DNA of 51,985 nucleotides from Geobacteraceae bacterium. GTDB taxonomy: Bacteria; Desulfobacterota; Desulfuromonadia; Desulfuromonadales; BM103. Position 1 is the stretch's first letter. Each line of letters opens with the position of its first letter. Made by a program: the position numbers and the translations under genes. Under the pieces are notes generated by a model. The model was not told where the DNA came from. It did not search any database and saw only the letters and a program-made list of their open reading frames with translations. Positions 1 through 51,985 of this stretch are shown here, piece after piece. The stretch lies in NCBI GenBank assembly GCA_024641085.1, contig JAHEDT010000020.1, forward strand, positions 1 through 51,985, written 5' to 3'.

Positions 1-60
1 TTCAGGAGCGCGTGGCGTGTGGCGCGTGGTGCGAGTCACCAGCAAACCACCCGTCACCTG
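1..60. repeat. degenerate hairpin-arm repeat (partial)
   Basis: A low-complexity run of GCGTGGC/GTGTGGC-like 6-8-mers with no gene in it. The same vocabulary recurs at 27540-27650 and 28285-28390, so this is probably one arm of the dispersed spacer hairpin family, cut by the window edge. Confidence 0.45.
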
Positions 61-77
61 AATTTTATGAAACAGGC

Positions 78-106
78 TGGACTCGGTCCGGGGCTTGTGC
101 TATAGA
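78..106 (+). promoter_or_regulatory. sigma70-like promoter for the 6S RNA candidate
   Basis: A -35 box TGGACT (78-83) and a -10 box TATAGA (101-106) are separated by 17 bp. Initiation would fall near 112, which gives a transcript of about 183 nt ending at the T-run at 288-294. Confidence 0.5.
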
Positions 107-111
107 CTAAA

Positions 112-294
112 ACGCTTTTTGAACTCAGTATGTCCTGGGCCCGGAACCTGTGCCGGAGCCGCTGCAGGAACTTGGTTCGTCGACATACCGCCTGGATCCG
201 TGAGACTGGGACGGCAGCAATTGCAGGGGAACACGAGCGGCGCTTGGCGCCGTGCGCGCGGCTGCCTTCCGGATGGATTCGGGAGGCTTTTTTT
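112..294 (+). ncRNA. ssrS: probable 6S RNA
   Basis: This segment folds by eye into the long, interrupted rod typical of 6S RNA, the RNA that mimics an open promoter and binds sigma70-RNA polymerase. CCCGGAACC (140-148) pairs with GGATTCGGG (275-283). CCGGAGCCGC (153-162) pairs with GCGGC (258-262) and TCCGG (268-272). A large central bubble follows, with a small hairpin on its 3' side (GGCGC 239-243 with GCGCC 247-251), as in known 6S RNAs. It has its own promoter, ends in seven T residues, and its length of about 183 nt is right for the family. The alternative is a structured panB leader, since panB begins only 27 nt after the T-run. No covariance model was run. Confidence 0.55.
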
Positions 295-320
295 ATTTGC
301 AACCGCTATCTGCGAGGTTG

Positions 321-1139
321 ATGACATTGAGCAAGAGTGCCAAAAAACGCCGGACGATTCCGGACCTGCTGGCCATGAAGGCCAAGGGCGAGAAGATCGC
401 GGTGCTGACCGCTTACGATTACCCCTTCGCCCGCATCATGGACCAGGCCGGGATCGACGTGATTCTGGTCGGCGACTCGGTTGGTTCCGTGGTAGCCGGC
501 TATGACAACACCCTGCCGGTCACCATGGACGAGATGGTCTACCATACCCGTGCCGTGGCCCGCAGCGCGGCCCACGCCCTGGTCGTTGCCGACATGCCGT
601 TCATGTCGTACCAGGTCGACCTCGCCGAGGCCCGCCGCAACGCCGGCCGCCTGATCAAGGAGGGTGGCGCCCACGCGGTCAAGCTCGAAGGCGGCGTGCA
701 TGTCGCCGAGACGATCCGCACGATTGTCGCCATGGATGTGCCGGTTGTCGGCCACATCGGCCTGACGCCGCAATCGGTGCACCGCATGGGCGGCTACCGC
801 GTGCAGGGGCGTGAAGAGGCCCAGGCCAACCAGCTGCTGGCCGATGCCAAAGCGGTCGCCGATGCCGGGGCCTGTGCCATCGTCCTCGAGGGGATTCCGG
901 CCAAGCTGGCCGGGCGCATCTCCGCCGAGCTGACGATCCCGACCATCGGCATCGGTGCCGGAGTCGATTGCGACGGCCAGGTGCTGGTGATTCACGACAT
1001 CCTCGGACTGTGCGAGAAGTATTCACCCAAGTTCGTCAAGCGCTTTGCCGATGTCTCGGGCACGATCCGCCAGGGGATCGACGACTACATCCGCGAGGTC
1101 AAGGAGGGGAGTTTCCCCGGGCCCGAACATTCTTTTTGA
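321..1139 (+). CDS. panB: 3-methyl-2-oxobutanoate hydroxymethyltransferase
   Basis: Ketopantoate hydroxymethyltransferase, the first committed step of pantothenate synthesis; it transfers a hydroxymethyl group from methylene-THF to 2-oxoisovalerate in the cytoplasm. The 272-aa product has the usual length and the family's TIM-barrel motifs. These include VLTAYDYPFA near residue 28, the metal ligands Asp52 (GDSVG) and Asp91 (ADMPF), Glu123 (KLEGG) and the catalytic Glu190 (VLEGIP). The ATG at 321 follows GCGAGG. An in-frame start further upstream (252) would run through the terminator of the preceding RNA and is rejected. It heads the panB-panC-panP group, although a 116-bp repeat-filled gap separates it from panC. 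Confidence 0.96.
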   Translation: MTLSKSAKKRRTIPDLLAMKAKGEKIAVLTAYDYPFARIMDQAGIDVILVGDSVGSVVAGYDNTLPVTMDEMVYHTRAVARSAAHALVVADMPFMSYQVDLAEARRNAGRLIKEGGAHAVKLEGGVHVAETIRTIVAMDVPVVGHIGLTPQSVHRMGGYRVQGREEAQANQLLADAKAVADAGACAIVLEGIPAKLAGRISAELTIPTIGIGAGVDCDGQVLVIHDILGLCEKYSPKFVKRFADVSGTIRQGIDDYIREVKEGSFPGPEHSF

Positions 1140-1255
1140 AAGGCTGTGACGAGTGACTGGTGACGAGTGACAAGTAGATAGTAAAAAAGAACTTAAAAAC
1201 AGTACTTTAAGTTGGTCGAGGTTCTTACGTCACTCGTCCCGCGGCACTGAATTTT
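1140..1255. repeat. spacer hairpin repeat between panB and panC
   Basis: GTGACGAGTGAC units on the left face GTCACTCGTC on the right, around an AT-rich core containing CTTAAAAACAG and CTTTAAG. The copy interrupts the pan operon and leaves panC with no clear Shine-Dalgarno sequence. Confidence 0.5.
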
Positions 1256-2119
1256 ATGGACATCATCACCGATATCAAAGCAATGCAGGACCGCTGCTTC
1301 GCCGAGCGGGCCGCGGGCAGGACGATCGCCTTCGTGCCGACCATGGGCTTTCTGCACGAGGGGCACCTCTCCCTGCTGCGGGAGGGGCGCCGGCGCGGCG
1401 ACCTGCTGGTCCTGTCGATCTTCGTCAACCCGGCCCAGTTCGGCCAGGGTGAGGACCTCGACCGCTACCCGCGGGACTTCGCCCGTGACGAGCAGCTGGC
1501 CCGCGCCTGTGGTGTCGACCTGATTTTCTACCCTGCCGCAGACGCGATCTACCCGGACGATTACGCGACCTTCGTCAACGTCGTGGGCCCCTTGACAACC
1601 ACGCTCGAGGGCGCCAGCCGTCCCGGCCATTTCCGCGGCGTCGCCACGGTGGTCGCCAAGCTGTTGATCATCGTCCAGCCGCAGGTGGCACTGTTCGGCC
1701 GCAAGGATTTTCAGCAGCTGGCCGTGGTGCGGCGCATGACCACCGATCTCAACCTTCCGGTGGAGATTGTCGGCATGCCGATCGTCCGTGAAACGGACGG
1801 CCTGGCGATGAGCTCGCGCAATGTCTACCTCTCGGACGCCGAACGGCAGCAGGCGCTGAGCTTGTCGCAGGCCCTGGCCCGCGGCCGTCATCTGGCGGCT
1901 GAGGGGGTGTGTGCGGTCGGCGAGGTGCTGGCCGCCCTGCGTGCCATGATCGAGGCGCAGCCGGCTGCGCGCATCGACTACCTGCGCATCTGCCACCGGT
2001 CGAGCTTTCTGGAGCAGGAACGGATCGACGTGGATTCCGTGCTGCTGCTGGCGGTGACCGTCGGCAAGACCCGCCTGATCGACAACGGCTCCCTGCTGGA
2101 TGAGGCCGAGGCATGCTGA
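1256..2119 (+). CDS. panC: pantothenate synthetase (pantoate-beta-alanine ligase)
   Basis: Condenses pantoate with beta-alanine using ATP, the last step of pantothenate synthesis. The 287-aa product has the class-I nucleotidyltransferase HxGH signature (PTMGFLHEGHLSLL, HEGH at 34-37), FVNPAQF, the FGRKDFQQL motif and MSSRN, the family's KMSKS-like loop. The ATG at 1256 is preceded by TGAATTTT and not by a recognisable ribosome-binding site, probably because the spacer repeat ends there. The last codons overlap the start of panP by 7 nt, which implies translational coupling. Confidence 0.96.
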   Translation: MDIITDIKAMQDRCFAERAAGRTIAFVPTMGFLHEGHLSLLREGRRRGDLLVLSIFVNPAQFGQGEDLDRYPRDFARDEQLARACGVDLIFYPAADAIYPDDYATFVNVVGPLTTTLEGASRPGHFRGVATVVAKLLIIVQPQVALFGRKDFQQLAVVRRMTTDLNLPVEIVGMPIVRETDGLAMSSRNVYLSDAERQQALSLSQALARGRHLAAEGVCAVGEVLAALRAMIEAQPAARIDYLRICHRSSFLEQERIDVDSVLLLAVTVGKTRLIDNGSLLDEAEAC

Positions 2120-3792
2120 AAAACCGCGACGTGGCCCGCGCCACCTTGGAAAACCTCTACCGGATCTTCACGGTCCCCGAAGCTCCCGAATCGACCCTCG
2201 GCGAGATCGACCGGGCGATCACCGGCGATGTCACCGGCTTCCTGCAGACCCATATCGTGGCGCTCGAACGCAGTCTCGAAGAGATCGAGGGCGACTTTTC
2301 GGCCTCGGTGATCCCCGAGGAGCCGACCTTCGTCTCCGAGTACACCGAGTTCGTCAAGCAGAAGCTGGTCGCCCAGTCGGTGCATACCGCGGCTCCCGGC
2401 TTCATCGGCCACATGACCTCGGCGCTGCCTTACTTCATGCTGCCGCTCTCGCGGATCATGACGGCGCTCAATCAGAACCTGGTCAAGGTCGAGACCTCCA
2501 AGGCCTTCACGCCCCTCGAACGCCAGGTCCTGGCCATGCTCCACCGCCTCGTTTTCCAGGGTGACGACGCGTTCTACGACCGCTGGATTCACAACAGCCA
2601 GCATGCCCTCGGCGCCTTCTGTTCCGGCGGTACCATCGCCAACGTCACCGCCCTGTGGGTGGCCCGCAACCGGCTCTGTGCGCCGTCCGAATCCTTCAAC
2701 GGCATCGCCCGGGAAGGCCTGGCCCGTTCGCTCAAGCACCTCGGCTGCGACGGCCTGGCCGTGCTGGTCTCGCGGCGGGGGCACTACTCCCTGGGCAAGG
2801 CCGCCGATCTGCTCGGCATCGGCCGCGACAACCTGGTGACAGTCGAGACCGACGCGCACAACCGCATCGACCTGCAGCAGCTGCGCACCGCCTGCCGCCG
2901 CCTGGGCGATGAGAACATCCGTCCGCTGGCCCTGGTCGGGATCGCCGGCACCACCGAAACCGGCAGCGTCGACCCGCTCGTGGAGCTGGCCGACCTGGCC
3001 GGCGAACTCGGCTGTCATTTCCACGTCGATGCCGCCTGGGGCGGACCGACCCTCTTCTCGGCGCGTAACCGGCACCTGCTCGACGGCGTCGCCCGCGCCG
3101 ATTCGGTCACCCTCGATGCGCACAAGCAGCTCTACGTGCCGATGGGGGCAGGGATGGTGGTCTTCAAGGACCCCACTGCACTGTCGGCCATCGAGCACCA
3201 TGCCGCCTACATCCTGCGCCACGGGTCGAAGGACCTCGGCAGCCACACCTTGGAAGGTTCCCGCCCCGGCAAAGCCCTGCTGGTGCATGCCGGGCTGTCG
3301 ATCATCGGTCGCAAGGGCTACGAACTGCTGATCGACCTGGGGATCGAGCGGGCCGGAGCCTTCGCCGCAATGATCCGGCATCACCCCGACTTCGAAGTGA
3401 CCAGCGAACCGCAGCTTAATATCCTCACTTACCGCTATTGTCCGGCCGGCGTGCAGCAGGCGCTCCTGGAGGCCTCCGCAGAGCAGCGCAAGCAGATCAA
3501 CCTGCTGCTCGATCAGGTCAACCAGCTGCTGCAGAAGGACCAGCGCGAGGCGGGCAAGACCTTCGTTTCGAGAACCAGGCTGCGGGTCCCCCTGTCCGGG
3601 GCTGAACAGGTCACCGTGCTGCGCGTGGTCCTGGCCAACCCGCTGACCACTGACGCGATCCTGGAGTCGGTGCTCGAGGAACAGTGCACGATCGTCCTGC
3701 AGCAGGATATCCAGGCTCTGTTGCAGCAGGTCGAAGCCCGCCGCGCCGAGCTGGACCATCCGCCGGTGCTGCTCCACTCCAGGGTGAGTTGA
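2113..3792 (+). CDS. panP: PLP-dependent aspartate 1-decarboxylase, PanP type
   Basis: A group II pyridoxal-phosphate decarboxylase of 559 aa. The PLP lysine is Lys338 in LDAHKQLYVP, and the cofactor-binding aspartate is Asp306 in HVDAAWGG. CSGGTIANVTALW near residue 175 is the substrate/PLP loop. Its length and its place directly after panC match the PanP family (known from Vibrio), which makes beta-alanine from aspartate where the pyruvoyl enzyme PanD is absent. Together with panB and panC it would complete vitamin B5 synthesis. Glutamate decarboxylase activity is an alternative by homology alone, but the context favours aspartate. Confidence 0.85.
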   Translation: MLKNRDVARATLENLYRIFTVPEAPESTLGEIDRAITGDVTGFLQTHIVALERSLEEIEGDFSASVIPEEPTFVSEYTEFVKQKLVAQSVHTAAPGFIGHMTSALPYFMLPLSRIMTALNQNLVKVETSKAFTPLERQVLAMLHRLVFQGDDAFYDRWIHNSQHALGAFCSGGTIANVTALWVARNRLCAPSESFNGIAREGLARSLKHLGCDGLAVLVSRRGHYSLGKAADLLGIGRDNLVTVETDAHNRIDLQQLRTACRRLGDENIRPLALVGIAGTTETGSVDPLVELADLAGELGCHFHVDAAWGGPTLFSARNRHLLDGVARADSVTLDAHKQLYVPMGAGMVVFKDPTALSAIEHHAAYILRHGSKDLGSHTLEGSRPGKALLVHAGLSIIGRKGYELLIDLGIERAGAFAAMIRHHPDFEVTSEPQLNILTYRYCPAGVQQALLEASAEQRKQINLLLDQVNQLLQKDQREAGKTFVSRTRLRVPLSGAEQVTVLRVVLANPLTTDAILESVLEEQCTIVLQQDIQALLQQVEARRAELDHPPVLLHSRVS

Positions 3793-3806
3793 TCTTGAGG
3801 GAACCA

Positions 3807-5081
3807 GTGGACAGAGCCACGCTCTATCGGGCCCGGTTCCTGCTGCCGATCTCGGCGCCGCCGCTCGAGGATGGGGCCCTGCTGGTCCGGTCCGGCCTGG
3901 TGTGCGCGGTCGGCAGCCATCGTCAGCTGGCCGCCGCTCACCCCGACGCGGCGCTGGTCGATTTCGGCGATGCCGTCCTGCTGCCGCCGCTGGTCAATGC
4001 CCACACCCATCTCGAACTCAGCGATTACCCCCGCTGGGCTGCGGCCGCGGGCGACGCGGGTCAGCCACGGGACTTTGTCGACTGGATTCTGCGCCTGGTC
4101 CAGGTCAGGCGCGGTCTCAGCGCCGCACAGCTGCACGATTCCCTGGCGGCCGGCCTGCAGCAGTCGCTGTGCGCTGGGACCGGGGCCGTCGGCGACATCC
4201 TCACCAGTCTGGACGCGATTTCGGCGTACCGGCCGTCGCCGCTGCGGGGGCGGGTGTTTGCCGAGGTTCTCGGCCGCGACCCGGACCAGGTCGCCGGCCG
4301 CCTGTTGGCCATCGAAGGGCGCCTGGCCGAACCGCCGGCCGAACATCTCGCCTGGGGCCTGGCTCCCCACGCGCCCTATACCTTGTCCGCCTCGGCAACC
4401 GACCGGGTATTTGCCTTTGCCGAGCGCCACGCCCTGCAGTGCTCCATCCACCTTGCCGAGTCGGCCGCTGAAAGCCGCTTCCTGGCCAACGGCTCCGGCG
4501 CCATTGCCGAGCACCTGTTCGCCGCGGCCCGCTGGGATGCGGCTGCCGACCCGGCGCCCGGCTGCAGCCCGGTGCGCGTGATCTGCCGCCAGGGCCGGCT
4601 CAAACCCGGCGACCTAGCGGTGCACGGTGTCCAGGTGGACGGCGCCGATATCGAGCTCATCAAAGAGCATGGCTGCTGCGTAGTGCTCTGTCCGCGCTCC
4701 AACGCGGCCCTCGCCGTTGGCCGGGCGCCGGTCGCCGCCTACCTGGCCGCCGGCGTCCCCCTGGCGCTCGGCACCGACAGCCTGGCCAGTGCGCCAAGCC
4801 TGTCGATTTGGGAGGAGATCGCCTTTGCCATGACCTGCTACCCGGGCCAGGCCTCTCCACGGGACTGGCTGGAGATGGCCACCCGCGGCGGCGCCCGGGC
4901 CCTCGGTCAGCAGGCCCGCCTGGGACAGCTCGACCCCGGCCAGGAGGCCTCTTTCCAGGTGGTCGCCCTGCCGGACCGGCCGGCCCTGGCTGAGCTCGAA
5001 GAGTTCCTGTGCACGTCCGGCGGCAACCTTCGTGTGACCCATCTTTACCTGGCGGCGCGGAACGTCTTGCCGGAATGCTGA
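3807..5081 (+). CDS. metal-dependent amidohydrolase, possible aminofutalosine deaminase
   Basis: A 424-aa amidohydrolase of the TRZ/ATZ and SsnA-like group. It has the metal-binding HTH pair (His66, His68 in NAHTHLEL), APHAPYTLS with the next metal histidine, HLAESAAE, and the catalytic Asp in LGTDSLAS. The GTG start at 3807 is chosen because GAGGG lies 5 nt upstream; a TTG at 3795 is possible. It begins 15 nt after panP and is probably co-transcribed. Enzymes of this shape deaminate aminofutalosine (MqnF) in the futalosine menaquinone pathway, which would suit a Desulfuromonad. The sequence alone does not distinguish that from other deaminases. Confidence 0.75.
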   Translation: MDRATLYRARFLLPISAPPLEDGALLVRSGLVCAVGSHRQLAAAHPDAALVDFGDAVLLPPLVNAHTHLELSDYPRWAAAAGDAGQPRDFVDWILRLVQVRRGLSAAQLHDSLAAGLQQSLCAGTGAVGDILTSLDAISAYRPSPLRGRVFAEVLGRDPDQVAGRLLAIEGRLAEPPAEHLAWGLAPHAPYTLSASATDRVFAFAERHALQCSIHLAESAAESRFLANGSGAIAEHLFAAARWDAAADPAPGCSPVRVICRQGRLKPGDLAVHGVQVDGADIELIKEHGCCVVLCPRSNAALAVGRAPVAAYLAAGVPLALGTDSLASAPSLSIWEEIAFAMTCYPGQASPRDWLEMATRGGARALGQQARLGQLDPGQEASFQVVALPDRPALAELEEFLCTSGGNLRVTHLYLAARNVLPEC

Positions 5082-5095
5082 CCTGCCCCTATAAT
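5067..5095 (+). promoter_or_regulatory. sigma70-like promoter before the DUF502 gene
   Basis: TTGCCG (5067-5072), 17 bp, TATAAT (5090-5095, perfect). It lies inside the end of the amidohydrolase gene, so the genes from 5131 onward can be transcribed independently of the pan cluster. Confidence 0.55.
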
Positions 5096-5130
5096 ATGAG
5101 CTCTTTGGCCTCCAATCGGATCGAGGGATT

Positions 5131-5841
5131 ATGAGCCGTGTCTCCGCATTCAACCGGCTGCTGCGCCGCCGGCTGAAGAATTATTTTCTGACCGGGTTGC
5201 TGGTGGTCGTACCGATCTCCATGACCATCCTGGTGATCCGCTGGCTGGTCCATTTCATGCACAGCCTGCTGATCTCGATCCTTCCGGAAGCGCTACGTCC
5301 CGAAGTTCTGTATGGCCTGCCGGTGCCGGGGATCGGCCTGCTGGCGACCCTGCTGCTGATCCTGCTGGTCGGCGTGCTGGCCGCCAACATCTTCGGCCGC
5401 TCCCTGGTGAACTTCTCCGAGCGTTTGGTCGACCGGATCCCCCTGGTCAAAGGGGTTTACACCCTGTTCAAGCAGGTCTCCGACACGGTTCTCAAGCGGG
5501 ATCGCGGGGCCTTTCGCAAGGTGGTCCTGATCGAGTACCCGCGCAAGGGGATCTGGGCGGTGGCGTTCGTCACCGGGGTGTCCGAAGGTGAGGTCCAGGA
5601 GGTCACGGCCAAGAAGCTGGTCAACGTCTTCGTGCCGACCACGCCGAACCCGACCTCGGGCTTCTACATCCTGGTGCCCTTCGACGAGATGATCGAGCTG
5701 TCCATGACCGTCGAAGAAGCCTTCAAGTTGATCATCAGCGGCGGCATGGTCACACCGCCGGTGCGCAAGGCGAAACGCACCACGACCAGGAATGTGCTAG
5801 AATGCGAACAGCCTCAAAGCGACCGCCCCGAACAGCCCTAA
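5131..5841 (+). CDS. DUF502 family inner-membrane protein
   Basis: A 236-aa protein with two hydrophobic membrane segments (about residues 17-40 and 68-90, LLATLLLILLVGVLAA). A conserved cytosolic region follows, with RIPLVKGVYTLFKQ and FVPTTPNPTSGFY, which are hallmarks of DUF502. The C-terminal tail is basic and then polar. The biochemical function of the family is unknown. It is followed after 32 nt by an RseC-like gene, so the two may be co-transcribed from the promoter at 5067. Confidence 0.85.
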   Translation: MSRVSAFNRLLRRRLKNYFLTGLLVVVPISMTILVIRWLVHFMHSLLISILPEALRPEVLYGLPVPGIGLLATLLLILLVGVLAANIFGRSLVNFSERLVDRIPLVKGVYTLFKQVSDTVLKRDRGAFRKVVLIEYPRKGIWAVAFVTGVSEGEVQEVTAKKLVNVFVPTTPNPTSGFYILVPFDEMIELSMTVEEAFKLIISGGMVTPPVRKAKRTTTRNVLECEQPQSDRPEQP

Positions 5842-5873
5842 GGGCCGGGCGGCAGCTGGAAGAATAGAGAGTC

Positions 5874-6320
5874 ATGATCGAAGAATTTGGCACCGTGATC
5901 GAACTGAAAAGCAAGCACACCGCCTTGGTTCTGTGCAAGAAGAGCAGCCTCTGTGAGCACTGCGCCACCAGCGGCAGCTGCGCGATCGGCGATGATGGTC
6001 AAATCCGCACCATCGAGGTGCAGAACACCCTCGGCGCATCGGTCGGCGACCATGTGTGTATTGCGACCACGACCAGGTCCTTCCTGCAGTCGTCCTTTCT
6101 ACTCTACATCGTGCCGCTGATTGCTTTGTTGATCGGCGCCGGCGTCGGCAAGCTGACCGGCGATAAGGTCGACACCGGCCTCGACCCGAACCTCCTGTCG
6201 GCAATTTTCGGGGTGTTTTTCATGATCGGCAGCTTCGTGCTTTTGCGGGTCGGCAGCAGCGCCCTGGAGCAGGAAAATTACATGCCGAAGATTGTCGCCA
6301 TTATTCAAGACGAAGATTAA
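5874..6320 (+). CDS. SoxR-reducing system / RseC family protein
   Basis: A 148-aa membrane protein. Four cysteines in the spacing C-x5-C-x2-C-x5-C (residues about 21-36, LCKKSSLCEHCATSGSC) precede two transmembrane helices (about 68-86 and 106-124). This is the RseC/MucC plan: a small cysteine cluster domain followed by a two-helix anchor. In enterobacteria RseC affects sigma-E signalling and SoxR reduction; in anaerobes its role is unproven but probably redox-related. Confidence 0.8.
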   Translation: MIEEFGTVIELKSKHTALVLCKKSSLCEHCATSGSCAIGDDGQIRTIEVQNTLGASVGDHVCIATTTRSFLQSSFLLYIVPLIALLIGAGVGKLTGDKVDTGLDPNLLSAIFGVFFMIGSFVLLRVGSSALEQENYMPKIVAIIQDED

Positions 6321-6368
6321 AGCTCACAGCTTACAGCTCACAGTTCACAGCTGATAACTGATAACTAG
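6321..6368. repeat. AGCT-rich spacer repeat
   Basis: Imperfect iterations of AGCTCACAG/AGCTTACAG followed by CTGATAACTGATAAC, up to the smpB start. The same vocabulary recurs at 42941-43002. It leaves smpB without an obvious ribosome-binding site. Confidence 0.4.
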
Positions 6369-6373
6369 GTTTT

Positions 6374-6829
6374 ATGGGTATAAAAGTCATCGCCAACAAT
6401 AAAAAAGCCTACCACGAGTACTTCGTTGACGAGGTGTTCGAGGCCGGCCTGTGTCTGCAGGGCACCGAGGTCAAGTCGGTGCGTATGGGGCAGGTGAGTC
6501 TCAAGGAGGCCTACTGCCGCATCCGTAACGGTGAGATCTTCGTCGAGAACATGAACATCAGCCCCTACGAGCAGGGCAACCGTGAGAACCACGACCCGCT
6601 GCGGGTCCGCAAGCTGCTGCTGAACCGCATCGAGATCGACAAACTGACCAAGAAGGTCGATGAGCGGGGCTTCGCCCTGGTGCCGACCAGGCTCTACTTC
6701 AAGGACAGCCGCGCCAAGCTCGAAATCGGCCTCTGCCGCGGCAAGAAGCTCTACGACAAGCGTGAGACGCTCAAGCAGAAGCAGGCCGATCGCGAAGCCT
6801 CCCGCGCTGTTAGAGATCACTCGAGATAA
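6374..6829 (+). CDS. smpB: SsrA-binding protein SmpB
   Basis: A 151-aa RNA-binding protein that delivers tmRNA to stalled ribosomes. It shows the conserved beta-barrel core ([19 protein letters not shown], then [11 protein letters not shown] and [10 protein letters not shown]), the [12 protein letters not shown] motif and a basic tail that would fold in the decoding channel. Its partner tmRNA is encoded immediately downstream (6945-7295), a common pairing. Confidence 0.97.
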
Positions 6830-6842
6830 TTTTCTTAACCAA

Positions 6843-6871
6843 TTGAATTTTAGCTGGAAATGTGAGATTAT
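6843..6871 (+). promoter_or_regulatory. possible tmRNA promoter
   Basis: TTGAAT (6843-6848), 17 bp, GATTAT (6866-6871). The mature tmRNA 5' end is about 67 nt further on, so a precursor leader would have to be removed. Confidence 0.35.
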
Positions 6872-6873
6872 GT

Positions 6874-6934
6874 AGATGCGTTGCACGAGGTGCGAATCAT
6901 CCTTTTCGCACCACTCGCCGCGCGCCACTCATGA
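6874..6934. repeat. spacer hairpin repeat before tmRNA
   Basis: TTGCACGAGGTGCGAA on the left faces TTCGCACCACTCGCC on the right around ATCATCC. It belongs to the same class as the other GTGCGAG-type hairpins in this window. Confidence 0.45.
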
Positions 6935-6944
6935 CTGATAATAA

Positions 6945-7295
6945 GGGGGTGCCAAGGTTTCGACGGGGATTGGAAGCGCTGGTTGCATGCCGGAGTGGGC
7001 TGGCTCCGTAAAAAAGCCCAACTCATACAAACGCCGATACTGACGTTCGTTACGCACTGGCCGCTTAATTGCGGTCACGTCTCCTGATTCATCGCCCATG
7101 TGGGCCAGGCGACGCTAATTTAGTGGGCTAGTCTGCGCGAGTGTCCGTGGCGCACAGGCGAAACCTAAGCGGACTCCCCCGCAAGAGATCCTGTTCGTGG
7201 GAGCTCTTACGGGTTAAGCAAAACGCGAACTAAGCATGTAGACGCTTGACGTGAAAGATTTTCGGACGCGGGTTCGATTCCCGCCACCTCCACCA
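6945..7295 (+). ncRNA. ssrA: tmRNA (SsrA)
   Basis: A one-piece tmRNA of about 351 nt that rescues stalled ribosomes and tags the unfinished protein. The 5' GGGGGTG pairs with CACCTCC at the 3' end, followed by an encoded ACCA. The T-arm GGTTCGATTCC is present at 7271-7281. The reading frame 7033-7068 (GCC to TAA) encodes the tag ADTDVRYALAA, ending in the ALAA protease degron. SmpB is encoded just upstream. Confidence 0.96.
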
Positions 7296-7301
7296 TCTGA
7301 G

Positions 7302-7338
7302 AAGCCCGGCTGATAATCAGCCGGGCTTATCTCGTTTT
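7302..7338 (+). terminator. terminator after tmRNA
   Basis: A perfect 12-bp stem, AAGCCCGGCTGA with TCAGCCGGGCTT (7302-7313 and 7317-7328), closes a TAA loop. A short TTTT run lies a few bases later. Confidence 0.75.
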
Positions 7339-7532
7339 GTGCCGTAATAAGACATTGGAAATACTGAATAGTCGATCAATTACAGTGAGATATGACTAGT
7401 TTAGATAGTCTATGGTTATCAATAGAGTGGATGTTATTGTAATATATTCCTGCTGCATGTCTATCATTAGGGTGTTGTTGACCTTTGATGATTGCTGTCA
7501 TAAGATGTATTCTATTGATAGGGAGACATGCA

Positions 7533-8195
7533 ATGCCTCGTATTTTAGGTTACTTAAGACCCGATGTGAACGGGCACAACGTTCAGTCGCAGTTTGAACG
7601 ACTCACAGCGAACGGTGCGACCACAATCTACCAGGAGCAGCCTGCCGGTGGAAAGCGCGCCAGGCCGCAGTTCGACAAGCTGATGGCGGATATCCTGGGC
7701 GGCGATACCGTGGTGGTGACCAGCCTCGACCGGATCGCGCTCAACATCAGGCATCTGCAGGAGATTGTCGAGTCGCTGAACTCTGCCGAGGTGACATTCA
7801 AGGTTATCGATCAAGGGATCGATACCTCGACCCAGCATGGGACGGTCATCCGTATGCTGCTCGGCGCGATCTCCGACTTCGAGCGGCAGGTGGCGCGGGA
7901 AAGCCAGGCCAAAGGGATTGCCAGGGCCAAACGGGAAGGGCGCTATAAGGGTCGCCAACCGACCGCCAGAGCCAAGTCCGATGAGGTGCTGGCATTGAAC
8001 GCCCAGGGTCTGACCCGGCAGAAGATCGCCGACCAATTGGGGATCGGTGTTGCGAGTGTTTACCGCATCCTCAAAAATCATGCGCCGGAGCAGAAAAAGT
8101 CGACAAAACCATGGAAAAAAGCCGTCGACCAGCCGAAGCGGTTAGAGCGCAAGCCGGCCCGCGAGCCTGATGCTGTGCAGCTGTCATTCTTCTAG
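7533..8195 (+). CDS. serine-recombinase-like protein lacking the catalytic serine
   Basis: A 220-aa homologue of small resolvase/invertase proteins (gamma-delta type). The fold motifs are clear: GYLRP at the N-terminus, TSLDRIALNI, FKVIDQGIDT, SDFERQ and a C-terminal helix-turn-helix (GLTRQKIADQLGIGVASVYR). However, the nucleophile motif RVS(T) reads RPDV, so Ser10 of gamma-delta aligns with Asp11. The DRLGR motif reads DRIAL, which removes the equivalent of Arg71. Arg8, Arg45, Arg68, Glu124 and Arg125 equivalents remain. It probably binds DNA but should not recombine it. The ATG at 7533 follows GGGAG; the gene sits alone, 237 bp after tmRNA. Confidence 0.8.
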   Translation: MPRILGYLRPDVNGHNVQSQFERLTANGATTIYQEQPAGGKRARPQFDKLMADILGGDTVVVTSLDRIALNIRHLQEIVESLNSAEVTFKVIDQGIDTSTQHGTVIRMLLGAISDFERQVARESQAKGIARAKREGRYKGRQPTARAKSDEVLALNAQGLTRQKIADQLGIGVASVYRILKNHAPEQKKSTKPWKKAVDQPKRLERKPAREPDAVQLSFF

Positions 8196-8601
8196 CAGGA
8201 GGTGCCACTTAAAATGTAAGTGGGGGTTCCGGGGCCACCCTGGATAATGATCTGTTATGTGAATGCAGTAAGCTGCTCCCCGAATGACTTGACGGATCGA
8301 AATCGAAGGAGTAGTTTCAATACGTTAATTCAATTCGGCGGGCCATGTTCCATCATTTATTTTGCTTAAAAAGGGGGGGCTGCGCCGGTATCGCGGGGCG
8401 CCCTTGTTTGTTTTGCCGGGGGTGTCGTGGTTGTTGCAGGAACAGTCGTGTGAACACTTCAAGCTGTCCGGCCCACTGCATGCGGCCGCGCGGCTTTTTT
8501 CGTGGTTCCCGATGAACAGGCCCCGCCGGCCGCTTGCCGGACCTGGCCCTCGATATCTGACCCGGCCTGTGTGCCGCAGTTAAAAAAGTTACGGAAACAC
8601 A
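8196..8601. other. gene-free spacer
   Basis: No convincing gene. It contains a small hairpin CACTTA-AAATG-TAAGTG just after the recombinase-like gene (about 8209-8225) and G-rich and C-rich runs around 8368-8405. GCGGCCGCGCGGC followed by six T residues near 8481-8500 could be a weak terminator. Confidence 0.4.
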
Positions 8602-9456
8602 ATGCATAAAGCCACCCAAGATTTACTGGACCATTTGACCCTGGAGCGCCTCGAAGACAACCTCTATCGTGGCAACAGCCGTGATATTGGCAGCCCCAAC
8701 GTGTATGGCGGCCAGGTGCTTGGCCAGGCCCTGTTTGCGGCCAGCCAGACCGTCGAGGGCCGGGACGCTCATTCGCTGCACGGGTATTTTCTACGTCCTG
8801 GCGACAAGACGCTGCCGGTAGATTATGCCGTCGACCGGATCCGCGACGGCCGCAGCTATACGACCCGCAGGGTCGTGGCGATCCAGCGCGGCAAGCCGAT
8901 TTTCAACATGTCGGCGTCTTTTAAAGTCAGGGAAGAGGGCCTCGAACATCAATGCGCGATGCCCGAGGTGCCAGGCCCTGAAGGCTTGCCGAATATGACC
9001 GAGCTTGGCAAGCAGGCGCTGGCCGACATCCCGGACAAGCTCGAACGGTTCCTGCAATGGCAGCGGCCTATCGAGTTCCGGCCGGTCAACCCGGTTCATC
9101 TGCTGCACCCCGAACCTCAGCCGCCGACCCGGGAGATCTGGATCAAGGCGGAAAGCGCGTTGCCTGACGATCCGGCGATGCACAAGGTGATCCTGGCCTA
9201 CGCCTCCGATTACTCGCTGCTCGGCACCTCGCTACTCCCGCACGGTTTGACCTTCACCCAGGGCAAGATTCGCGCCGCCAGCCTCGATCACGCCATGTGG
9301 TTTCATCGCGACTTCCGTCTGGACGAATGGCTGCTCTACAGCATGGACAGCCCGAACATGTCCCACGGGCGGGGTTTCAGTCGTGGAAAGCTGTTTACCC
9401 GCGCGGGGAGGTTGGTTGCGTCTGTGGCGCAGGAGGGGATGATTCGTAGGGTTTGA
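8602..9456 (+). CDS. tesB: acyl-CoA thioesterase II
   Basis: Hydrolyses acyl-CoA to free fatty acid and CoA. The 284-aa protein is a double hot-dog with the TesB landmarks: NVYGGQVLGQAL near residue 33, SLHGYFLRPGD near 63, LDHAMWFHR near 233 (catalytic Asp), YSMDSP with its oxyanion-region residues, and a C-terminal SVAQEGMIR carrying the catalytic Gln. The length is normal. It stands alone between two repeat-rich spacers. Confidence 0.93.
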   Translation: MHKATQDLLDHLTLERLEDNLYRGNSRDIGSPNVYGGQVLGQALFAASQTVEGRDAHSLHGYFLRPGDKTLPVDYAVDRIRDGRSYTTRRVVAIQRGKPIFNMSASFKVREEGLEHQCAMPEVPGPEGLPNMTELGKQALADIPDKLERFLQWQRPIEFRPVNPVHLLHPEPQPPTREIWIKAESALPDDPAMHKVILAYASDYSLLGTSLLPHGLTFTQGKIRAASLDHAMWFHRDFRLDEWLLYSMDSPNMSHGRGFSRGKLFTRAGRLVASVAQEGMIRRV

Positions 9457-9479
9457 GGGGTGTTGGGTAGGGGAGGCTC

Positions 9480-9591
9480 ATTAAGTAGGGTGTCCCCTAT
9501 TCCTCTATCCATGACGCTTGACAGGGTTGACCGGCCTGCCATGCCGGGTCGTGGCCGAGTGCCCGGGAAATCCGGGGACATAATACTTAAT
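9480..9591. mobile_element. small MITE-like unit with 18-bp inverted ends
   Basis: The left end ATTAAGTAGGGTGTCCCC (9480-9497) and right end GGGGACATAATACTTAAT (9574-9591) are inverted copies matching at 15 of 18 positions. They enclose about 76 bp with no reading frame. The TGTCCCC/GGGGACA termini resemble, but differ from, the GGGGACACTC palindromes that follow. Confidence 0.5.
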
Positions 9592-9603
9592 ACCGAATAG
9601 AGT

Positions 9604-9644
9604 CGGGGATACTCAAAAGGGACACCCTGTTTTGAGTGTCCCCA
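9604..9644. repeat. GGGGACACTC-family palindrome, copy 1
   Basis: CGGGGATACTCAAAAGGG on the left and TTTTGAGTGTCCCC on the right, downstream of tesB and of the convergent lipoprotein gene. It is a member of the palindrome family linked to the transposase at 12422. Confidence 0.7.
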
Positions 9645-9685
9645 ACAGAGGGCACTTTGAATCGGGGCATCGGCACAGAGACCGG

Positions 9686-10204
9686 TCACTTCCCCAGGGG
9701 CAGCAGATAGAAGCTCGTGGTGTTCTCCATCATCATCCCCGCACGCCCTTCGTTTTCGCCTCTCACAACGCCGTCGTATCCGAATGTGATGCTGGCCGTT
9801 CCCGGGGGCACCTTGTAAAATCGGGTAAACTGCAATCTTTCGTCGAGCTGGACCGTCAGGGACCTGTCCAACATTTCTGATTGCAGAACCCGTGACTCTT
9901 TATCGAGGAAGAAGAGGTAAACCCTCAGGTCGCGTAGACGGGCATACAGCATCTCGTAGCGCGGGGTGAGTGCAGCAACACCGGATATTTCGAAAATACC
10001 GCCGTCCTGCTTGTATTGATAATCGATCCTGACGTCAAAGTTCTCCCACGAGTCGGCATGCGGTCCGCCCGACTGTAAGGCAATGATCGGCTGCGCCGGG
10101 GACGTGGTGTTGCCGACAAAGTGTTTTGACGTCGGAACGCAGCCGGTGCCGAGGATCAACAGAAAGAACAGCCCGAGACAAGTCATTTTCAATCTGGCGG
10201 TCAT
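9686..10204 (-). CDS. lipoprotein of unknown function, paralogue 1
   Basis: A 172-aa exported lipoprotein. A signal peptide with lipobox LGTGC puts the lipidated Cys at about residue 22; a soluble, probably beta-rich domain follows (FVGNTTSPAQPIIAL, SWENFDVRIDYQYKQ, SGVAALTPRYEMLYARL). The ATG at 10204 has a strong AGGAGGTGACAC site; a longer frame upstream lacks one. It is clearly paralogous to 13147-13641, with most residues identical by eye. Both genes have GGGGACACTC palindromes on both sides, so the block was probably duplicated as a unit. I do not recognise the family. Confidence 0.75.
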   Translation of the reverse strand: MTARLKMTCLGLFFLLILGTGCVPTSKHFVGNTTSPAQPIIALQSGGPHADSWENFDVRIDYQYKQDGGIFEISGVAALTPRYEMLYARLRDLRVYLFFLDKESRVLQSEMLDRSLTVQLDERLQFTRFYKVPPGTASITFGYDGVVRGENEGRAGMMMENTTSFYLLPLGK

Positions 10205-10257
10205 TGTGTCACCTCCTGATTTTCTTCGATGATTATAACAAAAAACCCGCACTTAGT

Positions 10258-10310
10258 TGGGGACACTCAAAAGGGACACTCAAAAAAGGGTGTCCCTTTT
10301 GAGTGTCCCT
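10258..10310. repeat. GGGGACACTC-family palindrome, copy 2 (double)
   Basis: GGGGACACTCAAAAGGGACA runs into CAAAAAAGGG and then TGTCCCTTTTGAGTGTCCC. It is a nested palindrome about 50 bp upstream of the minus-strand lipoprotein start. Confidence 0.75.
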
Positions 10311-10446
10311 GATTTCTGCAATATTCACAAACCGTCGGCTGGTGGCCAACCCCTTGAACTAACTCACTTGCAGTGATCGGCCGCTGGTAGAAGCATTTGC
10401 ATATTGGGCAGAGAGTCTTTACAGTGGCAACGTAACGTTCGGTCAT
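10267..10446 (-). CDS. short zinc-ribbon-like ORF ending inside a palindrome
   Basis: A 59-codon frame from ATG 10446 to TGA 10267. It encodes two Cys pairs, CPIC near residue 13 and CEYC near 44, plus CKC, a plausible small zinc-ribbon. The last 12 or so residues (SKGTPFFECPF) are specified by the GGGGACACTC palindrome. The ribosome-binding site is weak (CAGG about 14 nt upstream). It may be a real small protein whose 3' end was rewritten by the repeat, or a remnant of a longer gene. I recognise no family. Confidence 0.35.
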   Translation of the reverse strand: MTERYVATVKTLCPICKCFYQRPITASELVQGVGHQPTVCEYCRNQGHSKGTPFFECPF

Positions 10447-10534
10447 ATCGGGTAGGTAACCTGCCGGTCAGTCATAATATGTCAGAACGTGGTGATCGTC
10501 GATTGGGCATCAAATAGTGACCATTGGAGGTTTT

Positions 10535-10951
10535 ATGGGCAACAGGGGTTCTGTAAAAACGTTTCTTCTCTTAATAATTTTCATTCTGCTCGGTGTCATC
10601 GGTTACTTGACGAGAGATTATCTGCCGCTCGGTTTTACGGACATCGCTCGACTCAATGACAGCCCGAACATCTTTGAAGGGCAGCAGGTCAAAGTGAAGG
10701 GGACGGTTGTCGACACACTTAAGATCCCCATTTTCGACTCGAAAAGCTATGTCATCGATGACGGAACCGGGGAAGTCACCGTGCTCACCAATCTGGAGCT
10801 GCCCAAAAAAGGCTCCAAGGTTGCACTCACAGCGATCGGCAGCAATTCCGCGATCATTGGCGGGAAATCGATTGGTTTCCGCTTGCGAGAAGTCAAAGTT
10901 TTGCCGGAAACGGCCTTCTTGATAGAAGAATGGACCAAATTAACCAAATAA
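10535..10951 (+). CDS. membrane-anchored OB-fold protein
   Basis: A 138-aa protein with one N-terminal membrane helix (about residues 10-28) and an extracytoplasmic OB-fold-like domain. The domain contains the pattern GQQVKVKGTVVD, YVIDDGTGEVTVLT and KVALTAIG. The fold is shared by nucleic-acid-binding and CcmE-like proteins, but no CcmE haem-binding histidine motif is visible. The ATG at 10535 follows TTGGAGG with good spacing. It is a single gene with no obvious partners. Confidence 0.7.
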   Translation: MGNRGSVKTFLLLIIFILLGVIGYLTRDYLPLGFTDIARLNDSPNIFEGQQVKVKGTVVDTLKIPIFDSKSYVIDDGTGEVTVLTNLELPKKGSKVALTAIGSNSAIIGGKSIGFRLREVKVLPETAFLIEEWTKLTK

Positions 10952-11109
10952 ACTGGCGACCGCTGTGGTCGGTACGATCTGAGCGGCAGTTTTTGTCCGT
11001 CAGGAATCAAGGGAATCGTCGACCTGCCGCCGGTTCCGTATCCAAATTCATGATAAAATATTCTTGCGGCTGAACGTCATTGCGTTCTGGACCTTCGAGG
11101 TGCCCGCTA

Positions 11110-12312
11110 ATGCTCGAAACACGCACCGGCAACCCACTTTCAAGCGCGTCTTCTGAAGCGGCCAATCGATACCGGCAGGCTGTCGATTTGATTCTCGGGG
11201 CAGAATCCGGCGCCGCCGAAACCCTTGATAAGGCCCTTGAGCTGGATAAGGGTTTTGCCCTAGCGGCCGCTGCGCGCTATTACGTGGCAAAAGATGTTGG
11301 CGATTCCGATGCTGCCGTCTACCGGGAGCTTGCGGAACAGGCCTCGTTGCATGCAACCGACTGGGAACGTGAGCATATCGCTGTTCTTATCGGCTTGATT
11401 GACCAGCCTGGTGCTACCCAGGCCAAAGCACTGGCCTACATAAAAACCACACCGGCCGATCTGTTAGTGGTTTCCCAACTGACCGGCTATCTGTTTTTTT
11501 ACGGTGGGCCCGATAAACAGGCTGCAGTGCTGAACGTTTACGAGTCGATTGCAGAGGCTTTGGGCAATGATTGGGCGTTCCTGGCCCGGTTCGGATTTGC
11601 CGCGAGTGAAGCAGGGCAGCGCAAGCGTGGCCGCGCGCTCATTGAACGGGCTCTGGAGATGCGGCCTCAGGCACTCTACGCCATTCATGGCTTAGCACAT
11701 GTGCTGCATGATTCCGGTGCCGCCGCAGAGTCGGCAAAGCTGCTGCAGGACTGGCTCAAGCTGTATGAGTCCGGCGCGCGCGGCGGACAGATGTATGGGC
11801 ATGTCCAGTGGCACCTTGCGTTGTCCGAATGGCAAATCGGGGACCGCGAAGCCGCGATGCAGCGCTACCTGGAGTTTTGTGCACCGGACACCACGACCTG
11901 CGGGCCGATTCTTACGCTTGCTGATTGTGGCGGTTTCCTGCTCAGGGATTATCTGCAAACCGGCCGAACGAGCGCGTTGGGACACGATGTGCTCAAGCAT
12001 ATCGATCGCGTCTGGGGCATGATGAGCCATCCTTTCGTCGCACTGCATGTGGCCGGCCTGTACGCGACCGCAGGCAACCTGGCCGGACTTAAACGATGTG
12101 AAGAAACCATTTTGGGCACCCCCAGCGGGGCGAATCGTGATGTTTCACTGTCCCTGGTGTCGTCATTAACTGATTTTGTGACCGGCAACTATCAGCGTGC
12201 CGCGCAGACGCTGGCCTCCATTTCGCCCGCCGCGCGGGTCGGGATAGGCGGCAGCAACGTCGAGCGAATCCTCGTCGATTTGATCGAAGCACGTTGCCAA
12301 GCGACACACTAA
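11110..12312 (+). CDS. tetratricopeptide-repeat protein, TTC38-like
   Basis: A 400-aa all-helical protein. Recognisable repeats include AAETLDKALELDKGFALAAA near residue 36 and GRALIERALEMRPQALYAIH near 178. The HVQWHLALSEWQIGDREAAM segment near 230 resembles the TTC38 family (known in bacteria and eukaryotes, function uncertain). No signal peptide is visible. The ATG at 11110 has GAGG 11 nt upstream. The stop codon is 3 nt before a GGGGACACTC palindrome. Confidence 0.7.
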   Translation: MLETRTGNPLSSASSEAANRYRQAVDLILGAESGAAETLDKALELDKGFALAAAARYYVAKDVGDSDAAVYRELAEQASLHATDWEREHIAVLIGLIDQPGATQAKALAYIKTTPADLLVVSQLTGYLFFYGGPDKQAAVLNVYESIAEALGNDWAFLARFGFAASEAGQRKRGRALIERALEMRPQALYAIHGLAHVLHDSGAAAESAKLLQDWLKLYESGARGGQMYGHVQWHLALSEWQIGDREAAMQRYLEFCAPDTTTCGPILTLADCGGFLLRDYLQTGRTSALGHDVLKHIDRVWGMMSHPFVALHVAGLYATAGNLAGLKRCEETILGTPSGANRDVSLSLVSSLTDFVTGNYQRAAQTLASISPAARVGIGGSNVERILVDLIEARCQATH

Positions 12313-12313
12313 G

Positions 12314-12346
12314 TTGGGGACACTCAAAAAAGAGTGTCCCCAATTG
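12314..12346. repeat. GGGGACACTC-family palindrome, copy 3
   Basis: TTGGGGACACTC, AAAAAA, then GAGTGTCCCCAA: a near-perfect 12-bp dyad. It lies between the TPR gene and the transposase and is the left neighbour of the transposase. Confidence 0.85.
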
Positions 12347-12421
12347 TCATAAGGGCCAATCTTCGTTAAAATTGCACTATTCTATTTTATTGATCTGTGA
12401 TGTCATTCTATGGAGGGAATC

Positions 12422-13054
12422 ATGCCCCGCTCTTCTCGTGCGATTGCTGTCGGCTATCCGCATCATGTCACGCAACGCGGCAACAACCGTCAGACAGTCT
12501 TTTTCGACGACCATGACCGTAGCACCTACCTTGATTGCCTGAAGCAATACACTGATAAATATCAAATAGATATCTGGGCCTATTGCCTGATGCCCAATCA
12601 TATCCACCTGTTGGCTGTGCCGCATAACGAAGATGGGCTTGCGATAGGGGTAGGGCTGACCAACCAGGTGTACACCCGGTATCTGAATCGAAAGTATTTA
12701 CGCTCTGGCCGTGTGTGGCAAAATCGGTTTTTCTCATGCATTGTCGATACAGACAATTATCTTTGGACTGTTGCACGCTATATCGAAAACAACCCTGTAA
12801 AAGCCACTCTGGTCAATAGTGCGCCGGATTACCGCTGGTCGAGTGCCAAGTATCATCTGGACGGTGTTCGGGATGTTCTCATGACAAGGTCTAGTTGGCT
12901 GACTCACGAGAGAAGAGAGGTCTATCGTTCCTTTCTTGAGGAACAGGACGAGCATATGACCAATAGGATCAACCAGGCGACCCGAAGCGGAAGGCCGTTA
13001 TGTTCTATGGAAACCCTGGCGTATCTGGAAAGAAAGCTCGGCCGAAAACTTTGA
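12422..13054 (+). CDS. REP-associated tyrosine transposase (RAYT, Y1_Tnp), copy 1
   Basis: A 210-aa IS200/IS605-like HUH transposase of the RAYT group, which processes short palindromes rather than classic IS ends. Visible motifs are YPHHVTQRGNNRQTVFF near residue 12, the metal-binding H-x-H in CLMPNHIHLL near 56, and VARYIENNPVKA with the presumptive catalytic Tyr near 122. The ATG at 12422 follows GGAGGG. Palindromes of the GGGGACACTC family lie on both sides (12314-12346 and 13064-13106), and further copies lie within 5 kb. This suggests that it mobilises, or has mobilised, that family. Confidence 0.9.
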   Translation: MPRSSRAIAVGYPHHVTQRGNNRQTVFFDDHDRSTYLDCLKQYTDKYQIDIWAYCLMPNHIHLLAVPHNEDGLAIGVGLTNQVYTRYLNRKYLRSGRVWQNRFFSCIVDTDNYLWTVARYIENNPVKATLVNSAPDYRWSSAKYHLDGVRDVLMTRSSWLTHERREVYRSFLEEQDEHMTNRINQATRSGRPLCSMETLAYLERKLGRKL

Positions 13055-13063
13055 GAGAAGGTG

Positions 13064-13106
13064 TTGGGGACACTCAAAAGGGACACTCTTTTTTGAGTGT
13101 CCCCAA
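13064..13106. repeat. GGGGACACTC-family palindrome, copy 4
   Basis: TTGGGGACACTCAAAAGGGA then CACTCTTTTTTGAGTGTCCC; right neighbour of the transposase and downstream flank of lipoprotein paralogue 2. Confidence 0.85.
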
Positions 13107-13146
13107 TGGCCTCGCTATCGCTCGCCGTCATCGGCAAAAGGACCGA

Positions 13147-13641
13147 TCAATTCCCCAGGGGCAGCAGATAGAGGCTCGTGGTGCCATCCCGCATCCCTTG
13201 AGCAAGGCCGTCATATCCAAATGTGATGCTGACCGTTCCCGGGGGCGCCTTGTACAACCGGGTGAACTGCAATCTTTCGTCGAGTTGCCCCGTCAATGAC
13301 CTGCCAAGCAGTTCGGTTTGCAGTACCCGTGAATCTTTATCGAGCAGGAAGAGATAAACCTTCAGGTCAGTCAGACGCGCATACAACATCTCGTAGCGCG
13401 GGGTGAGCGCAGCCACGCCGGATATTTCAAAAACATCGCCGTTCTGCTTGTATTGATAATCGATCTTGATGTCAAAGTTCTCCCACGAGTCGGCATGCGG
13501 CCCGCCCGTTTGCAAAGCAATGATCGGCTGTGCCGGGGACGTGGTGTTGCCGACAAAGTGACTTGCTGGCGCAACGCAGCCGGAGCAGAGGATCAACAGG
13601 GAGAACAGTCCAAGGCACGTTATTTTCAATCTGGTGGCCAT
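13147..13641 (-). CDS. lipoprotein of unknown function, paralogue 2
   Basis: A 164-aa lipoprotein with signal peptide and lipobox LCSGC. It is highly similar to the 9686-10204 product through the whole domain (FVGNTTSPAQPIIAL, SWENFDIKIDYQYKQ, SGVAALTPRYEMLYARL). It is shorter near the C-terminus, where copy 1 carries an extra Met-rich stretch (GMMMENT). The ATG at 13641 has an AGGTGACAC site like its paralogue. Non-coding similarity continues upstream into the palindrome and some 25 bp downstream. This marks a segmental duplication around the transposase region. Confidence 0.75.
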   Translation of the reverse strand: MATRLKITCLGLFSLLILCSGCVAPASHFVGNTTSPAQPIIALQTGGPHADSWENFDIKIDYQYKQNGDVFEISGVAALTPRYEMLYARLTDLKVYLFLLDKDSRVLQTELLGRSLTGQLDERLQFTRLYKAPPGTVSITFGYDGLAQGMRDGTTSLYLLPLGN

Positions 13642-13695
13642 TGTGTCACCTCCCGATTCGCTACGACAATTATACCAAAAAGCCCGCACTAGATT

Positions 13696-13736
13696 TGGGG
13701 ACACTCAAAAAAGAGTGTCCCTTTTGAGTGTCCCCG
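13696..13736. repeat. GGGGACACTC-family palindrome, copy 5
   Basis: TTGGGGACACTCAAAAAAGA then GTGTCCCTTTTGAGTGTCCC. It sits at the same place relative to lipoprotein 2 as copy 2 does to lipoprotein 1. Confidence 0.85.
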
Positions 13737-13795
13737 GCTCCGCCTTCCATCTTTGGTAAAATTTATCGTTACGGCCTGAAATGTTCACCTCACAT

Positions 13796-13810
13796 GGTAT
13801 AATTAATACC
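13796..13810 (+). promoter_or_regulatory. katG -10 region with PerR-like dyad
   Basis: GGTATAATTAATACC is a 7-1-7 dyad with 6 of 7 matching positions, and it contains a perfect -10 TATAAT (13798-13803). The geometry and AT-rich centre resemble PerR/Fur-type operators. Binding there would block the promoter, which suits a peroxide-inducible catalase. No strong -35 is visible. Confidence 0.4.
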
Positions 13811-13817
13811 TCTTTAA

Positions 13818-16037
<2,220 letters not shown>

Positions 16038-16049
16038 TCGTGGTGAAGA

Positions 16050-16083
16050 ATCGGGGACACTCAAAAAAGAGTGTCCCCGATTT
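16050..16083. repeat. GGGGACACTC-family palindrome, copy 6
   Basis: AATCGGGGACACTC, AAAAAA, GAGTGTCCCCGATT: a 14-bp perfect dyad directly downstream of katG. It could also act as a transcript-stabilising hairpin. Confidence 0.85.
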
Positions 16084-16226
16084 CGATTCAGGGGACAAAC
16101 AGAGCCCTTCACCGTGTTGTACATGGAGAAGGGCTTTTGTTATGGTATTCTACAATAGTTCCAGTGCTGCTCTGAGCAACAGGACCACGGTCAGCGTTAG
16201 AGTCGCTCAGCCTGGGACGGGTCTCA

Positions 16227-16258
16227 ATGACAGGTCGATCCACGGAATTAAGTATAAT
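16227..16258 (+). promoter_or_regulatory. possible promoter of the SerA-like gene
   Basis: A perfect TATAAT at 16253-16258 lies 67 bp before the ATG. ATGACA at 16227-16232 is the best -35 candidate, but the 20-bp spacing is long. Confidence 0.35.
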
Positions 16259-16324
16259 AAGATTCAATATCTTACGTTCAATTATTCAAGTTTTTTGGCA
16301 TGCTTTTTACATCAGGAGATCAAC

Positions 16325-17512
16325 ATGAAAATCCTCATTGCCGACAAGCTGTCCAACAATGCCGTCGCTGCTCTCAAAGCCCTGGGCGCCAAGGTCACCG
16401 TCAACCCTGACCTGGGTAAGAACGATCTACCGGGTGCCATCGGCGACACCAATGTTTTGATCGTCCGCTCCACCGAAGTCGTTGCGGAAACCATCGAAAA
16501 CGGCAAGTCCCTCGAACTAATCATCCGGGCCGGAGCCGGGGTCAACACAATTGATATGGAGAAGGCCAGCGCTATGGGCGTGTATGTCGCCAATTGCCCG
16601 GGCAAGAACAACGACGCGGTCGCCGAGCTCGCTCTTGGCCTGATGATCGCCGCCGACCGGCGGATTGTCGATGCGACCGGGCAGCTGCGCGATGGCAAGT
16701 GGAATAAGAAGGAGTTTTCCAAGGCCAACGGCCTCAAGGGCCGCGTCCTCGGCATCATCGGTATGGGCTCGATCGGCACCGCCCTGGCCAAACGGGCCCA
16801 GGCCATGGACATGCAGGTCACCTGCTGGTCCCGCAGCCTGACCCCCGCCAAGGCCGAAGCCATGGGTCTCGGCTACTGTGAAAAGCTCGACGAGCTCGCC
16901 GCGGTCGCGGACGTCGTCAGCGTCCACCTGGCGGCAACCGCAGAGACCAAACAGCTGTGCGATGCGAAGTTCTTCGCCAGGATGAAGAACGGCGCGATCT
17001 TTTTGAACACCTCGCGCGGCGACCTGGTGGACACCGCCGCCCTGCGCAAAGCTATCGGCGAAAAGAACATCAAGGTCGGCCTCGATGTGTTCGAGAATGA
17101 ACCGGCCGGCGGGGTCGCCGATTTCGACCAGGCGGAGCTGGCCGGGCTGGTGACGGCCACCCCGCATATCGGCGCGTCCACCGAACAGGCCTCCGAGGCG
17201 ATCGCTGACGAAGTGGTCCGGATCGTCGAATCCCTGATCAAAACCGGCAAGCCGCACAACAACGTCAACGCGCGCGCCAAGCGCAGCGACGGGACCATGC
17301 TGGTGGTCCGTCACTTCAACCGGGTCGGTGTGCTGGCCGCAGTGCTCGACCTGCTGCGTGAAGCCGGGATCAATATCGAAGAGATGGAAAATATTATCTT
17401 CCGGGGCGGGGCCGCCGCGGTCGCCTGCCTGAAGCTCGACAAAGGGCCAAATGAAGAGTTGTTGAACCGGATCAGCGCCCACAACGACATCATCAAGGCC
17501 ATGCTGCACTAA
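16325..17512 (+). CDS. serA: D-3-phosphoglycerate dehydrogenase, SerA-like
   Basis: A NAD-dependent 2-hydroxyacid dehydrogenase of 395 aa. It has the Rossmann motif GIIGMGSIGTALAKRA (about residues 142-157) and the catalytic residues Arg (NTSRGDLVD), Glu (FENEP) and His (TPHIGAST). A C-terminal ACT-like domain (MLVVRHFNRVGVLAAVLDLL) usually binds serine. That architecture fits the first step of serine synthesis. The ATG at 16325 follows AGGAG; earlier in-frame codons extend back into the katG end and are rejected. A hairpin follows at 17546. Confidence 0.85.
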   Translation: MKILIADKLSNNAVAALKALGAKVTVNPDLGKNDLPGAIGDTNVLIVRSTEVVAETIENGKSLELIIRAGAGVNTIDMEKASAMGVYVANCPGKNNDAVAELALGLMIAADRRIVDATGQLRDGKWNKKEFSKANGLKGRVLGIIGMGSIGTALAKRAQAMDMQVTCWSRSLTPAKAEAMGLGYCEKLDELAAVADVVSVHLAATAETKQLCDAKFFARMKNGAIFLNTSRGDLVDTAALRKAIGEKNIKVGLDVFENEPAGGVADFDQAELAGLVTATPHIGASTEQASEAIADEVVRIVESLIKTGKPHNNVNARAKRSDGTMLVVRHFNRVGVLAAVLDLLREAGINIEEMENIIFRGGAAAVACLKLDKGPNEELLNRISAHNDIIKAMLH

Positions 17513-17515
17513 TCA

Positions 17516-17537
17516 CCGGGGACACTTAAGAGAGACA
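17516..17537. repeat. degenerate GGGGACACTT half-palindrome
   Basis: CCGGGGACACTTAAGAGAGA looks like one arm of the palindrome family, without its partner arm. Confidence 0.35.
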
Positions 17538-17545
17538 ATGAACTA

Positions 17546-17687
17546 CCCCGCGGCTTGCCGCGGGGTCTTCAGAATTCAGTATCCAGAATCCAGAATAAAA
17601 ACTCGCTACCCCACCTGGCTGTCGGAACTTATTCCGGACTCTGGATTCCCTCAATAAGGTGCACGCCAAGCGGCAATCAATGCATGG
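17546..17687 (-). repeat. dispersed repeat C, copy 1 (inverted)
   Basis: Starts with the hairpin CCCCGCGG-CTTG-CCGCGGGG and continues with iterated CAGAATCCAGAAT units, ending near GCCAAGCGGCAATC. Its reverse complement matches 23107-23244 along almost the whole length, and parts recur at 29574-29740. The GC hairpin may serve as a terminator for the SerA-like gene. Confidence 0.7.
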
Positions 17688-17724
17688 CGCGCTACCTGCG
17701 GGGATTTTCCCTCGCGTTGATTCA

Positions 17725-17767
17725 AAAGGGACACTCGCAAGAGAGTGTCCCTTTTGCATGTCCCCGA
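17725..17767. repeat. GGGGACACTC-family palindrome, copy 7
   Basis: AAAAGGGACACTC, GCAA, GAGAGTGTCCCTTTT, followed by CATGTCCCCGA. It sits just beyond the stop codon of the minus-strand amidase gene. Confidence 0.75.
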
Positions 17768-17773
17768 TGGTTG

Positions 17774-19060
17774 CTAGCGGGTCATGATCGCCTGCTCGAC
17801 CCAGCGAGCCATGCGCAGGGTTCGGGCGTCGCTGTTCCGCGGGCCGACGACCTGCACCCCGACGGGCAGCCCGGCCGGGCCGTCGATCGCCGGAAGGTTG
17901 AGGCAGGGCACGTGCAGCAGGGTCCAGATGCGGTTGAAGACCGGATCGCCGGTCGCGCCGAGCCCGGCCGGGGCTTCGCCCCTGACGCTGGGGGTCAGCA
18001 TGATGTCGATCTGGTCGAACAGGGCGGGCAGGGCGACACGGCAGCGCCTGGCGAGGGCTATGGCCCGGTCGTAGTCGGCCGGAGGGCAATCCCGGCCTGA
18101 TTGTAGCAGGGCCGCGAGGTTCGGGCTGAGTTGCGCCGCATGCTGCTGCGACTCGTAAGCCAGGGCCTGGGCCGTCTCGTAGGCCTGGATCAGGGCTTGC
18201 GCGTCAGCCAGCCCCTCGAACGGCTGCGGCAGGTCGACCTCGATCAGCACCGCGCCGGCCCTGGCCAGCGCCTCCTTGGCGGCGGCCAGCGCGTCTTTGC
18301 TGGACCGCTCGGCAAACGGCCACTCGTGGGTGCGGCAGACGCCGATCCGCGGCGGCGCTGCCGGCGCTGCCGTTGCGGCCAGCCCGGGCCGGCGGCTGAT
18401 CACGGCCAGGGCCAGGGCGGCATCGGCGACGCTGCGGGCAAAGACGCCGATGGTGTCGAGGGAATCGGCGGACGGCTTGAGACCGGCCCGATTGACGTAG
18501 CCGAAGGTCGGCTTGCAGCCGACCACCCCGCAGAAAGAGGCGGGTCTGACGATCGAGCCGGCGGTCTGTGTGCCCAGCGCTAATGGGACCATCAGGTCGG
18601 CGACCGCGGCCGCCGAGCCGCTCGAGGACCCTCCGGGGGTATGGGCGGGATTGCGGGGGTTGGCTGTGCGACCCGGTTGATAGACGGCAAACTCGGTGGT
18701 GACCGTCTTGCCCATGATGATCGCACCGGCGGCGCGCAGCGCGGCGATGCAGGAGGCGTCCCAGGCGGGCCTCCAGCCATGGTAGACCGGCGTTCCGCAG
18801 CCGGTCGGCATGTCGGCCGTGGCGATGATGTCCTTGATGCCCACCGGGATGCCGTGCAGGGGGCCCAGCGGCCGGACCCGGTCACGCTCCCTGGCCTGGG
18901 CCAGGGCCTGCTCGGGATCGAGGTATTCCCAGGCCCCGACCGTCGCCTCCCTGGCGGCAATCCTCTCCAGGCACGACTCGACCAGGCTCTCGGCGGTCAG
19001 TTCGCCACGGGCGATGAGCTCAGCGGCTTGCGAGGCGGACAGTGCATGGGGCGCGTTCAT
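17774..19060 (-). CDS. amidase signature family hydrolase
   Basis: A 428-aa amidase. The Ser-cisSer-Lys triad is visible: Lys in VGIKDIIATADM (near residue 75) and the Gly/Ser-rich loop TPGGSSSGSAAAVA (near 146), with GTQTAGSIVRPASFCG after it. This is the AtzF/GatA-like superfamily. The protein is shorter than true GatA and no gatB/gatC is nearby, so it is not expected to be the tRNA amidotransferase; the substrate is unknown. The ATG at 19060 is chosen; a TTG two codons earlier is closer to the GGGAGG site. Confidence 0.88.
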   Translation of the reverse strand: MNAPHALSASQAAELIARGELTAESLVESCLERIAAREATVGAWEYLDPEQALAQARERDRVRPLGPLHGIPVGIKDIIATADMPTGCGTPVYHGWRPAWDASCIAALRAAGAIIMGKTVTTEFAVYQPGRTANPRNPAHTPGGSSSGSAAAVADLMVPLALGTQTAGSIVRPASFCGVVGCKPTFGYVNRAGLKPSADSLDTIGVFARSVADAALALAVISRRPGLAATAAPAAPPRIGVCRTHEWPFAERSSKDALAAAKEALARAGAVLIEVDLPQPFEGLADAQALIQAYETAQALAYESQQHAAQLSPNLAALLQSGRDCPPADYDRAIALARRCRVALPALFDQIDIMLTPSVRGEAPAGLGATGDPVFNRIWTLLHVPCLNLPAIDGPAGLPVGVQVVGPRNSDARTLRMARWVEQAIMTR

Positions 19061-19191
19061 GGTCAAGACACCTCCCAGTCAGTGTGTGTAGACAAGCGGG
19101 GTCATGATAGCATTGATTCGCGCCATGGGGAAAAGCGTATTGTTCGACTGCCTTCCCAGTGATCGACGCAGTCCGTCATGATCTGAGAGGG

Positions 19192-19220
19192 TTGCGCAAC
19201 GGCTGCGATGCTTGCATAAT
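19192..19220 (+). promoter_or_regulatory. possible promoter of the flavin oxidoreductase
   Basis: TTGCGC (19192-19197), 17 bp, CATAAT (19215-19220), in the divergent gap between the amidase and the next gene. Confidence 0.35.
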
Positions 19221-19340
19221 GTCCCGGATTGCTCCTCCGCAAGGTGCGGACGGGCCGATACCAACATCCCGAATCACTGCCGGCCGGCCTGTCGCCAGGT
19301 CGCGCGCCGGCAGCATCTCATCATTTGAGAGGTCCTGAAC

Positions 19341-20405
19341 ATGAGTTTACTCTTCACTCCCATGCAGATGCGCTCCCTGACCCTGCGCAACCGGATTTTC
19401 GTGTCCCCCATGTGCCAGTACTCCTGTGACGACGGCATGCCACACGACTGGCACCTGGTCCACCTCGGCAGCCGCGCGGTCGGCGGTGCGGCGCTGGTCA
19501 TGGTGGAAGCCACGGCCGTGACCCCGGTCGGGCGCATCAGCCCCGGCGACTGCGGCCTCTGGAACGACGCCCAGGCCGAGGCGTTTGCGCCGATTGTCCG
19601 CTTCATTGCCGAGCAGGGGGCGGTTCCGGCGGTCCAGTTGGGCCATGCCGGGCGCAAAGCCTCGGTGCAGCCGCCCTGGCTCGGTGGTGCCGCGGTGGCC
19701 GAGACGGCTGGCGGCTGGCAGCCCGACGCACCCAGTGTCGTACCCTTCGGCCCGGGCTCGCCGCAGCCGCGCGAGCTGACGGAGCAGGACCTCGAGCAGA
19801 TATGCACGCAGTTCGAAGCGTCGGCCCGCCGGGCTCTGCGGGCCGGGTTCCAGGTGGTCGAGGTGCACATGGCCCACGGCTACCTGCTCCACCAGTTCCT
19901 CTCGCCGCTCAGCAACCGGCGCAGCGACGCGTTCGGCGGCAGCCTCGAGAACCGCATGCGCTTCCCGCTCGACGTGGTGCGCCGCGTGCGTCACGTCTGG
20001 CCGCAGGACCTGCCGGTGCTGGTGCGCATCTCGGCCACCGACTGGGTCGAAGGCGGCTGGGACCTGCCGCAGTCGCTGGAGCTCTGCCGGCACTTCAAGA
20101 CCCTGGGCGTCGACCTGGTTGACTGCTCCTCGGGCGGCCTGGTCCCCGATGCGGTGATCCCTGCGGCCCCCGGCTTTCAGACGCCGCTGGCCGCGCAGAT
20201 TCGCAGCGAGGTCGGCATCGCCACCGGTGCAGTCGGTTTGATCACCGCTCCGGTCCAGGCCGAGCAGATCCTGGCCACCGGTGCCGCCGACGCGGTTCTG
20301 CTGGCCCGCGAGCTGCTGCGCGATCCTTACTGGCCCATGCATGCCGCGAAAGCGCTCAAGGCCGAGCACGTCTGGCCGGTCCAGTATCAACGCGCCAAAA
20401 TCTGA
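19341..20405 (+). CDS. NADPH:flavin oxidoreductase, Old Yellow Enzyme family (YqjM/NamA type)
   Basis: A 354-aa FMN-dependent ene-reductase. SPMCQYS near residue 22 carries the redox-tuning Cys of the thermophilic-like/YqjM subclass. VQLGHAGRKAS supplies FMN contacts, and the substrate-binding His pair lies in EVHMAHGYLLHQFLSPLSN (about residues 174-192). ATGAVGLITAPVQAEQIL and the C-terminal QYQRA are typical. Such enzymes reduce activated C=C bonds and detoxify electrophiles. The ATG follows GAGAGG. A DUF2284 gene follows 59 bp later and may be co-transcribed. Confidence 0.92.
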   Translation: MSLLFTPMQMRSLTLRNRIFVSPMCQYSCDDGMPHDWHLVHLGSRAVGGAALVMVEATAVTPVGRISPGDCGLWNDAQAEAFAPIVRFIAEQGAVPAVQLGHAGRKASVQPPWLGGAAVAETAGGWQPDAPSVVPFGPGSPQPRELTEQDLEQICTQFEASARRALRAGFQVVEVHMAHGYLLHQFLSPLSNRRSDAFGGSLENRMRFPLDVVRRVRHVWPQDLPVLVRISATDWVEGGWDLPQSLELCRHFKTLGVDLVDCSSGGLVPDAVIPAAPGFQTPLAAQIRSEVGIATGAVGLITAPVQAEQILATGAADAVLLARELLRDPYWPMHAAKALKAEHVWPVQYQRAKI

Positions 20406-20464
20406 CCGCCGCACGCCGCTCAGTCGTAGCGGCGTGGACACTCAACTGACACAAGGAAACGTGA

Positions 20465-20971
20465 ATGGATGCACAACAGGTTGCGGCGCGGGCCCTCGAG
20501 CTCGGCGCCGATGACGCGGTGATCTTCCGCGTCGACCAGATAATCTTCGACCCGCGCACCCTGCTCAAGTGCATGTTCGGCTGTGCCGACTGGGGGCAGG
20601 GCCACACCTGCCCGTCAAAACCCGGCTCGCTCAAGCCCTGGGAGTATCAGCGGATTTTCGAACGTTACAGCTGGGGCTGCATCATTCACTCGACCAGCAA
20701 GAAGATCTCGCAGGACGTCTCCTTCACCTTGGAACGCGAGGCCTTCCTGGCCGGTCACCACTTTGCCTTCTCCCTGAGCGACTGTGCCATCTGCGGTGAA
20801 TGCGCCGGTTTCAAGGCGCGCCCCTGCGTCGACCCGCGGCGCGCCCGCCCGGCCTTTCACAGCGTCGGCATCGACGTCTTTGCGACGGTCCGGCAATTCA
20901 ACCTGCCTTTATACCCCCTCAAATCGGAAACCGAGACGCAGAACTGGTACTCGGCGGTGTTCGTGGCCTGA
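20465..20971 (+). CDS. DUF2284 metal-binding protein
   Basis: A 168-aa cysteine-rich cytoplasmic protein. Clusters CMFGCADWGQGHTCP (about residues 36-50) and CAICGECAGFKARPC (about 107-121) match DUF2284, a family predicted to bind metal or an Fe-S cluster and common in anaerobes. RRARPAFHSVGIDVFATV is also family-like. Its biochemical role is unknown. It follows the Old Yellow Enzyme gene and is closed by a strong bidirectional terminator shared with rdgC. Confidence 0.85.
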   Translation: MDAQQVAARALELGADDAVIFRVDQIIFDPRTLLKCMFGCADWGQGHTCPSKPGSLKPWEYQRIFERYSWGCIIHSTSKKISQDVSFTLEREAFLAGHHFAFSLSDCAICGECAGFKARPCVDPRRARPAFHSVGIDVFATVRQFNLPLYPLKSETETQNWYSAVFVA

Positions 20972-21022
20972 TTCAGCCCGGCCGTCCGCCGGGACGGTCA
21001 CAACCCTGGTCGCTGATAAACA

Positions 21023-21061
21023 AACAGGGCCGGTCCGCAGCATTGCGAACCGGCCCTGTTG
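21023..21061. terminator. bidirectional terminator
   Basis: AACAGGGCCGGT (21023-21034) pairs with ACCGGCCCTGTT (21049-21060). CGC/GCG extends the stem after one mismatch. It sits between the convergent DUF2284 and rdgC genes. Confidence 0.75.
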
Positions 21062-21079
21062 TCAATCAGGCATCGATGA

Positions 21080-22246
21080 TCAGGCCGCCGCCAGGTAGCT
21101 CCTGATGGCCTGTTCCCGGCTCGCCCAGCCGGTATCGAGGCGCTCATGCAGAAAATCGGCCAGCAGGCTATCGAACAGCTGCAGACCTTCCTCGAGCAGG
21201 CCCATCCGCTCGAAGAACACCGCCTGTCGCTCCATGTCGGGGTCGGTGATGTCATCCTTCTCCAGGGTGACGGCCGGGGCCTTGAACGAGGCGAAGTGAA
21301 AGACGCCGCCTTTCAGGGTCATCTTCCACAACTGCTCCTGCTGCTCCAGGTAAAGCACCGCCTCAAAAATCTCCTTGCCGCCCTGCAGGGCGCTGCGCAC
21401 TTCGTTGAAGTGGTCCTGCGGCCCGGTGACGGTGACCTTCTGCATTCCGGACTCGCTGCTGGCCGCCAGCAGCAGGCGATCGTTAAGGTAGGCCACGAAG
21501 CCGTCGCCGACCAGGGCCGGCCCCGGCTGGTTGACGGCGTATTCTGCCGTGCTGTCCATGGTCTGGTGCATCAGCCAGAGCAGGAAGTCCCGGCCCAGCC
21601 ACTGGTTGGCCTCGATCTGCTCGAGCACAGCTTCGCTGCCGCTGCCGTTAGCCGCGGTCAAGGCCGGCCGCAGTGCGTCGTCGATGACCTGGCTGGCCCG
21701 GGCCATGGGATGCAGCGGCACCAGGCGCAGGCCGGCAAAGCTCTTCTTGAACTGGTCGACGAACAGGTCGACGGCTTTGGTGCCGAGGCTGCAGAAGGTC
21801 AGCAGGTTGCGGCGGGTGTCCCAGACTACATCGTAGATCGCCGGCACCGGCAGGGTTCGGGCGAACAGGCTGCCGCGCACCGCGTCGCGCAGGGCCTCGC
21901 GCTGTTGCTTCGGCACGCGCTTGAACTGCGGGTTGGCCGCCATCCACTGCTCCTCGGCCTGCACGAAGTATGGCTTGAGCAGGGCCGCCGGCAGCTTGCG
22001 CTGGTCGCGGCGCAGGGCGAAGGTGAAATAGTGATCACGCTGGAAGGTGTGCGTGCCGGCGAAGTCGCTGGCCTGGTAATCGTCCAGCTGGACCCAGCCG
22101 GTCGCCAGCTCTTCGCTGGTGTGTTCGATGGAACGAAAGCCGTCCCGGGCGAGGCTTGCGCCGACCCAGGCTGCCAGGTCTGCTGACGGCAGGGTGCCTT
22201 GGAGCTGGAACTGGCAGATGCTGACGGTGTTGTTGAGAATACCCAT
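21080..22246 (-). CDS. rdgC: recombination-associated protein RdgC family
   Basis: A 388-aa protein that aligns over its first half with RdgC, a ring-shaped DNA-binding protein that restrains RecA. Shared features are GWVQLDDY near residue 50, HYFTFALRRDQRKLPAALLK near 72, and the charged helix PKQQREALRDAVRGSLFARTLP. LVDQFKKSF is replaced here by LFVDQFKKSFAGLRLVPLHP. It is longer than E. coli RdgC (303 aa), with a C-terminal extension of about 80 aa. It stands alone on the minus strand and converges with the DUF2284 gene. Confidence 0.85.
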   Translation of the reverse strand: MGILNNTVSICQFQLQGTLPSADLAAWVGASLARDGFRSIEHTSEELATGWVQLDDYQASDFAGTHTFQRDHYFTFALRRDQRKLPAALLKPYFVQAEEQWMAANPQFKRVPKQQREALRDAVRGSLFARTLPVPAIYDVVWDTRRNLLTFCSLGTKAVDLFVDQFKKSFAGLRLVPLHPMARASQVIDDALRPALTAANGSGSEAVLEQIEANQWLGRDFLLWLMHQTMDSTAEYAVNQPGPALVGDGFVAYLNDRLLLAASSESGMQKVTVTGPQDHFNEVRSALQGGKEIFEAVLYLEQQEQLWKMTLKGGVFHFASFKAPAVTLEKDDITDPDMERQAVFFERMGLLEEGLQLFDSLLADFLHERLDTGWASREQAIRSYLAAA

Positions 22247-22454
22247 TTTTTACTCCTGGTTGATGGTTTGGAAGGGTGTTAGGTGTTACACCTTTTGGGC
22301 GTTGGGGGCAAGGGGAATTATCGTGATCCGGTTAGGGCGCAGGCTTCGGTCTGGATGTTGACGAGGCGGCGCAGGCCTCTAATTCTGGGCTTCCAGGCGG
22401 CAAAGCCGATCAGCAGGTTCCGCTCTTTGTATCGACGAAAAATTTCAATCCCCG

Positions 22455-22735
22455 CAGCTCGCCGCCGGGAAGTTCATGTTTTCTGTTTTGAGCCTTCCCC
22501 CCTGTTGCCGCAGCCGGAGCGGCGTGGAGGTTTTGCGAAACAGCCGGACAAATGTCTGAGCGACAGCGAGTTTTTGTCCGGCCGCAAAACCTCTGCGCTG
22601 CGGAGAGGACCTGCCGTCGCGCGCAGCGCTATGGCGGGCCAGGCATTGGGGTGCCGTTTTTCTGCTTACTCTTTTTGGGCATGCAAAAAGAGTCAGGCGG
22701 CTTCAGGGGACGCAACCCCTGGGTTTTGAATCACT
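22455..22735 (+). repeat. dispersed repeat A, copy 1
   Basis: Runs from CGCCGCCGGGAAGTTCATG through GAGGTTTTGCGAAACAG, CTGTCTGAGCG-like text and TTTCTGCTTACTCTTTTTGG to GGGGACGCAACCCCTGGGTT. Internal hairpins include ACTCTTTTTGGGCATGCAAA pairing onto AAAGAGT. Copy 2 is at 23233-23503. Confidence 0.7.
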
Positions 22736-22758
22736 GTTAGACGAATGTCCAATATTAG

Positions 22759-23041
22759 GGGGCTGTCCCAGGCGTCATCCGGTGGTGCAATCCTTGGGTT
22801 TTGTTCTTCGAGGCGGCAAAACTGTTCAACCGGTTCCGCCCGGCGGGCGGGTCACTTTTCTTTGTATCGACGAAAGAAAAGTAACCAAAAGAAAGCGACC
22901 CGAAGCCTTGCCCTGCTGCGCAGGGTTCCCTGCGTCGCACAGATGAACGCCGGCAGGGCGAAAACTCGGCTGACGCCTCAGACATCCGCCCAGCTGTTCG
23001 CCGTTCATCCATGCGACTCCGGCGGCGGCACACGGGACAGA
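22759..23041 (+). repeat. dispersed repeat B, copy 1 (full)
   Basis: Contains TTGGGTTTTGTTCTTCGAGG, a 10-bp hairpin ACTTTTCTTT/AAAGAAAAGT around GTATCGACG, and GACTCCGGCGGCGGCACACG. It is longer than copy 2 by 79 bp, removed in copy 2 between two GCTG tetramers (22914 and 22993). Confidence 0.7.
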
Positions 23042-23106
23042 ACCTATTTAACGGCATATCTGTTATTGAATCGAAGAAAAATTTCAATCCCCGCAGCTCG
23101 CTGCGC

Positions 23107-23244
23107 CACGGATTGTTTGCCGCTTGGTTAGCCTAATTGAGAGAATCCAGAATCCGGAATAAGTTCCGACAGCAGGTGGGATCGCGAGCTTTTATTCTGG
23201 ATTCTGGATACTGAATTCAGAAGACCCCGAGGATTGCCGCGGGG
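23107..23244 (+). repeat. dispersed repeat C, copy 2
   Basis: TTGCCGCTTGG, then AGAATCCAGAATCCGGAATA, then ATTCTGGATTCTGGATACTG and GACCCCGAGGATTGCCGCGG. It is the reverse complement of 17546-17687. The CAGAATC and GATTCTG arms can fold back on each other. Confidence 0.7.
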
Positions 23245-23503
23245 AAGTTCATTTTTTCGTTTTTGAGTCTTTCCCCGTGTTGCCGCACCGGAGCGCAGTG
23301 GAGGTTTTGCGAAGAAGTCCGAAAAACTGTCTGAGCGCAGCGAGTTTTTTTCGGGCCGCAAAATCTTTGCGGAGCGGAGGGGACCTGCCGTCGCGCGCAG
23401 CGCTATGGCGGGTGTGGCATTCGGGTGCCGTTTTTCTGCTTACTCTTTTTGGGCAAGCAAAAAGAGTAAGGCGGCGTCAGGGGACGCAACCCCTGGGTTC
23501 GAA
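23233..23503 (+). repeat. dispersed repeat A, copy 2
   Basis: Parallel to 22455-22735 from GGGGAAGTTCAT to AACCCCTGGGTT, with scattered substitutions and small indels. It abuts repeat C directly. Confidence 0.7.
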
Positions 23504-23582
23504 GATCAAAACTGAAATGATAAAAGCCGGTTCCGCCCGGGGACGAGTCCCCGGAGAGGGTGGGCAGCAATCAACCGTTTAG

Positions 23583-23788
23583 GGGACAGTTCCACTTGTC
23601 ATTCGGTGGTCCAGTCCTTGGGTTTTGTTCTTCGAGGCGGCAAAACTGTTCAACCGGTTCCGCCCGGCGGGTGGGTCACTTTTCTTTGTATCGACGAAAG
23701 AAAAGTAACCAAAAGAAAGCGACCCGAAGCCTTACCCTGCTGTTCGCCGTTCATCCATGCGACTCCGGCGGCGGCACACGGGACACAA
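23583..23788 (+). repeat. dispersed repeat B, copy 2 (79-bp deletion)
   Basis: Matches 22759-23041 but jumps from CCCTGCTG straight to TTCGCCGTTCATCC, losing the segment between two GCTG tetramers. Confidence 0.7.
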
Positions 23789-23925
23789 CCTTGAAGACCC
23801 AAAATACGTTTTCCTGGGCGAACTGTTATAGGTGGTCGGCTGCTGATTTGATTGCGTGGAATGTTCAAGAGACCGGGACCGCTGCCGTGGAGTGCCGCGG
23901 TCCCGGGAACAACTCTTCACTAGAT

Positions 23926-24696
23926 TTACTTACCCCCAAACACCTTCTGTAAAATCTCCGTGGTCCGCTTGGCCGGGTTCTCCCGAATCGCGGCCTCCTC
24001 GATGGCCAGATAGTGAAAGATTCCCGCCATCCCCTGGTCGACCACGTAGCGGTTCAGATCGGCCTTGACGTTGGGAACGAAGGGGAGGGTGGCGTACTGG
24101 CCCATGGCCGCGTCATAGGCCTGCACGGCACCGACCTGATCGAGGGTGTGTTCGACGATCGGCTGCATCTTCGTGGCGAGAGGTGCGGACATCTTCCCCT
24201 GGAAGTAGCGGGTGGCGGAATCCTTCGGGCCGTTGTAGATCCCCTTGACATCTTCCAGGGTCATGCCTTCGATGGCGTTCAGGAAAAGTTGCTTGGCAGC
24301 CGGGGTGGCTTCCTCCGCGGCGCGGTTCAGCTTGAGTTCCAGGTCGTCCAGCAGGGCCGACATGCCGACCGCACCCAGGGCCGACTTGACCTGCCGGAGA
24401 CTGTCGGGGAGGGGGATGTGAATCGCCGGATCGCTGTTGAAGCCGTCGAGCCGGCCGAGTTGGCCGACGACCGATTCGGTGCCGACCCGCAGGGCGTCCT
24501 TGAGGCCGCTCGAGAGGTCCTGGTTGGTCAGGTTCGTGGCCGGGGCCTGCGGGGCACTGCCGACGGCGCCGAGCAGGTCGGTGCCGGTCTTCAGCCAGTC
24601 CGCCTGGACCGCAGCCGGTGCCACCAGGAAACCCAGCAACAATAGAAATGCAACACTTGTCAATATCAGGTGACGCTCGGGACGATAAGTATCCAT
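23926..24696 (-). CDS. exported DUF4197 protein
   Basis: A 256-aa protein with an N-terminal signal or anchor segment (hydrophobic residues 11-30, ending AAVQADW). The rest is the helical DUF4197 domain: LSSGLKDALRVGTESVVGQL, DSLRQVKSALGAVG, MTLEDVKGIYNGPKDSATRY and a C-terminal IRENPAKRTTEILQKVFG. The domain is common in Gram-negatives and of unknown function. The ATG at 24696 has AAGGAA upstream. It lies 187 bp downstream of the GspE-type ATPase on the same strand; a shared role is unproven. Confidence 0.85.
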   Translation of the reverse strand: MDTYRPERHLILTSVAFLLLLGFLVAPAAVQADWLKTGTDLLGAVGSAPQAPATNLTNQDLSSGLKDALRVGTESVVGQLGRLDGFNSDPAIHIPLPDSLRQVKSALGAVGMSALLDDLELKLNRAAEEATPAAKQLFLNAIEGMTLEDVKGIYNGPKDSATRYFQGKMSAPLATKMQPIVEHTLDQVGAVQAYDAAMGQYATLPFVPNVKADLNRYVVDQGMAGIFHYLAIEEAAIRENPAKRTTEILQKVFGGK

Positions 24697-24882
24697 GGCC
24701 AGATTCCTTCCCGGGAAGGTGCGGGTTTACCAAGCAGCCCACCGGGGCCCCATGTCTGTTGATTGCGCACACGCGAGTACGCAAAAGACGTGCCGCCGGA
24801 CGGGTTCTTACATTATAACCCGGGCCCGGGAATTTACCGGCAACGGCGCGAACTTCACTGGTTCTAAGCGTGAGGCGCGGGA

Positions 24883-26736
24883 TTAGCCGGTCACGGAGAC
24901 GATCTCGTTGAAGGTGGTGTGCCCCTCGAGCATCTTGCGGATCGCCAGCTCCCGCAGGCTGACCATGCCGTCGGCTTTGGCGATCGCGTAGATCTCGGCC
25001 ATGTTGGTGCGATCGGTGATCTTCTCCTTGAGCTGGTCGGTGAACTCCAGCACCTCGAAGATGCCGGTGCGCCCCTTGTAGCCGGTGCCGCGGCAGGCAT
25101 CGCAGCCTTTCCCCTCGCAGACCGTGTAGCCCTTTTTTTCGAGCCCCAGGTAGGCCATTTCATCAACCGTCAGCAGCCGGTCGTATTTGCACTCCTGGCA
25201 GATGGTCCTGACCAGGCGCTGGGCGATGATGCCGTTGAGCGTGGACGCAATGAGGAAGGCCGGCACGCCGATGTCGAGCAGACGGGTGATCGAGGACGGC
25301 GCATCGTTGGTGTGCAGGGTCGAGAGGACCAGGTGGCCGGTCAGGGCGGCCTGCACGGCGTTGTCGGCCGTCTCCCGGTCGCGGATCTCGCCGATCATCA
25401 GCACGTCCGGGTCCTGGCGCAGGATGTTGCGCAGCACGGTGGCAAAGGTGACGTTGATGGCCGTCTGCACGCCGACCTGGTTGAAGTCCTCCATGACCAT
25501 CTCGATCGGGTCCTCGATGGTGACGATATTGATTTCCGGCGTGGCGATGGTCTTGAGGGACGAGTAGAGCGTGGTGGTCTTGCCGCTGCCGGTGGGGCCG
25601 GTGACCAGGACGATGCCGTGGGGCTTGTTGATGAAGGCCTTGTAGAGTTGGTATTCGCGCTCGTAAAAACCGATCCGGTCGAGCTTCTGCATGAGAATCT
25701 CCGGATCGAAGATGCGGATCACGACCTTTTCGCCGAAGGCGACCGGCAGGGTGGAGACGCGCAGCTCGATGTCCTTGGCCAGGTGCTGGGTCTTGATGCG
25801 GCCGTCCTGGGGCCGGCGCTTCTCGGCGACGTCGAGGCGCGCGAGCAGCTTGAGCCGCGAGACGATCGCCGGGTGCAGGTTCATCGGCACGGTGTGAATG
25901 TTGTGCAGGATGCCGTCGACCCGGAAACGGATCAGCGACTTCTCGCGCTTCGGTTCGATGTGGATGTCGCTGGCCCGCGAATCGAAGGCGTATTTGAGCA
26001 GGAACTCGACGGCGGAGATGATGTGCTGGTCGCTGCTCTCGATTTCATCGCGGCCGCGCATCTTGAAGAGCTGCTCCAGGTTGGAGAGCTCCGAGCTGAG
26101 CCCCATCTCCACCTGAGCGGCCCGCACCGAGGCCTGGAAGCCGAAGAACTCCTCGAGAATCTTCAGGATATCGCTGCGCGAGGCGAGGATGCGTCTGATC
26201 TGGATGCCGAGCGCGTGCTGCAGGTCCTCGATCGGCCGGATATTGAAGGGGTCGGCCACGGCGATGGTCACCACGCCTTCCTTCTCTTCGATCGGCACCA
26301 CCAGGTTCTTCAGGGCAAAAGCCCTGGGGATCTGGTCGGTCACGACGTCGAGCTCCAGCTTGAGGGGGTCGATCTTGATATATTCCATCCCCGAGGCCTG
26401 GGCGATCAGCTCGGTGATGGCGTCCTCGGTCAGCTTCTTCTGGGTGGCGGGGATCTCCATGCTGAAGGAGGTGATGATCTGGGCCGGGGAGGCCAGCTCC
26501 GCCAGGTAGAGGTCCTTCTTGGCCGGGTTGGTGCGCAGATGGCTGTTGAGGCGCGCCGCCTGGGCCTCGCCGCGCTTGAGGATCAGTTCGTACTGTTCAT
26601 CGCTGAGCCGGCTGCGCTGGTGGAGGAGCTTGGCGACATCCTTGATGGTCAGCGTCTGCTTGTGGGAGATCCTGTCGGCCGCGCGCCGCTGGGGAAGCCC
26701 ATCGCCGGGATGGGGGCTGTTGTCAGAGTGTGTCAT
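24883..26736 (-). CDS. type II secretion / type IV pilus assembly ATPase (GspE/PilB family)
   Basis: A 617-aa hexameric traffic ATPase. An N-terminal T2SSE_N/MshEN-like region spans about residues 30-210. The ATPase core follows with Walker A GPTGSGKTTTLYSS, the Asp box (IEDPIEM), Walker B VLMIGEIRDRETAD and the His box STLHTNDAPSSITRLLD. A zinc-type tetracysteine is in CQECK...CEGKGCDACRGTGYKG. The ATG at 26736 follows CGAGG at the right distance; an earlier in-frame ATG lacks a site. No other secretion or pilus genes are adjacent, so the partner system is elsewhere. An MshEN-type N-terminus could respond to c-di-GMP, but the motif is divergent. Confidence 0.9.
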   Translation of the reverse strand: MTHSDNSPHPGDGLPQRRAADRISHKQTLTIKDVAKLLHQRSRLSDEQYELILKRGEAQAARLNSHLRTNPAKKDLYLAELASPAQIITSFSMEIPATQKKLTEDAITELIAQASGMEYIKIDPLKLELDVVTDQIPRAFALKNLVVPIEEKEGVVTIAVADPFNIRPIEDLQHALGIQIRRILASRSDILKILEEFFGFQASVRAAQVEMGLSSELSNLEQLFKMRGRDEIESSDQHIISAVEFLLKYAFDSRASDIHIEPKREKSLIRFRVDGILHNIHTVPMNLHPAIVSRLKLLARLDVAEKRRPQDGRIKTQHLAKDIELRVSTLPVAFGEKVVIRIFDPEILMQKLDRIGFYEREYQLYKAFINKPHGIVLVTGPTGSGKTTTLYSSLKTIATPEINIVTIEDPIEMVMEDFNQVGVQTAINVTFATVLRNILRQDPDVLMIGEIRDRETADNAVQAALTGHLVLSTLHTNDAPSSITRLLDIGVPAFLIASTLNGIIAQRLVRTICQECKYDRLLTVDEMAYLGLEKKGYTVCEGKGCDACRGTGYKGRTGIFEVLEFTDQLKEKITDRTNMAEIYAIAKADGMVSLRELAIRKMLEGHTTFNEIVSVTG

Positions 26737-27030
26737 GCTGGACCTCGTGGAACGGGGAGTGGGCCGAACCCCGGCCAATCATCACGACCGGGTTCTGTGC
26801 GAGGCTGCCGCCTCGCCGGTCGCGGTGCACCCGCGACTTGCCTGCCTACTTTACCACACAACCGGGTGGTGTGCGCAGACTCTTTTTCCCGGCATGTTCA
26901 CGGGAAGCAGCTGAAATTACAGGTTGTTTATCTTTTCGGCCGGACGGGACAAGCTGCCGATTTGTCTTGCAGGCAGTCGCTATAAACGTTATGTATCCGT
27001 ATACGGTCGCTCGCAAGGAAAGGACCAGGC

Positions 27031-27507
27031 ATGTCGGTAACCCGGGATTTGGTGGCGCGCTACCAGGCGCTGGTCGGCCAGGAAATTCACGTCGGTGCGT
27101 GGTTGACCATCGATCAGCAGCGCATCGATGATTTTGCCAGGGTCACGGGCGACGTGCAGTGGATTCACACCGACCCGCAGCGCGCCGCCAGGGAGTCCCC
27201 CTACGGCGGCACGATCGCACACGGCTTCCTGACTCTGTCGCTGCTGCCCTATTTGTCCGAGAGCAACCACCCGGACTTTTTCGCCGACAACTACCCGGGG
27301 ATGCGCCTGCGCGTCAACTACGGACTCAACAAGCTGCGTTACCCGGCACCGGTGCTGTGCGGCGCCAGGATTCGCGCCCGAACTGCGATCCACTCGGTCG
27401 AGGAGCTCGGCAAAGGCGTGCAGATCATTTACCTGCTGACGGTCGACATCGAGGGCGCAGAGAAACCCGCCTGTGTTGCCGAACAGGTTATCCGGGTGTA
27501 TCCTTAA
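27031..27507 (+). CDS. MaoC-like (R)-specific enoyl-CoA hydratase
   Basis: A 158-aa single hot-dog protein. It has the hydratase-2 motif with catalytic Asp and His: FARVTGDVQWIHTDPQRA (about residues 35-52), followed by GGTIAHGFLTLSLLP. The size and motif match NodN/MaoC-domain hydratases that act on enoyl-CoA thioesters. The ATG follows AAGGAAAGGA. It is a single gene between divergent and downstream repeats, so the pathway is unknown. Confidence 0.88.
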   Translation: MSVTRDLVARYQALVGQEIHVGAWLTIDQQRIDDFARVTGDVQWIHTDPQRAARESPYGGTIAHGFLTLSLLPYLSESNHPDFFADNYPGMRLRVNYGLNKLRYPAPVLCGARIRARTAIHSVEELGKGVQIIYLLTVDIEGAEKPACVAEQVIRVYP

Positions 27508-27535
27508 CCCCGGGTCTGGTCGCCCCGTCGGTGGG

Positions 27536-27652
27536 CTGCCCAGGCCAGGCGTCAGGTACGAGGTGCGGGTGCAAGGTGTGACCAGGCCAATCTGAGGCCT
27601 TTTAAAGCTTTTTCGCGCCACACGCCACACGCCACGCGCTACGCAGTACTCA
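27536..27652. repeat. spacer hairpin repeat
   Basis: Left arm of CGAGGTGCGGGTGCAAGGTG-like units, core GGCCTTTTAAAGC, right arm CGCCACACGCCACACGCC. It is a typical member of the hairpin family with repetitive arms around a TTTTAAA core. Confidence 0.55.
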
Positions 27653-27705
27653 TTTCAACTGAGCTGATCTGCTGTTACGGTTAGATGCATATGAGAGGAG
27701 ATGAC

Positions 27706-28281
27706 ATGTCGATTGATATGGATAAATTCAAGCTGGATGCAGAAAAAGCGGTCCTGGTGGTGATCGATATTCAGGAGCGGCTGGTGACGGCCATGCCGCA
27801 GGATGTGTACCTGCGGATGCGGGACACGGTCGGCATGCTGGTCAGTGGCGCCGGTCTGCTCGGGATCCCGGTGGTCACTACCGAGCAGTACCCGCAGGGG
27901 ATCGGGCACACGGTCCCGGAACTGGCCGAGGCCTGCCAGGGGACCGTGGTCGAAAAGGTCAGCTTCGGCTGCTGCGGCGAACCAGCATTCGTGGCCGCCC
28001 TGAAGAAGCTCGGCCGCAGCCAGGTGATCCTGACCGGTATGGAAACCCATGTCTGCGTCTACCAGACGGTGCTCGGCCTGCTTGAGGACGGCTACCATGT
28101 CCACCTGGTGCGTGACGCGATCTGCTCGCGCAACAAGACCGATTTCCTGGTCGGTGTCGACAATGCCGCCCTGGCCGGTGCCGTGATCACCACGGCGGAG
28201 ACGATCCTCTTCCAGATGATGCAGAAATCGACCCACGCGCAGTTCCGCGCCGTGTCGAAGCTCATTAAAGTCAGGGGTTAG
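27706..28281 (+). CDS. isochorismatase-family cysteine hydrolase
   Basis: A 191-aa alpha/beta hydrolase with the family's catalytic triad: Asp in AVLVVIDIQERL (near residue 20), Lys in VVEKVSFG (near 84) and Cys in GMETHVCVYQT (near 117). VTTEQYPQGIG is the substrate-loop equivalent. Members hydrolyse isochorismate, nicotinamide or similar amides; this YcaC/hydrolase-like version has no assigned substrate. The ATG at 27706 follows AGAGGAG. Confidence 0.88.
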   Translation: MSIDMDKFKLDAEKAVLVVIDIQERLVTAMPQDVYLRMRDTVGMLVSGAGLLGIPVVTTEQYPQGIGHTVPELAEACQGTVVEKVSFGCCGEPAFVAALKKLGRSQVILTGMETHVCVYQTVLGLLEDGYHVHLVRDAICSRNKTDFLVGVDNAALAGAVITTAETILFQMMQKSTHAQFRAVSKLIKVRG

Positions 28282-28283
28282 AA

Positions 28284-28380
28284 GCGCGTGGCGCATGGTG
28301 TGTGGCGTGTGGCGTGAACAAGCTTTTAAGAGGCTTTGCATCTGACTGTTCGCGCTTCTCGTCTCGCACTTCGCGCCTCA
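28284..28380. repeat. spacer hairpin repeat
   Basis: Left arm GCGTGGCGCATGGTGTGTGG, core AGCTTTTAAGAGGC, right arm TCGTCTCGCACTTCGCGCC. It ends exactly where the 36-bp GGGGTCAGG element begins. Confidence 0.55.
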
Positions 28381-28416
28381 GGTACTGTTTTTGTGAAATG
28401 TGTAGACCTGACCCCT
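28381..28416 (-). repeat. 36-bp GGGGTCAGG element, solo copy 1
   Basis: On the minus strand it reads AGGGGTCAGGTCTACACATT followed by TCACAAAAACAGTACC. It is identical to the copy at 37305-37340 and ends 19 bp before the next ATG. Confidence 0.85.
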
Positions 28417-28435
28417 ACATTTTTCCGGAGTTTGT

Positions 28436-29533
28436 ATGGCCCGTAAGGTTTTTGTTGCCGCGACCGGACAGAACAGTGGTAAGACCACCACCAGCCTGTC
28501 GCTGATGTACATGGCGCGCAAGAAGTACAAGCGCGTCGGCTTCGCCAAGCCCCTCGGCCCCAAGCCGAGCGTCGCCAGCAACGACATGGTGGCTGACAAG
28601 GACGCCGCGCTGATGGCGGAAGTCTTCGGCCTGCAGGACGACCTGCACCTGATGTCGCCGGTGGTGCTGATGCCGGGCGACACGCAGCGGGTGCTCGATG
28701 GTGAATTGTCCGGTGCCGAGATGGAGCGGAGAATCCTCGATTCCATCGCCGAGCTCGATCGCCGCAACGACTTCCTGATTATCGAGGGGGCAGGGCACAC
28801 CGGGGTCGGCTCGATCCTCGGTTTTTCCAATGCCAAAACCGCCCGGCAGATCGGCGCGCCGGTTCTAATGGTGACTGGCGGCGGCATCGGCAACGTGGTC
28901 GACGCGGTGCATATGAACCTGGCCCTGTTCGAGAAGGAACGGGCCGAGGTCCGCGCCCTGCTGGTCAACAAGATCAATCCAGACAAGCGCGACAAGACGC
29001 TACACTACCTGAACCTGGCGTTTGCCGGGGAACCCTTCAGGGTGATCGGCGGCTTCAACTACCAGCCGATCCTGGCCAACCCGACGCTGCGCCGCATCAG
29101 CCAGGTTCTGGATACCGAGCTGGTGGGCAACCAGGATACCGCCTGGCAGATCGTGCATCATGTGCAGATCGGCGCCGCATCCACCCAGCGCGTCACCGAG
29201 CTGCTCAAGGAATCCTCCCTGGTGATCGTCACCAGCAGTCGCGACGAACTGCTGGTGACCCTGGCCAATATCTACCACCTGCCCGAGTATCGCCCCCTGC
29301 TGACCGGTCTGGTGATCCCCGGTGTGGCCAAGATCAGTGCGATTACGCAGAAGATCCTTGACCGCAGCGGCATCCCCTACATGCGCACCAACCGCACCAC
29401 GGCCGGGGTCTACAACACCATTACCGACGACGTTTCCAAGATCAACGCCAAGGATACCGAGAAACTCAACCTGATCATGGAGCTCGCCGACAAGCGTTTT
29501 GATTTTGATGCGATCGACGCCTTGCTCGATTAA
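28436..29533 (+). CDS. P-loop/DRTGG-domain protein, BioD- and phosphotransacetylase-N-like
   Basis: A 365-aa cytoplasmic protein of COG0857 type. The N-terminal half is a dethiobiotin-synthetase-like P-loop domain (VAATGQNSGKTTTS, Walker A at residues 11-18; IIEGAGHTGVGSI near 115). The C-terminal half is a DRTGG domain (ASTQRVTELLKESSLVIVTS, then TNRTTAGVYNTI). The same pair of domains forms the N-terminus of long phosphotransacetylases, but the Pta catalytic domain is absent here. A regulatory or nucleotide-sensing role is plausible but unproven. The ATG follows CCGGAG. Confidence 0.85.
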   Translation: MARKVFVAATGQNSGKTTTSLSLMYMARKKYKRVGFAKPLGPKPSVASNDMVADKDAALMAEVFGLQDDLHLMSPVVLMPGDTQRVLDGELSGAEMERRILDSIAELDRRNDFLIIEGAGHTGVGSILGFSNAKTARQIGAPVLMVTGGGIGNVVDAVHMNLALFEKERAEVRALLVNKINPDKRDKTLHYLNLAFAGEPFRVIGGFNYQPILANPTLRRISQVLDTELVGNQDTAWQIVHHVQIGAASTQRVTELLKESSLVIVTSSRDELLVTLANIYHLPEYRPLLTGLVIPGVAKISAITQKILDRSGIPYMRTNRTTAGVYNTITDDVSKINAKDTEKLNLIMELADKRFDFDAIDALLD

Positions 29534-29573
29534 TTGACGGAAAGGTTCATTCACTGCCACTTGCAACATTTGA

Positions 29574-29740
29574 ATCGGTTGCCGCTTGGTTCACGCCTTG
29601 TTGTGTGAACCCGGTATCCAGAATCCAGAATTCAGAATCCAGAATAAATCATGAAAACCAGAAAGGGTTTTTTCTGACTACTGACTACTGACTACTGAAT
29701 TCTGGGTTCTGGATCCTTCGCGTCAAGCGAGGGGGTCTTT
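29574..29740. repeat. dispersed repeat C-related block
   Basis: GTTGCCGCTTGG, then TATCCAGAATCCAGAATTCA, a triple GACTACT run, GAATTCTGGGTTCTGGATCC and GCGTCAAGCGAGGGGG. It fills most of the 303-bp gap between the DRTGG gene and the oxidoreductase; nothing else is seen there. Confidence 0.6.
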
Positions 29741-29836
29741 CGTTCTGATTTTACGTGAATTCCTTGATGAAATATGCTTCACTTGTCGTGTCGTAAATCC
29801 ACTGCAAATGATCTGAACTGACGGGAGCGGATATTT

Positions 29837-30790
29837 ATGCAGATTGCACTGATCGGAATCGGCAAGATCGCCAACTACCAGATGCAGGCCATCACCCACA
29901 CCCCGGGGATCAAGCTGGTCGACGCCCACGACCTGGACCCGAACAAGGCGGAGGAGCTGCCCGGCAGCGTCCAGTTCCATGACGACCTGGAAAAGCTGCT
30001 CAAGAGGTCGCGGGCCGACGCTTTCCTGGTTTCCACACCCACCGCGACGCATTTCGAGGTGGCTATGCGGGTCATCGAGGCCGACCGGATCGCGATCGTC
30101 GAAAAGCCACTCTGCACCAGCCAGTCGGAGATGGATGCCCTGCTGACCGCGGCCCGCACGCGCAAGCTGCCCCTCTACACGGCCTTCCACCCGGCCTACG
30201 GCCGCGAAGTCGACTGGTGGCGCGAACAGCGCGAAGCGCGCAATTTCGACCTCGGCATCCTGCACGGCTTCGACACCTGTTTCGCCGACCCCTATTACCT
30301 CGATGGCAAGCTGACCCTCGGTGCCGTCGGCAAGGCCGGTGCCTGGACTGACAGCGGCGTCAGCGGCCTCAGCGCCCTGGCCCGCCTGATCGACCCCGCA
30401 ACCATGAAGCTGGTGGACGGTCGCATGACGGTGATCCCCTCGCTGCGCTGCGCCCAGGTGCAGGGGCTGGGAATTTACAGCTTCGTCGAGCAGGGCCGGA
30501 CCGGCTTCGGCATGGTCGACACCAACTGGACCCTCGGCAAGAACTATAAAGCCACGCGCCTGCGCTACGAAAACGGCATCGTCGAACTGGATCACGCCAG
30601 GGAGCTGGCCTCACTGAATCAGGACGGCGAGGAGAAGCTGGTCTTCAACCTGGCCACCAACAAGCCGCGCCTGGTCAATCACTATTGCGGGGTGTTCTCC
30701 GACCTCACGGCGATGTTCTCAAAGGGGCAGGACAACACGGCTTTGTCCGAGGTCCTGCATCGCCTGCTGTTTGCCGCCTTGAGCCACTGA
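29837..30790 (+). CDS. Gfo/Idh/MocA-family oxidoreductase
   Basis: A 317-aa NAD(P)-dependent dehydrogenase. The N-terminal Rossmann motif is ALIGIGKIANYQ; the conserved VEKPLC motif lies near residue 93 with the catalytic-region Lys. The C-terminal half is the mixed alpha/beta substrate domain (AFHPAYGREVDWW). It is similar in size to D-galactose or sugar 1-dehydrogenases of the family, but the substrate cannot be read from sequence. It is followed 54 bp later by rluB. Confidence 0.85.
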   Translation: MQIALIGIGKIANYQMQAITHTPGIKLVDAHDLDPNKAEELPGSVQFHDDLEKLLKRSRADAFLVSTPTATHFEVAMRVIEADRIAIVEKPLCTSQSEMDALLTAARTRKLPLYTAFHPAYGREVDWWREQREARNFDLGILHGFDTCFADPYYLDGKLTLGAVGKAGAWTDSGVSGLSALARLIDPATMKLVDGRMTVIPSLRCAQVQGLGIYSFVEQGRTGFGMVDTNWTLGKNYKATRLRYENGIVELDHARELASLNQDGEEKLVFNLATNKPRLVNHYCGVFSDLTAMFSKGQDNTALSEVLHRLLFAALSH

Positions 30791-30844
30791 CCGGCCTCGA
30801 CATTGCCGACTGGTCCTGGGCCTCGAATCGACGGGTTGAATCCT

Positions 30845-31567
30845 ATGCAGCAACGCCTGCAGAAAATACTGGCCGCAGCGGGTTACTGCTCGCGCCGCAG
30901 CGCCGAGCAGCTGATCGCGGCCGGCCGGGTGCGCGTTGACGGCCAGGTTGCCAAGCTTGGTGACCAGGCCGATGCCGATTGCAGCACCATCCTGGTCGAT
31001 GGCAAGCCGCTCAAGGCCGCGGAAAAACACGTCTATGTCCTGCTCAACAAGCCGCTGGGCATCGTCACGACCCTCAACGACCCGGAAGGCCGGCCCGTGG
31101 TCACCGACCTGCTCCGTGATCTCCCGGAGCGGCTCTTTCCGGTCGGCCGCCTGGACATCAATTCCTCCGGCCTGCTGCTGCTGACCAATGACGGCGAACT
31201 CGCCAACCGACTGGCCCATCCCAGTCACCAGGTCGAGAAAGTCTACCTGGCCAAGGTGCGCGGCCGCCTGACCGATGACTCGATCCGCCAGCTCGAAGAG
31301 GGGGTGCTCCTCGACGACGGCGTGACGGCACCGGCCCGGCTGTCGAATATCCGCATGACCGGCAGTCACACCTGGTTCGAAATTACCCTCCGCGAAGGGC
31401 GCAATCGCCAGGTGCGGCGCATGTGCGAGGCTTTGGGTCACCAAGTCAGCCGGCTGATCCGGATCGGCTACGCGTTTCTGACCCTTGACGGACTCGCACC
31501 GGGCGAGAAGCGCCTGTTGACCCGCCAGGAGGTGGCGCGCCTCAAGCGGTTGGGAGGTAAGGATTAA
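30845..31567 (+). CDS. rluB: 23S rRNA pseudouridine synthase, RluB type
   Basis: A 240-aa protein with an N-terminal S4 RNA-binding domain (QRLQKILAAAGYCSRRSAEQ). The RsuA/RluB catalytic domain follows: GRLDINSSGLLLLTNDGE with the nucleophilic Asp near residue 103, and EGRNRQVRRMCEALGH. RluB modifies U2605 (E. coli numbering) in 23S rRNA. The ATG at 30845 gives the normal S4 start; its ribosome-binding site is weak. RluE/RsuA specificity cannot be excluded. Confidence 0.9.
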   Translation: MQQRLQKILAAAGYCSRRSAEQLIAAGRVRVDGQVAKLGDQADADCSTILVDGKPLKAAEKHVYVLLNKPLGIVTTLNDPEGRPVVTDLLRDLPERLFPVGRLDINSSGLLLLTNDGELANRLAHPSHQVEKVYLAKVRGRLTDDSIRQLEEGVLLDDGVTAPARLSNIRMTGSHTWFEITLREGRNRQVRRMCEALGHQVSRLIRIGYAFLTLDGLAPGEKRLLTRQEVARLKRLGGKD

Positions 31568-32016
31568 AGTCGAGGCCCGAGGTGCGAGATGCGCAAAGTT
31601 GAGCCTCTAGTCATTTAAGCATCAAAAACTTCAGGACCCGGGGGTCGCGCCCCCCGACTGCGCCGTACTCTTTTGTAAGCCCAAAAGAGTACGCAGAAAA
31701 GGGCTCCACTGCGTGGGGCACTGCTTTTGTGGCATCAACTTGTCACGTATAACTCGACCAATGCACTGCTACTTTGCAGCAGAGACGGGACTCTTTCCCT
31801 GAGCCCCGTTGTGATGTTACGCCGCACCTCAGAGATCGTCGATTTTCGATTCTTTAACGACTGACAGTGAGAAATGGCAATACACCTCGAATCAAGACTT
31901 CCATGGCGCTCATCCCGTGTCCAGCAGTTAGGCTTCTCGTCCCTCACACCTTGCGCCTAGCACCACAAATTCGTGTATAGTTATTAAAACTCAATGATCG
32001 ACTGCTGGAGGGAACC
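31568..32016. other. gene-free spacer with repeat fragments
   Basis: Begins with hairpin-arm text (CGAGGCCCGAGGTGCGAGAT). It then carries an inverted fragment of repeat A (31632-31730, CGCCGTACTCTTTTGTAAGC and TACGCAGAAAAGGG) and ends with arm-like text (TCTCGTCCCTCACACC). GTATAG at 31975-31980 could be a -10 box for pgi. No gene is seen. Confidence 0.5.
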
Positions 32017-33417
32017 ATGCCGATAACTCTGGATTACACCAACATGATGGCGGACGCCGTCGGTGCCGCGTATGGCCTGCGCGATGAAGAGCTCACCGCG
32101 ATGGCGGGCCGGACCCGCGAGATCCACGCACAGATCCGGCAACGGCGCACCGCCGGCGAACTGCCGTTTTTCGAGCTGCCCAAGGACCCGACCGTGGTCG
32201 CCGAGATGACAGCCCTGGCGCAAGATATCCAGAAGCAGTTCGACACCCTGGTGGTGCTGGGCATCGGCGGCTCGGCGCTCGGCACCACGGCGATCTTCAA
32301 CGCCCTGCGCTACGGTCACAACCTGATGGACGCCCGCCAGCGCGGCGGTCTGCCGCGCCTGTTCGTGCTCGACAATGTCGACCCGGACGGGTTCGCCGCC
32401 CACCTCGCCCTGTGCGACCCGGCCCGGACCTGCTTTCTGGTCATCAGCAAGTCGGGGACGACCGTCGAGACGACCAGCCAGTTCCTGGTGGCCCGGCAAT
32501 GGGTGGAAGCGTGCGTCGGCGACCGTTTCCGTTCCCATTTCATTCTGATCACCGACCCGCAAAGCGGCGTGCTGCGCGAACTGGCCAACCGCGAAGGGTA
32601 TCGCAGCTGCGCGATTCCGGCCGGCGTCGGCGGCCGCTTCAGCGTCTTCACCCCGGTCGGGCTGCTGCCACTGGCCTGCGTCGGCGTCGATATTGCCGCG
32701 CTCCTCAAGGGCGCTGCCGAGATGGCCCGCTACGTCTGCCACGATGACCTCATGACCAACCCGGCCTACCTGAACGCGGTCCTGCAGTACCTGGCCTACC
32801 GCCGGGGGCTCAGCATCACGGTGCTGATGCCTTACAGCGACCGGCTGCGCTATATTGCCGACTGGTTCCGGCAGATGTGGGCGGAGAGTCTCGGCAAGCA
32901 GTACGCCACCGACGGCTCGCTCGTGCATGTCGGCCCGACCCCAGTCAACGCGCTTGGCACCACCGACCAGCATTCCCAGGTGCAGCTGTACATGGAAGGC
33001 CCCTTCGACAAGGTCGTGACCTTCCTGGTGGTTGACGAATTCGACCAGGAACTGCCGCTCCCCGATTACCAGGCGGCCCCGCAGATGGCTTACCTGGCAG
33101 GGCACAACCTGGCCGAACTGATCAGCATCGAACAGCAGGCCACTGCCACGGCGCTGGTCAGGAACCAGCGGGCCAACTGCGCGCTGCACCTGCCGCGGGT
33201 TACCGCGGAGTCGGTCGGGGCGCTGATCTACATGCTCGAGGTGCAGACCCTGTTTGCCGGCGGCCTGTTCGACGTCAACCCCCTCGACCAGCCCGGCGTG
33301 GAGGAGGGCAAGCTGTTGACCTATGCTCTGATGGGACGGCAGGGCTACGAAGCTCAGGCCCGCCAGCTGGCCGCGCAGAAAGGCGATCTCAACCCTCGGG
33401 TCCTCGCTTGCAGATAA
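32017..33417 (+). CDS. pgi: glucose-6-phosphate isomerase
   Basis: Interconverts glucose 6-phosphate and fructose 6-phosphate. The 466-aa protein is of the shorter bacterial class. It has LVVLGIGGSALGT (about residues 79-91), the phosphate-binding loop VISKSGTTVETTSQF, GGRFSVFTPVGLLP and, near the C-terminus, a catalytic Lys in GVEEGKLLTYALM. The ATG follows GGAGGG. A good terminator follows at 33457. Confidence 0.96.
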   Translation: MPITLDYTNMMADAVGAAYGLRDEELTAMAGRTREIHAQIRQRRTAGELPFFELPKDPTVVAEMTALAQDIQKQFDTLVVLGIGGSALGTTAIFNALRYGHNLMDARQRGGLPRLFVLDNVDPDGFAAHLALCDPARTCFLVISKSGTTVETTSQFLVARQWVEACVGDRFRSHFILITDPQSGVLRELANREGYRSCAIPAGVGGRFSVFTPVGLLPLACVGVDIAALLKGAAEMARYVCHDDLMTNPAYLNAVLQYLAYRRGLSITVLMPYSDRLRYIADWFRQMWAESLGKQYATDGSLVHVGPTPVNALGTTDQHSQVQLYMEGPFDKVVTFLVVDEFDQELPLPDYQAAPQMAYLAGHNLAELISIEQQATATALVRNQRANCALHLPRVTAESVGALIYMLEVQTLFAGGLFDVNPLDQPGVEEGKLLTYALMGRQGYEAQARQLAAQKGDLNPRVLACR

Positions 33418-33456
33418 AGGTCTATTCTACTGATTTTCAAAGAAAATCGATGATTG

Positions 33457-33493
33457 ACTCCGGGCTTGTTTACTTGACAGTCCCGGAGTTTTT
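33457..33493 (+). terminator. terminator after pgi
   Basis: ACTCCGGG (33457-33464) pairs with CCCGGAGT (33482-33489) and is followed by TTTTT. Confidence 0.7.
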
Positions 33494-33501
33494 CGTTTAA
33501 A
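33474..33501 (+). promoter_or_regulatory. promoter of the TPR gene, nested in the pgi terminator
   Basis: TTGACA (33474-33479, perfect) and TTTAAA (33496-33501) are 16 bp apart. The -35 box lies in the loop of the pgi terminator hairpin. Confidence 0.45.
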
Positions 33502-33545
33502 GTGACAACCTGTTCTTCCTGTAATTAACCCGATAGGGAAAATCC

Positions 33546-36374
33546 TTGGTCAATAAGGAAAAGCTCCTCGCAAACGCCCAGAAGTTCATTTCCAAGGGGC
33601 AAATTTCGAAAGCCATCGGCGAGTATGAAACGCTGGTCGGGGCTTTCCCCAGAGACGTGCGCAATCGGCAGAAGCTCGCCGAGCTCCTGAGTCGCGACAA
33701 GCGAGACGAGGAGGCCCTCAAAGAATACGAAGCCGTGGCCAAGAATTACACGGAAACGGGCTTTTACCTCAAGGCAATCGCGGTCTTCAAGCAGATGCAG
33801 AAGATCGATCCTTCCCGCCTCGACATCTACCATCGGCTTGCCGAACTCAATGAGAAACAGGGCCTGGTCGGCAACGCGCTGACCGAGTACCGCAACCTGG
33901 TCGCTTACTACGAACAACACCAGAGGCACCAGGAAGCCGCCGATGTGCTCGAAAAGATGCTCGAGCTCGACCCTGACAATCTCAACCTGGTCGCAAAAAT
34001 TGCCGAGTGCTGCATGGCTCTGGACCAGAACGACCAGGCCTTCGAAAAATTTCAGGCGGTTGTCGGCGCCCTGGTCGCCAAAGGCGACCACGCCAAGGTG
34101 ATCAAGCTCTATGATCACTTCCTCGGCATCTGCCCCGAGGAGGGCACCACCCGCCTGCCCCTGGCCCGGGCCCTGCTGAACAGCGGCTCCTCATCCAAGG
34201 CGTTGCAGATACTCAAGAACCTGGTCAAGCACTCCCCGGACGATGCCGAGATCAATCGCTGCCTGGCCGATGCCTATGTCGCCGTTGAGGATTTTGCCAA
34301 TGCCAGGCTCACTCTGAGCCACCTCCTCAAGCACCGGGAGGACGATCTCGACCTCCGCGAATACTTCCTGCGGGTCTGCCTCGATGCCGGGGAGGCGGAG
34401 CGCGCCAGGGACCGTCTCGAGGAATGGAAGGACAGTTTCGTCGAGTACGGACGTCTCGCCGCCCTGCGGGACTTTTACAACGAGCTGCAAGCTGTGCTGC
34501 CCGGCGATCCGCTGGTTGCCGCGACCCTGGCCGACGTCCACGAGGCCCTCGGCGACTCGGCCAGCCTCGAAACCCCGGAGGCTCCCGAGAAAAACTTCGA
34601 GACCGCCGCCAACGCGGTCCTCGAGATGGCCATCGACGATGTGGAAGCCCTCGACATGGTCGGCGAAGAAGCCTCCCCCGACGTCGAGGTGCCGGCGCTC
34701 GATAAGCCGGTTTCAGAAGAACACCCTGCCGAGGAGCTCGAGCTTGATCTCGACCTGGACCTGGACTTTGATCCTCCCACCCAGCAGATCGACGACGTGG
34801 TCCCGTCCGCGGAGCCGGACTCCGATCCGGTCGGGGAGTCGGAGCCTGAGCCGGTTGCCGAGGCCGATGAGGATCTGGAAATTGAAATGGAAGTCAACCT
34901 CGACGACCTGGACGATTTCGAGCTCGGCTTCGACGGGGGGCCGACCCCTGCTGAGGCCGATGCTGAGGCTGATGCTGACCATGAGCCGCCCTTGGCCGCT
35001 GCTCAAGAGGCTGACGATTTTGCAGCAGACGCTGGCGATCAGAGCCTTGTCGATGGGCCCGGGATCGAGCTGGAATTACCTGAGGTCGATGGACTGGACG
35101 GGTTCGTCACTGCCGAGCAGCTCGAGCCCGAAGCTGCAGAACAGGCTGAGCTCTCGGCTGCGGATGAGGACTGGATCGAGTACGACCATCCGGAGCCCTC
35201 TCTGGCCGACGATCAACTGGAACTGGCCGATGGAGAGCTGGATTTGCCCGTCGAGGGGCTGGAGCCGGCCAGTGATGAGCTGGAGCTGAGCGGTGCCGAT
35301 CAGGACTCGTCCATTGAGGGCCTGGAACTGGCCGATGAAGATCTGGACTCGCCCGCTGAGGAGCCCGCCCTGGCGAGCGAAGAGCTGTCCCTGGCCGGTG
35401 AGGAGCTGGATCTGAGCGGTGCGGAACTGGGCCATGCCGGGGACGGAACCAGCCTGGCCGCCGAGGAGTTTTTTACCCCGGATGAAGAGCTGTCTGGGCC
35501 CGCCGATGATCACGCGAGCGGTGCAGCGCCTGCAGAAACGACCCTCGCGGCCAGCGAAGAGCTGGAGGAACTCGAGGCGCTCGAGGAGCTCGACGAACTG
35601 GAGGAGCTGGCCGCCGGTCCTGATGCCGGCTCCCGGCAAATCGAGGCTGAGCTGGAAGAAGTGCAGTTTTACCTGCAGCAGGGGTTGTTCGACGACGCTG
35701 AAAGGCTGGTTCATACCCTGATCGAGGCCCGTCCCGAGAGGCCCGAACTCCAGGCGGAGCTGGCCGGTATCGAACAGGCCCGGCTGGCCGCCGCATCAGA
35801 GGTCCCGGGTGACGCGTTCGTCGACTTGATGGCGGACCTGCAGGACGACGATCTGCTGGAGGCCACCGGCTTCCTCGATTCTTTCGCCGAGAGCGGCCAG
35901 GCGGACGACGACCTGACCCAGAAATTGGTCTCGGAGCTGGATTCGGCTGATACGGAGTCGCACTACAACCTCGGCATCGCCTACAAGGAGATGGGCCTCT
36001 ACGATGAGGCCATCGCCGAGTTCGACAAGGCGGCGCAAGACCCGGCCCGCCACCTCGACTGCATCACGCTGACCGGCCAGTGCCACCTGGAAACCGGGGC
36101 CAAAGACGAGGCTCTGGCTGTGTTCAAGAGCGGCCTGGCCAACCCCGGGCTGAGCGACCTGGGACGCATGACCCTGAACTTCGAACTGGGCATGCTGCAC
36201 CAGAACAGCGGCGAACTGCTGGAAGCGCTGGAATATTTCCAGCTGGTTGCCGAACAAGACACCTTCTTCCGGGACGTGTCCGAGTTGATCAGGTCCCTGC
36301 GCAAACAGCTGGGGCTCGACGATTCCAATGACGACGGACCGCAGGGCAACCGCGACCGCGTCTCCTATGTCTGA
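33546..36374 (+). CDS. large TPR protein with an acidic low-complexity middle
   Basis: A 942-aa cytoplasmic protein. Residues 1-330 are tandem TPRs (AIGEYETLVGAFPRDVRNRQ; ALKEYEAVAKNYTETGFYLK). Residues about 380-700 are strongly acidic and repetitive (ELELDLDLDLDFDPP, and several degenerate LxLADEELDL/LDLSGAEL units). The C-terminal 240 residues return to TPRs (VQFYLQQGLFDDAERLVHTL; SHYNLGIAYKEMGLYDEAIA). TTG 33546 is the only plausible start, with AGGGA upstream. An ExeA-like ATPase follows at 22 bp, so the two probably act together. The plan recalls FimV-like scaffolds in a general way, but there is no LysM domain and no signal peptide. Confidence 0.8.
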   Translation: MVNKEKLLANAQKFISKGQISKAIGEYETLVGAFPRDVRNRQKLAELLSRDKRDEEALKEYEAVAKNYTETGFYLKAIAVFKQMQKIDPSRLDIYHRLAELNEKQGLVGNALTEYRNLVAYYEQHQRHQEAADVLEKMLELDPDNLNLVAKIAECCMALDQNDQAFEKFQAVVGALVAKGDHAKVIKLYDHFLGICPEEGTTRLPLARALLNSGSSSKALQILKNLVKHSPDDAEINRCLADAYVAVEDFANARLTLSHLLKHREDDLDLREYFLRVCLDAGEAERARDRLEEWKDSFVEYGRLAALRDFYNELQAVLPGDPLVAATLADVHEALGDSASLETPEAPEKNFETAANAVLEMAIDDVEALDMVGEEASPDVEVPALDKPVSEEHPAEELELDLDLDLDFDPPTQQIDDVVPSAEPDSDPVGESEPEPVAEADEDLEIEMEVNLDDLDDFELGFDGGPTPAEADAEADADHEPPLAAAQEADDFAADAGDQSLVDGPGIELELPEVDGLDGFVTAEQLEPEAAEQAELSAADEDWIEYDHPEPSLADDQLELADGELDLPVEGLEPASDELELSGADQDSSIEGLELADEDLDSPAEEPALASEELSLAGEELDLSGAELGHAGDGTSLAAEEFFTPDEELSGPADDHASGAAPAETTLAASEELEELEALEELDELEELAAGPDAGSRQIEAELEEVQFYLQQGLFDDAERLVHTLIEARPERPELQAELAGIEQARLAAASEVPGDAFVDLMADLQDDDLLEATGFLDSFAESGQADDDLTQKLVSELDSADTESHYNLGIAYKEMGLYDEAIAEFDKAAQDPARHLDCITLTGQCHLETGAKDEALAVFKSGLANPGLSDLGRMTLNFELGMLHQNSGELLEALEYFQLVAEQDTFFRDVSELIRSLRKQLGLDDSNDDGPQGNRDRVSYV

Positions 36375-36395
36375 GCAATTGGGGGCAGACAGCCT

Positions 36396-37298
36396 ATGAG
36401 CTACCTGAAACATTACGGTCTCGACCGGGAACCTTTCTCGAACGCGCCGGACGCGCGTTTTTATTTTAACAGCGACCAGCACAGTCAGGCCCTGCTGCGC
36501 CTGATGTACGCCGTCGATTCCAACAAGGGCCTCGCGGTCCTGGTCGGCGGGGTCGGCACCGGCAAGACCACCCTGGCCCGGCGCATGCTGGACAATCTCC
36601 CGGAGGACCGCTACGAATCGTCCCTGTTGGTGATGGTGCATTCCGGCATCACCCCGGAGTGGATCCTGACGCGCATCGCCTTCCAGCTGGGCGTCAGGGA
36701 ACCGGCCGGCGACCGCCTGAAACTGCTCAAGCAGCTCTACACCCGGCTGCTCGAGATCGAAGACGAAGGGCGCCGGGCGGTGGTGCTGATCGACGAAGCG
36801 CAGATGCTGCAGAGCCGTGAACTGATGGAAGAGTTCCGCGGTCTGCTCAACCTGGAGATCCCCGGCAAGAAACTCCTCAACATCGTGTTCTTCGGACTTC
36901 CGGAGCTGGAAGACTGCCTGGCGCTCGACGAGCCCCTGGCGCAGCGGGTCGCCGTCAAGTACCACCTCAGATCGATGACCGTGGATGCCACCACCTCGTA
37001 TATCAAGTACCGCCTGCAGGTCGCCGGCGCCAGGCACATGCTCTACGACGACCCGGTCATCCCGCTGGTGCATCGCTACGCCGGCGGTGTGCCGCGCCTG
37101 ATCAATACCATCTGCGACAATTGCCTGTTCGAAGCCTACCTGTGCAAGATGGACAAGGTCGACAGCCGCATCGCCCACAGCGTCGCCGGCGACCTCGGCC
37201 TCCTGCAGATGCCGCTCACGGAACTCCCCCGCGACCGGGTCAAGGACGACCTGGATGAAATCGAGGCGATGCTCGAACGCCTCGAGCAACGGCAATAA
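36396..37298 (+). CDS. ExeA/GspA-like AAA ATPase
   Basis: A 300-aa AAA ATPase of the ExeA/MshM group. YLKHYGLDREPFSNAPDARF is the family's N-terminal signature. Walker A is VGGVGTGKTTLAR (near residue 48), Walker B is AVVLIDEAQML (near 128), and arginine-rich sensor motifs include GGVPRLINTICDN. In other bacteria GspA/ExeA helps place the secretin through peptidoglycan. The C-terminal peptidoglycan-binding domain of full ExeA is missing, so this is the short form often seen with pilus or secretion loci. It is co-transcribed with the TPR gene upstream. Confidence 0.85.
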   Translation: MSYLKHYGLDREPFSNAPDARFYFNSDQHSQALLRLMYAVDSNKGLAVLVGGVGTGKTTLARRMLDNLPEDRYESSLLVMVHSGITPEWILTRIAFQLGVREPAGDRLKLLKQLYTRLLEIEDEGRRAVVLIDEAQMLQSRELMEEFRGLLNLEIPGKKLLNIVFFGLPELEDCLALDEPLAQRVAVKYHLRSMTVDATTSYIKYRLQVAGARHMLYDDPVIPLVHRYAGGVPRLINTICDNCLFEAYLCKMDKVDSRIAHSVAGDLGLLQMPLTELPRDRVKDDLDEIEAMLERLEQRQ

Positions 37299-37304
37299 AT
37301 CCTT

Positions 37305-37340
37305 AGGGGTCAGGTCTACACATTTCACAAAAACAGTACC
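37305..37340 (+). repeat. 36-bp GGGGTCAGG element, solo copy 2
   Basis: AGGGGTCAGGTCTACACATT followed by TCACAAAAACAGTACC, 7 bp after the ATPase stop codon; perfect inverse of 28381-28416. Confidence 0.85.
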
Positions 37341-37435
37341 GCGAAGTGTGAGGCGCGAGATGCGAACCAACACAAACAGCGTCTTTTAAGTATTTTCTCA
37401 CTTCTCACCCCTCGCCACGCGCTGCGGATTTTAAC
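37341..37435. repeat. spacer hairpin repeat
   Basis: Left arm GAAGTGTGAGGCGCGAGATG, core GTCTTTTAAGTA, right arm TCTCACTTCTCACCCCTCGC. It fills the gap up to mutL and leaves no ribosome-binding site for it. Confidence 0.55.
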
Positions 37436-39226
37436 ATGAGCCCCAGAATTTACATCCTCCCCGAGAGTCTGGCCAACCAGATCGCCGCCGGCGAAGTCGT
37501 CGAGCGGCCGGCATCGGTGGTCAAGGAACTGATTGAAAACTCCCTCGACGCCTCGGCCAGCGAAATTTTCGTGGAGATCGAAAAGGGTGGCAAAGCCCTG
37601 GTCCGGGTCACCGACAACGGCTGCGGCATGAAGAAGGACGATGCTTTCCTGAGCCTCGAACGCCATGCCACCAGCAAGGTCAAGAGCGCTGCCGACCTGT
37701 TCGCCCTGCACACTATGGGCTTCCGCGGTGAAGCCCTGCCGGCCATCGCCTCGGTCTCCCGGCTGCGCCTGACCACCCGTTCCGTCGAGGATGAGGCCGG
37801 CTGGCAGATCTACGCCGAGGGCGGCACGATCCGCCAGGCCGAGGCGGTCGGTACCGTCCCCGGCACCGTGGTCGAGGTGCGCAACCTGTTTTTCAACACC
37901 CCGGGCCGGCGCAAGTTCCTGCGCAAGGAGGAGACTGAGTTCGGCCACATCGCCGACGTCGTCTCGCGCCTGGCCCTGGCCCGCCCGGACATCCACTTTC
38001 GCCTCTCGCACAACGGCCGCAGCTACCTGGAAGCCTACCGGCACAAGCGCCTCGAGGAACGGGCTGCGGCCCTGCTCGGGCGCGGCATCGCCCGGGATCT
38101 GCTGGCGGTCGAGGCCGATTCGGGTCAGGGCGAGATGCTGGTCGGCCTGCTCGGCGCGCCCGGCATCAGCCGCTCGACCACCGGGCAGATCTACACCTAC
38201 GTCAACGGCCGTTTCGTCCGCGACCGGGTCGTCCAGCACGCGATCCTCGAGGCGTACCGTTCGCTGCTCGAAAAACGCCGCTACCCGGTTGCCGTGCTGT
38301 TTATCGATATGCCGCCGGACACCGTCGACGTCAATGTCCACCCCACCAAGCACGAAGTGCGCTTTCGCAACCAGCAGCAGATCCACGACTTTATCGTCGC
38401 GGCCCTGCGGGAGCGCCTGCAGCACGTCGTGATCGAAACGGCCGGCCTTGGCAGCGTCACGCCGCAGCGCCCCGCGCCGGCAACTGCGCCCTATGCCCCG
38501 GTGGGGCCGGACTACCGTGCCCGCATCCAGGAATCGCTGCTGGCCTTCAACGACAAGGTCGCCGCGACGCCGGCGATTGCCGCCGTTGCGACGGTCAAGG
38601 GCGAGATGACCGGCTGGTCGTCAGGGCCGGGGATGGAGCCGGCTCTGCCCGAGGGCTGGCGCCTGATCGGTCAGCACCTCAACAGCTACCTGCTCTGCCA
38701 GGTGCATGACGAACTGGTGCTGGTCGACCAGCATGCTGCCCACGAGCGCATCGGTTTCGAGCGGCTGCGCCAGCAGTTGTCTGCAGGCGGGATCGAAAGC
38801 CAGAGCCTGCTCTTCCCGGTGGTCCTCGAACTCGAGCACCGCGAAGCGGCAGTGTTCACCGACCACCTCGCGAATTTCGCCCGGTTCGGATTCGAGGTGG
38901 AGGCCTTCGGCGGCCGATCCTTTTCGGTCACCGCCGTGCCGGCCCTGCTCGCCGAAGTCGATGCGGAGCGCCTGGTCCGCGACCTGGCTGCCGAACTCAA
39001 CGAGATCGGCCGGTCCGGCCAGCTCGACGATGAAATCGAGCGCATCCTGGCGGTGCTCGCCTGCCACAGCATGGTGCGCGCCAACCAGGCCCTCTCCCTG
39101 AGCGAGATGCAGCGACTGCTGCAGGACCTCGCCGCGATCGATTTCGGCAGCTGCTGTCCCCATGGCCGGCCGGTCATGCACCGCCTCTCACGGCGCGAAG
39201 TCGAAAAGTTCTTCCATCGAGGTTGA
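37436..39226 (+). CDS. mutL: DNA mismatch repair protein MutL (endonuclease type)
   Basis: A 596-aa GHKL ATPase that couples mismatch recognition to strand incision. N-terminal motifs are ENSLDASASEI, RVTDNGCGM and TMGFRGEALPAI, with the TGQIYTYVNGRFVRD transducer region. After a Pro/Ala-rich linker (about residues 340-400), the C-terminal domain has DQHAAHERIGFE, the DQHAx2Ex4E nickase motif, plus ACHSMVRA and CPHGRP metal-site motifs. It is therefore the self-nicking type found in organisms without MutH. miaA begins 2 nt after the stop, and hfq follows. Confidence 0.97.
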   Translation: MSPRIYILPESLANQIAAGEVVERPASVVKELIENSLDASASEIFVEIEKGGKALVRVTDNGCGMKKDDAFLSLERHATSKVKSAADLFALHTMGFRGEALPAIASVSRLRLTTRSVEDEAGWQIYAEGGTIRQAEAVGTVPGTVVEVRNLFFNTPGRRKFLRKEETEFGHIADVVSRLALARPDIHFRLSHNGRSYLEAYRHKRLEERAAALLGRGIARDLLAVEADSGQGEMLVGLLGAPGISRSTTGQIYTYVNGRFVRDRVVQHAILEAYRSLLEKRRYPVAVLFIDMPPDTVDVNVHPTKHEVRFRNQQQIHDFIVAALRERLQHVVIETAGLGSVTPQRPAPATAPYAPVGPDYRARIQESLLAFNDKVAATPAIAAVATVKGEMTGWSSGPGMEPALPEGWRLIGQHLNSYLLCQVHDELVLVDQHAAHERIGFERLRQQLSAGGIESQSLLFPVVLELEHREAAVFTDHLANFARFGFEVEAFGGRSFSVTAVPALLAEVDAERLVRDLAAELNEIGRSGQLDDEIERILAVLACHSMVRANQALSLSEMQRLLQDLAAIDFGSCCPHGRPVMHRLSRREVEKFFHRG

Positions 39227-39227
39227 T

Positions 39228-40166
39228 GTGCCGGATACAGCAGACAAACGTCCCGCCCTGGTGGTCATCTGCGGACCGACCGCCGTCGGCAAGACGAACC
39301 TGGCCCTGGACCTGGCGGAGGCCTATGCCGGCCAGATTATCTCGGCCGATTCACGCCAGGTTTATCGCCTGATGGATATCGGCACCGCCAAGCCGACCGC
39401 CGCCGAACAGCAGCGGATCAAACACCACCTGATCGACGTCGCCTGGCCGGACGAGGAGTTCCACGCCGCCCGCTTCGCAGCCCTGGCCTGCCAAGCGGTC
39501 AACGCGATCTGCCGGGATGGCCAGCGGCCCTTCCTGGTCGGCGGCACCGGTCTCTACATCCGCGCCCTGACCGAGGGGCTCCTCAAGGCCCCCGGTGCCG
39601 ACCCGGAGCTGCGCCGGCAGCTGCACGCCAGGGCGCAAAGCCAGGGCAGTGCGGCCCTGCACGACGAACTCGCCAGCGTCGACCCGGAATCGGCGGCCCG
39701 CCTGCACCCAAACGACCTGGTCAGGATTGTGCGGGCCCTGGAAGTCTACCGGCAGTCCGGGCGTCCCATGTCCGCCCTGCAGGACGAACATGCCTTTGGC
39801 AGCCAACCGTATCGGACCCTGAAGATCGGTCTCGACCTCGAGCGCGACGAGCTCTACCGGCGCATCGACCAGCGCGCCGAGGCGATGTTCGCGCAAGGCC
39901 TGCTGCAGGAGGCTCAAGGCCTGCTGCAGGCCGGTTACGATCCGACGCTCAAGTCCCTGCAGACAATCGGCTACCGCCAGGCGTTCGCCCTGCTGCGCGG
40001 CGAGTTGAGCCGCGAGGCGGCGCTGGAAGACCTCAAGCGCTCGACCAGACGATATGCCAAACAGCAGCTGACCTGGTTTCGTAAAGACAAATCAATAATT
40101 TGGCTTGAATCCTGTGTCGACTTTGTTACAATTCGAGCGTTGATTGATGAATTCCATTGCATTTAA
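39228..40166 (+). CDS. miaA: tRNA dimethylallyltransferase
   Basis: Prenylates A37 of tRNAs reading UNN codons. The 312-aa protein has Walker A GPTAVGKTNLALDLA, the SADSRQVYRLMDIGTAKP motif, GGTGLYIRALTEGL and QTIGYRQAF. GTG 39228 is the start: GAGG lies 5 nt upstream and the resulting N-terminus is of normal length; an ATG 66 nt earlier would overlap mutL widely. The mutL-miaA-hfq order is the same as in enterobacteria. Confidence 0.96.
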   Translation: MPDTADKRPALVVICGPTAVGKTNLALDLAEAYAGQIISADSRQVYRLMDIGTAKPTAAEQQRIKHHLIDVAWPDEEFHAARFAALACQAVNAICRDGQRPFLVGGTGLYIRALTEGLLKAPGADPELRRQLHARAQSQGSAALHDELASVDPESAARLHPNDLVRIVRALEVYRQSGRPMSALQDEHAFGSQPYRTLKIGLDLERDELYRRIDQRAEAMFAQGLLQEAQGLLQAGYDPTLKSLQTIGYRQAFALLRGELSREAALEDLKRSTRRYAKQQLTWFRKDKSIIWLESCVDFVTIRALIDEFHCI

Positions 40167-40183
40167 AAAAAGGAGCGGTTGTT

Positions 40184-40417
40184 ATGGCAAAGTCACCCTT
40201 CAATATTCAGGACCAATATCTCAACCAGGCCCGCAAGGAGAGAGTTCTCGTCGAAATCGCCATGATGTCAGGGGAAAAACTGCAAGGACACATCAAATCT
40301 TTTGACAGTTTCTGCGTCCTGGTCGACAGCAACGGCGACCTGTTGCTCTACAAGCATGCCATTTCGTCGATCACCTCGACAGACGGCACCTTCCGCCTGC
40401 ATGGTGGCCGGGACTAA
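40184..40417 (+). CDS. hfq: RNA chaperone Hfq
   Basis: A 77-aa Sm-like protein that pairs small RNAs with mRNAs. It has the Sm1 motif (QDQYLNQARKERVLVEIAMM), KLQGHIKSFDSF and the Sm2 motif YKHAISSI. The C-terminal tail is very short, as in many non-enterobacterial Hfqs. The ATG at 40184 follows AGGAGCGG; an upstream TTG would add nine unconserved residues. A hairpin terminator follows. Confidence 0.97.
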   Translation: MAKSPFNIQDQYLNQARKERVLVEIAMMSGEKLQGHIKSFDSFCVLVDSNGDLLLYKHAISSITSTDGTFRLHGGRD

Positions 40418-40443
40418 GACCCCGCCGGATATTAAGACGCCAC

Positions 40444-40484
40444 AAGGTCCCTTGCCGGTACTGCTCCGGCCGGGGACCTTTGTA
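40444..40484 (+). terminator. terminator after hfq
   Basis: AAGGTCCC (40444-40451) pairs with GGGGACCTT (40472-40480), with an inner GCCGG/CCGGC stem. The T-run is interrupted (TTTGTATTT). The remaining spacer to 40711 shows no gene. Confidence 0.55.
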
Positions 40485-40711
40485 TTTCTGACGTATAACC
40501 GAAACCAAGGTGAGCCACTAAGCCACCAGGACACCAAGCGGTCACTGGTATTGCTTAACCAGCGACACCCTTACTTGGCCTGATCAATCGATCTTAAACT
40601 GGATAAGATTTTTTTTGGTGACGTCGGGTCTTCGTGGCATGCCTCACCGTTTTTGGGTTATAGAGCCGTTGTTTGTGCCGGTCCTGGAAAGTGCGCAGAG
40701 CAGGTTGCCAT

Positions 40712-42016
40712 ATGCTTGAAATTCTAACCGTCGAGACCGACAGCATCGCCGCCGAACTGGGGGTGCAGCCAGGGGACCGGCTGCTCTCGGTCAACGGCGA
40801 GCCGGTCAACGATCTGCTCGATTTTTTGCTCGAGGAGCCCACCGAAGCGCTGCACCTTGCTATCGAGCGTGCCGACGGCGAACTCTGGGACCTGGACATC
40901 GAACACGACAGCGATGAGCCGCTCGGTCTCGGACTGCCCCATCCGGAACCGCGCCAGTGCGGCAACAACTGTATCTTCTGCTTTGTCCACCAGCTGCCGC
41001 GCGGCATGCGCCGGACGCTCTACGTCAAGGATGAAGATTACCGCTTCTCCTATCTATACGGCGCCTATGTGACCCTGACCAATCTCACCGCAGCCGACCT
41101 GCGGCGGATTCTCGAGAAGCGCCTGTCGCCGCTCTACGTCTCGGTGCACGCCGCCGATCCCGTGCTGCGCCAGAGGCTGCTCGGTCAAAAAGCCCCGGAT
41201 GTCATGCCGCTGCTGCGCCAGCTGGTGGAGGGCGGCATCGAGCTGCACACCCAGGTGGTGGTCTGCCCGGGGATCAACGACGGCGCACAGCTGGAGCGCA
41301 CCTGCCGTGAACTGGCGGCGCTGGCCCCCGGGGTGAAATCGTTGGCCATCGTGCCGGTCGGTCTGACCGGGCATCGCCAGCGGCTGCCGGAGCTGCGGCC
41401 CCAGACCTGCCGGGAGGCCGGCGAACTGGTCGAGTGGGTTGGGGCCCGCCAGGCCGAACTGCTCGGCCAACTCGGCACGCGCTTCGTCTTTGCGGCGGAC
41501 GAACTCTACCTCAAGGCCGGCACACCGTTCCCGGAGCTGGCTGCCTACGAAGAGCTGGCGCAGATTGGAAACGGCATCGGCCTGATCCCGCAGTTCCGTG
41601 CCCAGGCCGAGGAGGTCCTCGCTGCGGCGGTGCCCCTTGCGCTGCCCCCCGTCAGCCTGGTCACCGGGGTCTCGGCGGCCGCCGACCTCCGGGCGTTTGC
41701 CGATCGGCTGGCCCAAAAATGCCGACTGGATCTGCGGGTGCATGTGGTGGAGAACCGCTTTTTCAACGGCCACGTCACGGTGGCCGGTCTGCTGACCGGG
41801 CGTGACCTGCTCGAACAGCTGGCCGGGGAATCCCTCGGCGAGGTCCTGCTGATCCCCGATGTCATGCTGCGTGAAGGGGCGGAGCTGTTTCTCGACGACG
41901 TCTCCCTCGCCGAACTGGCTGAACGCCTCGCTGTCGAGGTCGAAGTGGTCGCGGCCGATCCCTGGGGATTGTGGGACATGCTCGACACCCTGGCGCTGGA
42001 AAGGGCCATGGTTTAG
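40712..42016 (+). CDS. DUF512 radical-SAM-like protein
   Basis: A 434-aa protein of the DUF512 family. A PDZ-like N-terminus (ELGVQPGDRLLSVNGEPVND) is followed by a Cys motif CGNNCIFCFVHQLP (C-x3-C-x2-C, about residues 87-94) that would hold a 4Fe-4S cluster for SAM chemistry. The family's C-terminal domain follows (VTGVSAAADLRAF, VENRFFNGHVTVAGLLTG, LIPDVMLREG). The function is not established. The ATG at 40712 is chosen because it starts the PDZ-like segment. The stop codon TAG overlaps the first base pairs of a 36-bp repeat element. Confidence 0.88.
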   Translation: MLEILTVETDSIAAELGVQPGDRLLSVNGEPVNDLLDFLLEEPTEALHLAIERADGELWDLDIEHDSDEPLGLGLPHPEPRQCGNNCIFCFVHQLPRGMRRTLYVKDEDYRFSYLYGAYVTLTNLTAADLRRILEKRLSPLYVSVHAADPVLRQRLLGQKAPDVMPLLRQLVEGGIELHTQVVVCPGINDGAQLERTCRELAALAPGVKSLAIVPVGLTGHRQRLPELRPQTCREAGELVEWVGARQAELLGQLGTRFVFAADELYLKAGTPFPELAAYEELAQIGNGIGLIPQFRAQAEEVLAAAVPLALPPVSLVTGVSAAADLRAFADRLAQKCRLDLRVHVVENRFFNGHVTVAGLLTGRDLLEQLAGESLGEVLLIPDVMLREGAELFLDDVSLAELAERLAVEVEVVAADPWGLWDMLDTLALERAMV

Positions 42017-42050
42017 GGGTCAGGTCTACACATTTCACAAAAATAGTACC
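42015..42050 (+). repeat. 36-bp GGGGTCAGG element, solo copy 3
   Basis: AGGGGTCAGGTCTACACATT followed by TCACAAAAATAGTACC, one base different from copies 1 and 2. Its first bases form part of the upstream stop codon. Confidence 0.85.
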
Positions 42051-42152
42051 CGAAGCGTGTCGTGAGCAGCGAGACCTGGCAGAATCTAGAAGATAAAGCT
42101 GTTACGCGCTGCTTTGGTGCACTTTACCCATCACGATGTTAAGGAGCTTACG

Positions 42153-42938
42153 ATGAACGATAGTCAGATATCCCTGAACCGCGCCGAGCAGGCCCTTGAA
42201 AACGGCGCGCCGGATGAAGCCGTGCGCATTCTAAAGCGTCTGTTGCAGGAGCAGGCCGACAACACCGACGCCCTGGCCCTGCTCGGTGAGGCCCTGATCG
42301 AAGCCGGGCACCTCAAGGAGGCCGTCATGGTCCTCGAAGACGTGGTTGGCCGGCTGCCAGATGATCTCGACCTGCAATTCGACCTCGGCGACACCTACTT
42401 CGAACTCGGCCGTCCCGCCGATGCCTGTCGGGTTTACGAGGCGGTCCTGGCCCGTGACCCGGCCCAGACCGACGCCCGGGTCAGCCTCGGCCTGATTCAT
42501 TTCCACCAGGACCAGATGGACGCCGCCGAGGCCTGCTATCGCCAGGCCCTGCAGCATGACCCCGCGTCCGCCTTTGCCTGGCACTCCCTTGGCGACGTCT
42601 GCTTCGCGACCGGGCGCAGCGACGAGGCGCGCGACTGCTTCGCCAGGGCTCTGGAACTCGACCCGGACGATCCCCAGGGGCATTTCAACCTGGCCGAGTA
42701 TCACTACGACAACGGCGACCTCAAAGAGGCTGAGAAGTACTGCCGGCGCGCCATCACCCTCGACCCGGAATTCTCCTTCGCCTACCTGACCCTGGGCAAC
42801 ATCTGCCTCGACCAGGAGCAGGTCCAGGAATCGATCCACTGCTTCAAGAAGTTCCTCCAGTTCGAGAAGAGCCCGGCATCGAAGGAGATCTGCGACGAAG
42901 TGGCCGCGCTGATCGACGGGTTGAAGGATGAGGCGTGA
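42153..42938 (+). CDS. TPR protein
   Basis: A 261-aa protein made almost entirely of about six TPR units (RAEQALENGAPDEAVRILKR, DLQFDLGDTYFELGRPADAC, HSLGDVCFATGRSDEARDCF, GHFNLAEYHYDNGDLKEAEK). No signal peptide or enzymatic domain is visible. It is a probable protein-interaction scaffold. The ATG at 42153 follows AAGGAG. A repeat-filled gap separates it from lrgA. Confidence 0.85.
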   Translation: MNDSQISLNRAEQALENGAPDEAVRILKRLLQEQADNTDALALLGEALIEAGHLKEAVMVLEDVVGRLPDDLDLQFDLGDTYFELGRPADACRVYEAVLARDPAQTDARVSLGLIHFHQDQMDAAEACYRQALQHDPASAFAWHSLGDVCFATGRSDEARDCFARALELDPDDPQGHFNLAEYHYDNGDLKEAEKYCRRAITLDPEFSFAYLTLGNICLDQEQVQESIHCFKKFLQFEKSPASKEICDEVAALIDGLKDEA

Positions 42939-42940
42939 AG

Positions 42941-43002
42941 GAAAGCTGTCAGCTGTAAGCTGTAAGCTGCTTGATAGCCTGTAAGTTTCCAGCTTGTTAT
43001 AA
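42941..43002. repeat. AGCTGTAAG spacer repeat
   Basis: AGCTGTCAGCTGTAAGCTGT iterations on the left; CTGTAAGTTTCCAGCTTG on the right. It resembles 6321-6368. Confidence 0.45.
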
Positions 43003-43011
43003 AGGAAGCCC

Positions 43012-43365
43012 ATGGTTCGCGGTTTGACATTACTGCTGTCTTTCCAGCTCTGCGGGGAAATCCTCAGCCGCCTGATCGGTCTGCCGGTTCCCGGCAACGT
43101 CCTCGGTATGGGCTTGCTCCTGATCGCCCTCATGGTCGGCTGGGTCCAGATCAAGTGGTTTGAAGAGGCTGCGGAGATGCTGCTGTCGAACATGACACTG
43201 TTCTTCGTGCCGGCCGGCGTCGGCGTCATGGTTTACGGCGACCTGATCGCCGCCGAGTGGCTGCCGATCACCGTGGCTACGGTCGTCAGCACCTTCGTCG
43301 TCATGGCGGTGACTGGCAAACTCGCCCAGAAGCTGGAAGCCGAGGAGTCGAACGATGTGGCCTGA
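43012..43365 (+). CDS. lrgA: LrgA/CidA-family holin-like protein
   Basis: A 117-aa membrane protein with four hydrophobic segments and the CidA/LrgA signature LPVPGNVLGMGLLLIAL (near residue 24), then MTLFFVPAGVGVMVYGDLI. LrgA/CidA proteins act with LrgB in controlling autolysis and possibly small-molecule (pyruvate-like) transport. It overlaps lrgB by 11 nt, an evident operon. Confidence 0.92.
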   Translation: MVRGLTLLLSFQLCGEILSRLIGLPVPGNVLGMGLLLIALMVGWVQIKWFEEAAEMLLSNMTLFFVPAGVGVMVYGDLIAAEWLPITVATVVSTFVVMAVTGKLAQKLEAEESNDVA

Positions 43366-44053
43366 GCTGGTTGCCTCACCGCTGTTCGGCATCGCGCTGA
43401 CCATGGCGGTCTACCTGCTGGCGCAGATCCTCTACCAGCGGATCGGCAGCGCCTGGGCCAACCCGGCGCTGGTGGCGATCGTGACCATCATTCTGCTGCT
43501 CAAGGGCGGCGGCATCGCGTACCGCGACTATGCCCGCGGCGGCGACCTGCTGCTCTTCCTGCTCGGTCCTTCGGTGGTTGCCCTGGCCGTCCCCCTCTAC
43601 CAGCGCCGCGCCGATCTCTGGCTGCATAAAAGGCCGATCCTGATCGGCATTTTCGCCGGCTCGCTGGTCTCGATCCTCTCCGCCAGCGGGTTGGCCTGGC
43701 TGCTCGACGGCAGTCGCGCAGTGATCCTCTCGCTGGCGCCGAAGTCGGTCACTACGCCGATCGCCATCAGCATCTCCGCCAAGATCGGCGGGGTCGCGCC
43801 GCTGACCGCCGCTCTGGTCGTGCTGACCGGCTGCCTGGGCGCGGTCTGCGGCCCGCAATTCTGCCGGCGCATCGGCATCCGCTCTGCAGCCGCTACCGGT
43901 CTCGCCATGGGCACCGCCGCCCACGGCATCGGCACGGCGCGGATGTTCGAGATCAACCGGCTGGCCGGCGCCGTGGCCGGCCTGGCGATCGGCCTGAACG
44001 GTTTGATGACCACCTTCCTGCTGCCGCTGCTGATCTATTTAACCGGGCTTTGA
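43355..44053 (+). CDS. lrgB: LrgB/CidB-family membrane protein
   Basis: A 232-aa protein with six or seven transmembrane helices. It has the conserved LAPKSVTTPIAISISAKIGG motif (near residue 127) and GMGTAAHGIGTARMFEI-type text (AMGTAAHGIGTARMFE near 190). It is the partner of LrgA. The end of the gene overlaps a GC hairpin that can act as terminator. Confidence 0.93.
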   Translation: MWPELVASPLFGIALTMAVYLLAQILYQRIGSAWANPALVAIVTIILLLKGGGIAYRDYARGGDLLLFLLGPSVVALAVPLYQRRADLWLHKRPILIGIFAGSLVSILSASGLAWLLDGSRAVILSLAPKSVTTPIAISISAKIGGVAPLTAALVVLTGCLGAVCGPQFCRRIGIRSAAATGLAMGTAAHGIGTARMFEINRLAGAVAGLAIGLNGLMTTFLLPLLIYLTGL

Positions 44054-44076
44054 AGCCCAGGGCACTCCCGGTTTTC
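44041..44076 (+). terminator. terminator at the end of lrgB
   Basis: AACCGGG (44041-44047) pairs with CCCGGTT (44067-44073), running into TTTT. A competing hairpin GGGCTT/AAGCCC lies inside. The remaining spacer to 44304 has no gene. Confidence 0.5.
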
Positions 44077-44304
44077 CCTTGACAAAGCGCGTCTGCGCCA
44101 TTTAGTTTTTGAGTATACTTCTGGTGACGCGGGTCACACTGAACTGAAATGTTATTGCTGCAGGAGGGGGTCTTGCCACAATTCCCCTGTTTCATCATCA
44201 CCACAGCGGCCTTTGCCTGCTGACATCCCTGCATGACGGATACCGGACAGGAGAGTTGCACACCCGTACGCCCTGCAGCCCAAACATCCGCGGAAAGGAG
44301 GACG

Positions 44305-44332
44305 TTGGGGTCAGGTCTACACATTTCACAAA
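44305..44332 (+). repeat. GGGGTCAGG element, left end of the RAYT-2 unit
   Basis: TGGGGTCAGGTCTACACATT then TCACAAAA. The copy diverges after the A-run (ATGCAC instead of CAGTACC). It faces the inverted copy at 45315-45341. Confidence 0.85.
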
Positions 44333-44383
44333 AAATGCACAATGTCTGCAATGTCATGAAACTATTTTTATGAGGAGGGAAAA

Positions 44384-45319
44384 ATGGCACGACCACTGCG
44401 CATTGAGTTTCCCGGTGCATTTCATCATGTCATGTCGCGGGGCAACGAGAAACAGGATATCTATCGCACCCGTCAAGATCGCGTAAAATTTCTCGACTAC
44501 CTCGAATCGGCAACGGTCCGGTACGCTGCGGTCATCCACTGTTACTGCCTGATGGACAATCACTACCATTTGCTGATCGAAACTCCGTCCGGAAATCTCG
44601 CCCAGATCATGCGGCACATCAACGGTGCCTATACGAGCTATTTTAACACGCGACACTGTCGGGCCGGACACTTGTTCCAGGGACGATACCGGTCTGTTCT
44701 CGTCGATGTCGACGCCTATTGCCTGGCCTTGTCACGCTATATACACCGCAACCCGGTGAGGGCGGAGTTCTCAGGAAGCCCGGCTGACTATGAGTGGAGC
44801 AGTTACCAAGCTTATCTGGGCGGGAAAGTCGCTCCGCAATGGCTGCAGACCGGCTTTTTACTCGCCCTGATTGGTGATGGCCACGGTGACCGCAAGAGCT
44901 ACCGGGAGTATGTCGAGAGTGATGATGTAATTTCTGATGAACAATATGACAATATACTGAATTCAAGGGCAATTATAGGTCGAAAAACATTCATTGAAGA
45001 GGTCAGGAGGGACTGTCTGGCGACGCGTACAAACAGTCGCGATCTGCCGGCCGCCAGGGAGTTGATGCGGCGTCCGAAAATCCAGCAGATCTTTGAGGCC
45101 GTGGCCTGCGAGATCAGTGTGGATCATCGTCTGGCGAAGAAGATGACCATATATCTTTGTCACCATTTCAGTGGTTGCACTTTAAAGGAGATCGGCACCT
45201 ATTTCGGGGTCGGCGAGTCTGCCGTCTCTGAGAACAGCAACCGGTTCGCAATGATCCTCTACCAGGACCAGCGCCTTGCGGAAACGGTCGCCGGGCTGCT
45301 TGCGGAACTAAAAATGTGA
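44384..45319 (+). CDS. REP-associated tyrosine transposase (RAYT), copy 2, with DnaA-like C-terminus
   Basis: A 311-aa HUH transposase. Motifs: MARPLRIEFPGAFHHVMSRG, the metal-binding H-x-H in CLMDNHYHLLIETP (near residue 53), and LSRYIHRNPVRAEF with the catalytic Tyr near 122. A long C-terminal extension ends in a helix-turn-helix resembling DnaA domain IV (KKMTIYLCHHFSGCTLKEIG then YFGVGESAVS). Its termini are inverted GGGGTCAGG elements, and its TGA stop lies inside the right one. It represents a different subfamily from the RAYT at 12422. The ATG follows GAGGAGGG. Confidence 0.92.
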   Translation: MARPLRIEFPGAFHHVMSRGNEKQDIYRTRQDRVKFLDYLESATVRYAAVIHCYCLMDNHYHLLIETPSGNLAQIMRHINGAYTSYFNTRHCRAGHLFQGRYRSVLVDVDAYCLALSRYIHRNPVRAEFSGSPADYEWSSYQAYLGGKVAPQWLQTGFLLALIGDGHGDRKSYREYVESDDVISDEQYDNILNSRAIIGRKTFIEEVRRDCLATRTNSRDLPAARELMRRPKIQQIFEAVACEISVDHRLAKKMTIYLCHHFSGCTLKEIGTYFGVGESAVSENSNRFAMILYQDQRLAETVAGLLAELKM

Positions 45320-45341
45320 AATGTGTAGACCTGACCCCTAA
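45315..45341 (-). repeat. GGGGTCAGG element, right end of the RAYT-2 unit
   Basis: TGTGAAATGTGTAGACCTGA then CCCCTAA: the inverse of 44305-44332. The transposase stop codon (45317-45319) is inside it. Confidence 0.85.
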
Positions 45342-45344
45342 GCC

Positions 45345-45433
45345 GCGCGTTCCACGCAAGAATCAGGTGCAGGTTCGAGGATCGAGTGGCGAGGTGAAAG
45401 GTGTTCTCGCACCTCGTACCGCGCACCTCTGTT
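45345..45433. repeat. spacer hairpin repeat
   Basis: Left arm AGGTTCGAGGATCGAGTGGC GAGGTG, right arm TCTCGCACCTCGTACCGCGC. It abuts the RAYT-2 unit, just as other copies abut solo GGGGTCAGG elements. Confidence 0.5.
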
Positions 45434-46501
45434 CTATGTGATTTCGGCGTATTGCAGGAAGGTCTTGTCGGGTTTGAAGACGCTTTGACTGCGCAGCAGT
45501 GTGTTGATCTCCGGGGCGTTGAAGTAGCGCGCCTGGAGGGCGCGGCCCTGCTGCATCCAGAAGCCGAACTGGGGGATGAAGGAGTTGCGCTTGATGGTGT
45601 GGTCGATGGTCAGTCCGGCAATCACCAGGATGTTGCGCTCACCGCTGTCGAAGGAGTCGGTCAGATAGGCGGCGAGGCGGTGGAACTGCCGCCAGGTGTT
45701 GACATCGGCGATGCGGCGGTGCGGATATTTGGAGGTGACGATATCCGGCATGAAGTCGAAGACCGAGGCTTCGAGCAGGGTATCCGGGTTGTGGTTTTCC
45801 ACGGGGAGTCGCTTGGTGAAGTAAAAGGTGGTCGGATCGAGCAGCCTGCCGATCGAGGCCGGTTCGTCGGTCAAGTCGGCCAGGGCGTGATGGTAGTGGC
45901 TGGCAAATTCCGGGTTCAGACGGTAGACCTTGCCCTGGCTGGCATCCCGCAGCGGTTCGCCGTGGACGAGCCGGTCAAGGTTCAGGTGCAGGTGGGGGTG
46001 GTCATGTTCGTCGGTGCTCTTGCGCAGCAGGTACTTGTAGGGGACCTCGATCATCAGCCCGTTGGGGCCATGAAACAGGGTGACCAGCGTCGAGGCGCGG
46101 TGGTAAAGCACCTTGTAAGGGTCCATCAACCGGTGCATCATGCCGCAGCACGGTACGGTCAGGCCGTGGATGCGCTCGACGAATCCGACGCCATCGTTCT
46201 CGGTGCCGCCGATGTGGCTGCCGCCGAGGATCACCAGGTCGCGGCCGTGGTGCGAGGCCGGGATCAGACGTGTCGGGTCGATCAGGGCGCCGACCCGGCC
46301 AAGGTTGAAGACCGGGCAGTCGTACACGTAGCCGAACAGGCTTTTCTTGATCTTCTGGCTTTCATCCGAGCATTGCCAGACCACCGGCAGGGTGCCTGAG
46401 AAGCCGGAACTGTCGGTGAAAGACCGCATGCGGCCGAAGAGTCCCATCAGTTCCATGGGAGGCTGATCGAGCAATGTTTCAACCGGTGGTGAAATCGGCA
46501 T
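45434..46501 (-). CDS. conserved-looking protein, possibly LCIB-like
   Basis: A 355-aa soluble protein that I do not recognise with confidence. The segment DLVILGGSHIGGT (near residue 90), followed by GVGFVERIH and VPCCGMM, resembles the PHVG...VGxVxR...CCG pattern of the LCIB family of beta-carbonic-anhydrase-like proteins. VYDCPVF (near 60) would supply the other Zn-binding Cys. However, the canonical C-x-D-x-R dyad is not intact. The C-terminal half is rich in His and aromatics (EHDHPHLHLNL, SHYHHALADL). The ATG at 46501 follows AGGAGA. It is a single gene; the activity is unknown. Confidence 0.5.
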   Translation of the reverse strand: MPISPPVETLLDQPPMELMGLFGRMRSFTDSSGFSGTLPVVWQCSDESQKIKKSLFGYVYDCPVFNLGRVGALIDPTRLIPASHHGRDLVILGGSHIGGTENDGVGFVERIHGLTVPCCGMMHRLMDPYKVLYHRASTLVTLFHGPNGLMIEVPYKYLLRKSTDEHDHPHLHLNLDRLVHGEPLRDASQGKVYRLNPEFASHYHHALADLTDEPASIGRLLDPTTFYFTKRLPVENHNPDTLLEASVFDFMPDIVTSKYPHRRIADVNTWRQFHRLAAYLTDSFDSGERNILVIAGLTIDHTIKRNSFIPQFGFWMQQGRALQARYFNAPEINTLLRSQSVFKPDKTFLQYAEIT

Positions 46502-46786
46502 GAGCTGTCTCCTGAAGAATCCTTGGGCCTGACGAGCGATAATAACATAACATTGTTTTAAAGGAATTCTGAAGTGAAAAGGAAAGAATCAGAGGGAGCC
46601 AATTCTGTGGCTGGTGATTTTATTGTTTTCGAGTGCCTTCGACGGTCGAATACGAAGTATGCAGTAACCGACACCTGTCATTAATTTATTGAAAGTAAAA
46701 CTTAAGTTTTTGACTATTTTTCAAATACTTCCACGAATTAACTTGTTATATGTTGAACAATATCAGTGCGTTGCAGTAAATATTTC

Positions 46787-46814
46787 TTGACAGGGCATAA
46801 CTATTGTCTAATAT
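46787..46814 (+). promoter_or_regulatory. promoter of the riboswitch transcript
   Basis: TTGACA (46787-46792, perfect), 16 bp, TAATAT (46809-46814). Transcription would start near 46821, about 25 nt before the aptamer. The rest of 46502-46786 is AT-rich and has no gene. Confidence 0.55.
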
Positions 46815-46845
46815 TAATGCATCTGTATGTATACTCGCACTAAAC

Positions 46846-46930
46846 ACTGGTCGCTGAAAAGCCAAACCATCTGTGAGGGTGGGGCGGAAAGCCACGGGTC
46901 TTACACGTAAAAAAGACAGCCGGGCTGCCA
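46846..46930 (+). promoter_or_regulatory. c-di-GMP-I (GEMM) riboswitch aptamer
   Basis: The GEMM core is plain: GCCAAACCATC, a GTGA tetraloop, GGGTGGGGCGGAAAGCC and GGGTCTT...AAGACAGCCGGG. It is very close to Geobacter GEMM-I sequences. The base that contacts the second nucleobase of the ligand (G20 in the V. cholerae Vc2 numbering) aligns with G46861. This predicts c-di-GMP rather than the A-type 3',3'-cGAMP-selective variant. Its 3' strand CCGGGCTG is shared with a terminator, so ligand binding should favour read-through (ON switch). Confidence 0.85.
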
Positions 46931-46962
46931 AAGGAACCAATCCTTTGCAGCCCGGTTTTTTT
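46920..46962 (+). terminator. riboswitch-controlled intrinsic terminator
   Basis: CCGGGCTG (46920-46927) and CAAAGGA (46929-46935) pair with TCCTTTG (46941-46947) and CAGCCCGG (46948-46955), with one bulged C. Seven T residues follow (46956-46962). The 5' strand is part of the aptamer. Confidence 0.85.
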
Positions 46963-46989
46963 GTTGAATTTGAATGGGAGGGGGACCGG

Positions 46990-47106
46990 ATGAATAAGAC
47001 CATGGCTTTAGCTGTTTTCAGGTCTTGTCCTGTAACGTCATCCGGCACGATCCGTCAACCGGTTCGGTTGCATCAATTCCCCGTATATTTGAACCACGAA
47101 TTCTGA
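46990..47106 (+). CDS. possible 38-aa leader peptide or remnant
   Basis: ATG 46990 follows GGAGGGGGACC and opens a 38-codon frame starting MNKTMALAVF, which looks like the start of a signal peptide but is followed by polar sequence. It may be a decayed first gene of the riboswitch operon or chance. The spacer from 47107 to 47263 shows no gene. Confidence 0.25.
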   Translation: MNKTMALAVFRSCPVTSSGTIRQPVRLHQFPVYLNHEF

Positions 47107-47263
47107 CTGCACAGCCCGACTCTGCTGACGTCATGGTGCGCTTGACCTGTCCCTCCAGGTTCCAGTGCCCTTGACCGGCAAAACCACGAACAGGAAGGAG
47201 GGTAACATCCGCTTCAGGAAGGTCTGTCATGTAATTTAATGATTGCTATCAAAGGAGGAACAG

Positions 47264-48088
47264 ATGAAGAACGCATACATGGTATTGTTGATGGTGCTCT
47301 CCGTCGTCGCTCTGACGACAACCCCGGCTTTTGCGCTGCGACTCGTTGCAGAAAAACGTATCGAGTCGGCAAGCGGCGCACCGGTCAACGAAAGCGTCAC
47401 GTTCCGCGGGCAGGGTTATGAAGACTTTGTCCTCAAGGTCGAAAACGGCGAGGCCAATGGCTCCAGACGGGTCTCCAGCGCTCTTGTCAGTCTCAATGGC
47501 GTCAAGGTTCTCGGGCCCGCTGATTTCAACCAGAAAATTCACACCCTGGAGCGCAGCATCGCTCCTCAAAACAGTGAAAACACCCTGTCAATCTCTCTGC
47601 GCAGCAATCCCGGCGGTTTTCTGAACATCCAGGTTCTCGGTGAACAGCTCATCGAACTGCCTCCCGATCCCGGCCCCGCCGGGGAGGAGACCATCGAGGG
47701 GATCGATGTCAATGCCAACGGCGTTCGCGACGATATCGAACGATGGATCTGGTTGAACTACGGTGATTCGGAAAAAACCCGCCAGGCGCTCTTCCAGGTC
47801 TACTATCCGCTGCAGAATTTCATGATCCACGCCCGCCAGGGGGATCGCGACGCGGTTTATAACGATATGACGGCTCTGCAGAGGGCAAGTGAGTGCCTCA
47901 AATTTGTTCGACCGAGTGATGCGTATTCACTCGGAAATGAATTGCAGGCCCAAGTCATCAACACAACTGATCGCGTCCATGCGTATCGCGACTCGAGTCG
48001 CATGTTAGGCGGTGGTTCATTTCCTAATGCCCAGCGATCAAAGTGGAAAGAGAGCTGCACATTTAATCCTATTGAATTGACAGACTGA
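47264..48088 (+). CDS. exported protein of unknown function, riboswitch operon gene 1
   Basis: A 274-aa protein with a clear signal peptide (MKNAYMVLLMVLSVVALTTT, cleavage after PAFA). A beta-rich N-terminal half (about 30-140) is followed by DVNANGVRDDIERWI near residue 150, which resembles calcium-binding D-x-N-x-NG loops. A helical C-terminal half has two Cys that could form a disulphide. I recognise no family. The ATG at 47264 has an excellent AGGAGG site. The next gene starts 12 nt after its stop, so the two form an operon controlled by the c-di-GMP riboswitch. Confidence 0.8.
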   Translation: MKNAYMVLLMVLSVVALTTTPAFALRLVAEKRIESASGAPVNESVTFRGQGYEDFVLKVENGEANGSRRVSSALVSLNGVKVLGPADFNQKIHTLERSIAPQNSENTLSISLRSNPGGFLNIQVLGEQLIELPPDPGPAGEETIEGIDVNANGVRDDIERWIWLNYGDSEKTRQALFQVYYPLQNFMIHARQGDRDAVYNDMTALQRASECLKFVRPSDAYSLGNELQAQVINTTDRVHAYRDSSRMLGGGSFPNAQRSKWKESCTFNPIELTD

Positions 48089-48099
48089 TGGAGGGTGAA

Positions 48100-49317
48100 A
48101 TGAGGAGAAAAATCTTTTTCGTATCACTTTTGGCGTTGCTCTTAAATACTTTATGTTCGATTGAGGTGCACGCAAATCTCTGTGATCTAAGCACTTATGT
48201 TTTTTATGGTAATGGCATGTTTAATAGTCAGTACGATGCTGGTCGAAGTTTAGTTGAATTGGATGACAGACTGCGAGCAGCGGGAGACCTCCCAAATGAT
48301 GGCTGGAAATTTGAGCTCTCCTACAACCACGACGAGAAGATCTACTCGCTCTTCGAAGTCTTCCGGCAGCGCATGGGCGACAAGGCCGCATCGTACTGGC
48401 GCTGGCTTGGCAGCCTGGCTATCGCCCCCGACTGGTTCCAGGACGCGGCTGAAGACCTGGCCAACCGGTTCGACCAGGCCGAGGCGCTGGTCGATGCCGA
48501 CTTACGTCGGCATGTCCAGCGTTACCAGAACCTGCTGATGGGAGGCAACCGGGTCCTGGTGGTCGCTCACTCTCAGGGCAACCTCTACGCGAATGCCGCC
48601 TATGGCAACCTGGCCGGTGACGACCGCATTCCGATAGATGCCTTCGGCCTCGTCTCGGTGGCAACCCCCGCGAGCCGAGTGGCCGGCGGCGGGCCATACT
48701 ACACCCTGATGTACGACTTGGTCATCTCCGCGGTGCAACTCGCCGTTCCCGGCACCTTGCCAGGCAATGTGACCAACACCGTCTCAGACAGCGACTGGAA
48801 ACATCACAGCTTCATCGACTCCTACCTGAATGGTGACCAGACTGGGCCGTTGATCGTCAGCAGCGCTCTCAGTAAGGCCAATGAACTGTCCTGGCCGGAG
48901 CCGCAGGTTGGCACCGGGCCGATTAGCGTGACCCTGACCTGGGGCTCCCAACCGGACTTGGACCTGCACGTCTTTGAACCGGACGGCAGCCATGTTTTTT
49001 ACAAGCAACCTCTGGGAACCTCGGGTTACCTTGACCAAGATGATACCCGCTACTGGGGCCCGGAACATTACTTTGTCGAAGATTGCGAGTTCCTGGACAC
49101 AGGGATCTACCGCGTCGCGGTCAATTACTTTTATGGGAGCGCCCCGCAAACAGCCCAGGTCCAGGTCCAGGCAGGTAATCTGATCAGGAATTATTCCCTC
49201 AACCTTCCTCACTCCAGGGGAATCTATGGAGACTTCAGTCCGGATCCGGTGGCTAAAATCGAAGTGATCGGCAGCCCCGACGGAGGCTATGAATTCAATG
49301 TGGAAGGACTCGACTGA
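48100..49317 (+). CDS. secreted alpha/beta-hydrolase-like protein with C-terminal beta-sandwich, riboswitch operon gene 2
   Basis: A 405-aa exported protein. The signal peptide covers residues 1-26 (ends EVHAN). The middle domain has a lipase-type nucleophile elbow VVAHSQGNLYANAA (near residue 155) followed by VSVATPASRV, as in triacylglycerol-lipase-like hydrolases. A C-terminal domain starting at VTLTWGSQPDLDLHVFEPDG (near 277) matches the DUF2135/YfaP-like beta-sandwich seen in surface proteins. The catalytic Asp and His cannot be assigned; His in DWKHHSF is a candidate. The ATG at 48100 follows TGGAGG. It probably acts outside the cytoplasm. Confidence 0.75.
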   Translation: MRRKIFFVSLLALLLNTLCSIEVHANLCDLSTYVFYGNGMFNSQYDAGRSLVELDDRLRAAGDLPNDGWKFELSYNHDEKIYSLFEVFRQRMGDKAASYWRWLGSLAIAPDWFQDAAEDLANRFDQAEALVDADLRRHVQRYQNLLMGGNRVLVVAHSQGNLYANAAYGNLAGDDRIPIDAFGLVSVATPASRVAGGGPYYTLMYDLVISAVQLAVPGTLPGNVTNTVSDSDWKHHSFIDSYLNGDQTGPLIVSSALSKANELSWPEPQVGTGPISVTLTWGSQPDLDLHVFEPDGSHVFYKQPLGTSGYLDQDDTRYWGPEHYFVEDCEFLDTGIYRVAVNYFYGSAPQTAQVQVQAGNLIRNYSLNLPHSRGIYGDFSPDPVAKIEVIGSPDGGYEFNVEGLD

Positions 49318-49694
49318 TGGCACAGCCACCGGTCATTCGATGATTTGATTTGCGGCCAGGGATCTGCATGGCCGCCTTATGAAGGGGGGTATGGGTTAAC
49401 GACGTACCGACAAGAAAGATCTCCGCAGGTGATGCAATGCCGCTTAGGCGGCAATGACGCGCCGTGGTTTTGAGGGGAACCTTTGGCGCCAGGAGGGGAA
49501 TGCGATGTTATGCAATGCAAGGAGGGCTGCGCGATCTTTCTACCCCATTTTGATATGTCTCATTCTGTTGAGGCACTGTTATGGCCCGCCCGCACCGGCG
49601 GGCCAATTTTTCATGACTGGGCTATGGATCGCAGAGCCGCCAAGCCCGCCCAGAGAACCTTAAGGACGGTTGGTTTTTGACAAAAAACTATGTC
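49318..49694. other. gene-poor spacer with terminator
   Basis: Contains structured-looking text (TGCCGCTTAGGCGGCA near 49439-49454) and a strong terminator, TGGCCCGCC (49582-49590) with GGCGGGCCA (49597-49605), then ATTTTT. A 52-codon frame from ATG 49505, with a good GGAGGGG site, encodes a cysteine-rich hydrophobic stretch but ends without any family resemblance; I do not call it. Confidence 0.45.
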
Positions 49695-50010
49695 TGCTTT
49701 TCTCAATTTCCTCAGCGCCTCGAATGAGAGAAGCGAACAGGTGTTACAATTTGTTTAACGCGGAGGCACAGGGCGCACAGAGAAAAACTTAAAGTTGCCA
49801 TTTCATTTGTAACAAAATAATAATTGCTTTTCTCAGTGTCCTCAGCGCCTCGAGTGAGCAAAGCGAACGGGCGTTACAACTTATTTAATGTGGAGGCACA
49901 GGGCGCACAGAGAAAACCTTGAGGCTGCTGTTCCATTTATAAAAAAAGGATGAATGCATTCCTCAGTGTCCTCAGCATATTGAGTGAACGAAACAAACTG
50001 GCGTGGCCAC
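49695..50010. repeat. 130-bp tandem repeat, about 2.4 units
   Basis: Units start at 49695, 49825 and 49955, exactly 130 bp apart. Each begins with TGCTTTTCTCA-like text, then TCCTCAGCGCCTCGA, AAGCGAAC and, in the first two, GGAGGCACAGGGCGCACAGA. Unit 3 breaks off after about 55 bp. Mismatches accumulate towards unit 3. The remainder to 50153 shows no gene. Confidence 0.75.
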
Positions 50011-50153
50011 ACAAGCCTTGTTTTCCTTTCATCAATGGTGCCTTTCTGCTATAAGCAAACACAGTAATACGTGTTCTCAAGGGGAGGGAACACGGAAGGT
50101 TTCCATAGTTCAATGGCTGCCTTGCGTTTCTTCCCTCATCGTTGTTTCAACTT

Positions 50154-51041
50154 ATGATCGACTTCCATTCCCACATTCTGCCGGCCCTCGACGACGGCGC
50201 CGTCACGATTGACGATTCCATCGCCATGGCGAGAGAGCTGGCGGCGTTCGGTTACCAGAAAGTCTGCTGTACACCGCACTGCATCAAGGGCTACTACGAC
50301 CTCACCCCGCAGAAGGTGCGCGAAGCGACGCTGATGCTGCAGGCCGACCTCGACAACGCCGATATCCACCTGGAACTCTTGCCGGGCATGGAATACATGC
50401 TCGACGAGTTCTTCTCGGAATTTATCGACGACCTCCAGCCCCTCGGCGACACCCGGCTGATCCTCTGCGAGGCCCCGCCCAAGGCCCACCCCGGGGTTGT
50501 CCGTGACGGACTCGAACTCATCATCAAACAGGGCTTCGTGCCGCTGATCGCGCATCCTGAACGAACGAAACATTTCTATGAAATTTTGACGAAGCGCGAA
50601 GCACGAAGCGAGAAGTTGGACCAGGCCTTGAGTTTCGAAGGGTATGGCGCACACTATCCCGATGAGAAACCCAAATCATTTTTAAAGAGATTGTTCGCGC
50701 CTCGCACGTCAGGCTTCGAACCTCGCAAAGACAACGTCCCGATGCTTGCCCAGAAGGCGGAACTCCCCGAAGGGATTGCCTTCCAGGCTAATCTCGGCAG
50801 CTTCACCGGCTACTACGGCGAAAGCGTGCAGCGCAAGGCCTATGAACTCCTCAAAATGGGCGCCTACACCGCCATCGCCAGTGACCTCCATGATAGCAGC
50901 GGGGCAGACAAAATCCTGGACCGCGACAAGATCGACACCAACCCGCTGCTGCAGAAACTCTCTGCGTTCAATGGTGTGACGACGGGTCTTTTCACCGCCT
51001 CTGGCCGAGATGGCGGCGGAGGGCAGGGGGAGCTTTTTTAA
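50154..51041 (+). CDS. CpsB/CapC-like PHP-domain tyrosine phosphatase with an in-frame insertion
   Basis: A 295-aa PHP metallohydrolase of the CpsB/CapC/YwqE type, which dephosphorylates the tyrosine kinase controlling polysaccharide export. Metal motifs: IDFHSHILPALDDGA (residues 2-16), TPHCIKGYY, LLPGMEYML, PLIAHPERT and a C-terminal SDLHDS. Typical members are about 250 aa. The excess is a basic, low-complexity stretch at about residues 145-195, encoded by 50585-50740, between HPERT and QANLGSFTGYYG. That DNA has the features of the spacer hairpins seen elsewhere in the window. The ATG at 50154 fits the family start; the ribosome-binding site is poor. Confidence 0.85.
   Translation: MIDFHSHILPALDDGAVTIDDSIAMARELAAFGYQKVCCTPHCIKGYYDLTPQKVREATLMLQADLDNADIHLELLPGMEYMLDEFFSEFIDDLQPLGDTRLILCEAPPKAHPGVVRDGLELIIKQGFVPLIAHPERTKHFYEILTKREARSEKLDQALSFEGYGAHYPDEKPKSFLKRLFAPRTSGFEPRKDNVPMLAQKAELPEGIAFQANLGSFTGYYGESVQRKAYELLKMGAYTAIASDLHDSSGADKILDRDKIDTNPLLQKLSAFNGVTTGLFTASGRDGGGGQGELF
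50585..50740. repeat. spacer hairpin repeat inside the CpsB-like gene
   Basis: Left arm GAAGCGCGAAGCACGAAGCG, core CATTTTTAAAGAG near 50678-50690, right arm TCGCGCCTCGCACGTCAGGC and TTCGAACCTCGC. It keeps the reading frame open. Confidence 0.5.
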
Positions 51042-51151
51042 TCGGCTGAGTCAGTGCTGAGGCGTTGGCTCGCCACGGAAAGCCTCTCGCTACTCATTTT
51101 CCGACGATCCCATTCTTTATCTAGCAGGATGTTGAAAATATCCCATTAACA

Positions 51152-51170
51152 TGTTATACATTGTATTACA
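51152..51170. promoter_or_regulatory. probable TA operator
   Basis: TGTTATACA and TGTATTACA form an imperfect 9-1-9 dyad 18 bp before the antitoxin ATG, within an AT-rich promoter region. It is suited to autoregulation by a ribbon-helix-helix antitoxin. Confidence 0.45.
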
Positions 51171-51187
51171 AGTTTATGGAGGCGCTT

Positions 51188-51400
51188 ATGCTCGCTATTC
51201 GTTTGGAAAAAGATTTAGAACAGGAAATTGATCTGCTGGCCAAATCTAAAGGCAGCAATCGGAGCGCAGTCGTGCGTGAAGCGATCGTGCGTTACCTGGA
51301 AGACAATGAAGATCTTGAGTTAGCAAAGCAGGCTCTTGCCGAGACTCGCAGCAGTAAATCTCTCAAAGATTTGAGGAAAGACCTTGGCTTGGACAGTTGA
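51188..51400 (+). CDS. ribbon-helix-helix antitoxin (RelB/ParD-like)
   Basis: A 70-aa protein. LAIRLEKDLEQEIDLLAKSK and NRSAVVREAIVRYLE form a ribbon-helix-helix DNA-binding fold; the acidic-then-basic tail (LELAKQALAETRSSKSLKDL) would wrap the toxin. The ATG at 51188 follows GGAGG; an earlier in-frame ATG lies in the operator. It overlaps the toxin gene by 17 nt, so the two are translationally coupled. Confidence 0.9.
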   Translation: MLAIRLEKDLEQEIDLLAKSKGSNRSAVVREAIVRYLEDNEDLELAKQALAETRSSKSLKDLRKDLGLDS

Positions 51401-51659
51401 GGTCAGTGATTTTGCCGAGAAACAACTGCGCAAGCTCGATCAACCTATACAAAAAAGGCTTATCGATTGGCTTGAGGATCGTCTTGAAGGTTGCAAGAAC
51501 CCCAGACATTTTGGAGAACCCCTGCGAGGAGAATTGGCTGGCCTATGGCGTTACCGAATTGGGGACTACAGGGTGATTTGTGAAATACAGGATCAACGGT
51601 TGGTTGTTTTGGCCTTAGCGGTTGGACATCGTAGAGAGATTTATCTGCGGAGCAAATAA
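51384..51659 (+). CDS. RelE/ParE-family toxin
   Basis: A 91-aa RelE-fold protein. AEKQLRKLDQPIQKRLIDWL forms the N-terminal helices; GLWRYRIGDYRVICEI and LALAVGHRREIY are the beta-sheet core with basic and Tyr residues typical of ribosome-dependent mRNA interferases of the RelE type. The start is TTG 51384, inside the antitoxin frame. It forms a type II toxin-antitoxin module with the gene before it. Confidence 0.9.
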   Translation: MAWTVEVSDFAEKQLRKLDQPIQKRLIDWLEDRLEGCKNPRHFGEPLRGELAGLWRYRIGDYRVICEIQDQRLVVLALAVGHRREIYLRSK

Positions 51660-51789
51660 ATGACCTGTGTGTCAGGGCTAAGACTTTTAGGACGCGTTTT
51701 TAAACATCGGGCCATAGATTTAGTGCGTTTTGAGAATGGGCCATTTTAACTGGAGTTTCCCAATCCCCTTTTAATCAGAAATTGAGTCA

Positions 51790-51872
51790 AATCCCCCGCG
51801 GCTTGCCGCGAAGAAAAAAGTTGGATCATATTGATACCCCCCGCAAGCAGCGGGGTATTTTATTTGGTTTGT
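51790..51872. repeat. GC hairpins related to repeat C
   Basis: CCCCCGCGGCTTGCCGCG, then CCCCGCAAGCAGCGGGG followed by TATTTT. The first resembles the start of repeat C at 17546. The second could terminate the toxin transcript. The rest of 51660-51941 shows no gene. Confidence 0.5.
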
Positions 51873-51941
51873 GGCGGGTCTTTTAAGTATATTGGTATGA
51901 TCGTCCGCGGCACTTGGTTGAACCATTCAAGGATAGTATCG

Positions 51942-51985
51942 ATGAAAAATATTCTAGTGACTGGCGGTTGTGGTTTTATCGGCAG
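51942..51985 (+). CDS. NAD-dependent epimerase/dehydratase (5' fragment)
   Basis: Only 14 codons are in the window: MKNILVTGGCGFIG. This is the Rossmann GxxGxxG start of short-chain extended dehydrogenases such as UDP-glucose 4-epimerase or dTDP-glucose 4,6-dehydratase. AAGGA lies upstream of the ATG. With the CpsB-like phosphatase nearby it suggests a surface polysaccharide locus beyond the edge. Confidence 0.8.
   Translation, partial: MKNILVTGGCGFIG

Follow-up and report, generated by a model that had tools for sequence, protein, structure and literature searches.

The window (the whole stretch of 51,985 nucleotides analyzed here, from the genome of a Geobacteraceae bacterium) carries near its end an open reading frame whose product has 295 amino acids, counted from the ATG at position 50154 (Table 1). 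The product matched PF19567 (CpsB/CapC) with 103.6 bits, above the curated cutoff of 27, and its solved relatives were YwqE (3qy6) and CpsB (2wjd). By these matches it is a CpsB/CapC-like phosphatase, as had been predicted originally, and metal-dependent phosphotyrosine phosphatase activity is predicted for it. The full PHP core, the HPER region, and the downstream Asp/His motifs of YwqE and CpsB are kept, whereas an extra loop of 72 residues follows HPER, which ends at residue 137, and runs up to FQANLGSF, which starts at residue 210. YwqE has approximately 50 residues fewer between the two motifs, and the reading frame is intact, which bears out the earlier claim of an extra in-frame segment. 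An AlphaFold2 model (34 sequences) had a mean pLDDT of 87.5 overall and of about 50 at residues 161 to 200, so the suggestion that the insert might be a surface loop agreed with a poorly ordered loop in the model. Residues 139 to 161, KREARSEK among them, were modeled as a helix. Upstream of the gene, at 49676 to 49935, lie two tandem 130-bp repeats that are 80% alike and have CCTCAGCGCCTCG...GCGGAGGCACAGGGCGCACAGAG motifs, followed by what can be seen as part of another copy. Downstream, the ParE-type toxin gene is preceded by a small open reading frame (about 51189 to 51400) of antitoxin-like appearance. Both of the Y1_Tnp genes found in this genome fall within the window.

Table 1. Features of the window discussed in the text
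Feature	Coordinates	Strand	Basis or remark
Y1_Tnp (RAYT-type) gene, first	12464-12793	+	Lies among inverted GGGGACACTC repeats that are probably its own REPs
Spacer 7-nt array, word CGCCACA	27616-27652		Lag-7 score 17.0; the cpsB loop of G019 matches here with its right arm
Spacer 7-nt array, word GTGTGGC	28284-28316		Lag-7 score 13.0
Y1_Tnp (RAYT-type) gene, second	44426-44752	+	Profile match
CpsB/CapC-like PHP phosphatase gene	50154-51041	+	Open frame; Pfam PF19567; YwqE and CpsB of the PDB
Variable loop, residues 138-209, HPER to FQANLGSF	50565-50780	+	Alignment of 30 homologues; AlphaFold2
7-nt tandem array CGAAGCG CGAAGCA CGAAGCG AGAAG, encoding KREARSEK	50590-50615	+	Lag-7 score 11.2
FLKRLF motif codons, the originally predicted core; protein motif, not repeat core	50679-50696	+	Pattern in 11/11 members of f1
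Possible degraded right-hand repeat TTCGCGCCTCGCACG...CTTCGAACCTCGC	50694-50730	+	Repeat search; alone not significant
ParE-type toxin gene	51384-51659	+	PF05016

The original prediction read 50585 to 50740 as a spacer hairpin, two arms around a core, that had been inserted whole and in frame into the cpsB gene of this lineage. The three DNA strings named in it are all present in that segment, and a repeat search in the loop DNA returned inverted arms of 25 nucleotides with 72% complementarity. However, the palindrome was at the level of chance. The inverted-repeat score of the segment (8.5) was reached by 184 of 1,500 random coding 156-mers from the sampled DNA of this genome, and P was 0.166 against 300 synonymous recodings and 0.173 against 300 codon permutations. 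Folded as single-stranded DNA, 50588 to 50730 was no better than its shuffles (z, +0.24). The same held for the spacer hairpins with which the segment had been compared, all three of which folded at shuffle level (z, +0.14, −1.20, and +0.32). After these three tests, the idea of an inverted repeat in the window copy was dropped.

Searches with the window protein across 136 genomes of the order gave a match in 70 of them, and the 30 best loci read were aligned. A loop of 40 to 80 residues occupied the HPER-FQANLGSF site in 29 of these homologues, and the single short-loop homologue (L038) had 19 residues there. In a second set of 33 aligned sequences, chosen from 80 named records and overlapping the first set in that four of the records apparently repeat genomes already included, 23 rows (L117 to L139) had the loop; these were from Desulfuromonadales, Desulfobacterales, Chlorobi, Syntrophaceae, Nitrospirae, and other groups. 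The loop was absent from the remaining 10 rows (Bacteroidetes, Firmicutes, and others). The center of the loop, placed after the HPER strand, fitted the pattern [FW][LFW][KR][KR][LF][LFW] in all 11 members of the family of the window protein (f1), which itself has FLKRLF; outside f1, similar hydrophobic-basic stretches were judged by eye to be present in many, but not all, homologues. The supposed core of the hairpin, TTTTTAAA at 50679 to 50687, encodes the FLK of this motif. On the evidence of the alignments the loop is old and not a fresh insertion, and the single insertion of a whole hairpin is not supported, in view of both this distribution and a core that is a motif common to the family. 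Conservation of the same 50 residues in distant CpsB proteins had been named as evidence that would refute the insertion of a spacer repeat; it was found for the position and partly for the motif, but not for the remaining residues. A role of FLKRLF in binding the membrane or a kinase tail is a guess from composition.

The window copy has 3.7 tandem 7-nucleotide units at 50590 to 50615, that is, three or more units beyond chance. The lag-7 score of this array was reached by 3 of 1,500 random coding 156-mers from the sample of the same genome (G000), and lag 7 in the loop gave P values of 0.017 against 300 synonymous recodings (p_syn) and 0.003 against 300 codon permutations (p_perm). By per-gene lag-7 maximum, cpsB (11.2) ranked 5th among the 373 genes of the G000 sample, over which the control lags peaked at 9.8 (10.4 for lag 14). 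The arrays ranking above it were in two open reading frames without a Pfam match, ahead of the first residue matched by Pfam in a glycyl-tRNA synthetase beta chain, and, in the fourth case, at the end of a 211-amino-acid open reading frame on C104, which we take to be endonuclease V. Given the placement of these four higher-ranked arrays, the G000 sample has a single array that is well within a conserved, Pfam-matched gene, namely that of cpsB. Gene calls were plain longest-ORF picks, and start positions are thus unsure.

Outside the gene, the best match in the window genome was C104:39360-39387 (93% over 28 nucleotides; E, 8e-5), where the array partly overlaps the end of the 211-amino-acid open reading frame. 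The expected noncoding copies were represented by one good match, and this one is partly over coding DNA. Among the 11 genomes searched, the window loop had one outside match in its own genome and one in G004 at an E value of ≤0.1. Exact matches of CGAAGCRCGAAGCR in the window genome were confined to cpsB (two) and C104 (one), and with one mismatch there were 14 matches versus 11 for the reversed control. When the best matches to the sampled G000 spacers were listed, cpsB was not among the 22 genes listed. Of the spacers at 27536, 28284, and 37341, for which a shared plan and vocabulary had been proposed, the first two have the 7-nucleotide periodicity and the third had a weaker lag-7 score (8.0); the shared vocabulary was not recovered, as those spacers use other 7-mers. 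A complete lack of similarity to spacer repeats, the second outcome named as refuting the prediction, was not what we found, given the C104 match and the 7-nucleotide periodicity. Other 7-nucleotide arrays of the window, at 6313 to 6366, 17568 to 17596, 23194 to 23222, 29616 to 29712, and 42944 to 42969, are mostly in spacers and have quite different words (CAGAATT, AGCTGTA, and CTGACTA types). Because the word is rare in this genome, the genome matches are few, and cpsB is not listed among the best spacer matches, a repeat origin of the window copy is moderately supported, with most of the weight coming from relatives.

Lag-7 segments were counted with one threshold for all lags, and lags 4, 5, 8, 10, 11, and 13 served as controls. 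We found 42 in the sample of G014 (348 kb; ≤2 at each control lag) and 17 in the sample of G000 together with the window (445 kb; ≤2 at control lags; one of the 17 was a run of N that scored at other lags too), densities that are not genome averages because both samples were picked partly around earlier matches. In G017 (240 kb) there were 15, against ≤3 at control lags. This genome also has very long 7-nucleotide arrays of the CTGGGAG and AACCAGT types, at L229:7274-7483 (178 nucleotides) and L233:15544-15764 (221 nucleotides), which would be useful for watching array turnover.

Within f1, 8 of the 11 loops demonstrated a lag-7 excess (L017 to L019, L021 to L023, L026, and L027; p_perm, ≤0.007; p_syn, ≤0.027), L020 was borderline (0.143 and 0.033, respectively), and L024 and L025 had no excess. 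The loops of other families showed it in 2 of 19 cases (L033 and L034). An inverted repeat above both controls was present in 2 of all 30 loops (L019 and L023). Lag 7 was scored in 22 of the 23 named records, L126 being left out: L117 and L120, the apparent counterparts of L018 and L026, had the excess. From L121 on, both lag-7 controls were passed at 0.03 by none of the 18 records scored. The words of the loops differed, with GAAGCRC in the window, GCCACGY in G019, GGGACGC in G014, and ACCACGA in G017 and G004, and the second cpsB gene of G017 had no heptad signal (lag-7 score, 4). In a tree of the loop-free proteins, where 3 of the 13 forks were firm, G017a, G009, and G017b grouped together (94/91) despite three different loops. 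The G019 loop, when tested for a second match, matched only itself in its own genome, and the words are thus not strictly species specific; it matched eight places of G000, among them 27611 to 27642 of the window. The idea that the loop of each species uses the word of its own spacers held for G014 and weakly for G000 and G017 and failed for G019.

Judged from its DNA, G014 is the decisive case. Its cpsB loop had 60 own-genome matches at an E value of ≤0.1 (itself counted), next to 23 for G017, 17 for G004, 10 for G019, 5 for G000, 4 for G009, and 3 for G011, and among 295 sampled genes cpsB was at the top for spacer BLAST hits (97) and second by per-gene lag-7 maximum. The loop segment folds as a long hairpin (z, −6.02). 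Read side by side, the spacer elements of this genome follow a common plan, (GGGACGC)n-GAAAACC-variable center-GGTTTTCGCG-(TCCCGCG)n. The 54-nucleotide center of the loop recurs at 49 of 54 bases directly after the cpsB stop, and the next best match to it in the 348-kb sample had an E value of 0.46. In the cpsB frame this copy reads FFKRLWPFAS and so encodes a version of the protein motif, from which it seems that a cpsB gene was the source and the adjoining DNA the recipient; the copy falls in the upstream extension of the next open reading frame and is probably spacer. We do not adopt the idea that the loop center descends from a spacer element, as within the 348-kb sample the G014 center has its sole match in the copy next to cpsB and the motif is common to cpsB of genera without a heptad excess (L024 and L025), although a gapped match of the G014 loop (75% over 97 nucleotides at C18:108938) would fit such an origin. 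Heptads also occur in frame in unrelated genes of G014: in dTDP-glucose dehydratase (L082:4509-4538), which is 8 residues longer there than 1g1a, in GDP-mannose dehydratase (L080:17997-18024), 3 residues longer than 1db3, at two places in a ketoacyl synthase (L094:10086-10387), and in the tail of RNase R. MnmA, DUF2062, and MqnA-type proteins likewise have heptads at their ends. The same heptad half-element ends approximately 20 nucleotides before the cpsB start in G014 (L019, about 2420 to 2444, minus strand) and in G017 (L229:10364-10406), where a ribosome-binding site is expected.

From the observed age of the loop, its disorder in the model, the 7-nucleotide excess, and the spacer matches of G014, we consider it probable that the loop is an old feature of a clade of CpsB/CapC-like PHP phosphatases, disordered and exposed at the surface, and that in f1 it has become a tolerated site for heptads like those in spacers. 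What had been predicted as a spacer repeat becoming coding in frame is accordingly well supported at the level of the family, by the genome matches, spacer hits, and other genes of G014, while the insertion of a single hairpin is not. That latter event is very improbable, even though the G014 loop does resemble a complete hairpin element: the loop and its motif are present across the order, no motif-bearing allele without the loop was found, and the left array lies about 64 nucleotides from the supposed core, unlike the compact spacer elements, in addition to the chance-level palindrome in the window copy. Transport by a mobile palindromic element that targets cpsB and other genes, be it a MITE or a REP mobilized by a RAYT/Y1 transposase, is improbable as well. 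Y1_Tnp genes were found in four of six genomes searched, with 14 in the repeat-richest, G014, and a near-copy of the loop center adjoins cpsB there; yet G004 and G019 have heptad loops without a Y1_Tnp match, the first RAYT gene of the window is flanked by GGGGACACTC repeats instead, and words and centers vary, leaving no fixed sequence. RAYT mobilization of the heptads was not supported, with a heptad array at 1 of the 10 Y1_Tnp loci read and none adjacent to the gene.

It is also unlikely, if less remotely so, that the loop is simply a fast-evolving, charged, helix-forming segment using GAA/GCG/CGA codons, with no tie to spacer repeats. The rarity of the word in the window genome, an E value of only 8e-5 for the best outside match, a modest p_syn of 0.017, and the modeling of the array stretch within a helix would fit such a coincidence. 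Against it, the 7-nucleotide excess occurs at the same place in seven other f1 loops, and neither the random coding segments (3 of 1,500) nor the control lags over the 373 genes (≤9.8, or 10.4 for lag 14, versus 11.2) readily match the window score.

If the loop is a tolerated heptad site, the heptads would flank an older basic-aromatic motif (FLKRLF in the window) that belongs to the protein, and the words would be replaced more quickly than the enzyme evolves; in the same loop, near relatives have different heptads. By simple arithmetic, a 7-mer repeat should give the same cycle of seven residues whichever of a strand's three frames is read, and a stop-free word would thus be open in every frame; as long as the loop is unfolded, only the total length modulo 3 would then be constrained. 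A disordered loop may tolerate additional residues, presumably at no functional cost. Heptads may arrive and change by slippage, template switching, or recombination between arrays, and in G014 such a process seems to have carried the loop center out into the adjoining spacer. A bolder version, which we put forward tentatively and think doubtful as a whole, makes the loop a port through which coding and spacer DNA exchange sequence: arrays on both sides of the FFKKFWPF motif would let segments be rewritten or copied by recombination, words would outpace the enzyme, and the copy after the G014 cpsB gene would be a coding segment exported to a spacer. Should the tolerated-site reading be correct, noncoding repeats would feed proteins raw sequence repeatedly at one permissive site, for which a 7-nucleotide unit is well suited, as the three frames of a strand give one peptide cycle. 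Orthologues with different words in one loop would make repeat entry, turnover, and motif protection measurable, and annotators should not take such loops for domains.

In the literature consulted, mostly open access, we did not find heptads described for the loops of cpsB. Palindromic elements of Rickettsia, as summarized in a review (PMC10969869), have been found in frame within genes, and the present repeats resemble them in being spacer-type repeats in frame in unrelated genes, with an encoded segment thought to be compatible with folding. In contrast, the Rickettsia elements are palindromic families of approximately 150 bp with conserved peptides, whereas here words and centers vary between copies and species, with no conserved sequence family, element, or peptide; a significant palindrome was seen only in G014 (z, −6.02) and not in the window copy (z, +0.24; 184 of 1,500). 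Among long simple repeats, those of seven nucleotides are the most common in the majority of prokaryote genomes, according to work cited in the introduction of a study of Beggiatoaceae (MacGregor 2015, PMC4679880). The TAACTGA direct repeats of that study are likewise heptamer arrays, mostly in spacers with some in open reading frames, and give one peptide cycle per strand. They differ in having a single word and in that the copies in open reading frames are mostly at protein ends, and paired inverted arms do not feature in the portion of that description drawn on here. A close likeness is also seen to the heptanucleotide elements of Geobacter metallireducens (GGGACCG, four times), which are reported from 49 places between and within genes and for which a function as regulatory RNA elements has been proposed (Aklujkar et al. 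2009, PMC2700814). Both are tandem 7-mers of about four units, from the same broad bacterial group, located between and inside genes, as we observed in the G014 and G000 samples. The consensus of those elements, GGACCGG, is not that of the window, where the word is GAAGCRC, and, judging from the published account of a single consensus in G. metallireducens, the present system differs in that words vary between species and within genomes and that one orthologous loop has been hit repeatedly around a conserved motif.
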